Assembly: GCF_004923295.1 (NCBI RefSeq)
Contig: NZ_CP039634.1
Location: 2,384,001-2,448,000, forward strand
Reading direction: 5' to 3'
Length of the DNA stretch: 64,000 bases
Source of the DNA: Azospirillum sp. TSH100
GTDB lineage: Bacteria; Pseudomonadota; Alphaproteobacteria; Azospirillales; Azospirillaceae
In this document: in pieces, positions 1 to 64,000 of the stretch
Layout: each line of letters opens with the position of its first letter
Position numbering within the stretch: position 1 is the stretch's first letter
Program-made: the position numbers and the translations under genes
Notes under the pieces: model-generated
Database searches by the model: none
What the model was told of the DNA's origin: nothing
The model's input: the letters and a program-made list of their open reading frames with translations, nothing else

Positions 1-417
1 CAGGTTCATGTTCTCGCCGACGGTGGCGATCAGGCTGGTCAGCTCGTCCTGGGCGGTGTGCGAGGTGCCCGGATAGGCGGCGGCCTTCAGGGCCTCGACG
101 TCGCCACCGGTTGCCAGGGCCAGCTCGGCAGCCTTGGCGGCGAAAGCCTGGAACTTGTCGTTGCGGGCGACGAAGTCGGTCTCGGCGTTCACCTCGACCA
201 CGGCACCCTTGGTGCCGGCGGTGGCGACGGCGACCAGACCCTCGGCGGCGATGCGGCCCGACTTCTTGGCGGCGGCGGCGAGGCCCTTCTTGCGCAGCCA
301 GTCGACGGCGCCCTCGAGGTCGCCCTGCGTCTCGTTCAGCGCCTTCTTGCAATCCATCATGCCCGCGCCGGTCTTCTCGCGCAGTTCCTTGACGAGCGAG
401 GCGGTAATCTCGGCCAT
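1..417 (-). CDS. tsf: Translation elongation factor Ts (partial, N-terminal part)
   Basis: EF-Ts is the guanine nucleotide exchange factor that recycles EF-Tu in the cytoplasm. The visible 139 residues begin [20 protein letters not shown] and contain the family hallmark [10 protein letters not shown] used to contact EF-Tu. The C-terminal coiled-coil part lies beyond the left edge of the window, so the gene is cut by the window and not broken. It follows rpsB in the same direction, as in most bacteria, but a strong terminator hairpin lies in the 149 bp between them. Its expression may therefore depend on read-through or on its own promoter. Confidence 0.97.
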
Positions 418-510
418 GTTGCGCCCTCTTCCTTCCAAGCGATCCGGCTGGCGGATCGGATTGAGTCACAAAGTCAAAACGGGTGGCAACCCATCAAAAA
501 GGCAGCCCAT

Positions 511-551
511 AAAAAAGGCAGCCGGGCCATAGGTCATAAGGCCCGGCTGCC
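511..551 (-). terminator. Rho-independent terminator between rpsB and tsf
   Basis: A perfect 12-bp GC-rich stem (517-528 paired with 540-551, 11-nt loop) is followed, reading the minus strand, by a run of six T (511-516). A second T-run follows at 496-500. It sits just after the rpsB stop and before tsf, so it should end or attenuate the rpsB transcript. Confidence 0.85.
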
Positions 552-566
552 CTTGAACCGTCAGGG

Positions 567-1346
567 TCAGGCCTGGGCGGTCTCGGCGGTCTCTTCCTCC
601 GGCAGCTGCTCGGCCGGGGCGTCCTCAGCGGCGCCGACGTCGATGCCGGCGGCGCTCATCTCGGCCTGCAGGCCGTCAAGCACGGCGCCGACCGTCAGGT
701 CGCAGTACAGCTCGATGGCGCGCAGCGCGTCGTCGTTGCCGGGGATCGGGAAGGCCACGCCATCCGGATCGGAGTTGCTGTCGAGGACCGCGATGACCGG
801 GATGCCCAGCTTGTTGGCTTCCTTGACCGCGATCGACTCCTTGTTGGTGTCGATGATGAAGATGACGTCCGGCAGGCCGCCCATCTCCTTGATGCCGCCC
901 AGCGCACGCTCCAGCTTGTCGCGCTCGCGGGTCAGCTCCAGGATTTCGCGCTTGGTCAGGCCCGAAGTGTCGCCACCCAGGCGCTCTTCCATCTCGCGCA
1001 GGCGCTTGATCGACTGGGAGATGGTCTTCCAGTTGGTCAGCATGCCGCCGAGCCAGCGGTGGTTGACATAGTACTGGCCACACTTGGCGGCAGCCTCGGC
1101 GATGCGCTCCTGGGCCTGGCGCTTGGTGCCGACGAACAGGACGCGACCACCGCCGGCGACGACGTCACGCACGGCCTGGAGGGCGCGGTGCAGCATCGGG
1201 ACGGTCTGCTCGAGGTCGATGACGTGCACGCCATTGCGGACGCCGAAGATGTACTGGTTCATCTTCGGGTTCCAGCGGCGGGTGTGGTGACCGAAGTGGA
1301 CACCGGCTTCCAGCAGCTGGCGCATGGTGAAGGTGGGCATGGTCAT
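567..1346 (-). CDS. rpsB: 30S ribosomal protein S2
   Basis: S2 is a small-subunit ribosomal protein, assembled late, that anchors S1. The 259-residue product contains [20 protein letters not shown] near the N-terminus, then FVGTKRQAQ and the [20 protein letters not shown] segment, all typical of S2. It has an acidic Ala/Glu-rich tail. An open frame continues 222 nt upstream, but S2 homology begins at [11 protein letters not shown] therefore chose the ATG at 1346; the ATG two codons later (1340) is equally possible. A good promoter lies about 140 nt upstream and a terminator follows the gene. Confidence 0.97.
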
Positions 1347-1487
1347 GTGGAAAAAATCCCTTTTTCCGGTTGCTCCGCCGCGGGCATTGTCGACAGCACA
1401 TGAAGTCCATGGCCGAAGACACCGGATCGGGCCATCGGAGTAAAGCCGAGGGTCCGCCAGCCCGCGTGAGGTTTTGACGACGGCGCT

Positions 1488-1516
1488 TACATAGCCCCGC
1501 ACGCGCATGTTGACAA
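1488..1516 (-). promoter_or_regulatory. Probable sigma-70 promoter of rpsB
   Basis: Reading the minus strand, TTGTCA (1516-1511) is separated by exactly 17 nt from TATGTA (1493-1488). Both boxes are close to the consensus. The promoter sits directly behind the aspS terminator and would give an rpsB leader of about 135 nt, long enough for ribosomal-protein autoregulation, although I do not recognise a specific leader fold. Confidence 0.6.
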
Positions 1517-1520
1517 GGAA

Positions 1521-1554
1521 AAAGGCCACCCGGACCTGCGTCCGGATGGCCTTT
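1521..1554 (-). terminator. Terminator after aspS
   Basis: The stem at 1521-1535 pairs with 1540-1554 (one mismatch, CTGC loop). It is flanked on both sides by A/T runs, so on the minus strand it ends in a T tract. It lies 34 bp past the aspS stop and just upstream of the rpsB promoter. Confidence 0.8.
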
Positions 1555-1587
1555 TCACCAATTCGCAAAACAGCGGCAGCGAGGCCG

Positions 1588-3414
1588 TTACGCCTGCGGC
1601 GCGGACGGGGCCGCGACCTTCGGCTTGGGCAGGTCGAGCTTCAGGTGCAGTTCCCGCAGGCGGGCGGTGTCGACCGGCGCCGGGGCCTGCATCAGCAGGT
1701 CTTCGGCCCGCTGGTTGAGCGGGAAGGCGATGACTTCGCGGATGTTCGGCTCATCGGCCAGGAGCATGACGATGCGGTCGATGCCAGGAGCCGAGCCGCC
1801 GTGAGGCGGGGCGCCCAGCTTGAAGGCGCTCAGCATGCCGCCGAATCGGGCTTCCAGTTCCTCCGGCGGATAGCCGGCGATCTCGAAGGCCTTGTACATC
1901 ACCTCCGGCAAATGGTTGCGGATGGCGCCGGACGACAGCTCCACGCCATTGCAGACGATGTCGTACTGGTAAGCCTTGATGTCGAGCGGGTTCATCGTCT
2001 CCAGAGCCTTCAGGCCGCCCTGGGGCATCGAGAACGGGTTGTGGCTGAAGATGACCTTGTTGGTCTCCTCATCCAGCTCGTACATCGGGAAGTCGACGAT
2101 CCAGCAGAAGCGGAAGGCGTTCTTCTCGATCAGGTCCAGTTCCTCGCCGATGCGGGTGCGGGCGAGGCCGGCCAGCTTGGCCGCCGGGCCGGGCTGGTCG
2201 CAGACGAAGAAGATCGCGTCGCCGTCTTCGAGACCGGCCAACTCACGCAGGGCGGTTTGCGCCGCCTCCGGCACGAACTTGGCGATCGGGCCCTTGCCGC
2301 CGCCGGCCTCCATGACGATGTAGCCGAGGCCGGGAGCACCGAGACCGCGGGCCCAGTCGTTCAGCTTGTCGAAGAAGCTGCGCGGACGGTCGGAGACCTT
2401 CGGGGCGCGGATGGCGCGGACGACGCCGCCCTTCTCAAGCGTCTGCTTGAAGGCGCGGAACTCCACGTCGTCGCGCTTGAACACCTCGGTCACGTCAGTG
2501 ATGACCAGCGGGTTGCGCAGGTCCGGCTTGTCGTTGCCGTACTTCAGCATCGACTCGGCGTAGGAGATGCGGCGGAACGGCAGCCCGTCGATGGCCGGCT
2601 TCGAGTCGCGGCGGAAGCCGCCGAACTCGTCGAAGATTCCGTGCAGAACCGGCTCGATGGCGGCGAAGACGTCTTCCTGGGTGACGAAGGACATCTCGAA
2701 ATCGAGCTGGTAGAACTCGCCAGGGCTGCGGTCGGCGCGGGCATCCTCGTCGCGGAAGCAGGGGGCGATCTGGAAGTAGCGGTCGAAGCCGGCGACCATC
2801 AGCAGCTGCTTGAACTGCTGCGGCGCCTGCGGCAGGGCGTAGAACTTGCCGGGATGATTGCGGCTGGGCACCAGATAGTCACGGGCACCCTCCGGCGAGG
2901 AGGCGGTGAGGATCGGCGTCTGGAATTCGGTAAAGCCCTGGTCGATCATGCGGCGGCGCGCCGAGGCGATCACGCGCGAGCGCAGCATGATGTTCTCGTG
3001 GATGCGCTCGCGGCGCAGGTCGAGGAAGCGGTAGCGCAGGCGTACGTCCTCGCCGGCATCGGTATCCTGGTTGACCTGCAGCGGGATCTGCTCCGCCTCG
3101 CCTTCGACGGTCAGCTCGGCGATCTGGAGTTCGATGCGGCCGGTGGGCAGCTTGTCGTTGATGGTCTCGGCCGTGCGCTTCACCACCTTGCCGGTGACGG
3201 TGATGACCGATTCCAGCTTCAGCCGGTTCGCGACCTCGAAGGCCGGGTTGGAGGTATCGACCACGCACTGCGTCAGGCCGTAATGGTCGCGCAGGTCGAT
3301 GAACAGCAGCTGTCCATGATCGCGCTTCCGGTTCATCCAGCCCGACAGGCGGACGGTCTCACCGGCATTTTCTTCACGAAGCTGGCCGCAGGTGTGCGTG
3401 CGGTAGGGGTGCAT
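1588..3414 (-). CDS. aspS: Aspartate--tRNA ligase
   Basis: This class II aminoacyl-tRNA synthetase charges tRNA with aspartate (possibly also tRNA-Asn in alphaproteobacteria) in the cytosol. The 608-residue length fits bacterial AspRS. The order is an N-terminal OB-fold anticodon-binding domain ([19 protein letters not shown]), then class II motif 2 ([19 protein letters not shown]), the bacterial GAD insertion, and motif 3 ([18 protein letters not shown]). The start [16 protein letters not shown] at 3414 matches the family; the upstream in-frame extension does not. The gene is divergent from rnd, with 343 bp between them. Confidence 0.97.
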
Positions 3415-3757
3415 GGGTCGAAACACCTTGAAAAGGGCAGATTCCGGCGGAAAAAGCGGTCCGACACACCACACCGGTCGCGCGCGAAAGTCAAGCCGCG
3501 ATAGGGAGAAGCCTTCGCCCGGCCGGGCCGGGATTGAACATTTGGAACGCCATGAAACATCCGGCGCCACCCTGTTCACCTGTTCCATCCGCCGCATACC
3601 GGCCATCTTGCGGGAGTTTAACACCGTCGGGAGCGCCGGATAATGCGGACCGGGAAAATCGGGATGCCAGCTCCATCGACCAGCCCAATTTGAACGCGTG
3701 TCCGCTCCGCGCGTCGCCGGACTTTCAAGCACCCGTTCGGTCGTGTATGAAGCAACC
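3415..3757. other. Intergenic region between divergent aspS and rnd
   Basis: These 343 bp must hold the promoters of both aspS and rnd. In-frame extensions of both genes run into it but lack homology. I see no hairpin with a T tract, no repeat and no convincing small ORF. Confidence 0.4.
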
Positions 3758-4948
3758 ATGACGCTCATCACGACAACCGACGCCCTTCAGGCCTTCTGTC
3801 AGTCGCTGGCAGGGGCCGAGTACATCACGGTCGACACCGAGTTCCTGCGGGAAAAGACCTATTGGCCGCAACTGTGCCTCGTCCAGGTCGGCGGGCCCGA
3901 CGGCGCGGTCGCCATCGACCCGCTCGCCGAGGGCATCGACCTGGCGCCACTGTTCGCGCTGATGAGCGACCCGTCGGTGCTGAAGGTTTTCCACGCCGCC
4001 CGCCAGGACGTGGAGATCTTCTGGCACCTGTCCGGCCAGATCCCGCATCCGCTCTTCGACACCCAGGTCGCGGCGATGGTCTGCGGCTTCGGCGAGAGCG
4101 TCGGCTATGAGACGCTGGTCACCAAGCTGGCCGGCGCCCGCATCGACAAGTCCAGCCGCTTCACCGACTGGTCACACCGGCCGCTGACCGAGCGGCAGCT
4201 GACCTACGCCCTGTCCGACGTGATCCACCTGCGCCCGGCCTACGAGAAGCTGAAGCGCCGCCTCGCCCGGTCCGGCCGCTCGCACTGGCTGGAGGAGGAG
4301 ATGGCGATCCTGACCGATCCGGCCACATATCAGGTCGATCCGGAAAGCTCCTACCTGCGGCTGAAGGTGCGGACCAACAAGCCGCGCTTCATGGCGGTCC
4401 TGAAGGAGCTGGCGGCTTGGCGCGAGCGCGAGGCCCAGCGCCGGGACCAGCCGCGGTCGCGCATCCTGCGGGACGAGGCTCTGCTGGAAATCGCCGCCCA
4501 CGCCCCGACCACCGTCGACGACCTTGCCCGCACCCGCGGGCTCGGCCGCGGCTTTGCCGAAGGACGCCAAGGCGCCGACGTGCTGGCCGCGGTGCGGGGC
4601 GGGCTCGATCTGCCGGACAGCGCCCTGCCCCGCGTCGAACCGCGCGAAGAACCTCCGCCGGGACTCCAACCGATCGTCGAGTTGCTGCGCGTTCTGCTGA
4701 AGATGAAGTGCGACGAAAACAATGTCGCGGCGAAGCTGGTGGCGTCCTCCGCCGAGCTGGAAGCTCTGGCGGCCGATGACGGCGCAGACATTCCGGCGAT
4801 GCAGGGATGGCGGCGCGAGCTGTTCGGCAATGATGCACTTGCGTTGAAGCACGGAAAGATCGGTCTCGCGGTCATAGACCGCCGCGTCCGCATCGTTCCC
4901 GCCGGCGAACCCCGCCCGTCCGCCGACTCCACCGAATCCGAAACTTGA
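3758..4948 (+). CDS. rnd: Ribonuclease D
   Basis: RNase D is a 3'-5' exoribonuclease that trims tRNA and other stable RNA precursors. The 396-residue protein has the DEDDy exonuclease domain first. Visible motifs are Exo [14 protein letters not shown] (about residues 22-34), Exo II around [12 protein letters not shown], and Exo [12 protein letters not shown]. An HRDC nucleic-acid-binding domain follows at roughly 210-290. The ATG at 3758 gives the usual start, [14 protein letters not shown]. The transcript probably ends at the hairpins near 4995-5040. Confidence 0.95.
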
Positions 4949-4994
4949 CCTTTTCGGATGGCGTCGCTTCGATGACTAGGGTGCCTTTTGCAAC

Positions 4995-5040
4995 AGTCCG
5001 GGCGCATGTTGCACCCGGACTTAGCCTTAAGGGCTTTTTA
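4995..5040 (+). terminator. Probable terminator after rnd
   Basis: A perfect 8-bp stem (4995-5002 with 5014-5021) is followed at once by a short hairpin (5023-5026 with 5032-5035) that runs into five T residues. The second hairpin overlaps a candidate CtrA box, so the site may have more than one role. Confidence 0.55.
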
Positions 5041-5041
5041 A
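5027..5041 (+). promoter_or_regulatory. Candidate CtrA binding site upstream of the degenerate EAL gene
   Basis: The sequence reads TTAA-N7-TTAA with exact 7-nt spacing, which is the core of the alphaproteobacterial CtrA site. It lies about 190 bp before the ATG at 5234. Part of it coincides with the T-rich end of the rnd terminator, so chance is a real alternative. Confidence 0.35.
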
Positions 5042-5233
5042 AGAAAGTTACGGTTAAGATCGGTTAGATTCCGCAGCATCGGATGGATCGAGCGCGCCCG
5101 GCCGGTCTGCCAGCCGGAAAAATGCTGCCCGGCCACGGATGCCGGAATGCAGGGTTAAAGGCCGCCGAACAACGAGCGGCCGATCATACGGGTGGTTGGC
5201 AGGCGCGACGCTTGTTGTGGGAGTGAGCAAGGT

Positions 5234-6520
5234 ATGAGCAGGTTTGGCGGCAGACCACCCATTGGACGGGACCGTGTCCGGCTTTCCACCACGGAAAAGC
5301 AGGCCGCCGTTGCCGCCGCCAAGGACCAGAAGCCGGAATTCGACAACGACAAGCTTTTGAACCTGCTGCGGTCGGCCAAGAACGAACTGCAGGGCATGCG
5401 GCTGATCCACATGCACCTGTCGCTTTTGAAGGACCGCGATCCGACCAGCCAGATGATGGTGCGATCCATCATCCAGGAACTGGCCAGCAAAGCCTCCTAC
5501 CTTCAGTCCTTCAACATCTCCAACGGCGACGTCATCATCCTCTACAAGGGGCTGAAGCTGACCGGCGTTACCGACGTCTGTCAGACGGTGGAGCAGGTCT
5601 TCCTGTCGAAGACGACGCTGACGGGGCCGAACCCCTACAAGGAATACTCGCTCTATTCGATCATGGAATTGGCGTTGAACTTCATCAACGTCATCCGTTT
5701 CATAGAAGAGTTGCAGGCAAGCGAGACCGGCAGCCACGTCACCGAAACAAAGCCGCCGATCACACTGGAAGAACTCGGCAAGCTCGAACGCTCCATGCAG
5801 ATGTTCGATCTGTCCCCCTTTCTGTTCAACCAGGGTATCGCCAATATTGGCACTGGCGACGCGGAGATGGAGTATTTCGAACTCTACATCTCCATCAAGC
5901 TGCTGCAGGAGCGGCTTTGCCCTGATTACGACATCACCGCCAACAAGTGGCTGTTCAACTACTTCACCGCCAATCTCGACCAGTCGGTTCTGCGGGCCTT
6001 GAACCACGGGCTGAGCTTCATGCGCGGGCGGCGGATTGGCATCAACATCAACCTGTCCACCGTGATCTCGACCGGCTTCGTGAAGTTCGACGAGCGGCTG
6101 CCGATCGATTTCCGCGGGCAGGTGGTGCTTGAAGTCTCGAAGGGCGACCTGATCGAAAACCTGTCGCTGTTCAACGAGGTGGTGGAGTTCGCGCAGGACC
6201 GCCGGTACCAGATCGCGGTCGATGGGCTGAATCCGTTCTGGGTGACGAATTTCGACCTGGAATATCTGAACGCGGATTACGCCAAGATCTTCTGGTCGAA
6301 CGACATGCTGGAGATGGACCCGTCGTTCGAGAAGTATTTCCGCGACCGCATCGCCGAACAGGACCGCTGCAAGTTCATCCTGGCCCGCTGCGACAGCGTG
6401 ACCAGTCTCGTCTACGCCCATAAGATGGGGATCAATCTGGTCCAGGGCCGCGCGGTCGACAACATCATGCGCAAGGGCGTCAGCGTCCGCGAGGCCATCG
6501 CGCACGCCAAGGTCGATTGA
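5234..6520 (+). CDS. Degenerate EAL-domain protein, probably no phosphodiesterase activity
   Basis: The 428-residue soluble protein has no signal peptide or membrane segment. Residues 1-230 match no family I recognise and are predicted mostly helical. Residues about 255-425 follow the layout of an EAL (c-di-GMP phosphodiesterase) domain: ININLSTVIS, then VVLEVSKGDLIENLSL, then IAVDGLNPF, then AKIFWSND. The EAL signature itself is absent, and the usual DDFG metal-binding loop reads VDGLN. It is therefore likely to be a catalytically dead sensor, scaffold or partner. ATG 5234 follows a GAGCAAGG-like ribosome site. It ends three bases before the converging SDR gene. Confidence 0.75.
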   Translation: MSRFGGRPPIGRDRVRLSTTEKQAAVAAAKDQKPEFDNDKLLNLLRSAKNELQGMRLIHMHLSLLKDRDPTSQMMVRSIIQELASKASYLQSFNISNGDVIILYKGLKLTGVTDVCQTVEQVFLSKTTLTGPNPYKEYSLYSIMELALNFINVIRFIEELQASETGSHVTETKPPITLEELGKLERSMQMFDLSPFLFNQGIANIGTGDAEMEYFELYISIKLLQERLCPDYDITANKWLFNYFTANLDQSVLRALNHGLSFMRGRRIGININLSTVISTGFVKFDERLPIDFRGQVVLEVSKGDLIENLSLFNEVVEFAQDRRYQIAVDGLNPFWVTNFDLEYLNADYAKIFWSNDMLEMDPSFEKYFRDRIAEQDRCKFILARCDSVTSLVYAHKMGINLVQGRAVDNIMRKGVSVREAIAHAKVD

Positions 6521-6523
6521 AGG

Positions 6524-7285
6524 CTAAGGCTTGCGCGGCGCCTGCCGCAGCAGGCCATCGGTCCAGGCTGGAGGAAGCAGGGCCAGCAGCCAGACGGCGG
6601 CCATCATCGGCCAGGGGAAGGCGATTCGCGCGGCATTGCGCTCCAGTCCACGGCGGATGACGCGGGCCGCGGCAGGGGTTTCCATCAGAAACGGCATGGG
6701 GAAGCGGTTGACCGCCGTCATCCGGCTCTTGACGAAGCCGGGGCAGATCACCGAGACACCGATCCCCTCGCCGGCCAGATCGCCGCGCAACGCCTCGCCA
6801 TAGACCCGGACCATCGCCTTGCTGGCGCAATAGGCCGGCGCGCCGGGAAGGCCGCGGAAGCCGGCCAGCGAGGCCATGATGGCGATCTGTCCGCGCCGCC
6901 GCGCCCGCATTGCCGGAAGCAGCGGATGGATGCTGTTGAGAACGCCGTCGATGTTCACCGCGAGGATGCGGCGGGCCTGTTCCTCCGACTCAAAGCCGTC
7001 GCCGGTACCGGCGGACATGCCGGCATTGGCGATCAGCAGATCGACCGGCGTCGCGGCTTCTATCTGCGCGAGCCACTCCGCCATCGCCGCACGGTCGGCC
7101 ACGTCGATCACCGCCGTCTCGACCCCGGCGCCGGCGGTGCGGCAGCGCTGCGCCACCGCCTCCAGCCTCGCGGAGTCGCGACCGGTCAAAGCGAGCGCCA
7201 TTCCGGGCGCGGCATAGAGCATGGCCAGAGCCTCGCCGATGCCGCTGGAGGCGCCGGTGATGACGATGGAACACGGTTGTTTCAT
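6524..7285 (-). CDS. SDR-family NAD(P)-dependent oxidoreductase
   Basis: This 253-residue classical short-chain dehydrogenase/reductase has the cofactor glycine motif TGASSGIG (about residues 10-17), the NAG motif (LLIANAGMS), the catalytic Ser region (IAIMASLAGFRG) and the YCASK catalytic Tyr/Lys pair. The substrate cannot be read from the sequence. A hydrophobic C-terminal stretch (PWPMMAAVWLLALLPPAW) suggests membrane association, as in some lipid-acting SDRs. The start at 7285 (MKQPCSIVITGASSG) follows a GGGACC ribosome site. An in-frame ATG at 7315 is less likely. Confidence 0.88.
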   Translation of the reverse strand: MKQPCSIVITGASSGIGEALAMLYAAPGMALALTGRDSARLEAVAQRCRTAGAGVETAVIDVADRAAMAEWLAQIEAATPVDLLIANAGMSAGTGDGFESEEQARRILAVNIDGVLNSIHPLLPAMRARRRGQIAIMASLAGFRGLPGAPAYCASKAMVRVYGEALRGDLAGEGIGVSVICPGFVKSRMTAVNRFPMPFLMETPAAARVIRRGLERNAARIAFPWPMMAAVWLLALLPPAWTDGLLRQAPRKP

Positions 7286-7397
7286 GAGGGTCCCGCCCTG
7301 TCCGTCGACCGCCATATGGCGCCGAAGCTTGTTGTGGGGTGAGGTCGCGTTTATAAGCACGACATCAATCGACACCGATTTTCAAAAGAGGCCGCCT

Positions 7398-8294
7398 TTG
7401 CCAGCCCATCGCCCCGTCATTGCCAGCATGACCGGTTTCGCACGCGTCGACGGGCATGGTGACGGCTATTCCTGGACCTTCGAGGCCAAGAGCGTCAATG
7501 GCCGCAGCCTGGATCTGCGTTGCCGCCTGCCGTCCGGCTTCGACAGCGTCGAGGCGGCGGCCCGCGCCGATGTGCCGAAGCGGCTGGCCCGCGGCAATGT
7601 CAATCTCACGCTGACCGTGAACCGGGCGCAGGCGGTTTCCCAGCTGCGCATCAACCGCGAGCTTCTGGCCCAGGTGCTGGAAATCGCGCGCGAGATCGAA
7701 GGCGCCGGCGCTGCTGCACCGAGGCTGGATTCGCTGCTGGCGGTCCGCGGCATCATCGAGCCGGTGGAAGAGGACGAGACCGAGGCGCGTGAGCGCGTCG
7801 AATCGGCGTTGAAGGGTGATCTAGCCAAACTGATCGACCAGCTCGTCGTCAACCGGCTGGCGGAGGGTGCCCGCATCGCCGAGGTGCTGAACGGCCATCT
7901 CGACGAGATTGCCCGGCTGGTTGAGGCGGCTTCGGCCTGTGCTTCCACCCAGCCGGAGGCGTTGCGCGAGAAGCTGCGCGCCCAGGTCGCCGCGATCCTC
8001 GGTTCCTTCCCTGCCTTGTCGGAAGAGCGGCTGGCCCAGGAGGCGGCGATCCTGATCGGCAAGGCCGATGTCCGCGAAGAGCTGGACCGCCTGCGCGCCC
8101 ACATCCAGGCGGCGCGCGACATGATGGCGGAGGGCGGGGCGATCGGCCGCCGCTTCGACTTCCTGTGCCAGGAGTTCAACCGCGAGGCCAATACGCTCTG
8201 CTCCAAATCCGCGGACGTCGAGTTGACCCGCATCGGCCTGTCGCTGAAAGCCTCGATCGAGCAGCTGCGCGAGCAGGTCCAGAACATCGAATAA
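7398..8294 (+). CDS. YicC family endoribonuclease
   Basis: YicC proteins are conserved bacterial RNases; the E. coli member acts on small RNAs. The product has the N-terminal SMTGFARVDG motif, NVNLTLTV, and the strongly conserved C-terminal half with IGRRFDFLCQEFNREANT. I chose the TTG at 7398 because an AGAGG ribosome site stands 6 nt before it and because family members have several residues before MTGFAR. The ATG at 7428 is the alternative (288 aa). It lies 39 bp upstream of gmk (measured from ATG 8334), the standard yicC-gmk pairing in alphaproteobacteria. Confidence 0.92.
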   Translation: MPAHRPVIASMTGFARVDGHGDGYSWTFEAKSVNGRSLDLRCRLPSGFDSVEAAARADVPKRLARGNVNLTLTVNRAQAVSQLRINRELLAQVLEIAREIEGAGAAAPRLDSLLAVRGIIEPVEEDETEARERVESALKGDLAKLIDQLVVNRLAEGARIAEVLNGHLDEIARLVEAASACASTQPEALREKLRAQVAAILGSFPALSEERLAQEAAILIGKADVREELDRLRAHIQAARDMMAEGGAIGRRFDFLCQEFNREANTLCSKSADVELTRIGLSLKASIEQLREQVQNIE

Positions 8295-8333
8295 CGACCG
8301 TTACCCAATGACCGGCAATTGCGAGTGACCGCC

Positions 8334-8981
8334 ATGGCTGCGACCAACACCTCCCTGATCCACCGGCGCGGCCTGATGCTGGTGCTGTCCTCCCCGTCGG
8401 GCGCCGGCAAGACCACCATCGCCCGCGGACTGCTGGAGCGCGATTCCGGCATCACCATGTCGGTGTCGGTGACCACGCGGGCGATGCGCCCCGGCGAGGT
8501 CGAAGGGCTGGATTATTATTTCATCGATCAGCAGCGTTTCGACCGCATGGCGGAGACCGGTGACCTGCTGGAACATGCCCGCGTCTTCGGCAACTGCTAT
8601 GGCACGCCGCGGGTGGCCGTTGAGGACGCTCTCGGTGCCGGCCGCGACGTGCTGTTCGCCATCGACTGGCAGGGCGCCCAGCAGCTGGCGCAGAACGCCC
8701 GCGACGATCTGGTCAGCGTCTTCGTCCTGCCGCCGTCGGTCAGCGAACTGGAACGCCGTCTGCGCGGTCGCGGCCAGGATTCGGAGGAAGTCATCGCCAA
8801 CCGCATGGCGAAGGCGTCCAACGAGATCAGCCATTGGCCGGAATATGATTACGTCATCGTCAACAGCGACGTCGACGACAGCATCGCAGCGGTCGAGTCG
8901 ATCCTGCATGCGGAACGGCTGCGCCGTCGCCGTCAGGTCGGCCTTCCCGAGTTCGTGCGCAGCATCCAGGACACGCTGTAA
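8334..8981 (+). CDS. gmk: Guanylate kinase
   Basis: It phosphorylates GMP (and dGMP) to the diphosphate with ATP, an essential purine salvage and synthesis step. The 215-residue protein has the P-loop SSPSGAGKTTIARGLLE and the GMP-binding segments SVTTRAMRPGEVEGLDYYFI and YGTPRVAVEDAL. The lid segment ELERRLRGRGQDSEEVIANR is also present. ATG 8334 was chosen over in-frame TTG 8319 and GTG 8325, which add no conserved residues. It is co-directional with yicC and converges on the DUF6065-like gene. Confidence 0.96.
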   Translation: MAATNTSLIHRRGLMLVLSSPSGAGKTTIARGLLERDSGITMSVSVTTRAMRPGEVEGLDYYFIDQQRFDRMAETGDLLEHARVFGNCYGTPRVAVEDALGAGRDVLFAIDWQGAQQLAQNARDDLVSVFVLPPSVSELERRLRGRGQDSEEVIANRMAKASNEISHWPEYDYVIVNSDVDDSIAAVESILHAERLRRRRQVGLPEFVRSIQDTL

Positions 8982-8996
8982 CCACTCCCCGGATCG

Positions 8997-9728
8997 CTAT
9001 TTGTTCGGAAACGGCTTCGCCCGCACCTTGATTTCGTGGTCGGGCGGGCCGTCTCCACCGTCCGGCTGCTTGCCGCGATAATAGCCCTTCTGCCAGCGTT
9101 CCTGTGCCGCTGTGCTGCCGGGCGTCTGAAGATCGCTGTTGAACTGGCTGCGCGAGGTCGCCCAGGCGCGGTACTGCGCCGCCGTCTCCGGATCGCTGTC
9201 GAGGTCGCGGATTTCCGGCGTCAGGCTTTCCACCAGTCCGCGCTGGATCGGCATCAGATGGGCGAAGGGCTCCCCCTTCTCCCAGGTCACAGGCCTGCCG
9301 GCTGCCGTGAACTTCCAATTCATGGTGAAGGGATAGGGCGACCAGTCGGTCTCGATGATCCCTGACAGACCCATGATGCCGTGCTTGGGGTGGTTCAGCG
9401 GGCCGGTTACCATCAGGTTGACACCGGGCGGTGTGCGGAACAGCGCCGCGACATGGAAAGTCAGCACGCCGCTGCCGAAATGGCTTGCCGGCGACAGCGG
9501 ATGCAACTCATCGGCCGTGACGGTAATGGCCTCCACCCCGGTGCTGCCGTCCCACACCGCCGTGACCCGCACCGGAGAGCAGACCTCCCACCCATGCATG
9601 CTGGCAATGTTCAGTGGCAGGCAGCGGTAGCCATACTGCTCCGGCAGCGCATCGATCCAGTCGCGGGTCGGGCGGGCCGGGCGGATATCGGGCATCACAC
9701 CCGAGAGCGGGTAAGCGATCAGCGTCAT
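8997..9728 (-). CDS. DUF6065-like conserved protein
   Basis: The 243-residue protein starts MTLIAYPLSGVMPDIRPARP. It is rich in aromatic and proline residues and has no signal peptide or membrane segment. Features such as YRCLPLNIASMHGWEV, FRTPPGVNLMVTGPLNHPK and an Asp/Pro-rich tail resemble what I recall of DUF6065, whose function is unknown. Several members occur near methyltransferase or sugar-related genes, but nothing here shows that link. It stands alone between gmk and a chemoreceptor gene. Confidence 0.7.
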   Translation of the reverse strand: MTLIAYPLSGVMPDIRPARPTRDWIDALPEQYGYRCLPLNIASMHGWEVCSPVRVTAVWDGSTGVEAITVTADELHPLSPASHFGSGVLTFHVAALFRTPPGVNLMVTGPLNHPKHGIMGLSGIIETDWSPYPFTMNWKFTAAGRPVTWEKGEPFAHLMPIQRGLVESLTPEIRDLDSDPETAAQYRAWATSRSQFNSDLQTPGSTAAQERWQKGYYRGKQPDGGDGPPDHEIKVRAKPFPNK

Positions 9729-9962
9729 GGCGTCGTATACTGGCAGACTTCGCCATCATGCGTAACCCTGGCGCACCAGCGGTCACAACCGTTCAAGCCG
9801 CCATTGGGATTACCCCTGCCCCATACGTTAAGCATTGCGTCAACGATCAATACTCCAGTATGACAGGCGCGCTACATTAGCGTCGGTTTAATTAGAGGGC
9901 TGTAACATCCGGTGCCGTCAGGTACCGGAAACGGCTTCGTACGCATGGGATGGAACTGGGCA

Positions 9963-11651
9963 ATGATCGGCAAACTTCAGAGCATCAAGGCAAAGCTCCT
10001 GATTCTTCAGGGGCTGTTCCTCGCCACCATCCTGGTGGCCGGCATCTGGTCCGCGACGTCGAAGCGCGAGACCATGGTTGAGGGATATCGCCACTCCATC
10101 GAGGCCGTGGTGCAGACGTCGCTGTCGATCATGAAGTCCTATGACACCCGGGCCGCCAAAGGTGAATTCAGCCGGCAGGAGGCGCAGGAGAGAGCCAAGG
10201 GTGCGTTGCGCGCCCTGCGCTTCTTCGGAAACGAGTATATGTTCGGCTACGAGTTCGACGGCACCAACGTTTTTCACGGTGTGCGCCCGGACCTGGAAGG
10301 CACGCGCAAGCTTGCCGATTTCAAGGACAGCAACGGCGTGCTGGTGATCCGCGGCCTGATCGAGTCGGCGCGCAGCGGCGACGGCACCCTGATCTACAAC
10401 TTCCCCAAGGCCGGCGGGACCGAACCCTTTCCCAAGCTGGCCTATGCCGCGATCTACGAGCCGTGGGGTTGGATGATCGGGACCGGTGTCTACATCGACG
10501 ATGTCGATGCCGCCTTCCGCCGCACGCTGATCGAAACGTTGGTCGTGACGCTGGTCGCGGCCCTGCTGCTGGGGCTGTTCGGCTTCCGTCTGGTGTCGCG
10601 AATCGGCAAGGGGCTGGACGGCATCGCCACCGCCACCGACCGAATCGCCAAAGGCGACCTGGCCGCCCAGGTCGCCGGCACCGACCGCGCCGACGAGGTC
10701 GGGGCGCTGGCGCGCTCGGTCGAAACCCTGCGCCTCAGCGCCATCGAGGCCGAGGATCTGCGCCGCCGCCATGCCGCTCTGGAACGGGAAGCCGAGGAGA
10801 CCCGCCGAGCCACCATGAGGCGGCTGGCCGACGAGTTCGAGAACTCGGTCGGCGCGCTGGTCCAGTCGGTCGCCGAGTCGGCCGGACAGCTGACCCAGAC
10901 CTCCGGCGCCATGAGCAGCGGGGCGGAGCAGACCACCCGCCTGATGAACGGAGCCGCCCACGCCGCCGAGACGACCTCCGGCAATGTCCAGGCGGTGGCC
11001 GGGGCGACCGAGGAACTGGCCGCCTCGATCCGGGAGATCGCCCAGCAGATCGCCGAGTCGACGACCGGCTCCGCCCGCGCGGTTGAGGATGTCCGCCGTA
11101 CCTACGCCCTGATCGAACAGCTGGACAGCGTCGCCCGCCGCACGGTGGAGGTGGTCGACCTGATCCGCTCGATCGCCGAGCAGACCAACCTGCTGGCGCT
11201 GAACGCCACCATCGAGGCCGCGCGCGCCGGTGAGGCCGGCAAGGGATTCGCCGTGGTCGCCAGCGAGGTGAAGAACCTCGCCAACCAGACGGCAAAGGCG
11301 ACCGACGACGTGCAGGCGCAGATCGCGGCGATGACCGATGCGACTTCTTCCGTTGTCGAGGCGATGCGCGGGGTCGGCGGCGCCATCGAAACGGTGAACA
11401 GCGTCGCCTCCAGCATCTCCGCCGCCATCGAGGAGCAGGGGGCGGCAACCCGCGACATCAGCCAGAATGTCAACGAGGCGGCGCAGGGCGTCAGCTCGGT
11501 GTCCGACAGCCTGAATTTGGTGTGCAGCCACGCCACCGCCACCGGTCAGGCCTCCGCCGAGGTGGCCGCCGCGGCCCGCGCGGTGGGCCAGCGGGCCGAC
11601 CGCATGCTGAGCGAGGTGTCGGCCTTCGTCGCCCGCATCCGCCAGGGCTGA
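9963..11651 (+). CDS. Methyl-accepting chemotaxis protein with a single Cache sensor
   Basis: This is an inner-membrane chemoreceptor. After an N-terminal TM helix (about residues 9-31) a periplasmic domain of roughly 150 residues carries sCache_2-type motifs ([45 protein letters not shown]), which usually bind small carboxylates or similar ligands. A second TM (about 195-215), a HAMP domain and a long signalling coiled coil follow, with the hairpin tip [20 protein letters not shown]. No CheR-docking pentapeptide is visible at the C-terminus. ATG 9963 (GGAA site 7 nt upstream) was preferred to in-frame ATG 9945 and GTG 9912. It is not part of the che operon. Confidence 0.93.
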
Positions 11652-11673
11652 CCATCAGCCGCGGTGGGGAGGA

Positions 11674-11703
11674 GAATTCTACCGGATGCATTCGGTAAAA
11701 TTC
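11674..11703. promoter_or_regulatory. 30-bp imperfect palindrome, candidate operator
   Basis: Positions 11674-11703 match their own reverse complement at 26 of 30 positions, centred on ATGCAT. The outer arms are 11674-11684 and 11693-11703. It lies 41 bp upstream of the cysteine synthase-like gene start and contains no T tract, so an operator is more likely than a terminator. Confidence 0.6.
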
Positions 11704-11744
11704 CGCGCTATGGATGGGGCCAGCGAACTGTCGGACAGGACCCC

Positions 11745-12872
11745 ATGACCGCCCCCTCCCCCACCGCCAACACCCTCACCGCTACCCGCCGGGGCTGGCT
11801 CGACGAGGCTCTGCGCCGGATCGAGGCGGACGTGAACCGATCCGCCGACACCCACCTGCTGCGGCTGCCGATCGCGGCGGCATCGGGAATCACGCTGTAC
11901 CTGAAGGATGAATCGACCCACCCCACCGGTAGCCTGAAGCACCGGCTGGCGCGGTCGCTGTTCCTCTATGCCATCTGCAATGGCTGGGTGCGCGAGGGCA
12001 CGACGGTGATCGAAGCGTCGTCGGGCTCCACCGCGGTGTCTGAGGCCTATTTCGCCCAGCTGCTGGAGCTGCCCTTCGTCGCCGTGGTACCGCGCAACAC
12101 CTCGCCGGCCAAGATCGCGCAGATCGAGTTCTATGGCGGCCGTTGCCATATGGTGGAACGCGCGTCGGAAGTCTGCGCCGAGGCGCAGCAGCTGGCCCGC
12201 GACTGCGACGGTCATTTCATGGACCAGTTCACCTATGCCGAGCGCGCCACCGACTGGCGCGGCAACAACAACATCGCCCAGTCGATCTTCGAGCAGCTGG
12301 CGCAGGAACCGCATCCGGTGCCGGACTGGATCGTCTGCGGCGCCGGCACCGGCGGCACCTCGGCCACCTTCGGGCGCTATGTCCGCTATCGCCGTCTGCC
12401 GACGCGGGTGTGCGTGGCCGATCCCGAGCATTCGGCCTTCTTCACCGGTTTCCGTGACAATGATCCGAAGGCCAGCGTCGGCCGCGGGTCCAACATCGAG
12501 GGAATCGGACGGCCGACGGTGGAGCCGTCCTTCCAGCCGACGGTGATCGACCGGATGATCCGCGTGCCTGACGCCGCCAGCGTCGCCGCCATCTGGGTGC
12601 TGCGCGAGCGGCTGGGCCGCGCCTGCGGTGGTTCGACCGGCACCAATCTGGTGGGCGCCATCGAACTGATCGCCGGCATGATGCGCGAGGGGCGTCGGGG
12701 CAGTGTCGCCACGCTGATCTGCGATCCCGGCGACCGCTATATGGGAACCTACTTCAACCGCGACTGGCTGGCGTCGAACGGGATGGACATTGACCCGTGG
12801 TGTGAACGGATCGACGGCTTCTTCCGCACCGGCGCCTGGAGCGGCGACGGGCTGGAATCGGCCGAACGCTGA
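11745..12872 (+). CDS. PLP-dependent cysteine synthase / cysteine desulfhydrase-like enzyme
   Basis: This is a 375-residue fold-type II PLP enzyme. The Schiff-base lysine is K65 in [11 protein letters not shown]. The substrate (asparagine-loop) segment is [16 protein letters not shown] and the phosphate-binding loop is [13 protein letters not shown]. The sequence resembles the Cds1 group, annotated as cysteine synthase-like or L-cysteine desulfhydrase, more than CysK. It has a longer C-terminal region with [12 protein letters not shown] and the tail [16 protein letters not shown]. The reaction could be cysteine synthesis or H2S-releasing cysteine breakdown. A ModE-like regulator gene lies 18 bp downstream, and a long palindrome lies upstream. 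Confidence 0.87.
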
Positions 12873-12890
12873 GCCGGGGAGGCCGCGGCC

Positions 12891-13310
12891 ATGACCCGCA
12901 TGCGGATCCGCATCGATTTTGAAAGCGGCGGTTCGATCGGGCCGGGCAAGATCGCTCTGCTGGAGCGGATTCGCGACACCGGCTCCATCTCCGCCGCCGG
13001 GCGGGCGCTGGGCATGTCCTACCGGCGGGCGTGGCTGCTGGTGGACGACCTGAACCGCATCTTCCGCGAGCCGGTGGTGAGTGCGGCGGTCGGCGGCAAG
13101 CATGGCGGCGGCACGGTGCTGACCGCCTTCGGCGAACAGGTCATCGACCATTACCGCGCGGTCGAACGCGAGGCCCATGTGGCGACCGCCCACCGGCTTT
13201 CCGCGCTGATGGCGGGGACGAACCCCGACTATGGCGCGAACAAACAGGTCGACGACGGGAGTTTCGCCAACGACCCGACGGTGGGGCCGGGCTGCGGACC
13301 GGAAAGATAA
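12891..13310 (+). CDS. ModE-like winged-helix transcriptional regulator
   Basis: The 139-residue protein matches the N-terminal DNA-binding domain of ModE/LysR-type regulators (GPGKIALLERIRDTGSISAA then GRALGMSYRRAWLLVDDLN). It has no molybdate-binding MOP domains. The last 35 residues are low complexity. It starts at ATG 12891 with a GGGGAGG ribosome site and shares an operon with the cysteine synthase-like enzyme. It is therefore a natural candidate for binding the palindrome at 11674-11703, though nothing proves this. The gene ends at a bidirectional terminator. Confidence 0.87.
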   Translation: MTRMRIRIDFESGGSIGPGKIALLERIRDTGSISAAGRALGMSYRRAWLLVDDLNRIFREPVVSAAVGGKHGGGTVLTAFGEQVIDHYRAVEREAHVATAHRLSALMAGTNPDYGANKQVDDGSFANDPTVGPGCGPER

Positions 13311-13330
13311 CCGGGGCACGCGACAAAGAA

Positions 13331-13357
13331 AAAGGCCGGGCAAATCGCCCGGCCTTT
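13331..13357. terminator. Bidirectional terminator between converging genes
   Basis: A perfect 11-bp stem (13331-13341 with 13347-13357, 5-nt loop) is flanked by A and T runs on both sides. It serves the ModE-like gene on the plus strand and the helicase/RAM operon on the minus strand. Confidence 0.88.
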
Positions 13358-13380
13358 TCATTCCCGCACAGCCAGCGTGG

Positions 13381-13623
13381 TTATGCGAATGCCTTATACG
13401 CGATCAGCGTGAAGGTGTCGCGCACACCTGCAAGCGTCTGCACATGCTCCGTCACGAAGCGACCGATGTCGTCGTCCTGCTTCAGGTAGCACTTCATCAA
13501 CAGGTCGTATTGGCCGGAGATGGAATGCACCTCCGACACCTGTTCGATGAGCTGCACAGCCTGATCGGCGACCTCATAGGCACGTCCGAGATCGCATTTG
13601 ACCATGACGAAGATGGTCTGCAC
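13381..13623 (-). CDS. Stand-alone Lrp/AsnC ligand-binding (RAM) domain protein
   Basis: The 80-residue protein (MQTIFVMVKCDLGRAYEVAD start) covers only the alpha/beta RAM domain of Lrp/AsnC regulators, with EVSEVHSISGQYDLLMKCYL at its core, and has no helix-turn-helix. Such proteins form multimers and bind amino acids. They may act as sensors or modulate full-length Lrp proteins. It starts with GTG at 13623, supported by an AGGAGGG ribosome site 8 nt upstream. Its start is four bases past the helicase stop, so the two genes are co-transcribed. Confidence 0.87.
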   Translation of the reverse strand: MQTIFVMVKCDLGRAYEVADQAVQLIEQVSEVHSISGQYDLLMKCYLKQDDDIGRFVTEHVQTLAGVRDTFTLIAYKAFA

Positions 13624-13627
13624 GGGC

Positions 13628-15190
<1,563 letters not shown>

Positions 15191-15447
15191 CCAACCTGTT
15201 TCTGTTCTGGAGTGCGCAAATCGGGCGTTCAACACCCGATGCCTGGATGAGGCCGAAGAATAGGAAGTCAAAGCTGCATGTCAATAGATCCGATGTTCCA
15301 AACCCGAAAATTGGCGCGAAAACACGCCGCGTTGGCGAAATCCGCGCCCTGCGCTAGGCTGTCGTCCGGCAATACCGCGAGTCGCGGCGCTTGCCGACGC
15401 CCTGAAACCGGGCGGTCCGCTTCAAATGGAACGGTCGAGAGCATTTG

Positions 15448-15993
15448 ATGATTCTTCGTGCCCAGGAATCGGTGCTGGTGGTGGTGGATGTGCAGGAACG
15501 GCTGCTGCCGGCCATCCACGACTCCGAGCGCGTCGTCCGCAACACCGGAATGCTGCTGAAAGGGGCCGCTGCCCTGTCGGTGCCGGTGCTGGTGACCGAA
15601 CAATATCCGCGGGGCCTGGGGCCGACGGTGGAAGCGGTGCGCGCCCATCTGCCGGCAGGCACCCCGGTGATCGAGAAGATCACCTTCGGCTCGACCGGCG
15701 AACCGGCCTTCAATGCGGCGATCGAGGACCTGAAGCGCCCGCAGATCGTGCTGTGCGGAACGGAAGCGCACGTCTGCGTGATGCAGACCGCGCTTGGGCT
15801 GCGCCAGCAGGGCCATGCGGTCTATCTGGTGGCCGATGCCGTGTCGTCGCGCACACCAGCCAACCGCACCATGGCGCTGGAGCGGATGCGCGCCGCCGGC
15901 GTGACCATCGTAACCACCGAAATGGCGCTGTTCGAGTGGATGGAGCGGGCCGGAACGCCCGTCTTCAAGGTCGTCAGCGCGCTGGTGAAGTGA
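15448..15993 (+). CDS. Isochorismatase-family cysteine hydrolase
   Basis: The 181-residue protein has the family layout. The catalytic Asp is in LVVVDVQERLLPAI (near residue 16). A Lys lies in IEKITFGSTGEPAF, and the nucleophile Cys is in VLCGTEAHVCVMQTAL, followed by the late VADAVSSRTPANR segment. The substrate is unknown; relatives hydrolyse nicotinamide, isochorismate or N-carbamoyl compounds. Seventeen bases separate it from the alpha/beta hydrolase downstream, so they probably form a two-gene operon of small-molecule hydrolases. Confidence 0.9.
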   Translation: MILRAQESVLVVVDVQERLLPAIHDSERVVRNTGMLLKGAAALSVPVLVTEQYPRGLGPTVEAVRAHLPAGTPVIEKITFGSTGEPAFNAAIEDLKRPQIVLCGTEAHVCVMQTALGLRQQGHAVYLVADAVSSRTPANRTMALERMRAAGVTIVTTEMALFEWMERAGTPVFKVVSALVK

Positions 15994-16009
15994 GCGCGGG
16001 AGAAACCCC

Positions 16010-16726
16010 ATGTCCTCGATCTCAACCGGCCGTCCGACCCTGATCCTGCTGCCAGGCATGCCGCTGGACGCGGCGCTTTGGGACCATCAGGTCCGGCATC
16101 TCGATGAGGTGGCCGACCCGCGGGTGATGGAGCTTGCCGACTGCGACAGCATCGCGGCGATGGCCGACAAGGTGCTGGCCCAGGCACCGGATCGTTTCGC
16201 CGTCGCCGGCCTGTCGATGGGCGGATACGTCGCGCTGGAACTGTTGCGAAGGGCACCGGAACGGGTTGAGCGGCTGGCCCTGCTCGACACCAACGCCCGC
16301 CCCGACACGGCGGAGGCGACGGCCGCACGGCGGGAAGCGGTGGCACTCGCCCGCCAGGGCCGCTACGGGCAGGTGATCCGCGCCGCCCTGCCCCGGCTGA
16401 TCCATCCCGACCGGCTCGCCGACGACAGCTTTGTCCGTTCCGTTCTGGCGCAGATGGAGCGGGTCGGCGTCGATGGCTATGCACGGGAGCAGCAGGCGAT
16501 CATCAACCGGGTGGACAGCCGGCCGGGACTTGCCGCCATCCGCTGTCCGACACTGGTGATCTGCGGACGCCAGGACATCCTGACGCCGCCGGCCCTGCAT
16601 GAGGAAATGGCGGACGCCCTCCCGGCGGCCCGACTGGTTCTGATCGAGGATTGCGGTCACCTGTCGGCGATGGAGCAGCCACAGGCGGTCACCGCACTGA
16701 TGCGGGACTGGCTGTTGCGGGGCTGA
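16010..16726 (+). CDS. Alpha/beta-fold hydrolase
   Basis: This 238-residue serine hydrolase has the oxyanion segment LILLPGMPLDAALW, the nucleophile elbow GLSMGGY, the acid near CGRQDILTPP and the catalytic His in DCGHLSAMEQP. The layout is close to the BioH/pimeloyl-ester or 3-oxoadipate enol-lactonase type, but the substrate cannot be set from the sequence. It lies directly downstream of the isochorismatase-like gene and converges on a lipoprotein gene, whose stop is 7 bp away. Confidence 0.9.
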   Translation: MSSISTGRPTLILLPGMPLDAALWDHQVRHLDEVADPRVMELADCDSIAAMADKVLAQAPDRFAVAGLSMGGYVALELLRRAPERVERLALLDTNARPDTAEATAARREAVALARQGRYGQVIRAALPRLIHPDRLADDSFVRSVLAQMERVGVDGYAREQQAIINRVDSRPGLAAIRCPTLVICGRQDILTPPALHEEMADALPAARLVLIEDCGHLSAMEQPQAVTALMRDWLLRG

Positions 16727-16732
16727 CCTTCA

Positions 16733-17287
16733 TCAGCAATCGGGTTGGTTGCAGAACAGCTCCGACCGTTGACTGGGAAACAGCGAAAAGGTCATGTCGC
16801 TGATCAGGCTGCGGAAATCGGGATCGTCCGGCCCCTGTGGCCGGTCGAGCCAGCCTGTGGCGGAGGTCAGTGCGCCACCCGACCGGCAGAACGCTCCCTG
16901 CACGACGATGGGACCACTCGGCGGAGAGGTGGGGATCGGCCCGTCGGTGCAGAGGGCCGAGTTGAGCATGTTTTCAGCGACGTTGAAGGCAAGCACGACC
17001 TTGTAATCACGCCGCGCCGTGTCGTTTGGCGTGGTGGTGAGGGTGGTCTTCACGCCCAGGACGCGGTTCTGCATAAGGGGCAGAACCTTTTCGGCGAAAC
17101 GGTCCGGGGGAAGGCCGAACGGATTGCCGTGCAGAACCACGCGAAGGTCGCGGTCGTTGGCCGCATAGGCGACCTCGCTGCGCGTGTAGGCTGGGGTCGG
17201 CTCGCTGGCCACCACCCGCTCGTTGGTGCAGGCGGCGAGAGCGGAGGCCCCCAGCAGAAGGGCGGCGAGCAGCGGGAACAGGCGCAT
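16733..17287 (-). CDS. Putative lipoprotein of unknown function
   Basis: The 184-residue product begins MRLFPLLAALLLGASALAAC, a clear signal peptide ending in a lipobox (LAAC), so it should be lipidated and held in the periplasm or outer membrane. The mature part has no domain I recognise. It contains YTRSEVAYAANDRDLRVVLHGNPFG, and two late Cys residues (FCNQPDC) could form a disulfide. The start at 17287 is set by the signal peptide. An upstream in-frame extension to 17377 is unlikely. Confidence 0.8.
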   Translation of the reverse strand: MRLFPLLAALLLGASALAACTNERVVASEPTPAYTRSEVAYAANDRDLRVVLHGNPFGLPPDRFAEKVLPLMQNRVLGVKTTLTTTPNDTARRDYKVVLAFNVAENMLNSALCTDGPIPTSPPSGPIVVQGAFCRSGGALTSATGWLDRPQGPDDPDFRSLISDMTFSLFPSQRSELFCNQPDC

Positions 17288-17389
17288 GATCGGTTCGTCC
17301 GTGGGTGTCGCTTGGCCGGATATGGGGAGCGGTTGCCCGAAGGGCGAGCGTTCTCCCGCACGACTCCATAGCTCCATGCCCCCGATCCG

Positions 17390-18196
17390 TCACAAATCCT
17401 TCAGCCATTTGGCGGCAGCACGGGCAATCAGGTCCGGATAGTCCGAACGCTCCGGGCCGATCAGGGGAAGGTCGAATTCCGCGACGATGCGGGCGACCGT
17501 CTCTTCCGTCAACTCCAGTCCCAGCGCGCGGGCGCGTCTGGCGATGGCGAGTTCCTGCCCCCAGACATAGACCCGGGCGGCACGGGTGTTGCGCGCCATG
17601 ATCCGCGACTGCGCCATCCGTTCATCGCCGTTGATCGGTAGCCAGATGTCGGTCATCAGCGTGTCGGCCGGCTCGTCGCCGCAGTAGGCCAAAGCATCGC
17701 CGTTGACGATGTCAATCTTCGCCACGATCTCGGCGGGAAGCTGGTCGAACAGGCCGATGCGGCGGTTCACCTCGATGACATCCGGGTCGAGTTCGAGCAG
17801 CGTGACCTTCGTCACCTCCGGCCGCAACGCCGCATTCACAGTCGCCCATCCCATGCCCATGCCCATCACCACCGTATGGCCGGTGGCGGCGCGCACACCG
17901 ATCTCCTGGCTTTCTATCTCCATGGGCGTCATCGACATCCAGCAACGATACTCGCCGTCCGCCTCGCGCCGGAGCAGGGCCGCGGTGTCCGTCGTCATCA
18001 GCGCCGGGCTCCAGTAGCCCGCACTCACCAGGAGCGGCGCCATTCTCAAGCGCCAGCGCCCGACCTCGCAGGACTGATAGCGCGGAACGAACAGATCGGT
18101 GACGAAAGGGGTGAGCGACGACAGTGCCTGGGCGACGAGTTCAGGCGGGACGGCATCGGCCGGAATCTCGGAACCGGAAAAAGCCAGGGGATGCAT
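17390..18196 (-). CDS. Class I SAM-dependent methyltransferase-like (spermidine synthase-like) protein
   Basis: The 268-residue protein has a Rossmann-type motif I with an unusual Met/Gly-rich loop (VVMGMGMGWATVNAAL) and the acidic motif LLELDPDVIEVNRRIGLFD. An Asp follows in IVNGDALAY. This arrangement is seen in spermidine-synthase-like and related SAM-binding proteins. The substrate is unknown. ATG 18196 (MHPLAFSGSEIPADAV) has an AGGAGG stretch directly upstream, though the spacing is short. It follows parE in the same direction at 151 bp. Confidence 0.78.
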   Translation of the reverse strand: MHPLAFSGSEIPADAVPPELVAQALSSLTPFVTDLFVPRYQSCEVGRWRLRMAPLLVSAGYWSPALMTTDTAALLRREADGEYRCWMSMTPMEIESQEIGVRAATGHTVVMGMGMGWATVNAALRPEVTKVTLLELDPDVIEVNRRIGLFDQLPAEIVAKIDIVNGDALAYCGDEPADTLMTDIWLPINGDERMAQSRIMARNTRAARVYVWGQELAIARRARALGLELTEETVARIVAEFDLPLIGPERSDYPDLIARAAAKWLKDL

Positions 18197-18347
18197 GCGC
18201 CTCCTGCGGGTCGGGGCTGGTATCCGCGAGACGGTCTCCCGGAACGACAGCGATCGGGATGATAGCCCGGGAAACGCACCCCCCAAAACAGAGAAATGGG
18301 TGTTGGTTTTTCTACCTTCCGATCGGATTTGATTGCCATCCGGCAGA

Positions 18348-20336
18348 TTACACGTCGATGTCGTCGGCCTTCACGAACTTTGCGTTGTCCTGGATGAACT
18401 TGAAGCGCAGCTCCGGCCGCTTGCCCATCAGATCCTCCACCAGCGACCGCGTGCGCTCGCACTCCGGCTTTTCCTCCGGATCGGCGGCATTGGGCACGAC
18501 CACGCGCAGCAGCGAGCGCTTGGACGGGTCCATCGTCGTGTCGCGCAGCTGGGCCGGCATCATCTCGCCCAGGCCCTTGAAGCGGCTGATGTCGGGCTTC
18601 TTGCCCTTGAACATCTTCGACAGCAACTCGTCCTTGTGGGCGTCGTCGCGGGCGTAGACCTGCTTGTTGCCATGGCTGAGGCGGTAGAGCGGCGGCAGGG
18701 CGAGGTACAGGTGCCCCTCCTGGATCAGGCCGGGCATCTCGCGGTAGAAGAAGGTCATCAGCAGCGAGGCGATGTGGGCACCGTCGACATCGGCGTCGGT
18801 CATGATGATGACCCGCTCGTAGCGCAGCTTGTCGGTCGAGAAGTCCTTGCCAACACCGCAGCCCAGAGCCTGGACCAGATCGTTCAGCTCCTGGTTGGCC
18901 TTCATCTTGTCGACCGACGCGCTGGCGACGTTCAGGATCTTGCCGCGCAACGGCAGAATTGCCTGGGTCTCGCGCTGGCGCGCCTGCTTGGCGGAGCCGC
19001 CTGCCGAATCGCCCTCCACCAGGAACAGCTCGGTACCTTCCGGGGAGTTGCGCGAGCAGTCGGCCAGCTTGCCGGGCAGGCGCAGGCGGCGGGTGGCCGA
19101 CTTGCGCGTCATCTCCTTAGACTGCTTGCGGCGCGCCCGCTCCTCCGCCTTTTCGATAAGGCGTTCGAGCAGACCGTTGGCGCTCTGCGGGTCGCCCGAC
19201 AGCCAATGGTCGAAATGGTCCTTCACCGCGGTCTCGACGAGGCGCTGTGCCTCCGCCGTCACCAGCTTTTCCTTGGTCTGGCCCTGGAAATGCGGTTCGC
19301 GGATGAAGACCGACAGCAGGACGCAGGCGTCGCCCATCACGTCGTCGGCGGTGACCTGACCGGCGCGCTTGTTGCTGGTCAGCTCGCCATAGGCCTTCAG
19401 GCCGCGGGTCAGCGCGGTGCGCAGGCCGGCCTCGTGCGTGCCGCCCTGCGGGGTCGGCACGGTGTTGCAGTAGGTGTGCGAGAAGCCCTCGTCATCGTCG
19501 GGCCAAGCCACCGCCCATTCCACCCGGCCCTGGCCGTTGGGGAAGTCGAGCGCGCCGGCGAAGGGCGACGGCGTCAGCGTCTTGCGCTCCTTCAGCGCGG
19601 CGTTCAGATAGTCCTGGAGCCCGCCGGGGAAGTGCAGGGTCTCCGAGGCCGGCGTGGTGGCGTCGACCGACAGCAGCGATGGATCGCAGCTCCAGCGGAT
19701 TTCGACGCCGCGGTAAAGATAGGCCTTGGAGCGCGCCAACCTGTAGAGCCGGTGCGGCTCGAAATGAGCGGTCTCGCCGAAGATTTCCGGATCGGCGTGG
19801 AAGCGGATGGTGGTGCCGCGCCGGTTGACATTGCCGCGATGGGCAAGCGGCCCCTGCGGCAGGCCACGGCTGTACTCCTGCACATAGAGCTGCTTTTCGC
19901 GGGCGATCTCCACGGTCAGCCGGTCCGACAAGGCGTTCACCACCGACAGGCCGACGCCGTGCAGGCCGCCCGAGGTCTGGTAGACCTTGTTGGAGAACTT
20001 ACCGCCGGAGTGCAGCGTGGTCATGATGACCTCCAGCGCCGACTTGCCCGGATATTTCGGGTGGTCGTCGATGGGAATGCCGCGACCATTGTCGCGCACC
20101 ATCACCGTATAGTCGGCGGCCAGCTCCAGATCGATTCGGCTGGCATGGCCGGCCACCGCCTCGTCCATGGCGTTGTCCAGCACCTCGGCCACCAGATGGT
20201 GCAGTGCACGGTCGTCGGTGCCGCCGATATACATGCCCGGTCGACGCCGGACAGGCTCCAGCCCCTCCAGAACCTCGATGTCCTGGGCGGAATAGCTGTC
20301 GGCCTTGGGGGCCGTGTTCTCGAAAAGATCGCTCAT
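18348..20336 (-). CDS. parE: DNA topoisomerase IV subunit B
   Basis: ParE is the ATPase subunit of topoisomerase IV, which decatenates daughter chromosomes. The 662-residue protein has GHKL ATPase motifs (EVLDNAMDEAVAG, DNGRGIPID, GGLHGVGLSVVNALS). A transducer domain follows, then a TOPRIM domain with EGDSAGGSAKQAR, the ParE-type QAILPLRGKILN and the metal site MTDADVDGAHI. Its length and the QAILPLRGKILNVASAS segment favour ParE over GyrB. The start at 20336 is MSDLFENTAPKADSYSAQDI. It is divergent from the thioesterase gene. Confidence 0.94.
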   Translation of the reverse strand: MSDLFENTAPKADSYSAQDIEVLEGLEPVRRRPGMYIGGTDDRALHHLVAEVLDNAMDEAVAGHASRIDLELAADYTVMVRDNGRGIPIDDHPKYPGKSALEVIMTTLHSGGKFSNKVYQTSGGLHGVGLSVVNALSDRLTVEIAREKQLYVQEYSRGLPQGPLAHRGNVNRRGTTIRFHADPEIFGETAHFEPHRLYRLARSKAYLYRGVEIRWSCDPSLLSVDATTPASETLHFPGGLQDYLNAALKERKTLTPSPFAGALDFPNGQGRVEWAVAWPDDDEGFSHTYCNTVPTPQGGTHEAGLRTALTRGLKAYGELTSNKRAGQVTADDVMGDACVLLSVFIREPHFQGQTKEKLVTAEAQRLVETAVKDHFDHWLSGDPQSANGLLERLIEKAEERARRKQSKEMTRKSATRRLRLPGKLADCSRNSPEGTELFLVEGDSAGGSAKQARQRETQAILPLRGKILNVASASVDKMKANQELNDLVQALGCGVGKDFSTDKLRYERVIIMTDADVDGAHIASLLMTFFYREMPGLIQEGHLYLALPPLYRLSHGNKQVYARDDAHKDELLSKMFKGKKPDISRFKGLGEMMPAQLRDTTMDPSKRSLLRVVVPNAADPEEKPECERTRSLVEDLMGKRPELRFKFIQDNAKFVKADDIDV

Positions 20337-20444
20337 GACGGGATGATAGGAATTTCGTCAGGGGTGCGCAAGCGCGTCCTGGGCCGCTTATACTGCGTCG
20401 CCACATGGTTTTGTGGACGAAATTTTTCTGACGCCGGAGGAAGC

Positions 20445-20840
20445 ATGAGCGCAGCGGACGGATACGACTTCGACAACGGCCCGGCTCTGCGGGCCATCGC
20501 GATGCCGGCGGACACCAACCCGAATGGCGATATCTTCGGCGGCTGGCTGCTGGCACAGATGGATCTGGCCGGCGGGACGGTGGCGGTGCGGCGCAGCCAT
20601 GGCCGCGTCGCCACCGTCGGGATCGAGGCGATGACCTTCCACAAGCCGGTCTTCGTCGGCGACGAGGTCAGCTGCTTCGCCCGGATCGAGAAGGTCGGCC
20701 GCACGTCGCTGCGTGTCCGCATCGAGACCTGGGTGCGGCGCGAGCGCTCCGGCTCCGACCCGATCAAGGTGACGGAAGGCGTGTTCACCTACGTCGCCAT
20801 CGGCGAGGACCGCAAGCCGCGCGAAGTCCCGCCGGAGTGA
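20445..20840 (+). CDS. Acyl-CoA thioesterase (YciA-like hotdog fold)
   Basis: The 131-residue protein has the hotdog-fold signature of YciA/cytosolic acyl-CoA thioesterases: PADTNPNGDIFGGWLLAQMD near residue 21 and GIEAMTFHKPVFVGDEV. The Asn and Asp in this motif are the expected catalytic residues. It hydrolyses acyl-CoA esters, with chain length unknown. ATG 20445 has a GGAGG ribosome site 4 nt upstream. It is divergent from parE (108 bp between). Confidence 0.93.
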   Translation: MSAADGYDFDNGPALRAIAMPADTNPNGDIFGGWLLAQMDLAGGTVAVRRSHGRVATVGIEAMTFHKPVFVGDEVSCFARIEKVGRTSLRVRIETWVRRERSGSDPIKVTEGVFTYVAIGEDRKPREVPPE

Positions 20841-20849
20841 TGAGTCTTC

Positions 20850-21284
20850 TCAGGCCGCCGGTGCCTTGACGAAATGCTGGTGACCGTGGTCGCACTGGCC
20901 GCGGGCGTGCTTGTCGTCGCAGCTTTCGCCGGAGGTCAGGCCGATCCAGCCATGCAGCGTCGTGGGATCGAAGCCGGCCTCGCGGCGGTCGCCGACCTGG
21001 ATCAGCGGCCGGCGGATCAACTCGCGGTCGGCCAGCATCGCTGCCAGCGCGGCGGTCTCGTCGAGAGCCTCGGGCTTGACGGCGCCGGATTTGACAGCGG
21101 CGGCACGGCGGTTAAACCAGCCATCGACCTCCCTCTCACCGAAGAAGGCGCGGAGATCGGCGGCGGTCAGGTCGGCGGTGGCGAGGTCGCGTTCGACCAG
21201 CGTGTGGCCGGCGGCGGCCAACTGCTGCTTCTGCTTGGCGTTCGCCGGGCAACCGGCCAGTCCGTAGAAAATCACCTCGGCCAT
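20850..21284 (-). CDS. ArsC/Spx-family protein, possibly the nitrogenase-associated type
   Basis: The 144-residue thioredoxin-fold protein begins MAEVIFYGLAGCPANAKQKQ, with the single redox Cys in the usual ArsC/Spx position, and continues with FFGEREVDGWFNRRAAAVK and LIRRPLIQVGDRREAGFD. The C-terminus carries a Cys/His-rich tail (ESCDDKHARGQCDHGHQHF) not found in plain ArsC, which could bind metal. I recall this tail in the family annotated as nitrogenase-associated protein, but no nif gene is in the window. ATG 21284 was chosen because homology begins there. Confidence 0.8.
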   Translation of the reverse strand: MAEVIFYGLAGCPANAKQKQQLAAAGHTLVERDLATADLTAADLRAFFGEREVDGWFNRRAAAVKSGAVKPEALDETAALAAMLADRELIRRPLIQVGDRREAGFDPTTLHGWIGLTSGESCDDKHARGQCDHGHQHFVKAPAA

Positions 21285-21368
21285 GGGACACTCCGCTGCT
21301 GGATGGACGATCCTGATCCGGGGAGCAATCAGGACCGATTTCGTCCAGTCTAACGGCGGTGCAGCATG

Positions 21369-21396
21369 AAAAAGGGCGCGACAGAATGCCGCGCCC
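21369..21396 (-). terminator. Terminator after the ABC importer operon
   Basis: A 7-bp GC stem (21374-21380 with 21390-21396) is followed on the minus strand by five T (21369-21373). It lies 40 bp past the stop of the substrate-binding protein gene. Confidence 0.7.
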
Positions 21397-21435
21397 ACAT
21401 TTTTTCTGTGGGTATTCAGGAGTGGGCGGCGAGGC

Positions 21436-22464
21436 TCACTTCTGGAGGCGCTTCAGCGCATCCTCGACATACTGGTTGGTGTAGGTCTTGGACAGGTCGA
21501 TGCTGGCCGACGCCACCGCCGGGTCGAAGGCCTTCAGCACCTTCAGCGCGGCATCGGCGCCGTCCTGGGTGAAGCGGCCATCCGGCGAATAGGTCGGCTT
21601 GGAATGCTCGAAGGCCTGGGCGTAGAGCGACTTGTTGCCCAGGAAATACTCCTCCGGCAGAACCTTCAGCACGTCGTCGGTGCTGGCCTTGTTCAGCCAC
21701 AGCATGGTGCGGACGAAGACGTCGGCCAGCGCCTGGGTGGTCTTCGGATTCTCCTTGATGAAGTCCGGCTTCATGTAGAGCACGGCGGCGGGATAGGGAC
21801 CGCCATAGACGTCGATCGTGCCCTTTTCCGTCCGGGTGTCGGCCAGGATGGTGATGTCGCCATCGGCCTGGGCCTGACTGATCACCGGGTCCAGGTTGAC
21901 GATGGCGTCGATCTCGCCGCGCTTGATGGCGGCGATGGCGCTGGGCCCGCCGCCGACGCCGATGACCGAGGCATCCTCCGGCTTCATGCCGAGCGAGGTC
22001 AGGACATAGTTCAGCATGAAGTTGGTCGAGGAACCGGGAGCGGTGACGCCGACCTTCTTGCCCTTCAGATCCTTCACCGACTTGACGGTGCCGGACTTGT
22101 TGACCGAGGCCAGGACGATGCCGGGATAGCGGCCGAGCTGCGTCACCGCGACGATCGGCTGGCCCTTCGCCTGCATCTGGATGGTGTGGTCGTAGGCGCC
22201 GGTGACCACGTCGGCGGAGCCGCCGACCAAGGCCTGGAGGCTCTTGGCGCCACCGCCGAAGTCGCTGATCTCGACGGTCAGCCCGGCTTCCTTGAAGTAG
22301 CCCAGCCGCTCGGCCAGCGTCAGCGGCAGGTAATAGAGCAGCGGCTTGCCGCCGACGGCGATCTTGATGTCGGTCTTCTCAAGTTTCTGCTGGGCTGCGG
22401 CCAGACCGGCCGTCCCGAGAGTAAGGGCGACCGCGGCAGCCGCGATCAGCGATTTGAGTTTCAT
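21436..22464 (-). CDS. ABC transporter substrate-binding protein, NitT/TauT family
   Basis: The periplasmic receptor of the importer has 342 residues. The first 25 (MKLKSLIAAAAVALTLGTAG onward) are a Sec signal peptide. The mature protein has the NMT1/SsuA-like layout (GKPLLYYLPLTLAERLGYFK, then FGGGAKSLQALVGGSADVVTGAYDH, then GSSTNFMLNYVL). Such proteins bind nitrate, sulfonates, taurine or pyrimidine precursors; the ligand here cannot be told. It is the last gene of an ATPase-permease-receptor operon. The long upstream open frame is a shadow in the permease gene. Confidence 0.92.
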   Translation of the reverse strand: MKLKSLIAAAAVALTLGTAGLAAAQQKLEKTDIKIAVGGKPLLYYLPLTLAERLGYFKEAGLTVEISDFGGGAKSLQALVGGSADVVTGAYDHTIQMQAKGQPIVAVTQLGRYPGIVLASVNKSGTVKSVKDLKGKKVGVTAPGSSTNFMLNYVLTSLGMKPEDASVIGVGGGPSAIAAIKRGEIDAIVNLDPVISQAQADGDITILADTRTEKGTIDVYGGPYPAAVLYMKPDFIKENPKTTQALADVFVRTMLWLNKASTDDVLKVLPEEYFLGNKSLYAQAFEHSKPTYSPDGRFTQDGADAALKVLKAFDPAVASASIDLSKTYTNQYVEDALKRLQK

Positions 22465-22499
22465 TGGTTGCCTCCCCAATTGGATTTCCCTACTGGATT

Positions 22500-23300
22500 T
22501 CAGTGCTGCCCGGCCTGGTTGTCCTGCGGGCGCCAATGCAGAAGCCGCTTCTCGATCACCGTCACGGCGGCGTCGATCAGGACGACGAAGATCGTCAGCA
22601 CCAGCATGCCGGAAAAGACGCCGACGGTGTCGAACACCCCCTCCGCCTGATGGATGCGGTAGCCGAGCCCGGCGGCGGAGCCCAGATACTCGCCCACCAC
22701 CGCACCGACCATGGCGAAGCCGACGGCGGTGTGCAGCGAGGAGAAGACCCAGGACAGGGCCGAGGGCAGATAGACATGGCGGAACAGGTCGCGGGAACTG
22801 GCGCCCAGCATGCGGGCATTGGCCAGCACCACGGGGCTGACCTCCTTCACGCCCTGGTAGACGTTGAAGAAGACGATGAAGAAGACCAGCGTCACCCCCA
22901 GCGCCACCTTCGACCAGATGCCGAGCCCGAGCCACAGCGCGAAGATCGGCGCCAGCACCACGCGGGGCAGCGCGTTGACCGCCTTGATGTAAGGGTCGAA
23001 GACGACGGAGACCAACGGCGCGCGGGCGAACCAGAAGCCGAAGGCGATGCCGGCCACCGTGCCGATGATGAAGGCCAGCGCGGTCTCCAGCAGCGTGATG
23101 CCGAGATGATACCAGATGACGCCAGAGGCGAAATCAGCCCAGGTGCGGGCCAGCACCGCCCCTGGCGTGCCGAAGAAGAAGGGGCTGAGAATCTTCGTGT
23201 CGGTCAGGACATGCCAGATCAGGAAGAAGGCGATCAGGACTCCCAACTGAAGCAGCAGGATGACGGGACGGCTGGGCAGGCGTTTGGCGTGGGATCTCAT
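22500..23300 (-). CDS. ABC transporter permease, NitT/TauT family
   Basis: The 266-residue inner-membrane protein has about six TM helices. The first is near residues 13-31 (VILLLQLGVLIAFFLIW), and the permease loop that contacts the ATPase is MLGASSRDLFRHVYLPSALS (about 163-182). It pairs with the upstream ATPase gene (7 bp between) and the downstream binding-protein gene (35 bp between), which completes a three-part importer. Confidence 0.94.
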   Translation of the reverse strand: MRSHAKRLPSRPVILLLQLGVLIAFFLIWHVLTDTKILSPFFFGTPGAVLARTWADFASGVIWYHLGITLLETALAFIIGTVAGIAFGFWFARAPLVSVVFDPYIKAVNALPRVVLAPIFALWLGLGIWSKVALGVTLVFFIVFFNVYQGVKEVSPVVLANARMLGASSRDLFRHVYLPSALSWVFSSLHTAVGFAMVGAVVGEYLGSAAGLGYRIHQAEGVFDTVGVFSGMLVLTIFVVLIDAAVTVIEKRLLHWRPQDNQAGQH

Positions 23301-23307
23301 GATGTCG

Positions 23308-24132
23308 TCACCGCAGCTTGGTCTGGGCGTAGCCCTTCAGCACCTCGTCGCGCAGCTGCGCCCAGATCTCCTGGTGCAGGGCAAGGAACTGCGGGGTCAT
23401 GCGGATTTCCGCCACGTCGCGCGGACGGTCGAGATCGATGCGGTATTCGCCGATCAGCCGCGATCCCGGACCGGCGGACAGCACCAGCACCCGGTCGGAC
23501 ATCGCGATGGCCTCCTCCAGGTCATGGGTGATGAAGACCACCGACTTGCGGTCCGCCGCCCACAGGTCGAGCAGCTCGTTCTCCATCATCTGGCGGGTCT
23601 GGACGTCGAGCGCCGAGAAGGGCTCGTCCATCAGGATGATCTTCGGATCGACGATCAGCGTCTGGGCCAGCGCAACGCGCTTGCGCATGCCGCCGGAAAG
23701 CTGGTGCGGGAAACGGTCGCCGAACCCCTCCAGCCCGACGCGCGACAGCCAAGGCAGCGCGCGCTCCCGCGCCTCCGCTTTCGACACGCCCCGGAACTCA
23801 AGCCCGGCGGCGACATTGTCGAGCGCCGACTTCCAGGGCATCAGCGCCTCGGCCTGGAACATGTAGCCGGCCTTGGGATTGATGCCGGTCACCGGCTGGC
23901 CGAAGGAGAGCGCGCGGCCCTCGCTGGGCTTCAGCAGGCCGGCGGCGACGTTCAGCATCGTCGATTTGCCGCTGCCTGTCGGGCCGACGATCGACACGAA
24001 CTCCCCATCGGCCACGGTGAAGCTGGCGCCCTGGACGGCGGTGTAGGAACGTCCCCGGCCGTCGGGCGAGGGAAAGGTGCAGGTCACGCCCTCCAGCTGA
24101 AGGGCGGGCGCCGCGGCGGCGGCCTCGGCCAT
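23308..24132 (-). CDS. ABC transporter ATP-binding protein, NitT/TauT family
   Basis: The 274-residue ATPase energises the importer. Motifs are Walker A GPTGSGKS, the Q-loop MFQAEALMPWKSALDNV, the signature LSGGMRKRVALAQ, Walker B IILMDEPFSALD and the switch His in VFITHDLEEA. ATG 24132 (MAEAAAAAPALQLEGV) was chosen because homology begins just after it and an AAGGACC ribosome site precedes it. It is the first gene of the operon. Confidence 0.94.
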   Translation of the reverse strand: MAEAAAAAPALQLEGVTCTFPSPDGRGRSYTAVQGASFTVADGEFVSIVGPTGSGKSTMLNVAAGLLKPSEGRALSFGQPVTGINPKAGYMFQAEALMPWKSALDNVAAGLEFRGVSKAEARERALPWLSRVGLEGFGDRFPHQLSGGMRKRVALAQTLIVDPKIILMDEPFSALDVQTRQMMENELLDLWAADRKSVVFITHDLEEAIAMSDRVLVLSAGPGSRLIGEYRIDLDRPRDVAEIRMTPQFLALHQEIWAQLRDEVLKGYAQTKLR

Positions 24133-24398
24133 ATCGGTGTGGTCCTTATATTTTGGCGATGAACTTTGGCGGGCGGTGTCTTTGGTTGGAGGACCATACT
24201 GTCCGAAGAGAATCCTATCGGCAACCGTTTGAGATCTCCGTGGATTCCAAAGGGAGCCATTCCGGAAATGCACCGCTTACGGTGTCAAAGAAGGGACGCG
24301 GGCCCTTATCGGTTGCCGGGGCGCCCTGCCCTCCAGCATCAATGATGTCATCTATGGCATAGATCGAAAGCCAGCCCCTTTCCCTTCGCGGAGCCGAC

Positions 24399-26186
24399 AT
24401 GCCCACGCTGCCGAAACGCCCGTTGATCGCGCTTGCCGTCCTGGCCGCCCTGCTTGCCGCGTGGCTCGGCTTTGCCGCCTGGTACGATCACCACCAGCGG
24501 GCGGAGGAACGGCCGGCCACCTACAGCGCGCTGATCGAGCAGGCCGTGCGGGGCGAGCTCAGCTCCATCACCTTCGCCACCGGCACCGGTTCCGGTCACG
24601 CGGTCGGCACCGACGGCAGCCGCTATCGCGTGATCATGCCGGTGACCGACGACCTGCTGAAGGAGATGCGCGCCCACAAGGTCGCCATCGCCTTCGACGA
24701 GGCTCCGGGCGGATTGGTGGCGCAGACGGTGGGCGTGCTGGACCGTGCCGCGCCCTTTTTGGTGGTGGCCCTGCTCATCGGCGGCCTGTTCCTGAGCGGC
24801 GGGCAGTTCTTCGGCATGGGCCGCGCCACCCGCGTGCGGCCCGAGGACACCAACACGGTGTTTGCCGACGTGGCCGGTGTGGATGAGGCGAAGGAGGAAC
24901 TGCGCGAGACAGTGCAGTTCCTGAAGGACCCACGCCGCTTCGCCATGGCCGGCGCCCGCGTGCCGAAGGGCATCCTGCTGGTCGGCCCGCCCGGCACCGG
25001 CAAGACCATGCTGGCCAAGGCGGCGGCGGGCGAGGCCGGCGTGCCGTTCTTCGCCTCGTCGGGATCGGATTTCGTCGAGATGTTCGTCGGGCTGGGTGCC
25101 GCCCGCGTCCGCAGCCTGTTCAAGACCGCCCGTGCCAACGCCCCCTGCATCCTGTTCATCGATGAGATCGACGCGCTGGCCGGCAAGCGCGGCGAGTCGA
25201 CCAGCCATTCCGAACGCGAGCAGACGCTGAACCAGCTGCTGGTGGAGATGGACGGCATCGTCGAGGGCGGCGAGGTGGTGGTGATCGCGGCCACCAACCG
25301 GTCGGAAATGCTCGATCCCGCCGTGCTGCGCCCCGGCCGTTTCGATCGCCACATCCATGTCAGTCTGCCCGACGTCGCCGGGCGCGAGGCCATCCTGGAC
25401 GTCCATGCCGGTCGCCTGACGTTGGCCCCCGACGTCTGCACCCGGACGGTGGCGCGAGGCACGCCGGGCTTCTCCGGTGCGGAACTCGCCAACCTGACCA
25501 ACGAGGCGGCGCTGTCGGCGGCACGCCAGGGCCGCGTCGTCGTCACCATGGCTGATTACGAAGCCGCCAAGGACCGCGTGCTGATGGGCACCGAGCGCCG
25601 CAGCCTCGCCCTGACGGCGCATGAACGCCGGCTGATCGCCGTCCATGAGGCCGGCCACGCCCTGGTTTCGCTGCGCTGCCCGCAAGCCGACCCGATCCAC
25701 AAGGCAACCATCATCCCGCGCGGCGGCGCGCTGGGCATGGTGGTGCGGCTGCCGGAGGGCGACCGCGTGTCGGTCTCCCGCGCCAAGCTGATGGCCGACA
25801 TCGCCGTCGCCATGGCCGGTCGCGCGGCGGAGGAGATCGCCTTCGGCGCCGATCAGGTCACCACCGGAGCCGAGGCCGATTTCCGCGCCGCCACCGATCT
25901 GGCGCGGCGGATGGTCACCGCCTGGGGGATGAGCGAGGAGATCGGCTTCGTCGCCCATGCGGCGGCTCAGCCGGGAGCGCGGTCGGAACGCACCGCCTGG
26001 CGCATCGACGAGGAGGTCCGCCGCATCACCGACGAAGGCATGGACCATGCCCGCCGTCTGCTGCGCAGCGACCGCGCCGCGCTGGACGGCATAGCCCAAG
26101 CCCTGCTGGACCGCGAGACACTGAGCGGCGATGAGATCGCCGCCCTGGCCGACAGCCAGACAGAACGCGCAACCGAGGCTGCTTGA
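24399..26186 (+). CDS. FtsH-like membrane AAA+ zinc metalloprotease (short paralogue)
   Basis: This ATP-dependent protease degrades membrane and regulatory proteins. The 595 residues comprise TM1 (about 9-27), a short periplasmic part and TM2 (about 119-138). The AAA+ module follows with Walker [15 protein letters not shown] (near 195), Walker [10 protein letters not shown] and second region of homology [19 protein letters not shown]. The M41 protease domain has HEAGH (near 416). It is shorter than usual FtsH (about 640) and lacks the usual long acidic tail. It is not next to tilS/folP, so it is probably a second FtsH beside the essential one. It stands alone. Confidence 0.92.
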
Positions 26187-26239
26187 AGGAGAGGCCGGTG
26201 TCGAGACTGTGCGATCGACCGCTAAGGAAATGTCCCGCA

Positions 26240-26269
26240 TTGCGGCACGGGTGCATACGGGGGTAGACT
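26240..26269 (+). promoter_or_regulatory. Weak candidate promoter for the binding protein-SiaA operon
   Basis: TTGCGG (26240-26245), an 18-nt spacer and TAGACT (26264-26269) stand 38 bp before the ATG at 26307. Each box matches the sigma-70 consensus at four of six positions, so support is modest. Confidence 0.3.
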
Positions 26270-26306
26270 GATCCTAATCATTTCGAAGTAACACGAGAGG
26301 GGCGCG

Positions 26307-27110
26307 ATGACGGGGCCGCTATCCCGCCGTACGGTTTTGAGAGCCGCGTTGCCCCTCCTCTGCGCCGTTCCCTTTCTGCCGGCGCGCCCTGCCCCGACTT
26401 ATGCCACTCCGGTCAATGCGAGCGCGGCGGTGGTCAGGGTCGGCGCCTATGAGTTTCCGCCCTATGTCGATGAAACGGGTGGTGGGGTCACCCGTGACCT
26501 GCTGGACCTGCTGAACGGCGCGCAGAGCGAATTCCGGTTCGAGATGGTCAGGACCGCCCCGCAGCGCCGTTACGATGATCTGGAACAGGGGCGGTTCGAC
26601 ATGATCGCCTTCGAGTCTCGCAATTGGGGCTGGCAGGACCTCCCGATCGAAGCCACCCGCCCCTTCCTGCGCGATGCAGAGGTTTTCATCGCCAGGGCGG
26701 CGCCAGGGATCGACCAGCATTATTTCGACGACCTGAGCGGAAAGACGATCCTCGGCCGGCTGGGCTATCACTACGCCTTCGCCGATTTCGATGCCGACCC
26801 CAAGCGGTTGGAGCAACGCTTTCGTACCCGCGTCACCGTGACGCATGAGGGCAATGTCCGCAGCGTGGTCGCCGGCCGGGCCGACCTCGCCATCGTCACC
26901 CGATCCTTCCTCACCCGCTTCCTTCAGCGTGAACCGGAACTGGCACGCCAGATCCTGGTCTCCGACCGGACCGACCAGATTTACGAGCACACCATCCTGA
27001 CCCGGCGCGGCGCGGCGATCACCGCCAGCTGGCTCGAGTCGCTGCTCGACCGGCTGGAGGCGGACGGACAGCTGGAAGCGTTGTGGCGGCGCAGCGGAAT
27101 CCTGTCGTGA
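26307..27110 (+). CDS. Periplasmic solute-binding protein (family 3-like), coupled to SiaA
   Basis: The 267-residue protein begins with a twin-arginine-like signal (SRRTVLRAALPLLCAVPF) and then a type 3 extracellular solute-binding fold. Motifs are VVRVGAYEFPPYVDETGGGV, RRYDDLEQGRFDMIAFES, LSGKTILGRLGYHY and VRSVVAGRADLAIVTRSFL. No transporter genes are adjacent. Its stop overlaps the GTG start of the SiaA-like phosphatase gene by 4 bp. I infer that it is a ligand sensor feeding the periplasmic domain of that phosphatase and not part of an importer. The ribosome site is GAGAGGGG. Confidence 0.85.
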   Translation: MTGPLSRRTVLRAALPLLCAVPFLPARPAPTYATPVNASAAVVRVGAYEFPPYVDETGGGVTRDLLDLLNGAQSEFRFEMVRTAPQRRYDDLEQGRFDMIAFESRNWGWQDLPIEATRPFLRDAEVFIARAAPGIDQHYFDDLSGKTILGRLGYHYAFADFDADPKRLEQRFRTRVTVTHEGNVRSVVAGRADLAIVTRSFLTRFLQREPELARQILVSDRTDQIYEHTILTRRGAAITASWLESLLDRLEADGQLEALWRRSGILS

Positions 27111-28681
27111 AGCGGCGATCCTCGCTGCTGGCGCGGGTGGCCGGTGCCATCCTGCTGACGACGGCCAGCATCGGCACCGCTGCAATGCTGCTGTCGGAGC
27201 ATATCGTGGAGGGACAGCGCCACCAGGATCTGCTGCGGCGGGCCGAACTGGTCGCCGCCACCCAGGCCGACGCGCTGAGTGGTCCGGTGTGGGAGCTGGA
27301 CAACCGCAGCGCCCAACGGATGATCGAGGCGCTGACCGGCCGCGACACTGCCATCCGCTCCATCGCCATTTTCGAGAGCGATCGCGAGGAGCCGCTGGCG
27401 CGGACCACCGCCGGAAAGACCGGGGACGATGCCGATGTGGTGACGGTCGAACGCCCCATCCTGCTGCATGGACGCGAAGGTCGGGTGCAGACGGTCGGCC
27501 ATCTGCGCATCGTCTATTCGACGGCCGAGGTCCGGCAAGCCACGTTGGACGCGCTGATCCCGGTGGCCGGGCTGCTGCTGCTGTCGCTGCTGGGTGCGGT
27601 GGTGGCGCTCGGCCTGACGCTGAACCGCATGGTGCTGCGTCCGTTGCGCCGGCTGACCCAGCTGGCCAGCGCCATGGCGCGCGGCGATTACGGCGCCCGG
27701 ATGGATGCCGGGCGAATCGACGAGATCGGTGTGCTGGCGGACGGCTTCAACCGGATGGCGGCGACGGTGCAGGACCACACCAGCACTCTGGAAAGCCGGG
27801 TGCGCGAGCGGACGGAGGCACTGGCCGCCACCAACCGCGCCATCATGGACAGCATCAACTACGCCCAGTTGATCCAATCCGCCATCCTGCCGTCCGCCGA
27901 CGCGCTGTCGGCCGGACTGACTGAGCATTTCGTGTTGTGGCGGCCGCGCGATGTGGTCAGCGGCGACTTCTATCTCTGCCGCGAGGTGGCGGATGGCTTC
28001 GTCGTTGCGGTGGCCGACTGCACCGGCCACGGCGTGCCCGGCGCCTTCATGACGATGACCGCCAGTGCCATTCTGAACAATGTTCTGGACCAGCTGGGCG
28101 CCGAAGATCCGGCCGCAGTGCTGGCCGCCGTCGATCGCAAGGTGCGCGCCGCCCTGCATCAGGAGGAGGGGGCGCGCAGCGGAACCGACTGTTTCGACAA
28201 CGGGCTGGATCTCGGGCTGTGTCACATCCGCCCGGCCAAGGGAAAACTGGTCTTCGCCGGCGCCCGCATCCCGCTGCTGATCGTCACCGACGGTGGCGTG
28301 ACGGAGTTGCGGGGCGACCGCCGCAGCCTGGGTTATCGCCCCATTGCGCTGGACTCCGCCGGAAATGGCGCCGAGCCATCTTTCACCAATCATCTCGTCG
28401 CTCTGCGGGCCGATCAGACCTTCCTGATGGGCACCGATGGGCTGGTGGACCAGAATGGCGGGGAACGCGGGCGCAGTTTCGGCCGGATCAGATTGCGTGA
28501 CTTGCTGAGCCGGGGCGGCGACGGTCCGCTCGACCGGCTGAGGACCGCTCTGGAACACTCGCTGGACCAGTTCCAGGGCGGTCGGGAACAGCGTGACGAC
28601 ATCACGTTGTTCGGCTTCCGCGTGCGGCTGACGGACGCAGTCGCCATCCCCGATGCAGGGTCCGGCCGCCGCGCCGCGTAA
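27107..28681 (+). CDS. SiaA-like membrane PP2C-type protein phosphatase
   Basis: The 524-residue sensor phosphatase has TM1 (about 9-27) and a periplasmic domain of about 120 residues. TM2 (about 149-172) and HAMP (about 173-228) follow, then a short coiled coil and a SpoIIE/PP2C domain (about 258-510). Metal-binding motifs are VVSGDFYLC and AVADCTGHGVPGAFMTMTAS, followed by GTDGLVDQNGG and REQRDDITLFGF. In Pseudomonas, SiaA dephosphorylates SiaC. The SiaB- and SiaC-like genes on the facing strand (30675-31756) make the same role likely here. The start is GTG 27107, overlapping the upstream stop (GTGA), so translation is coupled. Confidence 0.88.
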   Translation: MKRRSSLLARVAGAILLTTASIGTAAMLLSEHIVEGQRHQDLLRRAELVAATQADALSGPVWELDNRSAQRMIEALTGRDTAIRSIAIFESDREEPLARTTAGKTGDDADVVTVERPILLHGREGRVQTVGHLRIVYSTAEVRQATLDALIPVAGLLLLSLLGAVVALGLTLNRMVLRPLRRLTQLASAMARGDYGARMDAGRIDEIGVLADGFNRMAATVQDHTSTLESRVRERTEALAATNRAIMDSINYAQLIQSAILPSADALSAGLTEHFVLWRPRDVVSGDFYLCREVADGFVVAVADCTGHGVPGAFMTMTASAILNNVLDQLGAEDPAAVLAAVDRKVRAALHQEEGARSGTDCFDNGLDLGLCHIRPAKGKLVFAGARIPLLIVTDGGVTELRGDRRSLGYRPIALDSAGNGAEPSFTNHLVALRADQTFLMGTDGLVDQNGGERGRSFGRIRLRDLLSRGGDGPLDRLRTALEHSLDQFQGGREQRDDITLFGFRVRLTDAVAIPDAGSGRRAA

Positions 28682-28709
28682 AATCCCTGGACCGCAACGC
28701 GAATCTGTT

Positions 28710-28743
28710 ACAGAGATGTCACTTATTGTGACGGGTTGTGACG
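28710..28743 (+). promoter_or_regulatory. Repeat-rich candidate operator upstream of the OmpR-type regulator gene
   Basis: Two TTGTGACG direct repeats (28726-28733 and 28736-28743) are spaced by exactly 10 bp, the usual layout of OmpR/PhoB-type sites. The first also forms the palindrome GTCAC-N5-GTGAC with 28718-28722. The site is about 100 bp before the ATG at 28845, and autoregulation is plausible. Confidence 0.45.
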
Positions 28744-28844
28744 CAGGGGTATCCTGGGTTCTGGTTACTACTCAAGTTTGATTTAAAATTTACACATTCT
28801 GGGGTATGTTGCACCCGCTGGAGTGGTGATAGGGAGAGCACGGC

Positions 28845-29606
28845 ATGGCCGGTCCGACGATCGTCGTGGTCGAAGATGAGAATTCCTTGCGGACCGACAT
28901 GGTCGAGTATCTGTCGAGCTGCGGATTCGATGCCATCGGTGCACGCGACGGGACGGAACTGGACGGGCTTCTGCAAACCCGCACCGCCGCCATCGTGATT
29001 CTGGACGTCAACCTGCCGGACGAGGATGGGTTCAAGATCGCGGCGAGGCTGCGCGACGGCCATGGCGCAGGCATCATCATGGTCACCGCCCGCAGTTCCA
29101 CCGTCGATCGCGTCGTCGGGTTGGAGATCGGTGCCGATGCCTATCTGGTGAAACCGGTCGAGCTGCGTGAACTGGAAGCGCAGGTGAAGTCGCTGCTGCG
29201 CCGCCTGAGCGAACGCGCCGCCGAATCGGCCGCCCAGTCCGCCAACGGTCACGCGCCCATCGATGCCGCCGGAGATGGGATGGACGAGGCCCGCTGGTCG
29301 CTGGACCCCACGGAATGGAGCCTGACCAATCCCGCCGGCATCCGCATCAACCTGACAAGCATGGAAATGAAGCTGACCAGCCTGCTGGCCGCACAGGCCC
29401 GCAAGCCGGCAACCCGCGACCAGATTTCCCAGGCGCTGTACAATCGCCGCTGGAACCCGGAAGACCGCTCCATCGACACGGTCGTCGGGCGCCTGCGCCA
29501 CAAGGTTGAAGGCGCCATCGGCGGTCCTGCACCGCTGAAGTCGGTGCATGGCGTCGGCTATGTCTTCTCCGCCCCGATCCGGGTGGTCGGCGCCACCCAC
29601 GGGTGA
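28845..29606 (+). CDS. OmpR-family response regulator
   Basis: The 253-residue regulator has an N-terminal receiver domain (acidic pair E10/D11, phospho-acceptor D54 in VILDVNLPDEDG, conserved Lys in AYLVKPVEL). An Ala-rich linker (about 120-145) follows, then a winged-helix domain (SIDTVVGRLRHKVEG, SVHGVGYVFSAP). It is the only DNA-binding output in the signalling island. The adjacent orphan kinases (29629-30678, 31766-33535, 34022-35716) are possible partners. It has its own upstream region after siaA and converges on the kinase gene, with 22 bp between the stops. Confidence 0.94.
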   Translation: MAGPTIVVVEDENSLRTDMVEYLSSCGFDAIGARDGTELDGLLQTRTAAIVILDVNLPDEDGFKIAARLRDGHGAGIIMVTARSSTVDRVVGLEIGADAYLVKPVELRELEAQVKSLLRRLSERAAESAAQSANGHAPIDAAGDGMDEARWSLDPTEWSLTNPAGIRINLTSMEMKLTSLLAAQARKPATRDQISQALYNRRWNPEDRSIDTVVGRLRHKVEGAIGGPAPLKSVHGVGYVFSAPIRVVGATHG

Positions 29607-29628
29607 ACCGGTCCCATGGCGCCACGTC

Positions 29629-30678
29629 CTATATCGCCAGGTCCTCGACCGACAGCTCGCGGTCTGGCGTGCGGCGCGGGAAAAGCAGGGTGAAGCAGGT
29701 GCCTCGTTCCGGCGCACTGTCCACGGTGATCGAGCCCGTCAGTGCGCCCACCACCAGATTGTGGACGATGTGCAGCCCAAGCCCGCTGCCGCCACGCCCT
29801 CGCCGCGTGGTGAAGAAGGGCTCGAACACCCGGGCTCGGTGCTCCTCGCTCATGCCGAGACCATTGTCGGTGAAGCGCAGGCGGACGGTGTCGGCATCAG
29901 GGCAATCGACGGTGATCGCCATGTCCCCTGCCCTGCCGTCCGCGAACGCATGCGTCAGAGCGTTCATCACCAGATTCGACAGGATCTGCGACAGCACGCC
30001 GGGATAGCTGTCCAGCTCCAGATCGGCGGGGCAGTTGACCGCCACCGCATGGCCGGAAGGGCGCAGCTTCGGTTGCAGGCTGACCAGCGTGTCCTGAATG
30101 TATGCGGCAAGATTGACGGTGCGCCGCACGGCGCTGGCACGGTCGACCGCCACCTGCTTGAAGCCGGCGATCAGTTGCGCCGCCCGCTCGCAATTGCCGA
30201 GGATCAGGTCGGTGGTGTCGACCGCGGTGGTCAGATAGCGTGCGAACTCCGCCTTGCTCAGTTCCCCGCCAGCGGCGCGGCGGCGCATCGCCTGGGTGGC
30301 GTCAGCCAGATGCGAGGCGCAGGAAACGGCGATGCCGACCGGCGTGTTGATTTCGTGGGCGACACCGGCGACCAGCCCACCGAGAGAGGCCAGCTTTTCC
30401 GACTGTACCATCGCCTCCTGCGCCTCGCGCAGCCGGTCCAACGCCGCCTCCGCCTCGCTGCGCCGGCGTTCCAGCTCATGGTTCGCATCGCTCAGTTGAG
30501 CCTGCAACCGGTCGCTGACCCGCACAAGGCGCTGCTGTTCCCGTGTGCTGAGTTCAAAGGCGGCGATCAGTTCGCGGAATTCTTCCAGGCAATCCGGCGC
30601 AAGCGCGCCAAGCCTCTTCTCCAGCGCGCGGGCCTTGGCAAGAGCCTCTTCCTCCGCGGCGAAGAGGTTGAAGCTCAT
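29629..30678 (-). CDS. Soluble sensor histidine kinase linked to SiaBC
   Basis: The 349-residue protein has no membrane segment. Residues 1-95 form a Glu/Ala-rich coiled coil, followed by a HisKA-like H-box (GGLVAGVAHEINTPVG, H108) and an HATPase domain (NLVMNALTHAFADG, FTDNGLGM, GSGLGLHIVHNLVVG). Its ATG overlaps the SiaC-like stop by 4 bp (ATGA), so it is made together with SiaC. I infer that the phospho-state of SiaC controls this kinase, taking the place of the diguanylate cyclase SiaD in Pseudomonas. It converges on the OmpR-type regulator gene. Confidence 0.9.
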   Translation of the reverse strand: MSFNLFAAEEEALAKARALEKRLGALAPDCLEEFRELIAAFELSTREQQRLVRVSDRLQAQLSDANHELERRRSEAEAALDRLREAQEAMVQSEKLASLGGLVAGVAHEINTPVGIAVSCASHLADATQAMRRRAAGGELSKAEFARYLTTAVDTTDLILGNCERAAQLIAGFKQVAVDRASAVRRTVNLAAYIQDTLVSLQPKLRPSGHAVAVNCPADLELDSYPGVLSQILSNLVMNALTHAFADGRAGDMAITVDCPDADTVRLRFTDNGLGMSEEHRARVFEPFFTTRRGRGGSGLGLHIVHNLVVGALTGSITVDSAPERGTCFTLLFPRRTPDRELSVEDLAI

Positions 30679-31100
30679 GGGGCGCCGTCGGCGGGCATCT
30701 CCCGCATCCGGAAGACGACATGACGCAGATCCTCCGCGAAGTCATCGCCCAGTTCGCGCATGGAGTCGTCGTTCTCCTCGACACACCAGGTCAGCGTCAC
30801 GGGCCGACCGCCCCTCGCCACCGTCTCCAGCATCTGGAAGATGTTCATCAGGGCCTTGGCGCTGGAGCTGTTGAAGTAGAGAAGTTCCATATCGAAACGA
30901 ATCGGCCCGCCATCGGGACGGTCGAGGAAAGCGCGCAGCGCCTCGAACACCGGACCGAAGAAACCGGCGACGTCGTCGGGATAGGATTCGCCGGTCATGC
31001 GTAAATGGCCGCCGGCGAAGTCGAACGACACGCCCGGCGTGCGTCCGGTGGCGGGAATGATCAGGCTGTCCATGGCGTATCGCTCGGTTCGGCCGCTCAT
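30675..31100 (-). CDS. SiaC-family (DUF1987) regulatory phosphoprotein
   Basis: The 141-residue protein has the SiaC/DUF1987 pattern: FDFAGGHLRMTGESYPDDVAGFF early, then IRFDMELLYFNSSSAKALMN, and LTWCVEENDDSMRELGDDFAE late. In Pseudomonas SiaC the phosphorylated residue is a Thr in the NTSS-type motif. Here the motif is NSSSAK (residues 77-82), so a Ser would be the acceptor. SiaC is phosphorylated by SiaB and dephosphorylated by SiaA, and its free form binds a partner. ATG 31100 overlaps the SiaB stop by 4 bp; an internal ATG at 31073 is also possible. Its stop overlaps the kinase start. Confidence 0.87.
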   Translation of the reverse strand: MSGRTERYAMDSLIIPATGRTPGVSFDFAGGHLRMTGESYPDDVAGFFGPVFEALRAFLDRPDGGPIRFDMELLYFNSSSAKALMNIFQMLETVARGGRPVTLTWCVEENDDSMRELGDDFAEDLRHVVFRMREMPADGAP

Positions 31101-31756
31101 ACGCGGACCTTCAGACAGAAGAAGCTGCGGTCGGCGTCCATCGCGTTGAAATCGTAATCGATGGGATCGCTGGCCCGCCGGGCGATCTCGATCAGCCCCA
31201 GGGTCGCGCCGCGGCTGCCGTCGTCGGGATCCTCCCGAAGCTGCTCACGGTAGTAGGTCTTGATGCCGTCGCGATCCAGGCTCTTCAGATGGTCCAACCG
31301 CTCCTTCAGGCGGGGGACCTCGCTGTTGCGCACGGTGTTGCCGCAGACGATGAAGACCTTGCCGCGCTCCATGCCGATGGTGACCATGCCAGCGCTGAGT
31401 TCCACCGCACGGCCGGCGGTGCCCGACATCTTTTCCGCCGAATAGCGGATGATGTTCTGCATCTGCTCGACAAAAACCGAAAAGACGCGGCGGATGGTGG
31501 GGCCGTCGGCCGCTTCCAAGGCCATCTTTTCGCGCAGAGCCTCGCCCAGGGAATAAAGTATCCCTTCCGACAAGTATCCGCTGAATGAGAACACGATCCC
31601 CTTTTCGTCGAGATCGCGCTTAATCGACGCATACTGCTGGGCAAGCATGATTGCGGCCTGACGTTCCACCGATACCCGAGTTGCGCCGACTATGTCACTT
31701 CCTATGCCAAAGGGCCATAGACTTTCAGGCAGGAGGCTTCCGGGCGGCCGCGTCAT
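31097..31756 (-). CDS. SiaB-family protein kinase (GHKL-like)
   Basis: The 219-residue protein resembles SiaB (DUF6272), an anti-sigma-factor-like GHKL kinase that phosphorylates SiaC. The N-box is EQMQN (97-101) in VFVEQMQNIIRYSAEK. The glycine segment is GSRGATLGLIEIARRAS, close to the family pattern of ATP-lid and G-box. The first 36 residues look unlike the family, and no ribosome site precedes ATG 31756, so M37 (31648) could be the true start. It follows the hybrid kinase gene by 9 bp and overlaps the SiaC-like gene by 4 bp. Confidence 0.85.
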   Translation of the reverse strand: MTRPPGSLLPESLWPFGIGSDIVGATRVSVERQAAIMLAQQYASIKRDLDEKGIVFSFSGYLSEGILYSLGEALREKMALEAADGPTIRRVFSVFVEQMQNIIRYSAEKMSGTAGRAVELSAGMVTIGMERGKVFIVCGNTVRNSEVPRLKERLDHLKSLDRDGIKTYYREQLREDPDDGSRGATLGLIEIARRASDPIDYDFNAMDADRSFFCLKVRV

Positions 31757-31765
31757 TGCGCTGCA

Positions 31766-33535
31766 TCATACCGGCAGCACGACCCGGAAGGTCGATCCCC
31801 GGCCAAGCGTGCTGTCGACAGCCACGGCGCCGCCATGCAGCAGGACGATCTGCTGAACGGTGTGCAGCCCGATTCCCGTCCCCGGCACGCCGGAAGCGCC
31901 CGATCCGCGGAAGAAGCGGTCGAACAGGCGCGGAAGCTCCGATTCGGGAATGCCACGGCCGTGGTCGGTGACCTCGATCACCGCCATGGCGCCGTCGGTG
32001 TGGCCATCCAGGGCGATCGGACCGCCCGGTCCGGAATATTTGACGGCATTGTTGACCAGATTGCTGATCACCAGCCCGATCAGGTTCGCGTCGATTTCCG
32101 CCCGCTGCGGCAGCCCGTCCAGAGTCAGGCGGAATTCACGGTCGGGATAGGCGACGCGGAACGGCTGTACGACGCTGCGGATCATCTCCGGCAGATCGAT
32201 CTCGGCCCGTTCAAGGACGAGGGCATTGCTCTGCAACCGCTCGTCAGTGAGATGGGAATCAATCAGGCCGGTCAGGCGCTGCACGCTGCCGCGGATAACC
32301 GCCAGCCGTTCCAGCATCTCGGGCTCGACCTGCCCCGCCCGCATCGCCAAAAGCTGCGCCGCGCTGTCGATGATGGCGAGCGGCGTGCGGAACTCGTGGC
32401 TGACCATGCCGAGGAACTGGCGCTGCTGGTCACGCGCCAGAAGCTCGCTCTCCAATGCCCGTTCGACCCGCTCCTTTGCCAGGATCAGCGCCTTCTGGTT
32501 GGCGGCCAACTCGACCGTGCGGTCCTCCACCCGCTGTTCAAGCGAGCGGTTCAGCGCCATCAGCTCCTCATAGAGGCAGACATTGTCGAAGCCGATGGCG
32601 ACACGGTTGCAGAACAGTTCCAACAGGCGCTGCTCGTCGGCCGCATAGGGCTCCGCCCGCTCAAGCCGGAAAATGGTGACGCCATGTTCGCGTGTGCGGA
32701 AAACCAGCACACAGCGGTCGTCATGGTAAAGATTGCGCTGGGTGGCCAGGGCATCGACCACCTCAGCAACCGCCGTGGCGGGCAGCACGTCGCCGACCGG
32801 CAAGCCGATGCTGCGGGCGAACGGACCCAGCCCGGCGACGAGTTCGACGGAGACACCGCCATCGGCCCGGGCGACCGGCCGGCAGGCCAGCACCGCCGGC
32901 GCACCGCCATGATCGACGACCTGGGCGATCTGCTCAGCCAGCCGTTCGACGAAGCTGCGCATCGGCCGCATCTCGAACAGCGGGGCCGACGCGCTGAGAA
33001 TCCGCTCCAGCCCCTGCCTGTTGCGTTCGATGGTCACGATGTCGCGCCAAGCCCTCAGCGCGCTGACCAGAGTGGTGAACAGGCGCTGGGCGGTCAGCTC
33101 GCTCTTGGCCTTGTAGTCGTTGATGTCGTAGCCGACGATGACGTCCCGTTCCGGCGCCTGCCCGGGCTGGCCGGTGCGCAGGATGATGCGCATGCGGTGG
33201 TTGCCCAAGTCCTCCCGGATATGGCGGACCAGCTTCAGGCCCGCATCCTCAGTCTCCATCACCACGTCGAGCAGAGCCACCGGCAGGTCCGCCCGCCGCG
33301 CGAGGACCGCCTTGGCCTCCTCGGCCGACAGGGCGCTCACCACTTCGAACGGTCGTCCGTCAAAGTCGAAATCACGCAGAAGCACCGCGGTCATGGCATG
33401 GACCTGGGGATCGTCGTCCACCACCAGGACAGGCCAGGGCGTTCCCGACGGCCTGCCGGGCATTGGCGCGATCACCGTGCCGTCCTCCGGGCCGAACAGA
33501 AGTTCGTCGTCCAGCCCCCCGTCCATCCCCATCAT
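31766..33535 (-). CDS. Receiver-DUF3369-histidine kinase hybrid
   Basis: This soluble 589-residue protein heads the four-gene operon. Its receiver domain (about 34-155) has the acidic pocket D40-D42, phospho-acceptor D90 and a Lys in YKAKSEL. A GAF-like DUF3369 domain (about 165-330) and a coiled coil follow. The HisKA H-box is QFLGMVSHEFRTPLAI, and the HATPase domain has NLVNNAVKYSG, VTDHGRGIP and GTGIGLHTVQQIV. It can both receive a phosphoryl group and signal onward. The cognate partners are not known. It starts at the ATG pair 33535/33532. Confidence 0.92.
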   Translation of the reverse strand: MMGMDGGLDDELLFGPEDGTVIAPMPGRPSGTPWPVLVVDDDPQVHAMTAVLLRDFDFDGRPFEVVSALSAEEAKAVLARRADLPVALLDVVMETEDAGLKLVRHIREDLGNHRMRIILRTGQPGQAPERDVIVGYDINDYKAKSELTAQRLFTTLVSALRAWRDIVTIERNRQGLERILSASAPLFEMRPMRSFVERLAEQIAQVVDHGGAPAVLACRPVARADGGVSVELVAGLGPFARSIGLPVGDVLPATAVAEVVDALATQRNLYHDDRCVLVFRTREHGVTIFRLERAEPYAADEQRLLELFCNRVAIGFDNVCLYEELMALNRSLEQRVEDRTVELAANQKALILAKERVERALESELLARDQQRQFLGMVSHEFRTPLAIIDSAAQLLAMRAGQVEPEMLERLAVIRGSVQRLTGLIDSHLTDERLQSNALVLERAEIDLPEMIRSVVQPFRVAYPDREFRLTLDGLPQRAEIDANLIGLVISNLVNNAVKYSGPGGPIALDGHTDGAMAVIEVTDHGRGIPESELPRLFDRFFRGSGASGVPGTGIGLHTVQQIVLLHGGAVAVDSTLGRGSTFRVVLPV

Positions 33536-34021
33536 CCGCCGCCCCCGTAACCTGCGCCCGAACGCCTACCCCATTCCACGATGGAACCACCTTACGGTGC
33601 AGGTTCCAAGACCCATCGGCCGAATAGGCAGCATTCGTTTCAATTTGTCGCATATGACCGAAGAGCGCTGTGGCGTATCGTCAATGTTGCTCAAGAGTTC
33701 GTTATGCTGGCTCATAACGGAAGCAGTGAAACAGATGGGTTGGTGACGGCGACAACCATGGGCCGGATACCAGCTGGGTTTTCCGATGTCCGGTTCCCTT
33801 TCGCTCGCCGACGAGATTCTGGGCTGGCCGAAACGGATCGGGTCGTCAAGTCCCCCCCATCAGCGCAACCGGCACCGGGTCCGACCTGGCGCAGGACACC
33901 CCACCATATGGTGAAGCGGAGCGGCGGTTTATCCCCACATAGTTGTCGGATGACGGAGAGCGGCGGTTGAGCTATTCTCCGCTTCCGCCCATCCTTTCCA
34001 TGAACGGACCACCTCGCCACG
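33536..34021. other. Intergenic region between divergent kinase genes
   Basis: These 486 bp separate the hybrid kinase operon from the HisKA_2 kinase gene and should hold both promoters. A perfect hexamer inverted repeat (GTTATG 33701-33706, CATAAC 33713-33718, 6-nt spacer) looks operator-like. Short open frames are present but none has a ribosome site or recognisable protein content. Confidence 0.4.
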
Positions 34022-35716
34022 ATGACCCCTGCCGGCTTCGAACAGGATACACATGCCTCGGAAAGCCGGAACACTGGGCGGGGCGGACGCAAGGCGGCGT
34101 CGCTGGCGGTCGCTGCGCTGTTGGCGGTGGCTTTGGGCCTCACCGCAGCCCTGCTCGTGTTCTCGGGCTATCAGTACCGGGCCCAGGTGATTGCCGAGGC
34201 GGAGAACCGCAGCATCGCCATTGCCCGCGTCCTGGAAGAACATGCGGCCAAGACTCTGGGGATCCATGCCGCCACCCTGTCGCACATGGAATGGATGGTG
34301 GACGATTTGGGCTGGGAGCGGATCGACGACTCCCCCCTTCTGTACGAGCGGTTGAAAGCAATGGCGTCACAGACGCCGGAGGTTCAGTCCTACTGGATCA
34401 CCGACGAGACCGGACGGGTGCGCGCCAGCAGTTACGAGTGGCCGATGCGTCCGCTGAACGCTGCCGACCGCGAGTATTTCCGCGCCCATCTGAATCCAGA
34501 CGCCACGATCCATATCGGCCCGAGGCTGAGCGGAAAGATCGTGTCCGATCTTTTCTTCACCCTCAGCCGCCGGATGGAACTGCCCGACCGGCGGTTCCAG
34601 GGAGTTGCGCAGATCTCCCTGCTTCCCAGCTATTTCGCCGACTTCTATCGTTCGGTCCTGCATGGGTCGCAGGATGTGATCCTGCTGATGCGTGAGGATG
34701 GCGAGGTTCTGGTCCGCAATCCGCTGAACGCGCCGGATGATCACGCCGACATCGGTCGCTTTCCGGAATTGATCTCCACACCCGACAAGGGCGGCGTCTT
34801 CCACGCGGTGACACCGTTCGACGGCGTCGAGCGTGTGCTGGCCCGGCGCAAGGTGCCGGACCTGCCGGTCTATGTCGTCTACGGCACGGACGTCGCTTCA
34901 ATCGAGACCGCTTGGCGCGACCGGGTGCTGCCTTATGTCCTGACCGCGGTTCCGGCGCTGGGCCTGCTCTGCCTGCTGGGCGGCATCGCGCTGCGCCGGT
35001 CGCGGCAGGCGGCAGACGCGCAGGATGCATTGCGCCGCGCCAACGAGGAGTTGGAGGACCGCATCGCCGACCGCACACGCCACCTCGACCAGGCGCTCGC
35101 CGACAAGGAAGTGCTGCTGCGCGACATCCATCACCGGGTGAAGAACAACCTGCAGGTCATCCTCAGCCTTCTGGAACTGCAGGCACAGCGCGCGCCGGAG
35201 CTGGAAGCGCCGTTCAGCGAGGCGCTGACCCGCATCAACACCATGGGGCTGATCCACGAGCAGATTTACCGCTCCACCGGCGTGTCGGCGGTCCGGCTGG
35301 ACAATTTCGTCGAGGCGCTGGCCGGACACCTCAACAGCTTCCACAGCCGCCCCGGACGGACAATCGCGATCAGGCACAGCGTTGAACCGCTCAGCCTCGA
35401 CCTGAACCGGGTGGTACCCTTCGCGCTGATCCTCAACGAGGTGGTGTCGAACGCCTACAAGCATGCTTTCACGGGCCGCTGTACGGGCACCATCGACATC
35501 GCGCTGAAGGCGGAGAACAGCTCCCTGCACCTGACCATCCAGGATGACGGAACCGGTGCCCCGGAACCGGAGCATGCCTGCACGCCGGGTCGGCGGTCGA
35601 TGGGCATGGACCTGATACGGGCCTTTGCCCGGCAGATCCGCGGCGAGTATCACTTCACCAGGGCTGCGGGCACGCGGTTCGACCTTGTCTTCCCGCAGGA
35701 GGGAGACGGAATCTAG
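34022..35716 (+). CDS. Membrane sensor histidine kinase, HisKA_2 type, with periplasmic Cache-like domain
   Basis: The 564-residue protein has TM1 (about 27-49), a periplasmic region of about 250 residues resembling a Cache fold (YWITDETGRVRASSYEWPMR, ADREYFRAHLNPDATIHIGP), and TM2 (about 303-323). A coiled coil follows, then the HisKA_2 H-box (LLRDIHHRVKNNLQVILSLL, His near residue 370) and an HATPase (ILNEVVSNAYKHAF, IQDDGTGAP). HisKA_2 kinases often feed single-domain or PhyR-type regulators, and no such partner is adjacent. It lies next to the Sia island and may or may not belong to it. No clear ribosome site precedes ATG 34022. Confidence 0.9.
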   Translation: MTPAGFEQDTHASESRNTGRGGRKAASLAVAALLAVALGLTAALLVFSGYQYRAQVIAEAENRSIAIARVLEEHAAKTLGIHAATLSHMEWMVDDLGWERIDDSPLLYERLKAMASQTPEVQSYWITDETGRVRASSYEWPMRPLNAADREYFRAHLNPDATIHIGPRLSGKIVSDLFFTLSRRMELPDRRFQGVAQISLLPSYFADFYRSVLHGSQDVILLMREDGEVLVRNPLNAPDDHADIGRFPELISTPDKGGVFHAVTPFDGVERVLARRKVPDLPVYVVYGTDVASIETAWRDRVLPYVLTAVPALGLLCLLGGIALRRSRQAADAQDALRRANEELEDRIADRTRHLDQALADKEVLLRDIHHRVKNNLQVILSLLELQAQRAPELEAPFSEALTRINTMGLIHEQIYRSTGVSAVRLDNFVEALAGHLNSFHSRPGRTIAIRHSVEPLSLDLNRVVPFALILNEVVSNAYKHAFTGRCTGTIDIALKAENSSLHLTIQDDGTGAPEPEHACTPGRRSMGMDLIRAFARQIRGEYHFTRAAGTRFDLVFPQEGDGI

Positions 35717-35774
35717 GCTGTCGCCACCGTGTGTGATTGAGGAAGCGAGCGTTTCCGCTTTGAGCGTTCACACC

Positions 35775-36194
35775 CTAACGCTTGCAGCGCTTGTCGGGGT
35801 TTGGTCTGACCTGAACCGGCTTCGCAGGGCTGGCGGCGACGCCGTTGATGAGGTCGTCGGATTTCGGCAGCTTCTCGGCGATGCCATAGGCAAGTTCCCG
35901 CCGCCGGAGTTCCGCCAGGACTTCATCAGGGGCGATTTCCAGATCGGCCAGCAGGACCACCAGATTGTAAAGGAGGTCGGCCGCTTCCATCACCAGCGCG
36001 CCGCGGTTGCCTCGCATCGCCTCTATGGCGACCTCGATCGCCTCCTCTCCCACCTTGCGCGCCATGCGGACACGCCCTTGAGCCAGCAACTTTCCCGTGC
36101 GGGAGGCTTCGGGAACAGCGGATGGCTCGCGCCGCATCGATTGGACGGCGTCGTACAGGCTGCGGAGGGGATCGGGACCGATATATTGGACCAT
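35775..36194 (-). CDS. hisE: Phosphoribosyl-ATP pyrophosphatase
   Basis: HisE catalyses the second step of histidine synthesis, hydrolysing PR-ATP to PR-AMP and pyrophosphate. The 139-residue MazG-like protein has the metal-binding helices KVGEEAIEVAIEA and MEAADLLYNLVVLLAD. A C-terminal extension (about 110-139) is basic and probably disordered. Other his genes are not in the window, so it is separated from the usual hisBHAF cluster. The start MVQYIGPDPLRSLYDAV at 36194 is supported by the conserved N-terminal helix. Confidence 0.93.
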   Translation of the reverse strand: MVQYIGPDPLRSLYDAVQSMRREPSAVPEASRTGKLLAQGRVRMARKVGEEAIEVAIEAMRGNRGALVMEAADLLYNLVVLLADLEIAPDEVLAELRRRELAYGIAEKLPKSDDLINGVAASPAKPVQVRPNPDKRCKR

Positions 36195-36324
36195 GAACCT
36201 GAAGTCGTTTTTTATGAGAGCACTGTCAAGATGTTGGTTGGACGACCAATCACTTTACGCGCGCGGACGACGCAATCCGGAACTGTCCGCCACGCGGATA
36301 TAGTTTGTAGAACTGATTGATTTC

Positions 36325-36357
36325 CACAGAGACTATTCGATGAGGAAAATCTCTGTG
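36325..36357. repeat. Inverted repeat upstream of the microprotein pair
   Basis: CACAGAGA (36325-36332) and TCTCTGTG (36350-36357) form perfect 8-bp arms around a 17-nt loop in an AT-richer stretch. It lies about 100 bp before the first microprotein gene. It could be an operator or an RNA hairpin. Confidence 0.5.
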
Positions 36358-36401
36358 TAGCTGTAATTTTTGTAGCATCCAGCAATGCAGAGCAAGCGTA
36401 T

Positions 36402-36428
36402 TTGGCATTGGGTATACCAGTGTATAGT
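36402..36428 (+). promoter_or_regulatory. Candidate promoter with embedded GGTATACC palindrome
   Basis: TTGGCA (36402-36407), a 15-nt spacer and TATAGT (36423-36428) stand 27 bp before ATG 36456. The palindrome GGTATACC (36411-36418) lies between the boxes. GTATAC-centred palindromes are typical of GntR/FadR-type operators, so repression at this site is conceivable. Confidence 0.45.
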
Positions 36429-36455
36429 CTCCTCAACAGCCCGATGGAGACGATC

Positions 36456-36650
36456 ATGACCACCACCACTTTCCAGCCCGGCACCGACAACCACGCTTCG
36501 ACCGATGCCCTGCACGCCGTCGCCGAATTCCCGGTGGCATGGCTCGAAGCCACTCCGGCTTATCTGGTCCTGCGTCCCGTCGGCGCCTTTCTGCGCGAAT
36601 GGGTCGCCGCCACGCCCGTCGGCATCATGTTCGGCCTGCTGAACCGCTGA
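36456..36650 (+). CDS. Microprotein A of a tandem paralogous pair, unknown function
   Basis: The 64-residue protein is not one I recognise. Its second half (AWLEATPAYLVLRPVGAFLREW, then ATPVGIMFGLL) is nearly repeated in the next gene, which shows a real conserved family. That half is hydrophobic and amphipathic and may lie on or in the membrane. The N-terminal 20 residues are polar. It starts at ATG 36456 with the ribosome site GGAGACGATC. The same 14-base start context occurs before the second gene. A promoter lies upstream, and the pair probably share one transcript. Confidence 0.72.
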   Translation: MTTTTFQPGTDNHASTDALHAVAEFPVAWLEATPAYLVLRPVGAFLREWVAATPVGIMFGLLNR

Positions 36651-36697
36651 CAGCCGGCCTGCCTCAACAATCGATATCCAATACAAAGGAGACGATC

Positions 36698-36895
36698 ATG
36701 AGCATCCTCAGCCTTCACCACGGCGACCACCATGTCCATGGCGAGACCCCGTCGCTGCATCCGGTTCGCGATTTCGCCGCCGACTGGCTGGAAGCCACCC
36801 CCGCCGCAATCCTGCTGCGTCCGGTCGGCGCGTTCCTGACGGAATGGGTCAAGGCCACGCCGGTGGGCATCCTGCTCCAGTCCCGGCACCGCTGA
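36698..36895 (+). CDS. Microprotein B of a tandem paralogous pair, unknown function
   Basis: The 65-residue protein shares with microprotein A the pattern WLEATPA-x3-LRPVGAFL-x-EW-x2-ATPVGI. Its N-terminus is His-rich (MSILSLHHGDHHVHGETPSL) and could bind metal, a difference from A. The ribosome site and start context are identical to those of A, which points to gene duplication including the start region. It is followed by a terminator and, on the other strand, by a Crp-type regulator gene. Confidence 0.72.
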   Translation: MSILSLHHGDHHVHGETPSLHPVRDFAADWLEATPAAILLRPVGAFLTEWVKATPVGILLQSRHR

Positions 36896-36930
36896 CCACG
36901 ACCATAAAAAAAGTCTTGAGGGTTTGAAAG

Positions 36931-36974
36931 GCGACCGCGGCACGGCCCGATCCTTCGGGCGGCCGCGGCCTTTT
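36931..36974 (+). terminator. Terminator after the microprotein genes
   Basis: The stem 36935-36941 with 36962-36968, plus an inner CCCG/CGGG pairing (36946-36949 with 36956-36959), is followed by TTTT at 36971-36974. It sits between the microprotein genes and the converging Crp-type gene. Confidence 0.7.
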
Positions 36975-37005
36975 CGTTCTAGGGGTCCGCTTTCTTGGGG
37001 CACGC

Positions 37006-37752
37006 TCAGGCGCCGCCGCGGACATCCTCTACCAGCATTTCCAACCGCGACAGGTCGCGCACCACCAGCGCATCGGGACGGCGCTCCAGCATTCCGTCAC
37101 GGGTCAGATCGCTCAACACACGGGCGACGGTTTCGCGGGTGGTGCTGACACGGGCGGCGATGTCGGAATGGACGGGGATCGGCGCGATGACCGCGGACGC
37201 CCCCTGCCGTGATCCGCGTTTGGCGAGGCGCAGTAGTTCGGCATGAACCCGGTTGTTGGCGCCCAGGGTCGATAGCTCCATGATGCGGTCCGTCGCGCCG
37301 CGCAACTTGTCACACAGGCGCAGCATCATCGCCATCGCCACATCCGGGTGGGCGGTCACCAGGGACTGGAAGGGTTTCCCCGGCAGGAAGGCGATCAGCG
37401 CCCCCTCCCCCAACGCCACCACCGACGCGGAGCGCGGACGTCCGTCCAGCGCCGACATTTCCCCAACCAGCTCCCCTGCCTCGACATCGCTGAAGCTGAT
37501 CTCGCGCCCGCCAGCCGAGTGGCTGAGCACCCGCACCCGTCCCTCGACCACGAAGGCGACGTCGCGTGTATCGGCCCAATGGTCGATCAGCTGCTCTTCG
37601 GGAGAGAAACGGCGCCAGCGGCATTGACGTGCGACTGCGGCACGCTGATCGGCGGATAGCGGGCGCAGCAGTTCGATACGGTCGAGGCCCGCTGCCGGCG
37701 CATCGGCCAGCATGGCGGCAACCGCGTCGGCCGGGCTGTCGGATTTTGTCAT
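37006..37752 (-). CDS. Crp/Fnr-family transcriptional regulator
   Basis: The 248-residue regulator has a cyclic-nucleotide-binding beta-barrel (about 28-145, VVEGRVRVLSHSAGGREISF, GELVGEMSALDGRPRSASV) and a C-terminal winged helix (HSDIAARVSTTRETVARVLS). It has only scattered Cys residues and none of the FNR four-Cys arrangement, so it is not an oxygen-sensing Fe-S type. The GEMSALDGRPRSAS segment resembles a real cNMP phosphate-binding cassette. ATG 37752 (MTKSDSPADAVAAML) was chosen. It converges on the microprotein genes, whose control it might affect. Confidence 0.92.
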   Translation of the reverse strand: MTKSDSPADAVAAMLADAPAAGLDRIELLRPLSADQRAAVARQCRWRRFSPEEQLIDHWADTRDVAFVVEGRVRVLSHSAGGREISFSDVEAGELVGEMSALDGRPRSASVVALGEGALIAFLPGKPFQSLVTAHPDVAMAMMLRLCDKLRGATDRIMELSTLGANNRVHAELLRLAKRGSRQGASAVIAPIPVHSDIAARVSTTRETVARVLSDLTRDGMLERRPDALVVRDLSRLEMLVEDVRGGA

Positions 37753-37964
37753 GCGGGTTTCGTCATGTCGGCCTTCGGCGCGGAAAGTTCCGGCTTCGCC
37801 CCGGACTGTATGTTGCGCCAAAGGATAGCGCGACCTGCGCAAAGGTGGAAGGCGCTGTGACCTATGGCCGGTGTCAACCCTCCGTTAACGCCGAACGCGC
37901 AGAAGGGAACAACGCCTCGCCGATCTTCCCATCCGCACCATCCACCGCTGCCGGAGCGCCGACC

Positions 37965-38366
37965 ATGCCGAGCCTGTTTCCCGTGCCCACCGCCCACCGC
38001 ATCGACCGGCAACGGCTGCTGTCGGTCGCGCTGATTCCCTTTGCCGCGGCCATCGCCATGGCGAGCACGGTCGCCGCCACCGGCTTCACCGCCAGCCCGC
38101 TGGGCGAGGCGAGCAGCACGCTGGGCTTTCTGCTGGATTTCGTGAAGTTCTGCTATCTCGCCGTCGCCATGGCCCATCTGTCGGGCGCCATCGCCGACCA
38201 CACCTGCGGCAGCCTCGCCGCCGGCCTGTCGATGGACGAATACGACGCGCCGGAGCCGATCTCGCGGGATGAGTTCTGGCGTGCCTTCCCCAACCATGTC
38301 GACGGTGCCGCCATCGCCGGGGCAGCAGCACTGCTGTGCGTGATCGCCGGCTCGCTGGTCAGCTGA
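37965..38366 (+). CDS. Small membrane protein of unknown function
   Basis: The 133-residue protein has about three hydrophobic stretches. They lie near residues 19-42 (LLSVALIPFAAAIAMAST), 50-72 (LGFLLDFVKFCYLAVAMAHL) and 114-133 (AAIAGAAALLCVIAGSLVS). I do not recognise a family. A short soluble loop with DEYDAPEPISRDEFWRAFPN lies between the second and third. The ATG at 37965 begins MPSLFPVPTAHRIDRQ. It is divergent from the Crp-type gene and precedes the DUF502 gene by 83 bp. Confidence 0.65.
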   Translation: MPSLFPVPTAHRIDRQRLLSVALIPFAAAIAMASTVAATGFTASPLGEASSTLGFLLDFVKFCYLAVAMAHLSGAIADHTCGSLAAGLSMDEYDAPEPISRDEFWRAFPNHVDGAAIAGAAALLCVIAGSLVS

Positions 38367-38449
38367 AGCGGTTCCCCATACGCGGCAGTTGAGAGCGGAC
38401 GGCGCTTGCCCCACTATGGCGCGGTTTGACGATCGGCGGATGGGCAGGC

Positions 38450-39244
38450 GTGAGCGGAAATCAGACTGAACCGAAGGGTCAGCCGGCGGAACCGGGACGG
38501 CACCGCCGGGAAGGCATCGGGTTGATGGGGCGCCTGCGGGCCTATTTCCTGGCCGGCATCCTGGTGACGGCCCCCATCGCCATCACCGTCTATATCGCCT
38601 GGTGGTTCGTCTCGCTGATCGACGGCTATATCCGGCCGCTGATCCCCAGCGCCTACAACCCTGAAAACTACCTGCCCTTCTCGATCCCGGGCATCGGCGT
38701 GCTGGTGGTCATCATCGCCGTGACGCTGATCGGCGCCTTCGCCGCCGGCTATGTCGGCCGGTTGGTGCTTGGCGTCGGCGAGGGGGTGGTCGGACGCATG
38801 CCGGTCGTCCGCTCCGTCTATGGCGGGGTGAAGCAGATCTTCGAGACGGTGCTGGCCAAGAAGTCGAACGCCTTCCGCGAGGTGGTGGCGATCCAGTATC
38901 CGCGCCCCGGCGTGTGGTCGCTGGGCTTCATCACCGGCAGCGCCCATCCGGAAGTACAGGTGAAGCTGGCCGGCGAAGCTGACGACATCGTCAACGTCTT
39001 CATCCCCTGCGCGCCGCCCACAGCGGGCTATCTGGCGATGGTGCCGCGGCGCGACGTGACCGTGCTGAACATGTCCGTCGAGGATGGGCTGAAGCTGGTT
39101 ATGTCCGGCGGCATCGTCGTTCCGCCCGACCGCCGCCCGCCCCTTGTCGAAACGCCAATGGTGGCGGCACCGGCCGATCGGGCCGACGATAGCGATCAGC
39201 CCGACCGCAAGGTCTTGGCCGCCGCGTCGCGTTCGAAGAGATAG
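38450..39244 (+). CDS. DUF502 family membrane protein
   Basis: The 264-residue protein has two TM helices near the N-terminus (YFLAGILVTAPIAITVYIAW; VLVVIIAVTLIGAFAAGYVG). The DUF502 core VVRSVYGGVKQIFETVLAK and VNVFIPCAPPTAGYLAMVPR follow. The biochemical role of the family is unknown. The start is uncertain: GTG 38450, in-frame TTG 38426 or ATG 38525 (MGRLRAYFLAG) are all possible. The last 49 bp overlap the 3' end of recG on the other strand. Confidence 0.85.
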   Translation: MSGNQTEPKGQPAEPGRHRREGIGLMGRLRAYFLAGILVTAPIAITVYIAWWFVSLIDGYIRPLIPSAYNPENYLPFSIPGIGVLVVIIAVTLIGAFAAGYVGRLVLGVGEGVVGRMPVVRSVYGGVKQIFETVLAKKSNAFREVVAIQYPRPGVWSLGFITGSAHPEVQVKLAGEADDIVNVFIPCAPPTAGYLAMVPRRDVTVLNMSVEDGLKLVMSGGIVVPPDRRPPLVETPMVAAPADRADDSDQPDRKVLAAASRSKR

Positions 39245-41313
39245 AGCAGAGTCCGCAGCGCCTGCCCGCGCGGACTGGCGAGGTCGGGATCCCGGTCGAC
39301 GATCAGCCGGGCGTCGTCGCGAGCCACCGCCAGCAGATCGCCGTGCACGGCGATATCAGCCAGCCGAAATCCGGGCAGGCCGGACTGACGGGTGCCGAGA
39401 ACCTCGCCAGCGCCGCGCAGACGCAAATCCTCCTCGGCGATCACGAAGCCGTCCTCGGTGTCGCGCAACGTCTTCAGCCGCGCCCGCGCCGTCTCGGTCA
39501 GGTTGGAGTCGAACATCAGCAAGCAGCTCGACGGCTTGTCGCCGCGACCGACCCGGCCGCGCAGCTGGTGAAGCTGGGCGAGGCCAAAGCGTTCGGCATG
39601 CTCGATTACCATCACGGTCGCTTCAGGCACATTCACGCCGACCTCGATCACCGTGGTGGCGACCAGCACGTCCAGGCTGCCCTCGGCGAAAGCAGCCATC
39701 ACCGCATCCTTGTCCGGCCCGCGCATCTTGCCGTGGACCAGTCCGACGCGGTCGCCGAAGGTGGCGCGAAGGAAGGCATGGCGCTCCGTCGCGGCGGCGA
39801 GGTCGCTCTGCTCCGATTCGTCGACCAGGGGACAGACCCAATAGACCCTGGCACCCTCCGCCACCTTGCGCTGGATGCCGTGGACCACCTCCTCCAGCCG
39901 GTCGAGGGCGATGGTGACAGTCTGCACCGGCTTGCGGCCGGCCGGCTTCTCGGTCAGGCGCGACACGTCCATGTCGCCATAGGCCGTCAGGGTCAGCGTG
40001 CGTGGGATCGGCGTGGCGGTCATCACCAGCACGTCGACCGCCCGGCCCTTGGCAGACAGTTGCAGGCGCTGGTGGACGCCGAAGCGATGCTGTTCGTCGA
40101 TCACCGCCAGCGCCAGATCCTTGAAGGCGACATCCTCCTGGAACAGGGCATGTGTGCCGACCAGCAGCGGCAGTTCGCCGGACGCCAGCCGGTCGAGCAC
40201 CGCCTGCCGCGCCTTGCCCTTGTCGCGCCCGGTCAGCAGGCCGATCTCCACCCCGGCCGCCTTGCACAGCGGCGCCAGGCTCTCGGCATGCTGGCGGGCG
40301 AGGATCTCGGTGGGGGCCATCAGGGCAGCCTGGGCGCCGGTCTCCACCGCGTTCAGCATCGCCATCAGCGCGACCACGGTCTTCCCGCTGCCGACATCGC
40401 CCTGGAGAAGCCGCAACATGCGCCGTTCGGCCGCCATGTCGGCATAGATGTCCTCCAGCGCCCCGGCCTGCGAGCCGGTCAGGGAGAAGGGAAGTGCCGC
40501 CAGCGCGGCGCGGCGCAGGCCGCCGTCGCCCTGGGTGGCGCGCCCGGCCAGTCGGCGCTGGCTCGCCCGCACCAGCATCAGCGCCAGCTGGTTCGCCAGC
40601 AGCTCGTCATAGGCGAGGCGGCAGCGGATGGGGGCGGTGGCGGCGAGGTCGCCCTCGTCCTCCGGCGAGTGGGCGCGCTTCAGCGCCTCGTCCCAGCGCG
40701 GCCATTGCCGGCGGGCGAGCCACGCCGGATCCTGCCATTCGTCGAGCGACGGGACATCGTTGAGAGCGGCCCGCACCGCCTTGCGCAGGGTCTTGGCCGG
40801 CAAACCGGCGGTCATCGGATAGACCGGTTCCACCAACTCCAGATCATCCTTGGCGTCGACCGGGACGACGGCGTCGGGATGGGTGATCTGGGCGGTGTCG
40901 TTGAACCACTCTACCTTGCCGGAAATCACCATGGTGGTGCCGGCGGGGATCTGCTTCGACAGCCAGTCGCCACGGACATGGAAATAGACCAACTCCAGCA
41001 CGCCGGTCTCGTCGGTGCAGCGAATCTTGTAAGGATGGCGCGGGTTCACCGCCGGTGCATGCGAATCGATGCGCACGGTCAAGGTGGCGATGCGCCCGTG
41101 CGGCGCCTGCGCGATCTTCGGCGAGAAGCGGCGATCGACGACGCCGCAGGGCAGATGCCACAGCAGATCGACCACATGGGCACCGGCAAGCTTCTCCACC
41201 AGCTTGCCCAGACGGGGGCCGAGCCCAGGAAGTGCAGTGACCGGTTTGAACAGCGGGAACAGGATGGCGGGACGCACGGGCGGGACGCTACCGGGAAAGC
41301 CTTCGACGGACAT
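39196..41313 (-). CDS. recG: ATP-dependent DNA helicase RecG
   Basis: RecG reverses stalled replication forks and processes branched DNA. The 705-residue protein has the N-terminal wedge/OB domain and helicase motifs I (GDVGSGKTVVALM), Ia (APTEILARQH), II (DEQHRFG) and III (TATPIPRTL). Further on are VI (QLRGRVGRGD) and a C-terminal TRG-like region with QSGLPGFRLADIAVHGDLL. ATG 41313 was chosen. GTG 41277 gives 693 residues, the E. coli length, and is also plausible. The gene overlaps DUF502 tail to tail. Confidence 0.94.
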   Translation of the reverse strand: MSVEGFPGSVPPVRPAILFPLFKPVTALPGLGPRLGKLVEKLAGAHVVDLLWHLPCGVVDRRFSPKIAQAPHGRIATLTVRIDSHAPAVNPRHPYKIRCTDETGVLELVYFHVRGDWLSKQIPAGTTMVISGKVEWFNDTAQITHPDAVVPVDAKDDLELVEPVYPMTAGLPAKTLRKAVRAALNDVPSLDEWQDPAWLARRQWPRWDEALKRAHSPEDEGDLAATAPIRCRLAYDELLANQLALMLVRASQRRLAGRATQGDGGLRRAALAALPFSLTGSQAGALEDIYADMAAERRMLRLLQGDVGSGKTVVALMAMLNAVETGAQAALMAPTEILARQHAESLAPLCKAAGVEIGLLTGRDKGKARQAVLDRLASGELPLLVGTHALFQEDVAFKDLALAVIDEQHRFGVHQRLQLSAKGRAVDVLVMTATPIPRTLTLTAYGDMDVSRLTEKPAGRKPVQTVTIALDRLEEVVHGIQRKVAEGARVYWVCPLVDESEQSDLAAATERHAFLRATFGDRVGLVHGKMRGPDKDAVMAAFAEGSLDVLVATTVIEVGVNVPEATVMVIEHAERFGLAQLHQLRGRVGRGDKPSSCLLMFDSNLTETARARLKTLRDTEDGFVIAEEDLRLRGAGEVLGTRQSGLPGFRLADIAVHGDLLAVARDDARLIVDRDPDLASPRGQALRTLLYLFERDAAAKTLRSG

Positions 41314-41707
41314 CAGAAAGCCGGGTGGATCCAGCGACGTCAAGGCCGCTGAACGGCATCGACGAAAAGGGAGAGCGGGGGAAAAGGAGGGAAGAGAAGG
41401 AACGGCGGAGCGCACCCAAGGCCAGGGGCCTGTGGTGGGGGGCAACGTCGGCCAGGAAATTGGCTTGGACGCGCTCCGCCGATAGGTACCGTCCGGAGGC
41501 AAACGGGAGAACCGGACGGCCAAGTCCGATGGCAGGGAACCATCGGGAAGAGACACCAGATAAGAAGACGCTCACTCGTGACGGGCCGGTGTTTCAGGGG
41601 GGCTGGCCCGACCGCGTCACAAGAAGGACATTAGCCCGGCCGCCCTGTCCCCAACCTGACTCAACCATGAATTTCCCTTCATGAACTGGCATGGTTGAAG
41701 GCGTCGG
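41314..41707. other. Intergenic region between recG and cheA
   Basis: These 394 bp hold the recG promoter region and the end of the che operon. Near the cheA stop, TCAACCATG (41661-41669) and CATGGTTGA (41690-41698) form perfect 9-bp arms around a 20-nt loop containing TTCATGAA. There is no T tract, so a classical terminator is not evident. The rest shows no gene. Confidence 0.45.
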
Positions 41708-44665
41708 TCAGGCCGGTGCATCGGCCTCCCGCCGCTGGGCGGCGGCGGCGAGACGGCAGAGTTCGTCACCATCGAGAATGATGACGATGCGGCCGTCGTT
41801 CAGAAGGGAAACGCCACCGACACCAGGCACTTCGGCAAGGCCGGGATGGCTTTCACGGACGAACAGGTCGCCACGGCGCAGGAGCTTGTCGATCTCAAGC
41901 CCAATGCGGCGGCTGCCCTGGCGCAGCACGACGACGAGGCACTGGCCGGGGCCGGTCGGCGGCCAATCCCCGTCGGCGGGAAAGCCCAGTGCGTCGGCAA
42001 GGCGGACCACCGGCAGCACCCGCTTGCGCCGCATGACGGTCCAACAGCCGGAGACGCGGTGGAAATCGTCAGCGGTGAAGCCGCAGACCTCCTCAACGAA
42101 GCGGTCGGGAATGGCAAGAACCTGATCATCGACCTGAACCAGCAGTGTGCGCAGGATCGCCGCCGACAGCGGCAGGTCGATGGCGAAGGCGGTACCAGCC
42201 CCTTCCCGCGTGCGGATTGCGATGCTGCCACCCAACCGGGTGATGGCGTTGCGCACCACATCCATGCCGACCCCGCGGCCGGAGGTCTCGGTTACCGTGT
42301 CGGCGGTGGAGAAACCGGGGGCAAAGATGAATTCGCGAACGGCATCGGGAGACAGGCGCAGACTGTCCTCCTCACCGATCAGTCCCTGACGCACCGCCTT
42401 GACGCGCACCCCCTCCGTCACAATGCCGCGGCCGTCGTCGGTGATCTCCACCACGACGCGGCTGTTGCGCTGGACGGCACGCAGGGACAGCGTCGCCTGG
42501 GGCGGCTTGCCGGCGGCCTCGCGGTCGGCGGGCGGCTCAATGCCGTGGTCGATGGCGTTGCGTACCATGTGCATCAGCGGGTCGTAGAGCATCTCCACCA
42601 TGCTCTTGTCGATGCGAACCTCGCCGCCCTCGGTGGCAAAGCGCACCGACTTCCCCTGCACCCGCGCCAGCTCGCGCACCACGCGGGGAAACTGGTTGAA
42701 CAGGGTTTCGATGGGGACCACGCGCAAATCCAGTGCAGCCTCGCGCAGGCGATCTACGGAGCGGCTGAGCTGGGTGTCGAGATCCAGCAGGTCGCGGCGG
42801 TGATGCTCCACCGCCTCGCGCAGGGCACGCAGGTCGGGATCGCCGGCCCCGAGCCGTTCGGTCAGGGAGGCGAGCGCGCTTTCCAGCCGCAGATCGTTGG
42901 CGGTGGCGTTCAGGTCGCCGGACAGCAGGACCATGCCGTCGATGCGGGCCATGAAGCGGTCGATCACCTCGCCGGGCACGCGCAGCACGCCGCCGGCGGT
43001 GGACAGTGCGGGACGGGAAGGCGGGGCGGCAGGCGGATTGGCGAGTGGAGAAACGGCGGTCGGAGCGCCGGTGGACTGCACCGCGGGCAAGCCGGGCGCT
43101 TCGGGGAGAGGAGCGTTTTCCGACGCGACCGCCTCTTCGCAGATATCGGCCTCGTCGATAGAAGGGGCGCAGGCGCGGATGCGCAGAAAGCCGCCGCCAG
43201 GATCGATTCCGGCCAGGGCGTCGGCCAGCGCCGACAGCTTCTGCGGGGAAGCGATCAGCACGCGCAGCCAGGTCTTGCCGTCGATGAATTCCGGCCAGTT
43301 GGTGATGGCGCGCACCTTGCTGCCCATCCATTGGACGAAGCCGGATGCCACCTCCGGCGAGGTTTCCAGGAAGGCGGTGACCTCGTAGAGCCGCATCTCC
43401 GGATCGGCACTGGCGGCGCGCAGGTCGGCGGTGCTGTCCGGCGACAGGAAACGCAGCAGGCCGGGGTCGAGGCCCAGGACCGTCAGTTCCTCGACGGTCA
43501 GCGGCCGGCGCGCCTCTCCGGTCTCCCGCTCCGCGGACACCGCATCGACGAAGGCGCGCAGGCGTCCTTCCAGCGCGCCGTCGGCGTCGAGATCCTCGGC
43601 CGGTTCACGCGCCGCCCGCAGCGCCAGATCGCCGAGCGCGGTGCGTGCATCGGCCAGCAGAACCGGCCAGTCTGGATGGCCGGTCGCATGGCCGGAGGGG
43701 GCGGCCCGGCGCATCACGTCGGCGAGCACCCGCAGCAGGGCGGAGCCGCGCGGCAGCCGGACGATGTCCAGGGTCGCCGCCATCCGCTCGAGCAGCCCGG
43801 CCAGTCCGGCAGCAGCGGCTGTGTCGGCAAGCCCGGCCGGATCGGCCAGCATCGCATCGGCGCGGGCGCTGCCCTGGGCCAGGATCTGGGCGTTGTGGTC
43901 GGCCAGCAGGGTCGCCAGAATCGCCGCCCCCGCATCCTTGCCGGTCAGCCTGCCAATGCGGGCGCTGGCGGTGGCGACCCCCTGAAGCTCGCGCAGGATG
44001 CCGTCGGCGTCGCGGGCGGCCAGTGCCGCGCGGAAGCGGCGCAGGGTGTCGGCGAAGGGCAGGAAGTTCAGCCGCTCACAAGCCAGCTCCAGCCGGTCGG
44101 CGGTGTCGTCGACGCTGCGGGTTCCGTCCTCGTCCAGGCTGTCGAGGTCGAGCGCGCGGGTCAGTGCCGCCATACCGTCATGCAGCAGCCCGACGAACAG
44201 GCCGAGCATCCGCTCGTTCTCATGCAGGCGCACCGGCGGGGGCGGCGGGGGAGCGGGAGCGGCCTTGGCGGCGGGGGCTTCACCGCCCAAGACATCGAGC
44301 CGGGTCAGCAGCTCGGCCGGCGCCTGTCCGTCGCGGCGGTCGCGCAGGCCGGCTTCGGCAAGGCCGCGCAACGCGTCCAAAGCCTCCAGCAGCGGTGCGG
44401 TGATCTCCTCTGTCAGGGCCAGTGCGCCGGTGCGCACGCGACCGAGGATGGTCTCCGCCCGGTGCGCCACCGCCTCCATGGCGAAGAGGTCCATGGCGCG
44501 GGCGGCGCCCTTCAGCGAATGGAAGGAGCGGAAGAGCGCGGCGATCCGCTCCGCCTCAGGCCCGTCGCCGGGAGAGGTGGACAGCAGCTTTTCCAGCAGG
44601 TCGAAATGCTCGCCGGCCTCGACGCCGAACTGCCGCCACAGGGTCTCGATCAGTTCGCTGCTCAT
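41708..44665 (-). CDS. cheA: Chemotaxis histidine kinase CheA
   Basis: The kinase core of the chemosensory array has 985 residues, longer than E. coli CheA (654). An N-terminal Hpt domain (RSFHSLKGAARAMDL, phospho-His H49) is followed by a long Ala-rich middle region of about 450 residues with no clear CheY/CheB-binding P2 domain. The P3 dimerisation helices come next, then an HATPase (MVRNAIDHGIEPP, TDDGRGI, GFSTADTVTETSGRGVGMDV) and a C-terminal CheW-like domain. It has no fused receiver. It is the last gene of the operon after the cheY-like gene (49 bp between). Confidence 0.94.
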   Translation of the reverse strand: MSSELIETLWRQFGVEAGEHFDLLEKLLSTSPGDGPEAERIAALFRSFHSLKGAARAMDLFAMEAVAHRAETILGRVRTGALALTEEITAPLLEALDALRGLAEAGLRDRRDGQAPAELLTRLDVLGGEAPAAKAAPAPPPPPPVRLHENERMLGLFVGLLHDGMAALTRALDLDSLDEDGTRSVDDTADRLELACERLNFLPFADTLRRFRAALAARDADGILRELQGVATASARIGRLTGKDAGAAILATLLADHNAQILAQGSARADAMLADPAGLADTAAAAGLAGLLERMAATLDIVRLPRGSALLRVLADVMRRAAPSGHATGHPDWPVLLADARTALGDLALRAAREPAEDLDADGALEGRLRAFVDAVSAERETGEARRPLTVEELTVLGLDPGLLRFLSPDSTADLRAASADPEMRLYEVTAFLETSPEVASGFVQWMGSKVRAITNWPEFIDGKTWLRVLIASPQKLSALADALAGIDPGGGFLRIRACAPSIDEADICEEAVASENAPLPEAPGLPAVQSTGAPTAVSPLANPPAAPPSRPALSTAGGVLRVPGEVIDRFMARIDGMVLLSGDLNATANDLRLESALASLTERLGAGDPDLRALREAVEHHRRDLLDLDTQLSRSVDRLREAALDLRVVPIETLFNQFPRVVRELARVQGKSVRFATEGGEVRIDKSMVEMLYDPLMHMVRNAIDHGIEPPADREAAGKPPQATLSLRAVQRNSRVVVEITDDGRGIVTEGVRVKAVRQGLIGEEDSLRLSPDAVREFIFAPGFSTADTVTETSGRGVGMDVVRNAITRLGGSIAIRTREGAGTAFAIDLPLSAAILRTLLVQVDDQVLAIPDRFVEEVCGFTADDFHRVSGCWTVMRRKRVLPVVRLADALGFPADGDWPPTGPGQCLVVVLRQGSRRIGLEIDKLLRRGDLFVRESHPGLAEVPGVGGVSLLNDGRIVIILDGDELCRLAAAAQRREADAPA

Positions 44666-44714
44666 GGATCACCGTTCAGGGGGCACCGCTCACGGATGGG
44701 GCCACGCCGGAGGA

Positions 44715-45137
44715 TCAGGGCTTGGCGGGCGGCGGCAGACCGGCGGCGCGGCGGATGGCGGCGACGATGTCGTGGCCCTTCTTGTGGGCGAGGTCGAGGC
44801 TCATGGTGCCGGACGGCTTGGCGATGATCTCCACCGCACCCAGCGCCCGGGCCTCGTTCGCTTCGGGCGAGCCGACCTGGGCGACGGAGGAGATGATGAT
44901 GACCTTGGCGCGCGACATCAGCGACAGATGCTCCATCACCTCCAGCCCCGACATCTCCGGCATCTCGATGTCGAGGAGGACGATGTCGGGCTTCAGGCTC
45001 TTGACCATTTCCAGAGCCACCTTGCCGTTTTCGGCCGCGCCGACGAGGGACAGCTCGTCGTCCGCGCGCACGATGTCGCCGATGATGGTGCGCATCAGCA
45101 CCGAATCATCGACCAGCAGGATCGTCGGCTTCGCCAT
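44715..45137 (-). CDS. CheY-like single-domain response regulator with CheB-like tail
   Basis: The 140-residue receiver has acidic residues D10/D11, phospho-acceptor D56 (VLLDIEMPEMSG) and a Lys in EIIAKPSGTMSLDLA. The stretch from that Lys onward looks like the end of a CheB receiver and its linker and less like CheY. The protein may have arisen from a CheB that lost its esterase domain. It is the likely phospho-acceptor of the adjacent CheA and would carry the output signal, to the flagellar motor or elsewhere. Confidence 0.9.
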   Translation of the reverse strand: MAKPTILLVDDSVLMRTIIGDIVRADDELSLVGAAENGKVALEMVKSLKPDIVLLDIEMPEMSGLEVMEHLSLMSRAKVIIISSVAQVGSPEANEARALGAVEIIAKPSGTMSLDLAHKKGHDIVAAIRRAAGLPPPAKP

Positions 45138-45193
45138 TGGTGAAAGGTTCCTATCTTTGCAGCGCCTGTCGGCTATCGGTTTCTGCGTGACTA

Positions 45194-46267
45194 TCAGGAG
45201 AGTGTGAAGAGGGCGTTCAGCTTGCGGGCGATTGACGCAACCGGCAACACCTCCGTGGCGGTGCCGGCACGGATTGCCGCTCTTGGCATGCCGTCGACCG
45301 CACAGGTTGTCGGATCCTGGACCAGGACGGGAAAGCGGCGCTCCGCGAAGGCAGCAGAGCCGGCGCTGCCATCATCGCCCATGCCGGTCAGGATCACGGC
45401 GACCGGCGACTCCGCGGTCTCGGCGGCGCTGCGGAAGAGGCGGTCGGCCGACGGGTGGTAGATGGCACCGGCGGGATCGGCAGCATGAAGGGTGAAGCGC
45501 CCGGAGGCGCTGCGGCGCACCGTCCAGTCGCTGCCGCCACGCAAAATGGCGACCGCTGCCGGGTCAAGCATTTCCCCATCGGCCCCCTCGCCCACCAGCC
45601 GGTTGAGGGAACGGGCGAGCGAGGCGGCGAAGCCTGCGGTGAAGCTTGCCGGCATATGCTGCGCCACAACCAGTGGACAGGGCAACGGCCCCAGCGTGCC
45701 GAGGAGTTCAACCAGCGCCACCGGCCCGCCGGTCGAAACGCCGATGACCACAAGGTCCGGGCGCTGGCCACGCAGGGTCGAGCGCGGCGGCGGAAGCGGG
45801 TCGGGCATCGGTGCGGCAGCAGGAACCGGATCGACGGCGCGCTCTCCGGTCAGAGCCATTCGCCAGCGCCCCCAGTGGCGCACCTTCTCGGTCAGCTGTC
45901 GTTCGATCGACGCCATATCGAAGGTGATGAAGGAACTGTTCTTGCAGACGAAATCCACCGCCCCGGTTTCCAGCGCGCGTATGGTGGCGGCCGCTCCCTC
46001 CGAGGTTTCGTTGGAGACCATGATGCAGGGCGGTCCCTTTTCCGCAGCGATGGCCTGAACCGATTCGATGCCGTCCATGATCGGCATGTTCAGGTCCATG
46101 GCAACCACATGCGGCTTCAGCTTGCGCGACAGGCGCAGCGCCTCGGCGCCGTTGCGCGCCTCGCCGACGATCTCTATGTCCGCGGCCGGCTCCAGCATCT
46201 TGCGGAGCGCGATGCGGACGAAATTGCTGTCGTCCACCACGAGCAGACGGATGCGCGGATCGGTCAT
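45194..46267 (-). CDS. cheB: Protein-glutamate methylesterase CheB
   Basis: CheB removes methyl groups from chemoreceptors for adaptation. The 357-residue protein has a receiver domain (D58 in VVAMDLNMPIMDGIES), a Pro-rich linker (about 150-168) and the esterase domain. The catalytic Ser is in VIGVSTGGPVALVELL, the His in VAQHMPASFTAGFA and the Asp in ILTGMGDDGSAGSAAF. Its ATG overlaps the triple-CheW stop by 4 bp. Confidence 0.95.
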   Translation of the reverse strand: MTDPRIRLLVVDDSNFVRIALRKMLEPAADIEIVGEARNGAEALRLSRKLKPHVVAMDLNMPIMDGIESVQAIAAEKGPPCIMVSNETSEGAAATIRALETGAVDFVCKNSSFITFDMASIERQLTEKVRHWGRWRMALTGERAVDPVPAAAPMPDPLPPPRSTLRGQRPDLVVIGVSTGGPVALVELLGTLGPLPCPLVVAQHMPASFTAGFAASLARSLNRLVGEGADGEMLDPAAVAILRGGSDWTVRRSASGRFTLHAADPAGAIYHPSADRLFRSAAETAESPVAVILTGMGDDGSAGSAAFAERRFPVLVQDPTTCAVDGMPRAAIRAGTATEVLPVASIARKLNALFTLS

Positions 46268-47703
46268 GGTGCGGCAATCCCTGCCGGCCGCAGTCCTGCG
46301 GGCAGAGCCCTTGTACCGTCGGCTGCGGCGGCGGTCAGCCCTTCCGGCCGCAGCACCGGAATCAGGGCATGGTCCAGACGGATGACGGCGGTCGTCAGGC
46401 GGTCCGATAGAGGATCGACATCCTCGGTGGCGATCTTGCGGATGCGCTGTACCTCATCGGCAATCACCGCCACGGTGCCGCCGTCGATCTCCACCAGGAT
46501 GGCGATGCCGGGCGTGGCGGGGGTGGCGCCAATGGGCCCACGCGACAGCAAACGGCGCAGATCGAGAACAGGCAGGATGCGACCGTCCACGTCAGTCAAA
46601 CCGTCGAAGCTCTCCGCCCCTTTCGGCAGACGCAGCCGGTCGCCGACCTCGACCACACGGCGGACCTTTTCGAACTCCAGCGCATAGACGCGGGCCTCCA
46701 CCACGAGGGTGAGGAAGCGGCGGTAGAAACGGCGCGGCAGGCGGCTTTCCGCCAGATCGTCGTCGGGGTCGCCGCCATCCGGCACGAAGCGGCCGATATC
46801 GTCGAGTTGATCGCCCAGCATGCGCGCCACACTCCTCACGTCGAGCCAAGTGCAATCATAATCCACGATCCTGGGCGGGGCCCCCGCCTCGCCGGCGCGC
46901 AGGCGGTCCAGCGGTACGCGCACCACCCCGCGCACGCCGTCCACGCGCACGCCGACCGGTCCCCGGCGCGTCCGCAGGACGACGGCATAGCCGCCCGGCC
47001 GGTCTCCCGCGCCGAGAGGGTCGGTAACCAGGATCGACCGCTTCTGCACCCGCGCCACGCCACGGACCAGTGATGGCGCATGGGGCAACTGCCGCAGATC
47101 GCCGACCGGGAAGACCAGCAGCAGATCAGCCATCTCCAACGCCTCGGGCCGGCCGGCGACCTCCACCATCAGCAGACGGACGCTGGCCCGCTCGCGCGAC
47201 GGATCCGGCGGATCGGCAGCGCCGCCGGTCAGCGCGCCGGCATCCATCAGTCCCGTCAATCCCGGAGTGGCAAGCGCGGCACCGCGCCCGAGTTGCATCA
47301 GATCGGGATCGAGCAGGCGCAGGAACCGCTCGCCATGGCGCAAACGGCCTGCCACCGGTGTGCCGCCATCCTCAGGTTCCGCCGCGGCGAGGGTCACCCG
47401 CTCCGCCGTCAGGGTACCGCCGATCCGCCCGGCGCGGAGTGCCAGCAACCCGGTTCCGGCGCGCAGAACGATCAGCAGGCCGCCACGCCGCCCGCCCGCC
47501 CAGGCAAGCCGCAGAGAGGAATAGGCGGTGATGTCCAGCACCGGCAAAATCCGGCCGGCGACATTCGCCAGCCCCTCCACCTGCGGCGGCGAGAACGGCA
47601 GACGGGTGGTTCCGGTCGGTTCCGCCACCTCTTCCACCCGGTCGGCGGCGACGGCGAATGGCGTGCCGGCTATGTCGAAGGTCAGATATCCGCAGGGGCT
47701 CAT
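46264..47703 (-). CDS. Triple-domain CheW-like coupling protein
   Basis: CheW links receptors to CheA. This 479-residue protein holds three CheW-like domains in a row. The first is about residues 1-150 (YLTFDIAGTPFAVAADRVEE, GLANVAGRILPVLDITAY), the second about 172-300 (VRLLMVEVAGRPEALEMADL, RGVARVQKRSILVTDPLG), and the third about 325-465 (LTLVVEARVYALEFEKVRRV, DGRILPVLDLRRLL). The middle one is the most diverged. Ordinary CheW has one domain of about 150 residues. The gene overlaps cheR upstream and cheB downstream by 4 bp each. Confidence 0.9.
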   Translation of the reverse strand: MSPCGYLTFDIAGTPFAVAADRVEEVAEPTGTTRLPFSPPQVEGLANVAGRILPVLDITAYSSLRLAWAGGRRGGLLIVLRAGTGLLALRAGRIGGTLTAERVTLAAAEPEDGGTPVAGRLRHGERFLRLLDPDLMQLGRGAALATPGLTGLMDAGALTGGAADPPDPSRERASVRLLMVEVAGRPEALEMADLLLVFPVGDLRQLPHAPSLVRGVARVQKRSILVTDPLGAGDRPGGYAVVLRTRRGPVGVRVDGVRGVVRVPLDRLRAGEAGAPPRIVDYDCTWLDVRSVARMLGDQLDDIGRFVPDGGDPDDDLAESRLPRRFYRRFLTLVVEARVYALEFEKVRRVVEVGDRLRLPKGAESFDGLTDVDGRILPVLDLRRLLSRGPIGATPATPGIAILVEIDGGTVAVIADEVQRIRKIATEDVDPLSDRLTTAVIRLDHALIPVLRPEGLTAAAADGTRALPAGLRPAGIAAP

Positions 47704-48611
47704 GCCACCCCTCCCCGCCGGTAAGCGATCGCGCGGTCGCCGCGGTGGCGGACGAAGCCATGGCGGTCCTCAAGCCGGTCGGTGGTGCCGAGCACCAGCC
47801 AGCCATCGGGCGCCACCGCCGAGGTCAACAGCGAGAGCGCCCGTTCACGGCTGTCGTCATCGAAATAGATCATGACGTTGCGACAGGACACGAGGTCGAA
47901 ACCGCCGGCCGGTGCAGTGTCCGGCAGAGCCCCATCCATCAGATTGTGACGGGCGAAGCGTACGACCCGTCGGGCCTCGTCACGCACCCGGCGATGCAAT
48001 GGCGCCTCCGGGCCGAGCGGCATGAACCAGCTCTCATAGTCGGCCGGCATTTCGCGAAAGGGGCCGAGTCCTTCGCCGCCGTAGCAGGCGTTGGAGGCCT
48101 GCCGCACGGCAATCCGGCTGAGGTCGGTACCGAGAACTTCGACGGTCCAGTCGGTTTCGAGCCCATAGGCGGTGCGTCGCGCCTGCCCGGCATCGGCCAG
48201 TGCCTCCAGCGTCACGATGGCGAGACCATAGGCCTCCTCCCCGGTGGCGCACCCGGCGCTCCACAGCCGCAGCGTACGCATGGCGCTGCGCTCGGCAATC
48301 AGCCGGGGCAGCAAATGGCGGCGGAGATGGGCGTGATGCGGCAGATCGCGAAAAAAATAGGTTTCGTGGATCGTCAGATTCTCGATCAGGCTCAGCCAGT
48401 CCGGGCTGTCGGCCGGCGCCCCTTCGATCTGCGCCACCCACTCCTCCAGCATGCTCAGCGGCATCGCCGCCAGGATGCGCGCCAGCTTGCGCTCGAGCGG
48501 ACGGTCATGACGGATGCCGGCCTTGCGCCGGACGTCGTCCAGTAACCGCCGCACCAAATCGTACAGCGGGCCATCCGACCCTGTGGATGGAGGAGCAGCG
48601 CCGCCGGTCAC
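47700..48611 (-). CDS. cheR: Chemotaxis protein methyltransferase CheR
   Basis: CheR methylates receptor glutamates using SAM. The 303-residue protein has an N-terminal helical domain and a SAM-binding domain with [33 protein letters not shown] and [20 protein letters not shown]. No TPR extension is present. The start is GTG 48611, overlapping the receptor stop by 4 bp (GTGA). An unusual insertion ([19 protein letters not shown]) lies before the acidic motif. Confidence 0.94.
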
Positions 48612-49831
48612 GACGCCCGGAAGCGTTCAGCCAGACGCCGCGTGTCGTCGGCCAGCCGGGAGAGGTGAACCATGGTTGCCGTGATCTCCTCCGACGCCGC
48701 AGCGTTCTTGGAGGCGACCGTGCGGATGTTCCCGACGTTCGATTCGATCTCGACAATGTGATCCTGCTGGTTCGCCATCGCGGCGGCAACCGACTGGACC
48801 ATGCGGTCGATCTGGGTCACCCGCTCGGCGATACCGTCCATCATCTGCACCACCTCGGCCGTGGCGGCCATTCCCTCCTCCGCCATCGTCGCGGCGGCCT
48901 CGACGATCTCGGCGATCTGTCGGGCGCTTTCCACCGCGTTGTCGGCGAGTTTGCCGACCTCCTCGGCCACCACCTCGAAGCCCTTGCCCTGCTCGCCGGC
49001 GCGGGCGGCTTCGATGGAAGCGTTGACCGACAGGATGTTGGTCTTCACTGCGATCTGGGTGATGGCCTCGGTGATGCGGCCGATGCGGCGGCTGTTGTCA
49101 CCGATGGTCTGCGAGACTCGAACCAGTCGCGCCATTTCCGCCTTACCACGGTCGGCGAAGCCGGCGGTGACCCGCACCATGTCGGAGGCGGCGCGGGTGC
49201 TGTCGGTGACATCGGCGATGGCACGGACGGATCGGCCGACCGCGTCCACCACCCGGTCGAGATCCTCGGTCTGGATGGCGGCGCCATCGGCGACCTGCGA
49301 CACCGCAGTACTGGCCTGCCCGGCGGCGACGGCGACCTGGGCCGCCTGCTGGCCGATACGCCGGAAGGAAGCGCTGGCATCTTCGACCAGCGCCACCATG
49401 TCACCATAGCGGCCGGGGAGAGATGCGGCACCCGGCGCATCTCTCTGCGCCTCGCCCTCTCCTTCCTGGGTCAGGCGGCGCAGGGTGGCGTGGAGCCGAT
49501 CCTGTGTCTGGGCGATGCGAACCAGGGATGCGACGACGCCACCTGCCTCGTCACCACGGAGAGGCGGTATTGACAGCTCATCCGCCATGCCGTCGGCCAG
49601 CCGGCCGGCGGCCATCTGCAGCCGCCCCATCGCGTCGGAGAGATCGAGCGCCAGGATGCAGCCGATCAGCAGCCCCAGGGCGAGCATGCCACCCGTGACG
49701 ATCCAGACGGTCTGTTTTCCGATGTCGGGAACAGCGTGCGGCAGCAGAAGGGGAATGAGTGCCGCGACCGTTGGCAGAACAAGGGCGAGTCCAAAACGGG
49801 GAAGGATCCGCAAGCTGGCCGGAAGGGACAT
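48608..49831 (-). CDS. Methyl-accepting chemotaxis protein without a periplasmic sensor domain
   Basis: The 407-residue receptor is the first gene of the che operon. Two TM helices (about 12-30 and 42-62) are joined by a loop of only about 12 residues, so it has no room for a ligand-binding domain. A HAMP-like stretch and a signalling coiled coil follow with the tip [20 protein letters not shown]. The coiled coil is close to that of the divergent receptor at 50048-52042. It may sense membrane or cytoplasmic state, or act through mixed arrays. Confidence 0.92.
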
Positions 49832-50047
49832 CGCAGTACAGGCTCCTCACGAACGACCAGCGGCACCCCGCGATACCCTGCGGAGACCGCATGCCACCCT
49901 TATGACTTGCCGGATGCACCCCAACCGAAGCAAGGTGATTCCGGTACATAGTGCTCGATGCCGCCGTTCGCGTGCGGCATTCGCCGTCCGCCCATCCGCT
50001 CAACCCGGCGCCGCCTTCGCGGCGGCCTTGATTGGACCTTCGCCGGC

Positions 50048-52042
50048 ATGTCGATCGCCACCCGCATCGCCCTGGGATTCGCCGCCGTGCTGCTGCTGAC
50101 GCTCGCCGTCGCCGTCGTCGGTTGGAGCGGGCTGAACACCTACGCCTCGCAGGTGGAGATTGCTGCCCAGACCGCCCGGCTGGACACGCTGCTGTATAGC
50201 GCCCGGCAGGAAGAGGCCCGCTATCTGCTGGACGTCGACCCCTCCGCCAGCCGGCGGGTGCGCCAGTTGACCGACCAGATGAGGAGCGAGGCTGAAGCGC
50301 TGCTGGCCCTGCCCAACCATGCCGTGCCGCCCGACACGCTGCGGGAAGCGCTGGAGAAGCTGGCGGCCTACCGGAAATCCTTCGACGAGGTGGTGGGGCT
50401 GGAGGTCGACCGTTTCGCCAGCCTGGCGAAGCTGCGCAAACAGACAGCCGCCCTGCTGGTGATCGCCCAGACCCTGACACAGGATCAGACGGCGCGCTAT
50501 GCCGACGCACTGGCCCGGGTGAAGGCCGATCCGAGCGACCGGGCCGCGGTGACCACGTTGGAATCCTCGGCCCTGCTGGCGACCATCGCCGGGCGGCTGA
50601 TCCAGGAGACCCGCGGCGCGCTGCTGGATGTACAGCAATTCCTGATCGACCACGGCGGTGCCGGGCGCAATTCGCTCAACGGCAGCATCGATCGGCTGCT
50701 GACCATCGTCGGCGATGTGCGAAAGGCTGCCAATGACGGCGACGCTCTGCGCGAATCGGAGAAGCTGACCGCCTCTGTCATGGGGGTGGAAACGGAATTC
50801 CTGCTGGTCGCCGACATCGTCGCCCGACGCAATGCCGCCCGCGACGCCATGCGCGACGCCGCCAGGACCGTGAACGATCAGGTGACACAACTGGTCGCCG
50901 CCCAGACGGCGGAGCGGGAGGCCGGACGGTCGCGCGCCGTGCTGCTGCTGTGGAGCGGCGCGCTCGGCGCACTGGCCGTCGGCACGGTTTTGTCGATCCT
51001 GATCGCCCGCAGCCTGACCGGCCCCATCGCCGCCACCACCAGAGCGGTACAGCACCTGTCGGAAGGCGATCTGACGGTCGCGGTGCCGGGAACCGGCCGG
51101 CAGGACGAGTTGGGATCCATCGGCCGTGCCGTCGCCACCGTCATCCAGGTGCTGCACGGGCTGCATGGCGAGATGCACAGACTGTCTGGAAAGAGTGTGG
51201 AGGCCGTGGAGATGGAAAAGGGTCCGGCCTTCCATGGAGCCTATGGCGAGATGGTGGCTCTGTTGCAGCAGACCGGTGCGGCCTTCCGCACCATCGGCGA
51301 ACAGGCGACTCAGGTCGCCGTCGCCGCAGGGCAAGCCAGCACCGCCATCTCCCACGTGTCGGACGGCGCATCTGAACAGACCGACGATCTGGATCAGGTG
51401 GCGACGGCGGTCGGCCAGTCGGCCCGCGCCATCGCCCATGTCACCGACAGCACGCGTGATGCCTCCGACATGGTGAAGGATGCCGCCGACTTCGCCGATG
51501 GCGGACGGGCGGACATGGCACGGCTTCTGCGCGTATCACAGACCATCGCCGAGAACAGCCGTCGCATCGGCCGCATCACCGAGGCCATCACCCAGATCGC
51601 AGTGAAGACCAACATCCTGTCGGTCAACGCCTCCATCGAAGCCGCCCGCGCCGGCGAGCAGGGCAAGGGCTTCGAGGTGGTGGCCGAGGAGGTCGGCAAA
51701 CTCGCCGACAACGCGGTGGAAAGTGCCCGGCAGATCGCCGAGATCATCGAAGCCGCCGCGGCGCTGGCCGAAGAGGGCAAGACGGTGACCGAACAAGCCC
51801 GGCGCCGGATGGACGGGCTCGCGGAGCGGGTCGACCGCATCGATGGCGCCTTCCAATCGGTCGCGGTTGCCATGGAGGAGCAGCAGGCCTCAGTCCGTGA
51901 GATCGAACGGTCGATCGAAAGCGTGCGCACAGTCGCCTCCAAGAACGCCGCCGCGTCAGAGGAAATCGCCGCAACCATGGTGCATCTCTCCCGGCTGGCG
52001 GACGAGACGCGGCGTCAGGTGTCACGGTTCCAAGCCGGCTGA
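50048..52042 (+). CDS. Methyl-accepting chemotaxis protein with long helical periplasmic domain
   Basis: The 664-residue receptor is encoded divergently from the che operon. TM1 (about 7-27) is followed by a periplasmic region of about 265 residues that is almost all helical ([20 protein letters not shown] onward), resembling a helical-bimodular (HBM)-type sensor. TM2 (about 297-318) and HAMP follow. The signalling domain has the same tip ([20 protein letters not shown]) as its neighbour. HBM sensors often bind organic acids, but the ligand cannot be told here. ATG 50048 ([17 protein letters not shown]) was chosen; the upstream in-frame extension lacks a signal for translation. Confidence 0.93.
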
Positions 52043-52178
52043 AACTTGGCCGTTCGCTGAAGTTCCTTGATCTGTGTCGGAACTGCAGGCTCATCAGTCC
52101 CGCTGACGGCAACCAACCGGCGTTACACAAAATATCCGAAGTGGTAATTCTTAATCCCCCAACGGGATTATTTTGCAT

Positions 52179-52194
52179 TTAAAGTTCTTTTAAC
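52179..52194 (+). promoter_or_regulatory. Candidate CtrA box upstream of a small gene
   Basis: The sequence is TTAA (52179-52182), 7 nt, then TTAAC (52190-52194), a full match to the CtrA consensus TTAA-N7-TTAAC. It sits in an AT-rich stretch 97 bp before ATG 52291 and 137 bp after the receptor stop. Confidence 0.5.
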
Positions 52195-52290
52195 CCTATT
52201 TCACGCCTAATCGGCCTGCGGGAACGCTTGATCCCGATAAGATGCTCCACTGAACATTATCAGCCCCACCCGACACCGAGGGAGTCCCCC

Positions 52291-52530
52291 ATGCCCGCAC
52301 AGAAGGTCGCCGATGAAGTCCGACTGGCCAGCCGCATTCACGCGCGTCTGCTGGATGCCTTCATCGATTTGACAGAGCGGGAATTGGCCGGTCTGGCGCC
52401 GGGCTTTGCCGAAGAAAGCCTGATAGAAGCCCTGGAAGCCCTGCGCGCAGCCCGCAAATCCTATGGGAAGACCGCCGGGGTGATGGTTGTCTCCAACCTA
52501 CAGCTGCCGCAGGCCTCGAATGCCGCCTGA
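52291..52530 (+). CDS. Small protein of unknown function, possibly CtrA-controlled
   Basis: The 79-residue protein (MPAQKVADEVRLASRIHARL start) is predicted mostly helical up to about residue 62, with a short hydrophobic-polar end (TAGVMVVSNLQLPQASNAA). I recognise no family. The ribosome site is GAGGGAG, 8-9 nt before ATG. It has its own AT-rich upstream region with a CtrA-type box, and it converges on the DUF2934 gene 23 bp away. Confidence 0.65.
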   Translation: MPAQKVADEVRLASRIHARLLDAFIDLTERELAGLAPGFAEESLIEALEALRAARKSYGKTAGVMVVSNLQLPQASNAA

Positions 52531-52553
52531 CCCCGGGGCCCTTCCGCTCCCGA

Positions 52554-52844
52554 TCAGGTGGTGGTCGTCTTGCGGGTCCGAGGCTTGCGCGCCTTCGGCG
52601 GCTCTTCAGATGCCGCGTTCGTATCTGCGGTCTTCACGACGCCACGTGGCTTGGCGTTGGTGGTCTTACGCGGCGCCTTGACGACGGCCACGACCGGCGA
52701 ATGGTCTGGAACGGCCACGGCTTCGGCCAAGATCGCGCGCTCGGCCTGGAGCCAGTGGTCGGCATCGCGGCCGTGAGGTCGGCCCTCTTCCAGCCAGATC
52801 GCATAGGCGCGGTCACGGATGCGCTGTTCGACATCCACGCTCAT
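52554..52844 (-). CDS. DUF2934 domain protein with basic tail
   Basis: The 96-residue protein starts with the DUF2934 pattern (RIRDRAYAIWLEEGRPHGRD then ADHWLQAE, about residues 7-35), found in many alphaproteobacterial small proteins of unknown function. The C-terminal half is Lys/Arg/Thr-rich (KAPRKTTNAKPRG, KARKPRTRKTTTT) and could bind nucleic acid. ATG 52844 follows a GGGGAG ribosome site. Confidence 0.82.
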   Translation of the reverse strand: MSVDVEQRIRDRAYAIWLEEGRPHGRDADHWLQAERAILAEAVAVPDHSPVVAVVKAPRKTTNAKPRGVVKTADTNAASEEPPKARKPRTRKTTTT

Positions 52845-52958
52845 CACATCTCCCCGGGAAATGGTGGTTGGGTTTGCTGCAATGCAAAGACTGCCGAATT
52901 CCCGAGATGCGCGCAACCAATCGGATCGTTATCGGACCTACGCCCGACCGATCGGCCG

Positions 52959-53966
52959 TCACTCCGATGAGGTTTCGCCACGCTCGGGTTGCCGGTTCTG
53001 CTGGACCTCGCGCCATTTGGTGACATTGCGGTTATGGTCCGCCAGCGACTTGGCGAAGACATGGCCGCCGGTGCCATCGGCAACGAAATACAGGAACTCG
53101 TGCCGTTCCGGCTTCATGACCGCATGAATCGACGCCTTGCCCGGGTTGGCGATGGGCCCCGGTGGCAGGCCGGTCGCGACATAGGTGTTGTAGGACGACT
53201 CGACCTTCCAGTCGTTGCGGTTCAGCGCCCGTCCCAACTCGCCGCTGCCGTCGGTCAGCGCGTAGATCACCGTCGGGTCGGACTGGAGCTTCATGCCCGC
53301 TTCCAACCGATTGACGAAGACACCCGCCACCCGCGGGCGCTCCGCGGCGATGCCGGTTTCCTTCTCGACAATGGAGGCAAGTGTCAGCGCCTGCTGCGGC
53401 GTCTCGAACGGCAGGTTCTGATCGCGGTTCTTCCAGGCCTCGGCCAGCGCCTGGGTCATCGCCGTCTGCATCCGCTCGATCAGGGCGGCGCGGCTGTCAC
53501 CATAGGCAAAATGGTAGGTCTCCGGCAGCAGGGAGCCTTCCTTGGGCGGCTTCGGAACCTCACCGGTCAGGCCGGTTTCCCGAGCAAGCAGCGCCACGAC
53601 CTGCGCCGAGGTCAGTCCTTCCGGCACGGTGAAGCGGTGAACGACGGTACGGCCCTGGCGCATCTGCTCCAGAACACCTTCGATGCTGATTCCTGCGGGG
53701 AACTGGTATTCGCCAGCCTTCAGTTCACGGAAGATACCGCTCAGCTTTGCTGCGGCGACGAAGACCAGCGGCGAAGCGATCACGTTGGAGTCGCCCAGCG
53801 TGATGGCAATAGCCTCCAGACCGCTGCCGCGCGGGATGACGACCGTCTCTGATTGCTCCAGCGGTCCGGGCGCCGAATAGCGCTGGTAACCCCAGACGCC
53901 GATTCCTCCCGCCGCACCGATCGCGAGGGCCAGCGTCCCCGCGAAAATTCGGAGACCCCAGCCCAT
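52959..53966 (-). CDS. mltG: Endolytic murein transglycosylase MltG
   Basis: MltG cleaves nascent peptidoglycan strands at the inner membrane and helps set glycan length. The 335-residue protein has one N-terminal TM helix (about 5-27), a LysM-like region and the YceG catalytic domain. The active-site Glu lies in TLASIVEKETGIAAERP, and the family segment AGVFVNRLEAGMKLQSDPTV follows. It is co-directional with fabF (49 bp), the usual fab-mltG arrangement. Confidence 0.95.
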   Translation of the reverse strand: MGWGLRIFAGTLALAIGAAGGIGVWGYQRYSAPGPLEQSETVVIPRGSGLEAIAITLGDSNVIASPLVFVAAAKLSGIFRELKAGEYQFPAGISIEGVLEQMRQGRTVVHRFTVPEGLTSAQVVALLARETGLTGEVPKPPKEGSLLPETYHFAYGDSRAALIERMQTAMTQALAEAWKNRDQNLPFETPQQALTLASIVEKETGIAAERPRVAGVFVNRLEAGMKLQSDPTVIYALTDGSGELGRALNRNDWKVESSYNTYVATGLPPGPIANPGKASIHAVMKPERHEFLYFVADGTGGHVFAKSLADHNRNVTKWREVQQNRQPERGETSSE

Positions 53967-54015
53967 CGCTCACCTCTTGAAAACGACTGACCGCAACGCA
54001 GGTGCGGCGCTTCGC

Positions 54016-55278
54016 TTACGCGAATTCCTTGAACACCAGCGAAGCGTTGGTGCCGCCAAACCCGAAGGAGTTCGACAGTGCTGCACGCACGCGGCGCTCC
54101 TGGGCCACCTTCGGCACCAGATTGACGCCCATGCAGCTCTCGGACGGATTGTCGAGATTCAACGTGGGCGGCACGATGCCGTGGTTGATCGCCTTGATCG
54201 AGTAGATCGCCTCGACCGCACCGGCGGCTCCCAGCAAATGACCGATAGCAGACTTGGTGGAGGACATCGCCAGGGTGTCCATGGACTCGCCGAACAGGCG
54301 CTTCACCGCACCAAGTTCGATCTCGTCACCAAGCGGCGTGGAGGTACCGTGGGCGTTGACGTAGTCGATGTCCGACGGGTCCATCCCGGCACGCTTCAGC
54401 GCACCCCGCATGGCACGGAAACCGCCGTTGCCGTCTTCCGCCGGGGCCGAAATGTGGTAGGCGTCGCCCGACAGGCCGTAACCGACGACTTCGGCGTAGA
54501 TGGTGGCGCCGCGCTTCTTGGCGTGCTCCAGCTCCTCCAGCACAACGACACCGGCGCCCTCTCCAATAACGAAACCGTCGCGGTCCTTGTCATAGGGACG
54601 CGAGGCCTTCTCGGGCGTATCGTTGAAGTTGGTGGACAGAGCGCGCATGGCGGCGAAGCCTCCAACGCCGAGACGGCTCACTGCCGCCTCCGTGCCGCCG
54701 GCGACCATGACGTCCGCATCGTCCCACATGATCAGACGGGCAGCGTCGCCGATGGCGTGCGCGCCGGTCGAACAGGCGGTGACGACCGCATGGTTGGGGC
54801 CCTTGAAGCCGTGCTGGATCGAAATATGACCGGAGGCCAGATTGATCAGGCAGGCGGGAATGAAGAAGGGAGACAGACGGCGCGGACCCTTTTCGTGCAG
54901 GGTCACGGCACCATCGGCGATGCCCGGAAGGCCGCCAATGCCCGAACCGACCATGACGCCGGTCCGCTCGCGCTCTTCATCGGTCTGGGGAGCCCAACCC
55001 GAATCCTTGATTGCTTCCTGCGCCGCGGCGATGGCGAAGATGATGAAATCATCCATCTTACGCTGGTCTTTCGGCGAAACGAAGGCGTCGGCGTTGAATT
55101 CGCCCTCACCCGTTCCGCGCGGGAGCTGCCCGGCGACTTTGGAGGCCAGGTCCGAAGCGTCGAACCCCGTGATGCCGCGGATTCCCGACGTTCCGGAAAT
55201 CAGCCGCTCCCAGTTCAGCGTGTGGCCGACGCCAAGCGGCGTGACCATACCGAGTCCGGTGACGACGACACGTCTCAT
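54016..55278 (-). CDS. fabF: 3-oxoacyl-[acyl-carrier-protein] synthase II
   Basis: FabF condenses malonyl-ACP with acyl-ACP in chain elongation. The 420-residue thiolase-fold enzyme has the nucleophile Cys in VTACSTGAHAIG, catalytic His residues in VNAHGTSTPLGD and IGHLLGAAGAVE, and the ending NSFGFGGTNASLVF. The start MRRVVVTGLGMVTPLG at 55278 is the standard one. It lies between acpP and mltG in the type II fatty-acid cluster. Confidence 0.97.
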   Translation of the reverse strand: MRRVVVTGLGMVTPLGVGHTLNWERLISGTSGIRGITGFDASDLASKVAGQLPRGTGEGEFNADAFVSPKDQRKMDDFIIFAIAAAQEAIKDSGWAPQTDEERERTGVMVGSGIGGLPGIADGAVTLHEKGPRRLSPFFIPACLINLASGHISIQHGFKGPNHAVVTACSTGAHAIGDAARLIMWDDADVMVAGGTEAAVSRLGVGGFAAMRALSTNFNDTPEKASRPYDKDRDGFVIGEGAGVVVLEELEHAKKRGATIYAEVVGYGLSGDAYHISAPAEDGNGGFRAMRGALKRAGMDPSDIDYVNAHGTSTPLGDEIELGAVKRLFGESMDTLAMSSTKSAIGHLLGAAGAVEAIYSIKAINHGIVPPTLNLDNPSESCMGVNLVPKVAQERRVRAALSNSFGFGGTNASLVFKEFA

Positions 55279-55405
55279 GAGGCTGTTCCTTGACCTTTCC
55301 TCGAAAATAATGTCGACGAACTGGTCGTCGACGGCCAGGCCCCGCGCTGCTGGTGTCGCAAATGCGGTTCGCCTGGCCCTCGGGGGCTCAATGCCCGCGG
55401 CCCGA

Positions 55406-55645
55406 TCAGGCGGCGGCGTTGGCCTTGATGAAGTCGATGGCGTCCTTCACCGACAGGATCTTCTCAGCGGCGTCGTCCGGGATCTCGACACCGAACTCTT
55501 CCTCGAAGGCCATGACCAGCTCGACGGTGTCGAGGCTGTCGGCGCCCAGATCGTCGATGAAGGAGGCGTTCTCCACCACCTTCGACTCCTCGACACCCAG
55601 GTGGTCCACAACGATCTTCTTCACGCGCTCGGCGATGTCGCTCAT
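55406..55645 (-). CDS. acpP: Acyl carrier protein
   Basis: This 79-residue acidic carrier holds growing acyl chains on a phosphopantetheine arm. The attachment Ser is S37 in [15 protein letters not shown]. The rest ([40 protein letters not shown]) is classical AcpP. It lies 127 bp upstream of fabF and 188 bp downstream of fabG on the same strand. This spacing leaves room for a separate acpP promoter, as is common. Confidence 0.98.
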
Positions 55646-55833
55646 CTTTTAAGACCTTCCAATCCTTGAAACCGCTCGGGATAATCCGGTCGGAGCAACA
55701 CGCGAAGAACGTGCCGTCCTGCCGCGAAAAGCCCCGTCCGATAACACATTTCAGCAGCCTTGACCAGCACCCGCGAGGGAGGCCGGCTGGTGCCGTTCTT
55801 CACACGTGGCGATGCCGCCCCGTCCGATCCTCA

Positions 55834-56571
55834 TCAGATCATAGCCATGCCGCCGTTGATGTGCAGCGTCTGGCCGGTGACGTAGGCGGCCTCCTCGCTC
55901 GCGAGGTACACGACCCCGGCGGCGATCTCGTCCGGCTGACCCATGCGGCCGGCCGGAATGGCGGGGAGCAGTTTCTGCTTCTGCTCGTCGTTCAGGGCGT
56001 CGGTCATGGCCGTGGCGATAAAGCCCGGCGCGACGCAGTTGACGGTGATGTTGCGCGAGGCCAATTCGGCCGCCAACGACTTGGACATGCCGATCAGACC
56101 GGCCTTCGACGCGGCGTAGTTGGCCTGCCCCGGATTGCCGGTGACGCCAACGACCGACGTGATGTTGACGATGCGGCCCCAGCGGCGCTTCATCATGCCG
56201 CGCATGGCGGCCCGCGACAGTCGGAAAGCCGCCGTCAGGTTCACGTCGATGACCGACTGCCAATCCTCGTCCTTCAGGCGCATCGCGATCTGGTCGCGGG
56301 TCAGCCCGGCATTGTTGACGAGGATGTCGATCTTGCCCAGCGCCGCTTCGGCGTCCTTGAACAGCTGTTCGGTCGCCGCAGCCTCCGACAAGTTTCCGGG
56401 GACGACAAAGGCGCGCTCGCCGAGTTCGGCGGCCAAGGCCTCCAGCGGGGCGACGCGGGTGCCGGAAAGCGCGACGGCGGCGCCCTGGGCGTACAGCGCA
56501 CGGGCGATCGATGCACCGATACCGCCGGACGCGCCGGTGACGAGAGCCGACTTGCCGGTCAGGTCAAACAT
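55834..56571 (-). CDS. fabG: 3-oxoacyl-[acyl-carrier-protein] reductase
   Basis: FabG reduces beta-ketoacyl-ACP with NADPH. The 245-residue SDR has TGASGGIGASIARAL (cofactor loop), LVNNAGLTRDQI, NITSVVGVTGNPGQ (catalytic Ser) and YAASKAG (Tyr/Lys). The ending HINGGMAMI is typical of FabG. I chose ATG 56571 because GAGG stands 6 nt upstream; in-frame GTG 56583 is the alternative. It starts 25 bp after the fabD stop, so the two are co-transcribed. Confidence 0.96.
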   Translation of the reverse strand: MFDLTGKSALVTGASGGIGASIARALYAQGAAVALSGTRVAPLEALAAELGERAFVVPGNLSEAAATEQLFKDAEAALGKIDILVNNAGLTRDQIAMRLKDEDWQSVIDVNLTAAFRLSRAAMRGMMKRRWGRIVNITSVVGVTGNPGQANYAASKAGLIGMSKSLAAELASRNITVNCVAPGFIATAMTDALNDEQKQKLLPAIPAGRMGQPDEIAAGVVYLASEEAAYVTGQTLHINGGMAMI

Positions 56572-56596
56572 GGATGGCCTCACGGGACTGATGTGT

Positions 56597-57538
56597 TCAC
56601 AGGGTCTTCAGGAACGACTCGACATCGGCCGGCGTGCCGACCGACACCGCCGCCAGATCCTTGTCGATTCGCTTGGTCAGCCCGGCCAGCACCTTGCCCG
56701 ATCCGACCTCGACCAGCCGTTCGACGCCCTGCTCCTTCATGTAGAGGACGCATTCGCGCCAGCGGACCATGCCAGTCACCTGTTCGACCAGCAGACGGCG
56801 GATGGCGTTGGGATCCGAAACCGCCGAGGCGGTGACGTTGGCCACCACCGGAACCACCGGCGCAGAGATGGTGACGTTCGCCAGAGCTTCCGCCATCGCG
56901 TCGGCCGCCGGCTGCATCAGCGAGCAATGGAAGGGAGCGGACACCGGCAGGCGCACAGAGCGCTTCAGTCCGCGTTCCGCCGCCAGCACGATGGCGCGGT
57001 CAATGGCGTCGGCGCTGCCGGAGATCACCACCTGACCGACCGAATTGTCGTTGGCGATGCTGCACACCTCTCCCTGGGCGGCGTCGGCGGCGATCGCCTG
57101 CGCCTGGTCCAGGTCGGCGCCCAGCAGGGCCGCCATAGCGCCCTTGCCGACGGGAACCGCCTTCTGCATCGCCTGACCGCGCAGCTTCAGCAGGCGCGCA
57201 GTGTCCCCCAACGAGAAGGCGCCGGCGGCGCACAGGGCGGAATACTCACCCAGCGAATGGCCGGCGACGAAGGTGGCATGCTTGGACAGGTCGGCCCCGC
57301 CCTCGCTTGCCAGCACCCGCATCACCGCGACACTGACCGCCATCAGGGCCGGCTGGGCGTTCTCGGTCAGGGTCAGGTCGGCCTCGGGTCCTTCGACCAT
57401 CAGGCGCGACAGCCGCTGGTTCAGCGCGTCGTCCACCTCTTCAAAGGTGTGACGAGCGACTTCGAACGCCTCGGCGAGTTCGCGGCCCATGCCGACGGCC
57501 TGGCTGCCCTGCCCCGGAAAGACGAACGCCCTGGTCAT
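56597..57538 (-). CDS. fabD: Malonyl-CoA--ACP transacylase
   Basis: FabD loads malonyl groups onto ACP. The 313-residue protein has the N-terminal FVFPGQGSQAVGMGREL oxyanion segment, the nucleophile motif FVAGHSLGEYSALCAAG and the catalytic His in VSAPFHCSLMQPAADAM. It is the first gene of the fabD-fabG-acpP-fabF-mltG run. Confidence 0.97.
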   Translation of the reverse strand: MTRAFVFPGQGSQAVGMGRELAEAFEVARHTFEEVDDALNQRLSRLMVEGPEADLTLTENAQPALMAVSVAVMRVLASEGGADLSKHATFVAGHSLGEYSALCAAGAFSLGDTARLLKLRGQAMQKAVPVGKGAMAALLGADLDQAQAIAADAAQGEVCSIANDNSVGQVVISGSADAIDRAIVLAAERGLKRSVRLPVSAPFHCSLMQPAADAMAEALANVTISAPVVPVVANVTASAVSDPNAIRRLLVEQVTGMVRWRECVLYMKEQGVERLVEVGSGKVLAGLTKRIDKDLAAVSVGTPADVESFLKTL

Positions 57539-57689
57539 GCTTCGGTGAAACCCTGGATGAATGCGCCCCGCCCCTGCGGCGGCACCATGGATTGGGCGAC
57601 AGTCATACCCTCACTTTTTAGCAAGTCAAGCGACGCGCGATGACCAAAGCGACAATGATGCGATAAAACGCCACGTAATGAGGCACAAG

Positions 57690-57730
57690 GCCCACGAAAA
57701 ACCGCCGTTCCGAAGGGGTTGTTCGTGGGC
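57690..57730. repeat. Inverted repeat between the acyltransferase gene and fabD
   Basis: GCCCACGAA (57690-57698) and TTCGTGGGC (57722-57730) form perfect 9-bp arms, with a further AACC/GGTT pairing inside. No T tract follows on either strand. It lies 66 bp past the acyltransferase stop and may act as a transcript 3' hairpin. Confidence 0.55.
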
Positions 57731-57795
57731 TCTCACAGAGGTGCCGCGCACCGGGTCTTGCGCCGTCTGCTGCGGTGCAAATCAAAGGCCTGCGT

Positions 57796-58782
57796 TCAGG
57801 CCTTGCCCACCAGCGCCACCCTGGTCCAGGGCCTCATCTGCGCCAGCGTCTCCAGCACCATCGGGCCGATCAGGCCGGAGAGCAGGGCCATCCAGAAAAT
57901 CACGCCATCCGGCGCATCCATCAGGTGCAGGACCACCCGCGCACCGGCGGCGAACAGGGCATGATGCAGATAGATGGCGTAAGAAGACGCGCCGACGGTG
58001 CGGAAAACCCGACTGGACGGCATGATGTGCAGCAGAGTTACCGCTCCGCCCATGCCACACAGCAGGGCGACACTGCTGTTCCAGCCAAAATGCGGAAGAT
58101 ATCCCCACAGCGATGCCTGATGGAGAGCGACGCCGACGGCGAGCGCAGTGCCGGCTGCCGAGAGCATCGCCTGCGGCCGCCCCAGCGCGCGAAACCGGGT
58201 GACGCCCACACCGAACAGGAAATGCGGCAGCAGGAAGCAGGCCTCGTTGATCGACAGGACGTTCGAGTCGGCATGGACCGTCAGGCAGGCGGCCACCGCG
58301 GCCGCCATGGCAAGCACGAAGCCACCCGGCCGGTCCATGGCATGGAACGCATCGAGCAGAGCTGCCAGACCGAAGATCAGGAACAGAGCCTGCAGATACC
58401 AGAAATGTGCGTATGGAAAGACGTAGATCCGCCACATCGACTCGGGAACGAAGCTCCCGTTCGCTCCAGGCGCGTGGGTCTGGAGAAAATAGAAAAGGGC
58501 CGACACCACCACAAAGGGGAAGCCCAATCGGCGCAGCTTCTTGATGAAGAAGATCTTAAACCGGTCGGCGCGCACCGGGTTCAGGGCATAGACCAGCCCT
58601 GAGATGAAGGTGAAGAGTGGCATGCGGATCAGTTCAAAGCTGTCGGTGGCATAGCGATAGATCGAGCCTTCCGCCACCTGCATGCCGGATCCGGGAATGC
58701 CAACCACGTGGTAGGCGACCAGCAGGATGCAGGCCAGCCCCCTCAATTCAACGACATGGTACGGCAACATGTTCTTGCGCAT
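57796..58782 (-). CDS. Acyltransferase 3 family membrane protein
   Basis: The 328-residue integral membrane protein has about ten TM helices. The N-terminal ELRGLACILLVAYHVVG resembles the catalytic R/H-containing start of acyltransferase-3 proteins, which O-acetylate or O-acylate polysaccharides, lipid A or similar. The spacing of FTFISGLVYALNPVRADRFK and FWYLQALFLIFGLAALLDA fits the family. The substrate is unknown. No polysaccharide genes are adjacent. It lies 257 bp upstream of fabD on the same strand. Confidence 0.87.
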   Translation of the reverse strand: MRKNMLPYHVVELRGLACILLVAYHVVGIPGSGMQVAEGSIYRYATDSFELIRMPLFTFISGLVYALNPVRADRFKIFFIKKLRRLGFPFVVVSALFYFLQTHAPGANGSFVPESMWRIYVFPYAHFWYLQALFLIFGLAALLDAFHAMDRPGGFVLAMAAAVAACLTVHADSNVLSINEACFLLPHFLFGVGVTRFRALGRPQAMLSAAGTALAVGVALHQASLWGYLPHFGWNSSVALLCGMGGAVTLLHIMPSSRVFRTVGASSYAIYLHHALFAAGARVVLHLMDAPDGVIFWMALLSGLIGPMVLETLAQMRPWTRVALVGKA

Positions 58783-59221
58783 GGCTACTCCAGGCCCCGG
58801 GCTGTCATCGCCGCCGGCGGTTTATGCGGCACCGGGTCGACCCGCAGCTCCGCCATGAACGGCAGGCGGAACATGGCGGCTGGCACAGTGGATTGCACTT
58901 CGGTCAAATGCGCATAACCGTATTCCGCGCGATACCCACCCTTGCACCGTCCCTACCCGGCCAACGCATGAGGACGCGCAGCGGTGTTCATCCAGGCAGC
59001 ACCCCCGTCCAACCGGGCAGCACCTTAAGGCCGGTATGGATTTTCCCAAAGGCGGGGATCGGGCGAACCTGATTTTCGCTTGCCACCACCGCCGCCCTGT
59101 GCATACTGCGCCGCTTCATAACTCCTTGCCGGCGGTCCGCCGTCGGCTAGGCCCGGGCGGCTGATCCGATCCATGAGGGATGGGGCGCAGCGCCGGACCA
59201 TGAACAGCCATGGGGAGTGCA
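58783..59221. other. Intergenic region upstream of rpsF
   Basis: These 439 bp separate the divergent acyltransferase gene and the rpsF operon. They contain a good candidate rpsF promoter at 59080-59107. The rest shows no convincing gene; open frames on the minus strand lack ribosome sites and known features. Confidence 0.4.
59080..59107 (+). promoter_or_regulatory. Candidate sigma-70 promoter of the rpsF operon
   Basis: TTGCCA (59080-59085), a 16-nt spacer and CATACT (59102-59107) stand about 115 bp before the rpsF ATG. The -35 matches the consensus at five of six positions and the -10 at four of six. The gap leaves a leader RNA of about 108 nt, which could host S6:S18 autoregulation. Confidence 0.45.
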
Positions 59222-59662
59222 ATGGCACTTTACGAGTGCGTGCTGATCGCGCGCCAGGACATTTCGGCCGCCCAGGCCGAGCAGCTCTCTGAGCAGTTCG
59301 CCCAGATCGTTCGCGACAACGGCGGCACGATCGCCAAGAGCGAATACTGGGGTCTGAAGACCCTCACCTACAAGATCAAGAAGAACCGCAAGGGTCACTA
59401 CACCCTCTTCAACATCGACGCGCCGGCCGCCGCCATCGCCGAGATGGAGCGGAACATGAGCATCAGCGAAGACGTGCTGCGCTTCATGACCGTGCGTGTA
59501 GACGCCCTTGATGCCAACCCGTCGGCGATGATGCAGAGCCGCAACGAGCGTGGTGAGCGCGGCGAGCGTGGCGACCGTGGTCCGCGTCGCTTCGACGACC
59601 GTGGTCCGCGTCCGCCGCGTCGTCAGGAAAACGTTGCCGCTGCCGAAGGGGAGACCGCGTAA
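59222..59662 (+). CDS. rpsF: 30S ribosomal protein S6
   Basis: S6 binds S18 and helps form the platform of the small subunit. The 146-residue protein has the core [20 protein letters not shown] and [20 protein letters not shown]. Its C-terminal 35-40 residues are an Arg/Glu/Asp/Gly-rich tail ([18 protein letters not shown]), longer than in E. coli but common in alphaproteobacteria. It is the first gene of rpsF-rpsR-DUF2232-rplI. Confidence 0.97.
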
Positions 59663-59932
59663 ATGTCCGACAAGCAGACCACGGGCGCTCCGGCCCGCAC
59701 CGGCGGAGCCCGCCGCCCGTTCTTCCGTCGCCGCAAGACCTGCCCGTTCTCGGGCGCGAATGCTCCGGCGATCGACTACAAGGACGTCAAGCTGCTGTCC
59801 CGCTTCATCTCCGAGCGCGGGAAGATCGTCCCGAGCCGCATCACCGCGGTCTCGACGAAGAAGCAGCGCGAACTGGCCCGCGCCATCAAGCGCGCCCGTT
59901 TCCTGGCCCTTCTCCCCTACGTGGTGAAGTAA
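59663..59932 (+). CDS. rpsR: 30S ribosomal protein S18
   Basis: The 89-residue protein has a basic N-terminal extension (about 20 residues), then the S18 core [20 protein letters not shown] and [20 protein letters not shown], ending with [11 protein letters not shown]. Its ATG follows the rpsF stop directly, so it is co-translated with its binding partner S6. The Cys in KTCPF is the usual zinc-type (C+) remnant. Confidence 0.97.
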
Positions 59933-59981
59933 GCCCGGCAACGGCCGATCTGTTTCGGTGAAGGTTCTGCAAGGGGTTTCC

Positions 59982-60941
59982 ATGGCCTTGGGTCCGGCCG
60001 TACCGCTGGTGATCGCCGTCAGCGGCGGTCTGGCAAGCGCATTTTTCTACCTGTCGGTCACATTCGGCGGGATGGGTGCGCTGATCCTGGGCTACCTGGC
60101 CCCCCTGCCCCTGTTCCTGACGGGACTGTGGCTGGGGGCTCCGGCGGTGACGTTGGCCGGTCTGGCCGGCGCCGGCGCGGTGATGTTGGGCACCTCCGGC
60201 AGCTTGCTGGTGGCGCTGTCCTACCTGATGACCGGGGCCGCTCCCGCGATCCTGGTCGTGCGGCAGTCGCTGCTGGCGCGGTCGCGGGAGGATGGAACCC
60301 TGGAATGGTATCCGCCCGGACGGGTCCTGATGGGCCTGACCGGGATGGGCGTGGCGGCGCTGCTCGCTGCGGTGATCCTGACGCTCGGAGAGCCCGGTGG
60401 GCTCGACGGGCTGATGCGGCAGACCCTGGCCCGAGTCGTCGAGCCGGCGTTCCGCTCGCAGGGCCAGCCAGCCCCGGATCCCGAGGCATTCTGGGTGGTG
60501 GCCGTCCTGCCGGGGCTGGTTGCGATCTCATGGCTTGTCATGACGATCGTCAACGCGGTGCTGGCGCAGGGGGCGCTGATGCGGTTCGGCCGCAACCGGC
60601 GCCCTGCCATGCGTCTGGCCGAGCTGGAATTGCCGAACTGGCTGGCGCCGCTGTTCGCGGTGTCGGTCGCTGCGGCCTCTGCCGTACCGGGGACCGTGGG
60701 GTTCCTGGCGGTCAATCTGGCTCTGATCCTGGCGGTCCCGTTCGCCTTCGCCGGGCTTTCGGTGGTTCATGTATTCGCCAGCAGCAAATCGGCGCGCACG
60801 CTGATCCTGGTTGGCTTCTACATGATGCTGTTTCTCTTCGGGTGGCCGATCCTGCTTTTGGTCGGCCTGGGCATGATCGAGCAATGGATCGGGCTGCGCC
60901 GCCGGTTTTCCCCCGCGGCCCCCGGTCAGGAGGACGAGTGA
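59982..60941 (+). CDS. DUF2232 family multi-spanning membrane protein
   Basis: The 319-residue protein has about eight TM helices (for example [20 protein letters not shown] and [20 protein letters not shown]). This family (YybS-like) sits between rpsR and rplI in many alphaproteobacteria; its role is unknown. ATG 59982 was chosen because AAGGGG stands 5 nt upstream; GTG 59958 is an in-frame alternative. Its TGA overlaps the rplI ATG by one base. Confidence 0.87.
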
Positions 60942-61504
60942 TGGAAGTTATTCTGCTGGAGCGGGTCGAGAAGCTCGGCCAGATGGGCCAGGTCGTCAAT
61001 GTGCGTCCCGGCTTCGCCCGCAACTATCTGCTGCCGCAGCGGAAGGCCATGCGCGCCACCAAGGCGAACCTGGCCGTCTTCGAGAAGCAGAAGGCCCACC
61101 TTGAGGCCGTGAACCTGGAGCGCCGCAAGGACGCCGAGCAGGTCGCGACCAAGATGGACAATGTGACGGTCGTCGTAATCCGTCAGGCCGCCGAGACCGG
61201 CGTCCTGTACGGTTCCGTGACCACCCGCGACGTCTCCGACGCGCTGACCGCCGCCGGCTACAAGACCGACCGCAAGCAGGTCCAGATCGACACCCCGATC
61301 AAGACCCTGGGTCTGTTCAAGCTGCGCGTCGTGCTGCACCCGGAAGTGTCGATCACGGTCACGGTCAACGTCGCCCGTTCGGCCGAAGAGGCCGAGCTGC
61401 AGGCCCAGCGCGGTGGCATGATCACCGCCGCCGACCTGCGGGACGATGACGAGGAAGAAGAGACCTACGTCGAAGAGACCGCGACCGAGGAAGAGGAGGG
61501 CTGA
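60941..61504 (+). CDS. rplI: 50S ribosomal protein L9
   Basis: L9 binds 23S rRNA near the L1 stalk. The 187-residue protein has the N-terminal domain [20 protein letters not shown] (with [12 protein letters not shown]), the long connecting helix and the C-terminal domain ([20 protein letters not shown]). A strongly acidic tail ([20 protein letters not shown]) extends it beyond the usual 150 residues. It ends the ribosomal operon and a terminator follows. Confidence 0.97.
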
Positions 61505-61576
61505 TCGCCTTCCTGCCGCAAAAGTTCCGGAGATGCCTTCGGGATTTTTGCGGCACCGTCGTACCGCTTGTCCGAA

Positions 61577-61609
61577 AGCCGCCCGCCCCACCCGGGGCCG
61601 GGCGGTTTT
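61577..61609 (+). terminator. Terminator after rplI
   Basis: The stem 61579-61585 with 61599-61605 (CCGCCCG/CGGGCGG) and a C/G-rich loop is followed by TTTT at 61606-61609. It lies 73 bp past the rplI stop. Confidence 0.7.
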
Positions 61610-61757
61610 CGCGTTCGGGGTCCGGCAGAGACATGGGATACATGACCCTGCGCATAAGTCGGCAATGCCAAATTGGGTAGCAGTTCTGACCGATTGACGG
61701 ATTGCCGCACCTCGCCTTGCGCGCGATGCTTGGACGGCACCGCGGAAGGAGTTCGGC

Positions 61758-63025
61758 ATGCTGCTGGTTCGTCTGCTTGCCGCCGCCAAGGGCGACGGAA
61801 CCCTTAACCTCGTTACGGTCAACGGGAAGCATCATCGGATCGGGTCAGGTCCGCCCCATCTGACGCTTCGTCTGCATGACCGCAAGGTTGAGCGCGATCT
61901 GCTGATCAACCCACGTCTGCGGTTCGGCGAAGCCTTTATGGACGGCCGCTTTTCGATCGAAGGCGGCACCATCTACGACCTTCTGTCGATGTTGATGAGC
62001 GGCGCCGAAGTGCAGGGCGCGCTGGGCCGCGCGCTGGAATCGCTGTCGCCGCTGCTGCGCCGTCTGCAGCAATACAACCCGATGCAGCGGTCCCGGCAAA
62101 ATGTGGAACACCACTACAACCTGTCACGCCGGTTCTATCAGCTCTTCCTCGACCGCGACATGCAGTATTCCTGCGCCTATTTCCCGGACCCGGGGATGTC
62201 GCTGGACGAAGCGCAGGAGGCCAAGAAGCGGCACATCGCGGCAAAGCTGCTGATCGTTCCGGGCATGCGGGTGCTGGATATCGGCTGCGGCTGGGGCGGC
62301 ATGGCGCTCTATCTGGCGCGGCACACCGGTGCGCGGGTGACCGGCATCACCTTGTCGTCGGAGCAGCTGGCGGTGGCCCGCCAGCGGGCGGAAGAGGCGG
62401 GTCTGGGCGACCGGATCACCTTCGAGTTGCGCGACTATCGGGAGTTCGCATCCACTCACCGGGGGCCTTCGATCGCATCGTCTCGGTCGGCATGTTCGAG
62501 CATGTCGGCGTGCCGCATTACCATGACTATTTCACGGCGGTGCGAGAGATGCTGAACGACGAGGGCGTGGCGCTGATCCATTCCATCGGGCGGCTCGACG
62601 GCCCGGCCAGCACCAATCCCTGGATCCGCAAATACATCTTCCCCGGAGGCTACTCCCCAGCCCTGTCGGAGGTGCTGCCGGTCATCGAGCGCTCGGGCCT
62701 GCTCGCCACCGACCTGGAGGTACTGCGCCTGCATTATGCCGAGACGCTGCGCCATTGGCGCGCCCGCTTCCTCGCCCGCTGGGATGAGGCCAAGGTGCTG
62801 TATGACGAGCGGTTCTGCCGGATGTGGGAGTTCTATCTGGCTGGGGCTGAATTGGCTTTCCGCCTGCAAGGCCACATGGTGTTCCAGGTGCAGCTGGCAA
62901 GGTCTCTGGGCGCAGTGCCACTGACCCGTGATTATATGCCCAATGCGGAACGGGACCTTGCTTCCGCGTCGGATGGCCAACCGGCGGAGTTTCGGAACTC
63001 TCGCACACCGGAGTCGGCCGCCTGA
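61758..63025 (+). pseudogene. Cyclopropane-fatty-acyl-phospholipid synthase-like gene with a frameshift
   Basis: Cfa-family enzymes methylate unsaturated membrane lipids using SAM. The first frame (61758 to about 62460) encodes the N-terminal region plus NVEHHYNLSRRFYQLFLDRD, YSCAYFPDP and SAM motif I VLDIGCGWGGMALYLARHTG. After DYREF the match breaks off. The second half (RIVSVGMFEHVGVPHYHDYF, IHSIGRLDGPASTNPWIRKY, YIFPGG) continues in another frame from about 62462 to 63025. One missing base between about 62440 and 62462 explains this. It could be a genuine mutation or a sequencing or assembly error. Both halves are otherwise intact. Confidence 0.88.
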
Positions 63026-63350
63026 TCGCTTTCGGGGCCGGATTTGCGGCGTCCGCTCGGCATTCCGACGCGCGAGAAGCCCAATCCGGCCAACCGGTAA
63101 TACCAATTGACCATCATGGCCGGGCGCTGGGCCGTGTTGCAAGCGGAATCGTGCGACATCGACGCCTGAACCACCGCCGTACCTTCCTTTCCGTCACGGG
63201 GCGATGCTATATAACCGCGATTGATTTCCGCCCGGGGTACCGGGGAGCCACCCATGCGGCATGCTCCCCGGCAACAAGCGCCCGCTGGACGACGCGCCCG
63301 GCTCCCAAGGAATGACAACGCCCTTACCCGTTCGGGGAGATCTCGCACCC
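63026..63350. other. Intergenic region upstream of icd
   Basis: These 325 bp include a -10-like TATATA at 63208-63213 without a good -35, and the icd ribosome site GGGGAGA near 63335. A minus-strand open frame covers part of it but shows no ribosome site or known family. I see no clear terminator after the Cfa-like gene. Confidence 0.4.
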
Positions 63351-64000
63351 ATGACCAAGATCAAGGTAGCCAATCCGGTCGTCGAACTCGACGGCGACGA
63401 GATGACGCGCATCATCTGGCAGTTCATCAAAGACAAGCTGATCCTGCCCTACCTCGACATTGACCTGAAGTACTATGACCTCGGCATCGAGAACCGCGAC
63501 AAGACCGATGACAAGGTCACCGTCGAGTCCGCAAATGCCATCAAGCAGTATGGCGTCGGCGTCAAGTGCGCGACCATCACCCCCGATGAAGCGCGGGTGA
63601 AGGAGTTCAACCTCAAGAAGATGTGGAAGTCGCCAAACGGCACGATCCGCAACATCCTGGGCGGCACCGTCTTCCGCGAACCGATCGTCTGCTCGAACGT
63701 TCCGCGTTACGTCCCCGGCTGGACCAAGCCGATCATCATCGGCCGTCACGCCTTCGGCGACCAGTACAAGGCCACCGACTTCGTCGTTCCCGGTCCGGGC
63801 AAGATGACGATCAAGTGGGAAGCGGCCGACGGCAGCCAGCAGATCGAGCATGAGGTGTTCGACTACCCCAGCGCCGGTGTGGCGATGGGCATGTACAACC
63901 TCGACGACTCGATTGAAGGCTTCGCCCACTCCAGCTTCATGTACGGGCTGGAGCGTGGCTACTCGGTCTATCTGTCGACGAAGAACACGATCCTGAAGGC
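63351..64000 (+). CDS. icd: NADP-dependent isocitrate dehydrogenase (partial, N-terminal part)
   Basis: This TCA-cycle enzyme converts isocitrate to 2-oxoglutarate. The first 216 residues begin [20 protein letters not shown], followed by [20 protein letters not shown] and [20 protein letters not shown] (substrate-binding Ser/Asn/Arg). Later segments are [14 protein letters not shown] and [20 protein letters not shown]. This is the type II (eukaryote-like) homodimeric form common in alphaproteobacteria. The rest lies beyond the right edge. The ribosome site is GGGGAGA. Confidence 0.96.

Follow-up and report, generated by a model that had tools for sequence, protein, structure and literature searches.

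A SiaABC-type partner switch in Azospirillum sp. TSH100 with a histidine kinase as its likely output

Introduction

The closest described relative of the locus analyzed here is SiaABCD of Pseudomonas aeruginosa, in which a SiaA-type HAMP-PP2C phosphatase, a SiaB-family kinase and the phosphoprotein SiaC are combined with an output protein bearing a SiaC-binding stalk motif, the GGDEF protein SiaD. SiaB-family kinases of SiaABC(D) systems feature a catalytic Glu61, and SiaC binds the output only while it is unphosphorylated. To our knowledge, the role described so far for the SiaC switch is activation of an enzyme that produces a signaling nucleotide. STAS-type switch proteins also control diguanylate cyclases in the HptB-HsbR-HsbA-HsbD and BgrSTUWV systems, whose outputs are GGDEF proteins and not kinases as described in PMC8457831; the same source suggests that DUF1987 proteins modulate adjacent proteins.

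A further parallel is offered by RsbT and outputs with an RsbU N-terminal domain, described for stressosome loci and exemplified by VvD1 of Vibrio vulnificus and MtG of Moorella (PMC12143880, PMC9237108). According to these sources, the switch protein acts, or is presumed to act, on a linker domain common to PP2C, GGDEF and histidine kinase outputs. There, the switch protein is the kinase RsbT, which docks via the RsbU N-terminal domain, whereas a STAS-like SiaC and a SiaD-type stalk are found in the window, i.e. the whole stretch of 64,000 nucleotides from Azospirillum sp. TSH100 that was analyzed (NZ_CP039634.1, positions 2,384,001 to 2,448,000).

Results

Two sia loci in one genome

The SiaA-like phosphatase (27107..28681, plus strand) was assigned on the basis of Pfam, PDB and NCBIfam matches. 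It contains HAMP and PP2C/SpoIIE domains, SiaA-PP2C (6k4e, 2.4e-59) is its sole match in the PDB at E<=1e-10, and its top NCBIfam match is SiaA with 345 bits, below the equivalog cut-off of 700. The gene is preceded on the same strand by one for a periplasmic substrate-binding protein (26307..27110; PF12974 above, PF00497 under cut-off), the stop of which overlaps the siaA start by 4 bp. The binding protein is possibly a ligand sensor for SiaA, and 22 of the 26 highest-ranking named loci (L202-L227, from the best 80 of 521 relatives) contain a homolog.

The genes for a receiver-DUF3369-HisKA-HATPase hybrid kinase (31766..33535), SiaB (31097..31756), SiaC (30675..31100) and a soluble histidine kinase (HK, 29629..30678) form a run on the minus strand that starts with the hybrid, so that siaA is oriented opposite to siaB-siaC-HK, unlike in SiaABCD of P. 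aeruginosa. Both siaB/siaC and siaC/HK overlap by 4 bp as judged from the gene coordinates. An OmpR-type response regulator gene (28845..29606, plus strand; Pfam and neighborhood comparison) is convergent with that for HK. The domains of the hybrid kinase are assigned by Pfam, with the receiver scoring 28.1 bits, slightly below the cut-off of 30.2. SiaB belongs to DUF6272 (PF19788, 3.1e-44) and exceeds the cut-off of NCBIfam SiaB_fam_kinase (207 bits, cut-off 85), with 109 bits against the SiaB equivalog cut-off of 225, and its Glu97 and Asn101 are the counterparts of Glu61 and Asn65 in the Pseudomonas-type SiaB of locus L137. SiaC matches PF09345 (4.4e-37), stays under the NCBIfam SiaC equivalog cut-off (91 versus 150 bits) and carries Ser78 in the phospho-acceptor position that is occupied by Thr68 in P. 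aeruginosa SiaC. Apart from the binding protein gene, which is an addition, these genes, their arrangement and the coupling of siaB, siaC and the kinase gene had been proposed in a sequence-only reading of the window and were borne out.

The same reading had stated that a GGDEF gene is absent. This holds for the window locus, where Pfam revealed neither a GGDEF nor an RsbU N-terminal domain in nine scanned proteins encoded between 24399 and 35713, but not for the genome, which holds a second SiaC/SiaB pair at a locus (C3) with a SiaD-like GGDEF gene. At C3, a single SiaC is paired with both a stalk-bearing HK and the stalk-bearing GGDEF protein, whose top NCBIfam match is SiaD (235 bits, under the cut-off of 290). 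An OmpR-type homolog is encoded upstream in 11 of 11 C3-type loci.

A SiaD-type stalk motif in the histidine kinase

HK exhibits the boxes expected for its class (HEINTP H-box at aa 108, NLVMNA at 235, DNGLGM at 271 and GSGLGL at 297). In Pfam, it matches HATPase_c (9.1e-26) and does not reach the HisKA threshold; most of the 50 Foldseek matches listed are histidine kinases, consistent with a DHp-CA fold. Sequence comparison located in its N-terminus the motif that mediates SiaC binding in SiaD. The predicted SiaC-binding segment (aa 44-61, STREQQRLVRVSDRLQAQ; 30496..30549, minus strand) aligns with SiaD residues 71-88, SiaD K77, V78, R80, I81, S82, D83, R84 and Q86 corresponding to HK R50, L51, R53, V54, S55, D56, R57 and Q59 with 7e6g as the SiaD reference sequence. 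Among the SiaD residues listed in PMC8457831 as contacting SiaC in the SiaC-SiaD structure, four of 13 differ in HK (R74->E, Y85->L, M88->Q, R90->S). One clear docking motif is present in HK as opposed to two in SiaD of P. aeruginosa. In an AlphaFold model (mean pLDDT 82), a helix (residues 5-26) is followed by a single helix (28-136) predicted to comprise both the motif and His108. A stalk match is lacking in the hybrid kinase, which is therefore not supported as a stalk carrier.

Across 24 unique HK windows, D83 and Q86 (SiaD numbering) are kept in 24, S82 and R84 in 22, and mean conservation in 33 HKs amounts to 0.897 for the motif segment compared with 0.603 upstream and 0.748 downstream. 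Four of 115 stalk ORFs, in which no core was found, were dropped on extraction of the motif windows; they comprise two GGDEF and two HD-GYP proteins, each of which nonetheless reads SDR. Some of the GGDEF windows appear misanchored. When the HK N-terminus alone was compared with PDB sequences by phmmer, nothing was found below E 0.69; the stalk is too short for single-sequence searches and profiles were therefore used.

On the SiaC side of the predicted interface, 34 HK-type SiaC proteins were compared. Contact positions Y65, N67 and S69 are present in 34, Y31 and D114 in 33 each, position 110 is acidic and the phospho-acceptor position is Ser in all 34. The window SiaC departs from the SiaC contacts Q10, I71, D79 and R103, with G, A, Q and S in these positions.

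Distribution of the stalk and conservation of its neighborhood

In the genus (45 genomes), profile searches found stalk and SiaC together in 42 genomes and neither in three. A class sample yielded 13 genomes with both, none with SiaC only, one with the stalk only and 371 with neither; the figures for a phylum sample are 59, seven, one and 331. Nearly all candidates were scored in the genus (130 of 158 for G010), while the class and phylum searches scored the top 14-15 per genome, such that weak matches may be missed there. Since SiaC-linked proteins served to build the stalk profile, finding it next to SiaC is to some extent expected from the outset, which does not apply to its absence elsewhere. 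The exceptions are G103, with a stalk-HK and no SiaC above cut-off, G491, which lacks SiaC and has a weak stalk match on an HD-GYP protein, and the seven SiaC-bearing genomes of the phylum sample in which the stalk was not found. Outside the genus, where 80 of 90 listed places were fetched and ten omitted, 18 of the 80 SiaC loci lack a stalk match inside the fetched stretch.

Within the genus, a stalk lies no further than 2 kb from each of the 58 SiaC genes, and of the 78 stalk matches 76 are SiaC-linked. One SiaC and one linked stalk are present in 22 of the 42 SiaC-bearing genomes (15 from locus mapping, seven by stalk-protein classification), and this stalk sits on HK in 22/22. One of them, G030, has an extra stalk fragment at a contig end; in the other 21, a genome-wide profile search found no stalk-bearing GGDEF elsewhere. 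Of the 58 SiaC places, 42 were mapped, and for seven more the stalk protein alone was classified.

A kinase neighboring siaC is indeed a lasting arrangement in relatives. In the 42 mapped genus loci, stalk-kinases adjoin siaC in 41 of 41 cases. The named loci represent the best 80 out of 521 relatives that the HK-type SiaC retrieved, which biases their proportions; each has one stalk ORF (46 HK, 26 GGDEF, eight cyclase). In this set, HK lies directly downstream of siaC on the same strand in 45 of 46 HK-type loci (exception L266), an OmpR-type homolog (E<=1e-20) is present in 43/46 compared with 0/34 GGDEF/cyclase-type loci, and a hybrid-like N-terminal half occurs in 44/46 versus 0/34. A SiaA-like PP2C was not found within the 10 kb loci in 19 of these 46, and it is encoded elsewhere in all seven genomes searched among the 19. 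HK-type loci extend to Magnetospirillum, Terasakiella and Telmatospirillum; in Magnetospirillum, the stalk-HK is neighbored by a receiver-GGDEF protein. Locus L284 was retrieved but does not enter the comparison.

Exchangeable outputs

Judging from these sequences, the stalk appears to be a docking module that can be exchanged between outputs: GGDEF, class III nucleotide cyclase and HD-GYP enzymes encoded beside SiaC carry it as well. A SiaB+SiaC tree, a quick LG+G4 calculation with 166 rows and many long branches, shows at least 15 output changes. Output domains were assigned via similarity to seeds, with Pfam applied to ten representatives and nine more proteins. Labels such as GGDEF+HK, AC+HK and HDGYP+HK reflect cross-matches to the stalk contained in the HK seed, and each was reduced to the name given first; L123 and L134 were set to HD-GYP by hand, which Pfam supports for L134 and not for L123. 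It is probable that SiaC clamps coiled-coil stalks in general, the docking helix being portable and joined to no fewer than four types of catalytic domain (GGDEF, class III nucleotide cyclase, HD-GYP and histidine kinase), and that in some Azospirillum one SiaC drives a histidine kinase and a diguanylate cyclase together.

Discussion

We consider it likely that the locus encodes a SiaABC partner switch based on serine phosphorylation in which HK, accompanied by an OmpR-type regulator and the hybrid with its receiver, replaces the GGDEF output SiaD. SiaB would phosphorylate SiaC, presumably at Ser78, and SiaA would remove the phosphate, probably under control of the periplasmic binding protein. 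Unphosphorylated SiaC would dock on the stalk motif of HK (aa 44-61) as SiaC does on the SiaD stalk, and phosphorylation would abolish this binding. Docked SiaC may stabilize a parallel coiled coil continuing into the DHp helix with His108 and would thereby set the kinase/phosphatase balance of HK; by analogy with SiaD, activation is more likely than inhibition. This balance would determine phosphorylation of the neighboring OmpR-type regulator, the presumed HK output, and perhaps also of the receiver of the hybrid. The earlier proposal that free SiaC controls a histidine kinase is strongly supported by comparison, i.e. by the SiaD-type motif on HK and by the stalk-bearing kinases of the one-SiaC genomes, and it is made concrete by the motif, which the sequence-only reading had missed. 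Neither of the two outcomes that this reading had named as refuting it was encountered in these comparisons.

The genes might also travel together for another reason. Phosphorelays that feed partner switches exist, as in HptB-HsbR-HsbA of P. aeruginosa, and the hybrid kinase is the first gene of the run, so that HK or the hybrid could control SiaB/SiaC while the true SiaC target is not HK. We regard this as unlikely, since it leaves without explanation why a SiaC-binding motif is borne by HK and tracks SiaC across four output classes. The adjacent kinase could equally be an ordinary neighbor, with the window SiaC acting on the SiaD-like GGDEF of C3, which does bear a stalk. The window SiaC might indeed cross-bind that protein, but as a full account this is very unlikely: HK has the motif itself, its gene overlaps siaC, the neighborhood is kept in all but one of the 46 HK-type loci among the best 80 of 521 relatives, and in the 22 genus genomes where a single SiaC has a single linked stalk, the kinase bears it throughout. 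That the stalk resembles SiaD merely as a generic coiled-coil linker without SiaC binding seems highly improbable, even though such linkers are used by many kinds of kinases and cyclases according to PMC12143880, because the stalk is almost confined to SiaC genomes in genome-wide profile searches (nearly all candidates scored in the genus, the top 14-15 per genome in class and phylum) and all but two of its genus matches lie beside SiaC.

A SiaC-driven histidine kinase is thus our preferred reading. The wiring had been taken to be undescribed, and in open-licence PMC text no report was found in which a kinase, a nucleotide cyclase or an HD-GYP protein is a target of SiaC. As a parallel design, RsbT with RsbU-domain kinases, has already been published in the sources cited above, the wiring is nevertheless not without precedent. 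The present analysis adds a docking site and target classes to the suggestion on DUF1987 proteins made in PMC8457831. The genus stands out for its large proportion of predicted soluble kinases (PMC4618731), and SiaC becomes a candidate input for one soluble kinase. The residue-level predictions are testable with purified proteins. If this reading is true, SiaABC, so far a c-di-GMP device of Pseudomonas, would become a general input that couples serine/threonine phosphorylation with signaling by two-component systems, c-di-GMP and cyclic nucleotides.

Gene arrangement at the two sia loci

On the minus strand, starting at 33535, a gene for a REC-DUF3369-HisKA-HATPase hybrid (31766-33535) is followed by siaB (31097-31756), siaC (30675-31100) and the gene for a soluble histidine kinase, HK (29629-30678), with nine bases between hybrid and siaB and 4-bp overlaps at the siaB/siaC and siaC/HK junctions. 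Convergent plus-strand genes encode a periplasmic binding protein (26307-27110), a SiaA-like PP2C protein (27107-28681) and an OmpR-type regulator (28845-29606). The sia gene coordinates proposed in the sequence-only reading proved correct. Judged on its PP2C domain, the phosphatase belongs to the SiaA type; SiaB and SiaC score over their Pfam cut-offs and SiaB also over the NCBIfam SiaB-family cut-off, while all three remain under the narrower Pseudomonas equivalog cut-offs (NCBIfam). Among named sequences, SiaB and SiaC of Azospirillum lipoferum come closest (96% across 311 columns of the SiaB+SiaC comparison). The binding-protein gene overlaps siaA by 4 bp, an arrangement that suggests the binding protein as an input to SiaA. 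An adjoining plus-strand gene (34022-35716) encodes a sensor kinase with dCache-like and HisKA_2 domains.

The TSH100 genome (7.17 Mb, 8 contigs) contains a second sia locus on contig C3 (L003:7935-14542; ~442.4-449.0 kb), in which SiaA, SiaB, SiaC, a histidine kinase and a SiaD-like GGDEF protein are encoded consecutively, the last two each bearing a stalk with a putative SiaC-binding motif. An OmpR homolog gene is located upstream and divergent. These two different outputs apparently share a single SiaC. No homolog of the 26307-27110 binding protein was matched in 11 loci of this C3 type.

A putative SiaC-binding motif on the kinase stalk

The proposed control of HK by SiaC is a reading of sequences and models: gene arrangement, motif, co-occurrence, conservation, output swaps and a predicted helix. 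According to PMC8457831, on the SiaC-SiaD structure, SiaD stalk residues R74, K77, V78, R80, I81, S82, D83, R84, Y85, Q86, M88, R90 and D91 touch SiaC, S82 and Q86 being the bonding partners of SiaC Thr68. The contact segment reads LRRLEKVARISDRYQQMMRD in the 7e6g chain and residues 44-66 of HK read STREQQRLVRVSDRLQAQLSDAN. K77, V78, R80, I81, S82, D83, R84, Q86 and D91 are the same or conservatively exchanged in HK; R74, Y85, M88 and R90 are neither identical nor conservatively replaced. The corresponding motifs at the C3 locus are RKIAKISDRLQ in the kinase and TKIAKISDRMQ in the adjoining GGDEF protein. In a 12-row stalk alignment spanning four output classes, HK S55, D56 and R57 (SiaD S82, D83 and R84) occupy the sole invariant or nearly invariant columns. 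In SiaD numbering, 24 unique HK windows retain S82 (22/24), D83 (24/24), R84 (22/24) and Q86 (24/24), and position 86 is often Glu in cyclase and HD-GYP stalks. Across 33 kinases, mean conservation is 0.897 for residues 44-61, 0.603 and 0.748 for the flanking segments 1-43 and 62-95, and 0.960 for the H-box segment 96-118. An AlphaFold2 model from 33 sequences (mean pLDDT 82, pTM 0.50) predicts a short helix (5-26) and then a single helix (28-136) bearing both motif and His108, with reduced confidence at residues 91-110 (block means 61 and 65).

On the SiaC side, the contacting residues Y65, N67 and S69 are conserved in all 34 HK-type proteins, as are Y31 and D114 in 33 each; position 110 is acidic and the phospho-acceptor position is Ser in 34/34. 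The window protein has G, A, Q and S where P. aeruginosa SiaC has Q10, I71, D79 and R103.

Co-occurrence of SiaC and stalk

PF09345 is found over its cut-off in 42/45 genomes of the genus sample, 13/385 of the class sample and 66/398 of the phylum sample. The stalk profile A1 was found in 42/45 (E<=0.01), 14/385 and 60/398 genomes (both E<=0.001, the best 14-15 candidates per genome being scored). Both features occur together in 42 genus genomes and are both missing from three. The class sample contains 13 genomes with both, none with SiaC only, one with the stalk only and 371 with neither, and the phylum sample 59, seven, one (G491) and 331; Fisher p-values of 2.6e-23 and 2.4e-61 are too strong, because related genomes are not independent. 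The proteins used to build A1 were SiaC-linked, which in part predetermines finding it next to SiaC; what is informative is that it is nearly absent elsewhere. In the genus, a stalk lies within 2 kb of all 58 SiaC matches and 76 of 78 stalk matches are so linked, the exceptions being one fragment at the end of a contig (G030) and one weak match (G010, E 0.0046). The stalk resides on HK in all 22 genus genomes with a single SiaC and a single linked stalk; with G030 set aside, the kinase carries the sole stalk found in 21. The stalk-only class genome, G103, in which no SiaC scores over the cut-off, encodes a stalk-HK (L282:4056-5018), possibly an orphan or decayed module.

Output classes and candidate two-component partners

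The 42 mapped genus loci comprise 30 with stalk-HK alone, 11 with stalk-HK plus stalk-GGDEF and one with a stalk-cyclase. The 80 loci outside the genus carry GGDEF (28), HD-GYP (19), class III cyclase (10), HK (4), an unassigned output (1) or no stalk match (18); composite labels were merged and Pfam was run on representatives. Among these 18, L134 encodes, behind SiaC, an HD-GYP protein whose similar segment escaped the profile. The 80 named loci, the best 80 of 521 relatives, comprise HK (46), GGDEF (26) and cyclase (8). On a SiaB+SiaC tree (166 rows, 151 labelled) output changed at least 15 times (least possible 4; 70-85 in 100 shuffles), the HK label requiring five changes, three of them forced by starred branches. 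A third Azospirillum variant (L034:3950-5421; also L233, Azospirillum canadense) encodes SiaA, SiaB, SiaC and then a stalk-bearing class III nucleotide cyclase. Many phylum loci feature stalk-GAF-HD-GYP proteins of ~680 aa directly after SiaC (e.g. L124:637-2697, L131:4960-6990), a position suggesting an HD-GYP enzyme under SiaC control. SiaC-type stalks also occur on hybrid kinases (HisKA, HATPase, receivers; Hpt in L266) encoded on the strand opposite siaC (L107:1047-3308, L266:1133-3391).

A protein similar to the hybrid's N-terminal half is encoded in 44/46 HK-type named loci versus 0/34 others, and a homolog of the OmpR regulator in 43/46 versus 0/34. DUF3369 is variable: Pfam finds it in the hybrids of the window and L258; the L245 and L253 hybrids show no Pfam match to it and retain receiver, HisKA and HATPase. 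The regulator gene is downstream and on the other strand in 26 loci (L202-L227), and upstream on the same strand in 17, mostly adjoining the hybrid gene in a regulator-hybrid-siaB-siaC-HK order. As OmpR homologs are also located upstream in 11/11 C3-type Azospirillum loci, stalk-HK and regulator stay together in two paralogous settings. A search for a SiaA-like PP2C inside the 10 kb loci came up empty for 19/46 HK-type named loci; one is encoded elsewhere in all seven of these genomes searched. In six of the 46, from Magnetospirillum relatives (L245:6491-7978; L231, L232, L247, L251, L252), HK is followed by a receiver-GGDEF gene with a receiver like that of the hybrid (REC-PAS-GGDEF in L245, the sole one scanned by Pfam), so signalling by the kinase may end in c-di-GMP again at these loci.

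Proposed mechanism and closest parallels

Published work describes SiaB as kinase and SiaA as phosphatase (PMC7647112), unphosphorylated SiaC as binding the SiaD stalk to give an active dimer, and phosphorylation at T68 as blocking this binding (PMC8457831). By analogy, unphosphorylated SiaC would clamp the HK stalk dimer and alter the coiled coil running into DHp in its register or in its stability. Because SiaC activates SiaD through stabilising a parallel dimer, activation is the effect on HK that we would, with some reserve, expect. Unlike the 2:4 complex of SiaD with SiaC, the HK complex would be 2:2, since each HK carries a single motif.

Searching open PMC text brought up no kinase, nucleotide cyclase or HD-GYP protein described as a target of SiaC. 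DUF1987 proteins have been proposed to modulate adjacent proteins (PMC8457831). RsbT works through the N-terminal domain of RsbU, and the outputs reached in this way are PP2C, GGDEF and possibly histidine kinase proteins (PMC12143880, PMC9237108); for the RsbT-VvD1 pair the Vibrio authors report no success in obtaining a positive interaction result. This toolkit runs parallel to the one proposed for SiaC and its stalk. Given this parallel and the earlier proposal, the proposed SiaC-HK wiring is not categorically new and would be a variant on the known SiaABC switch.
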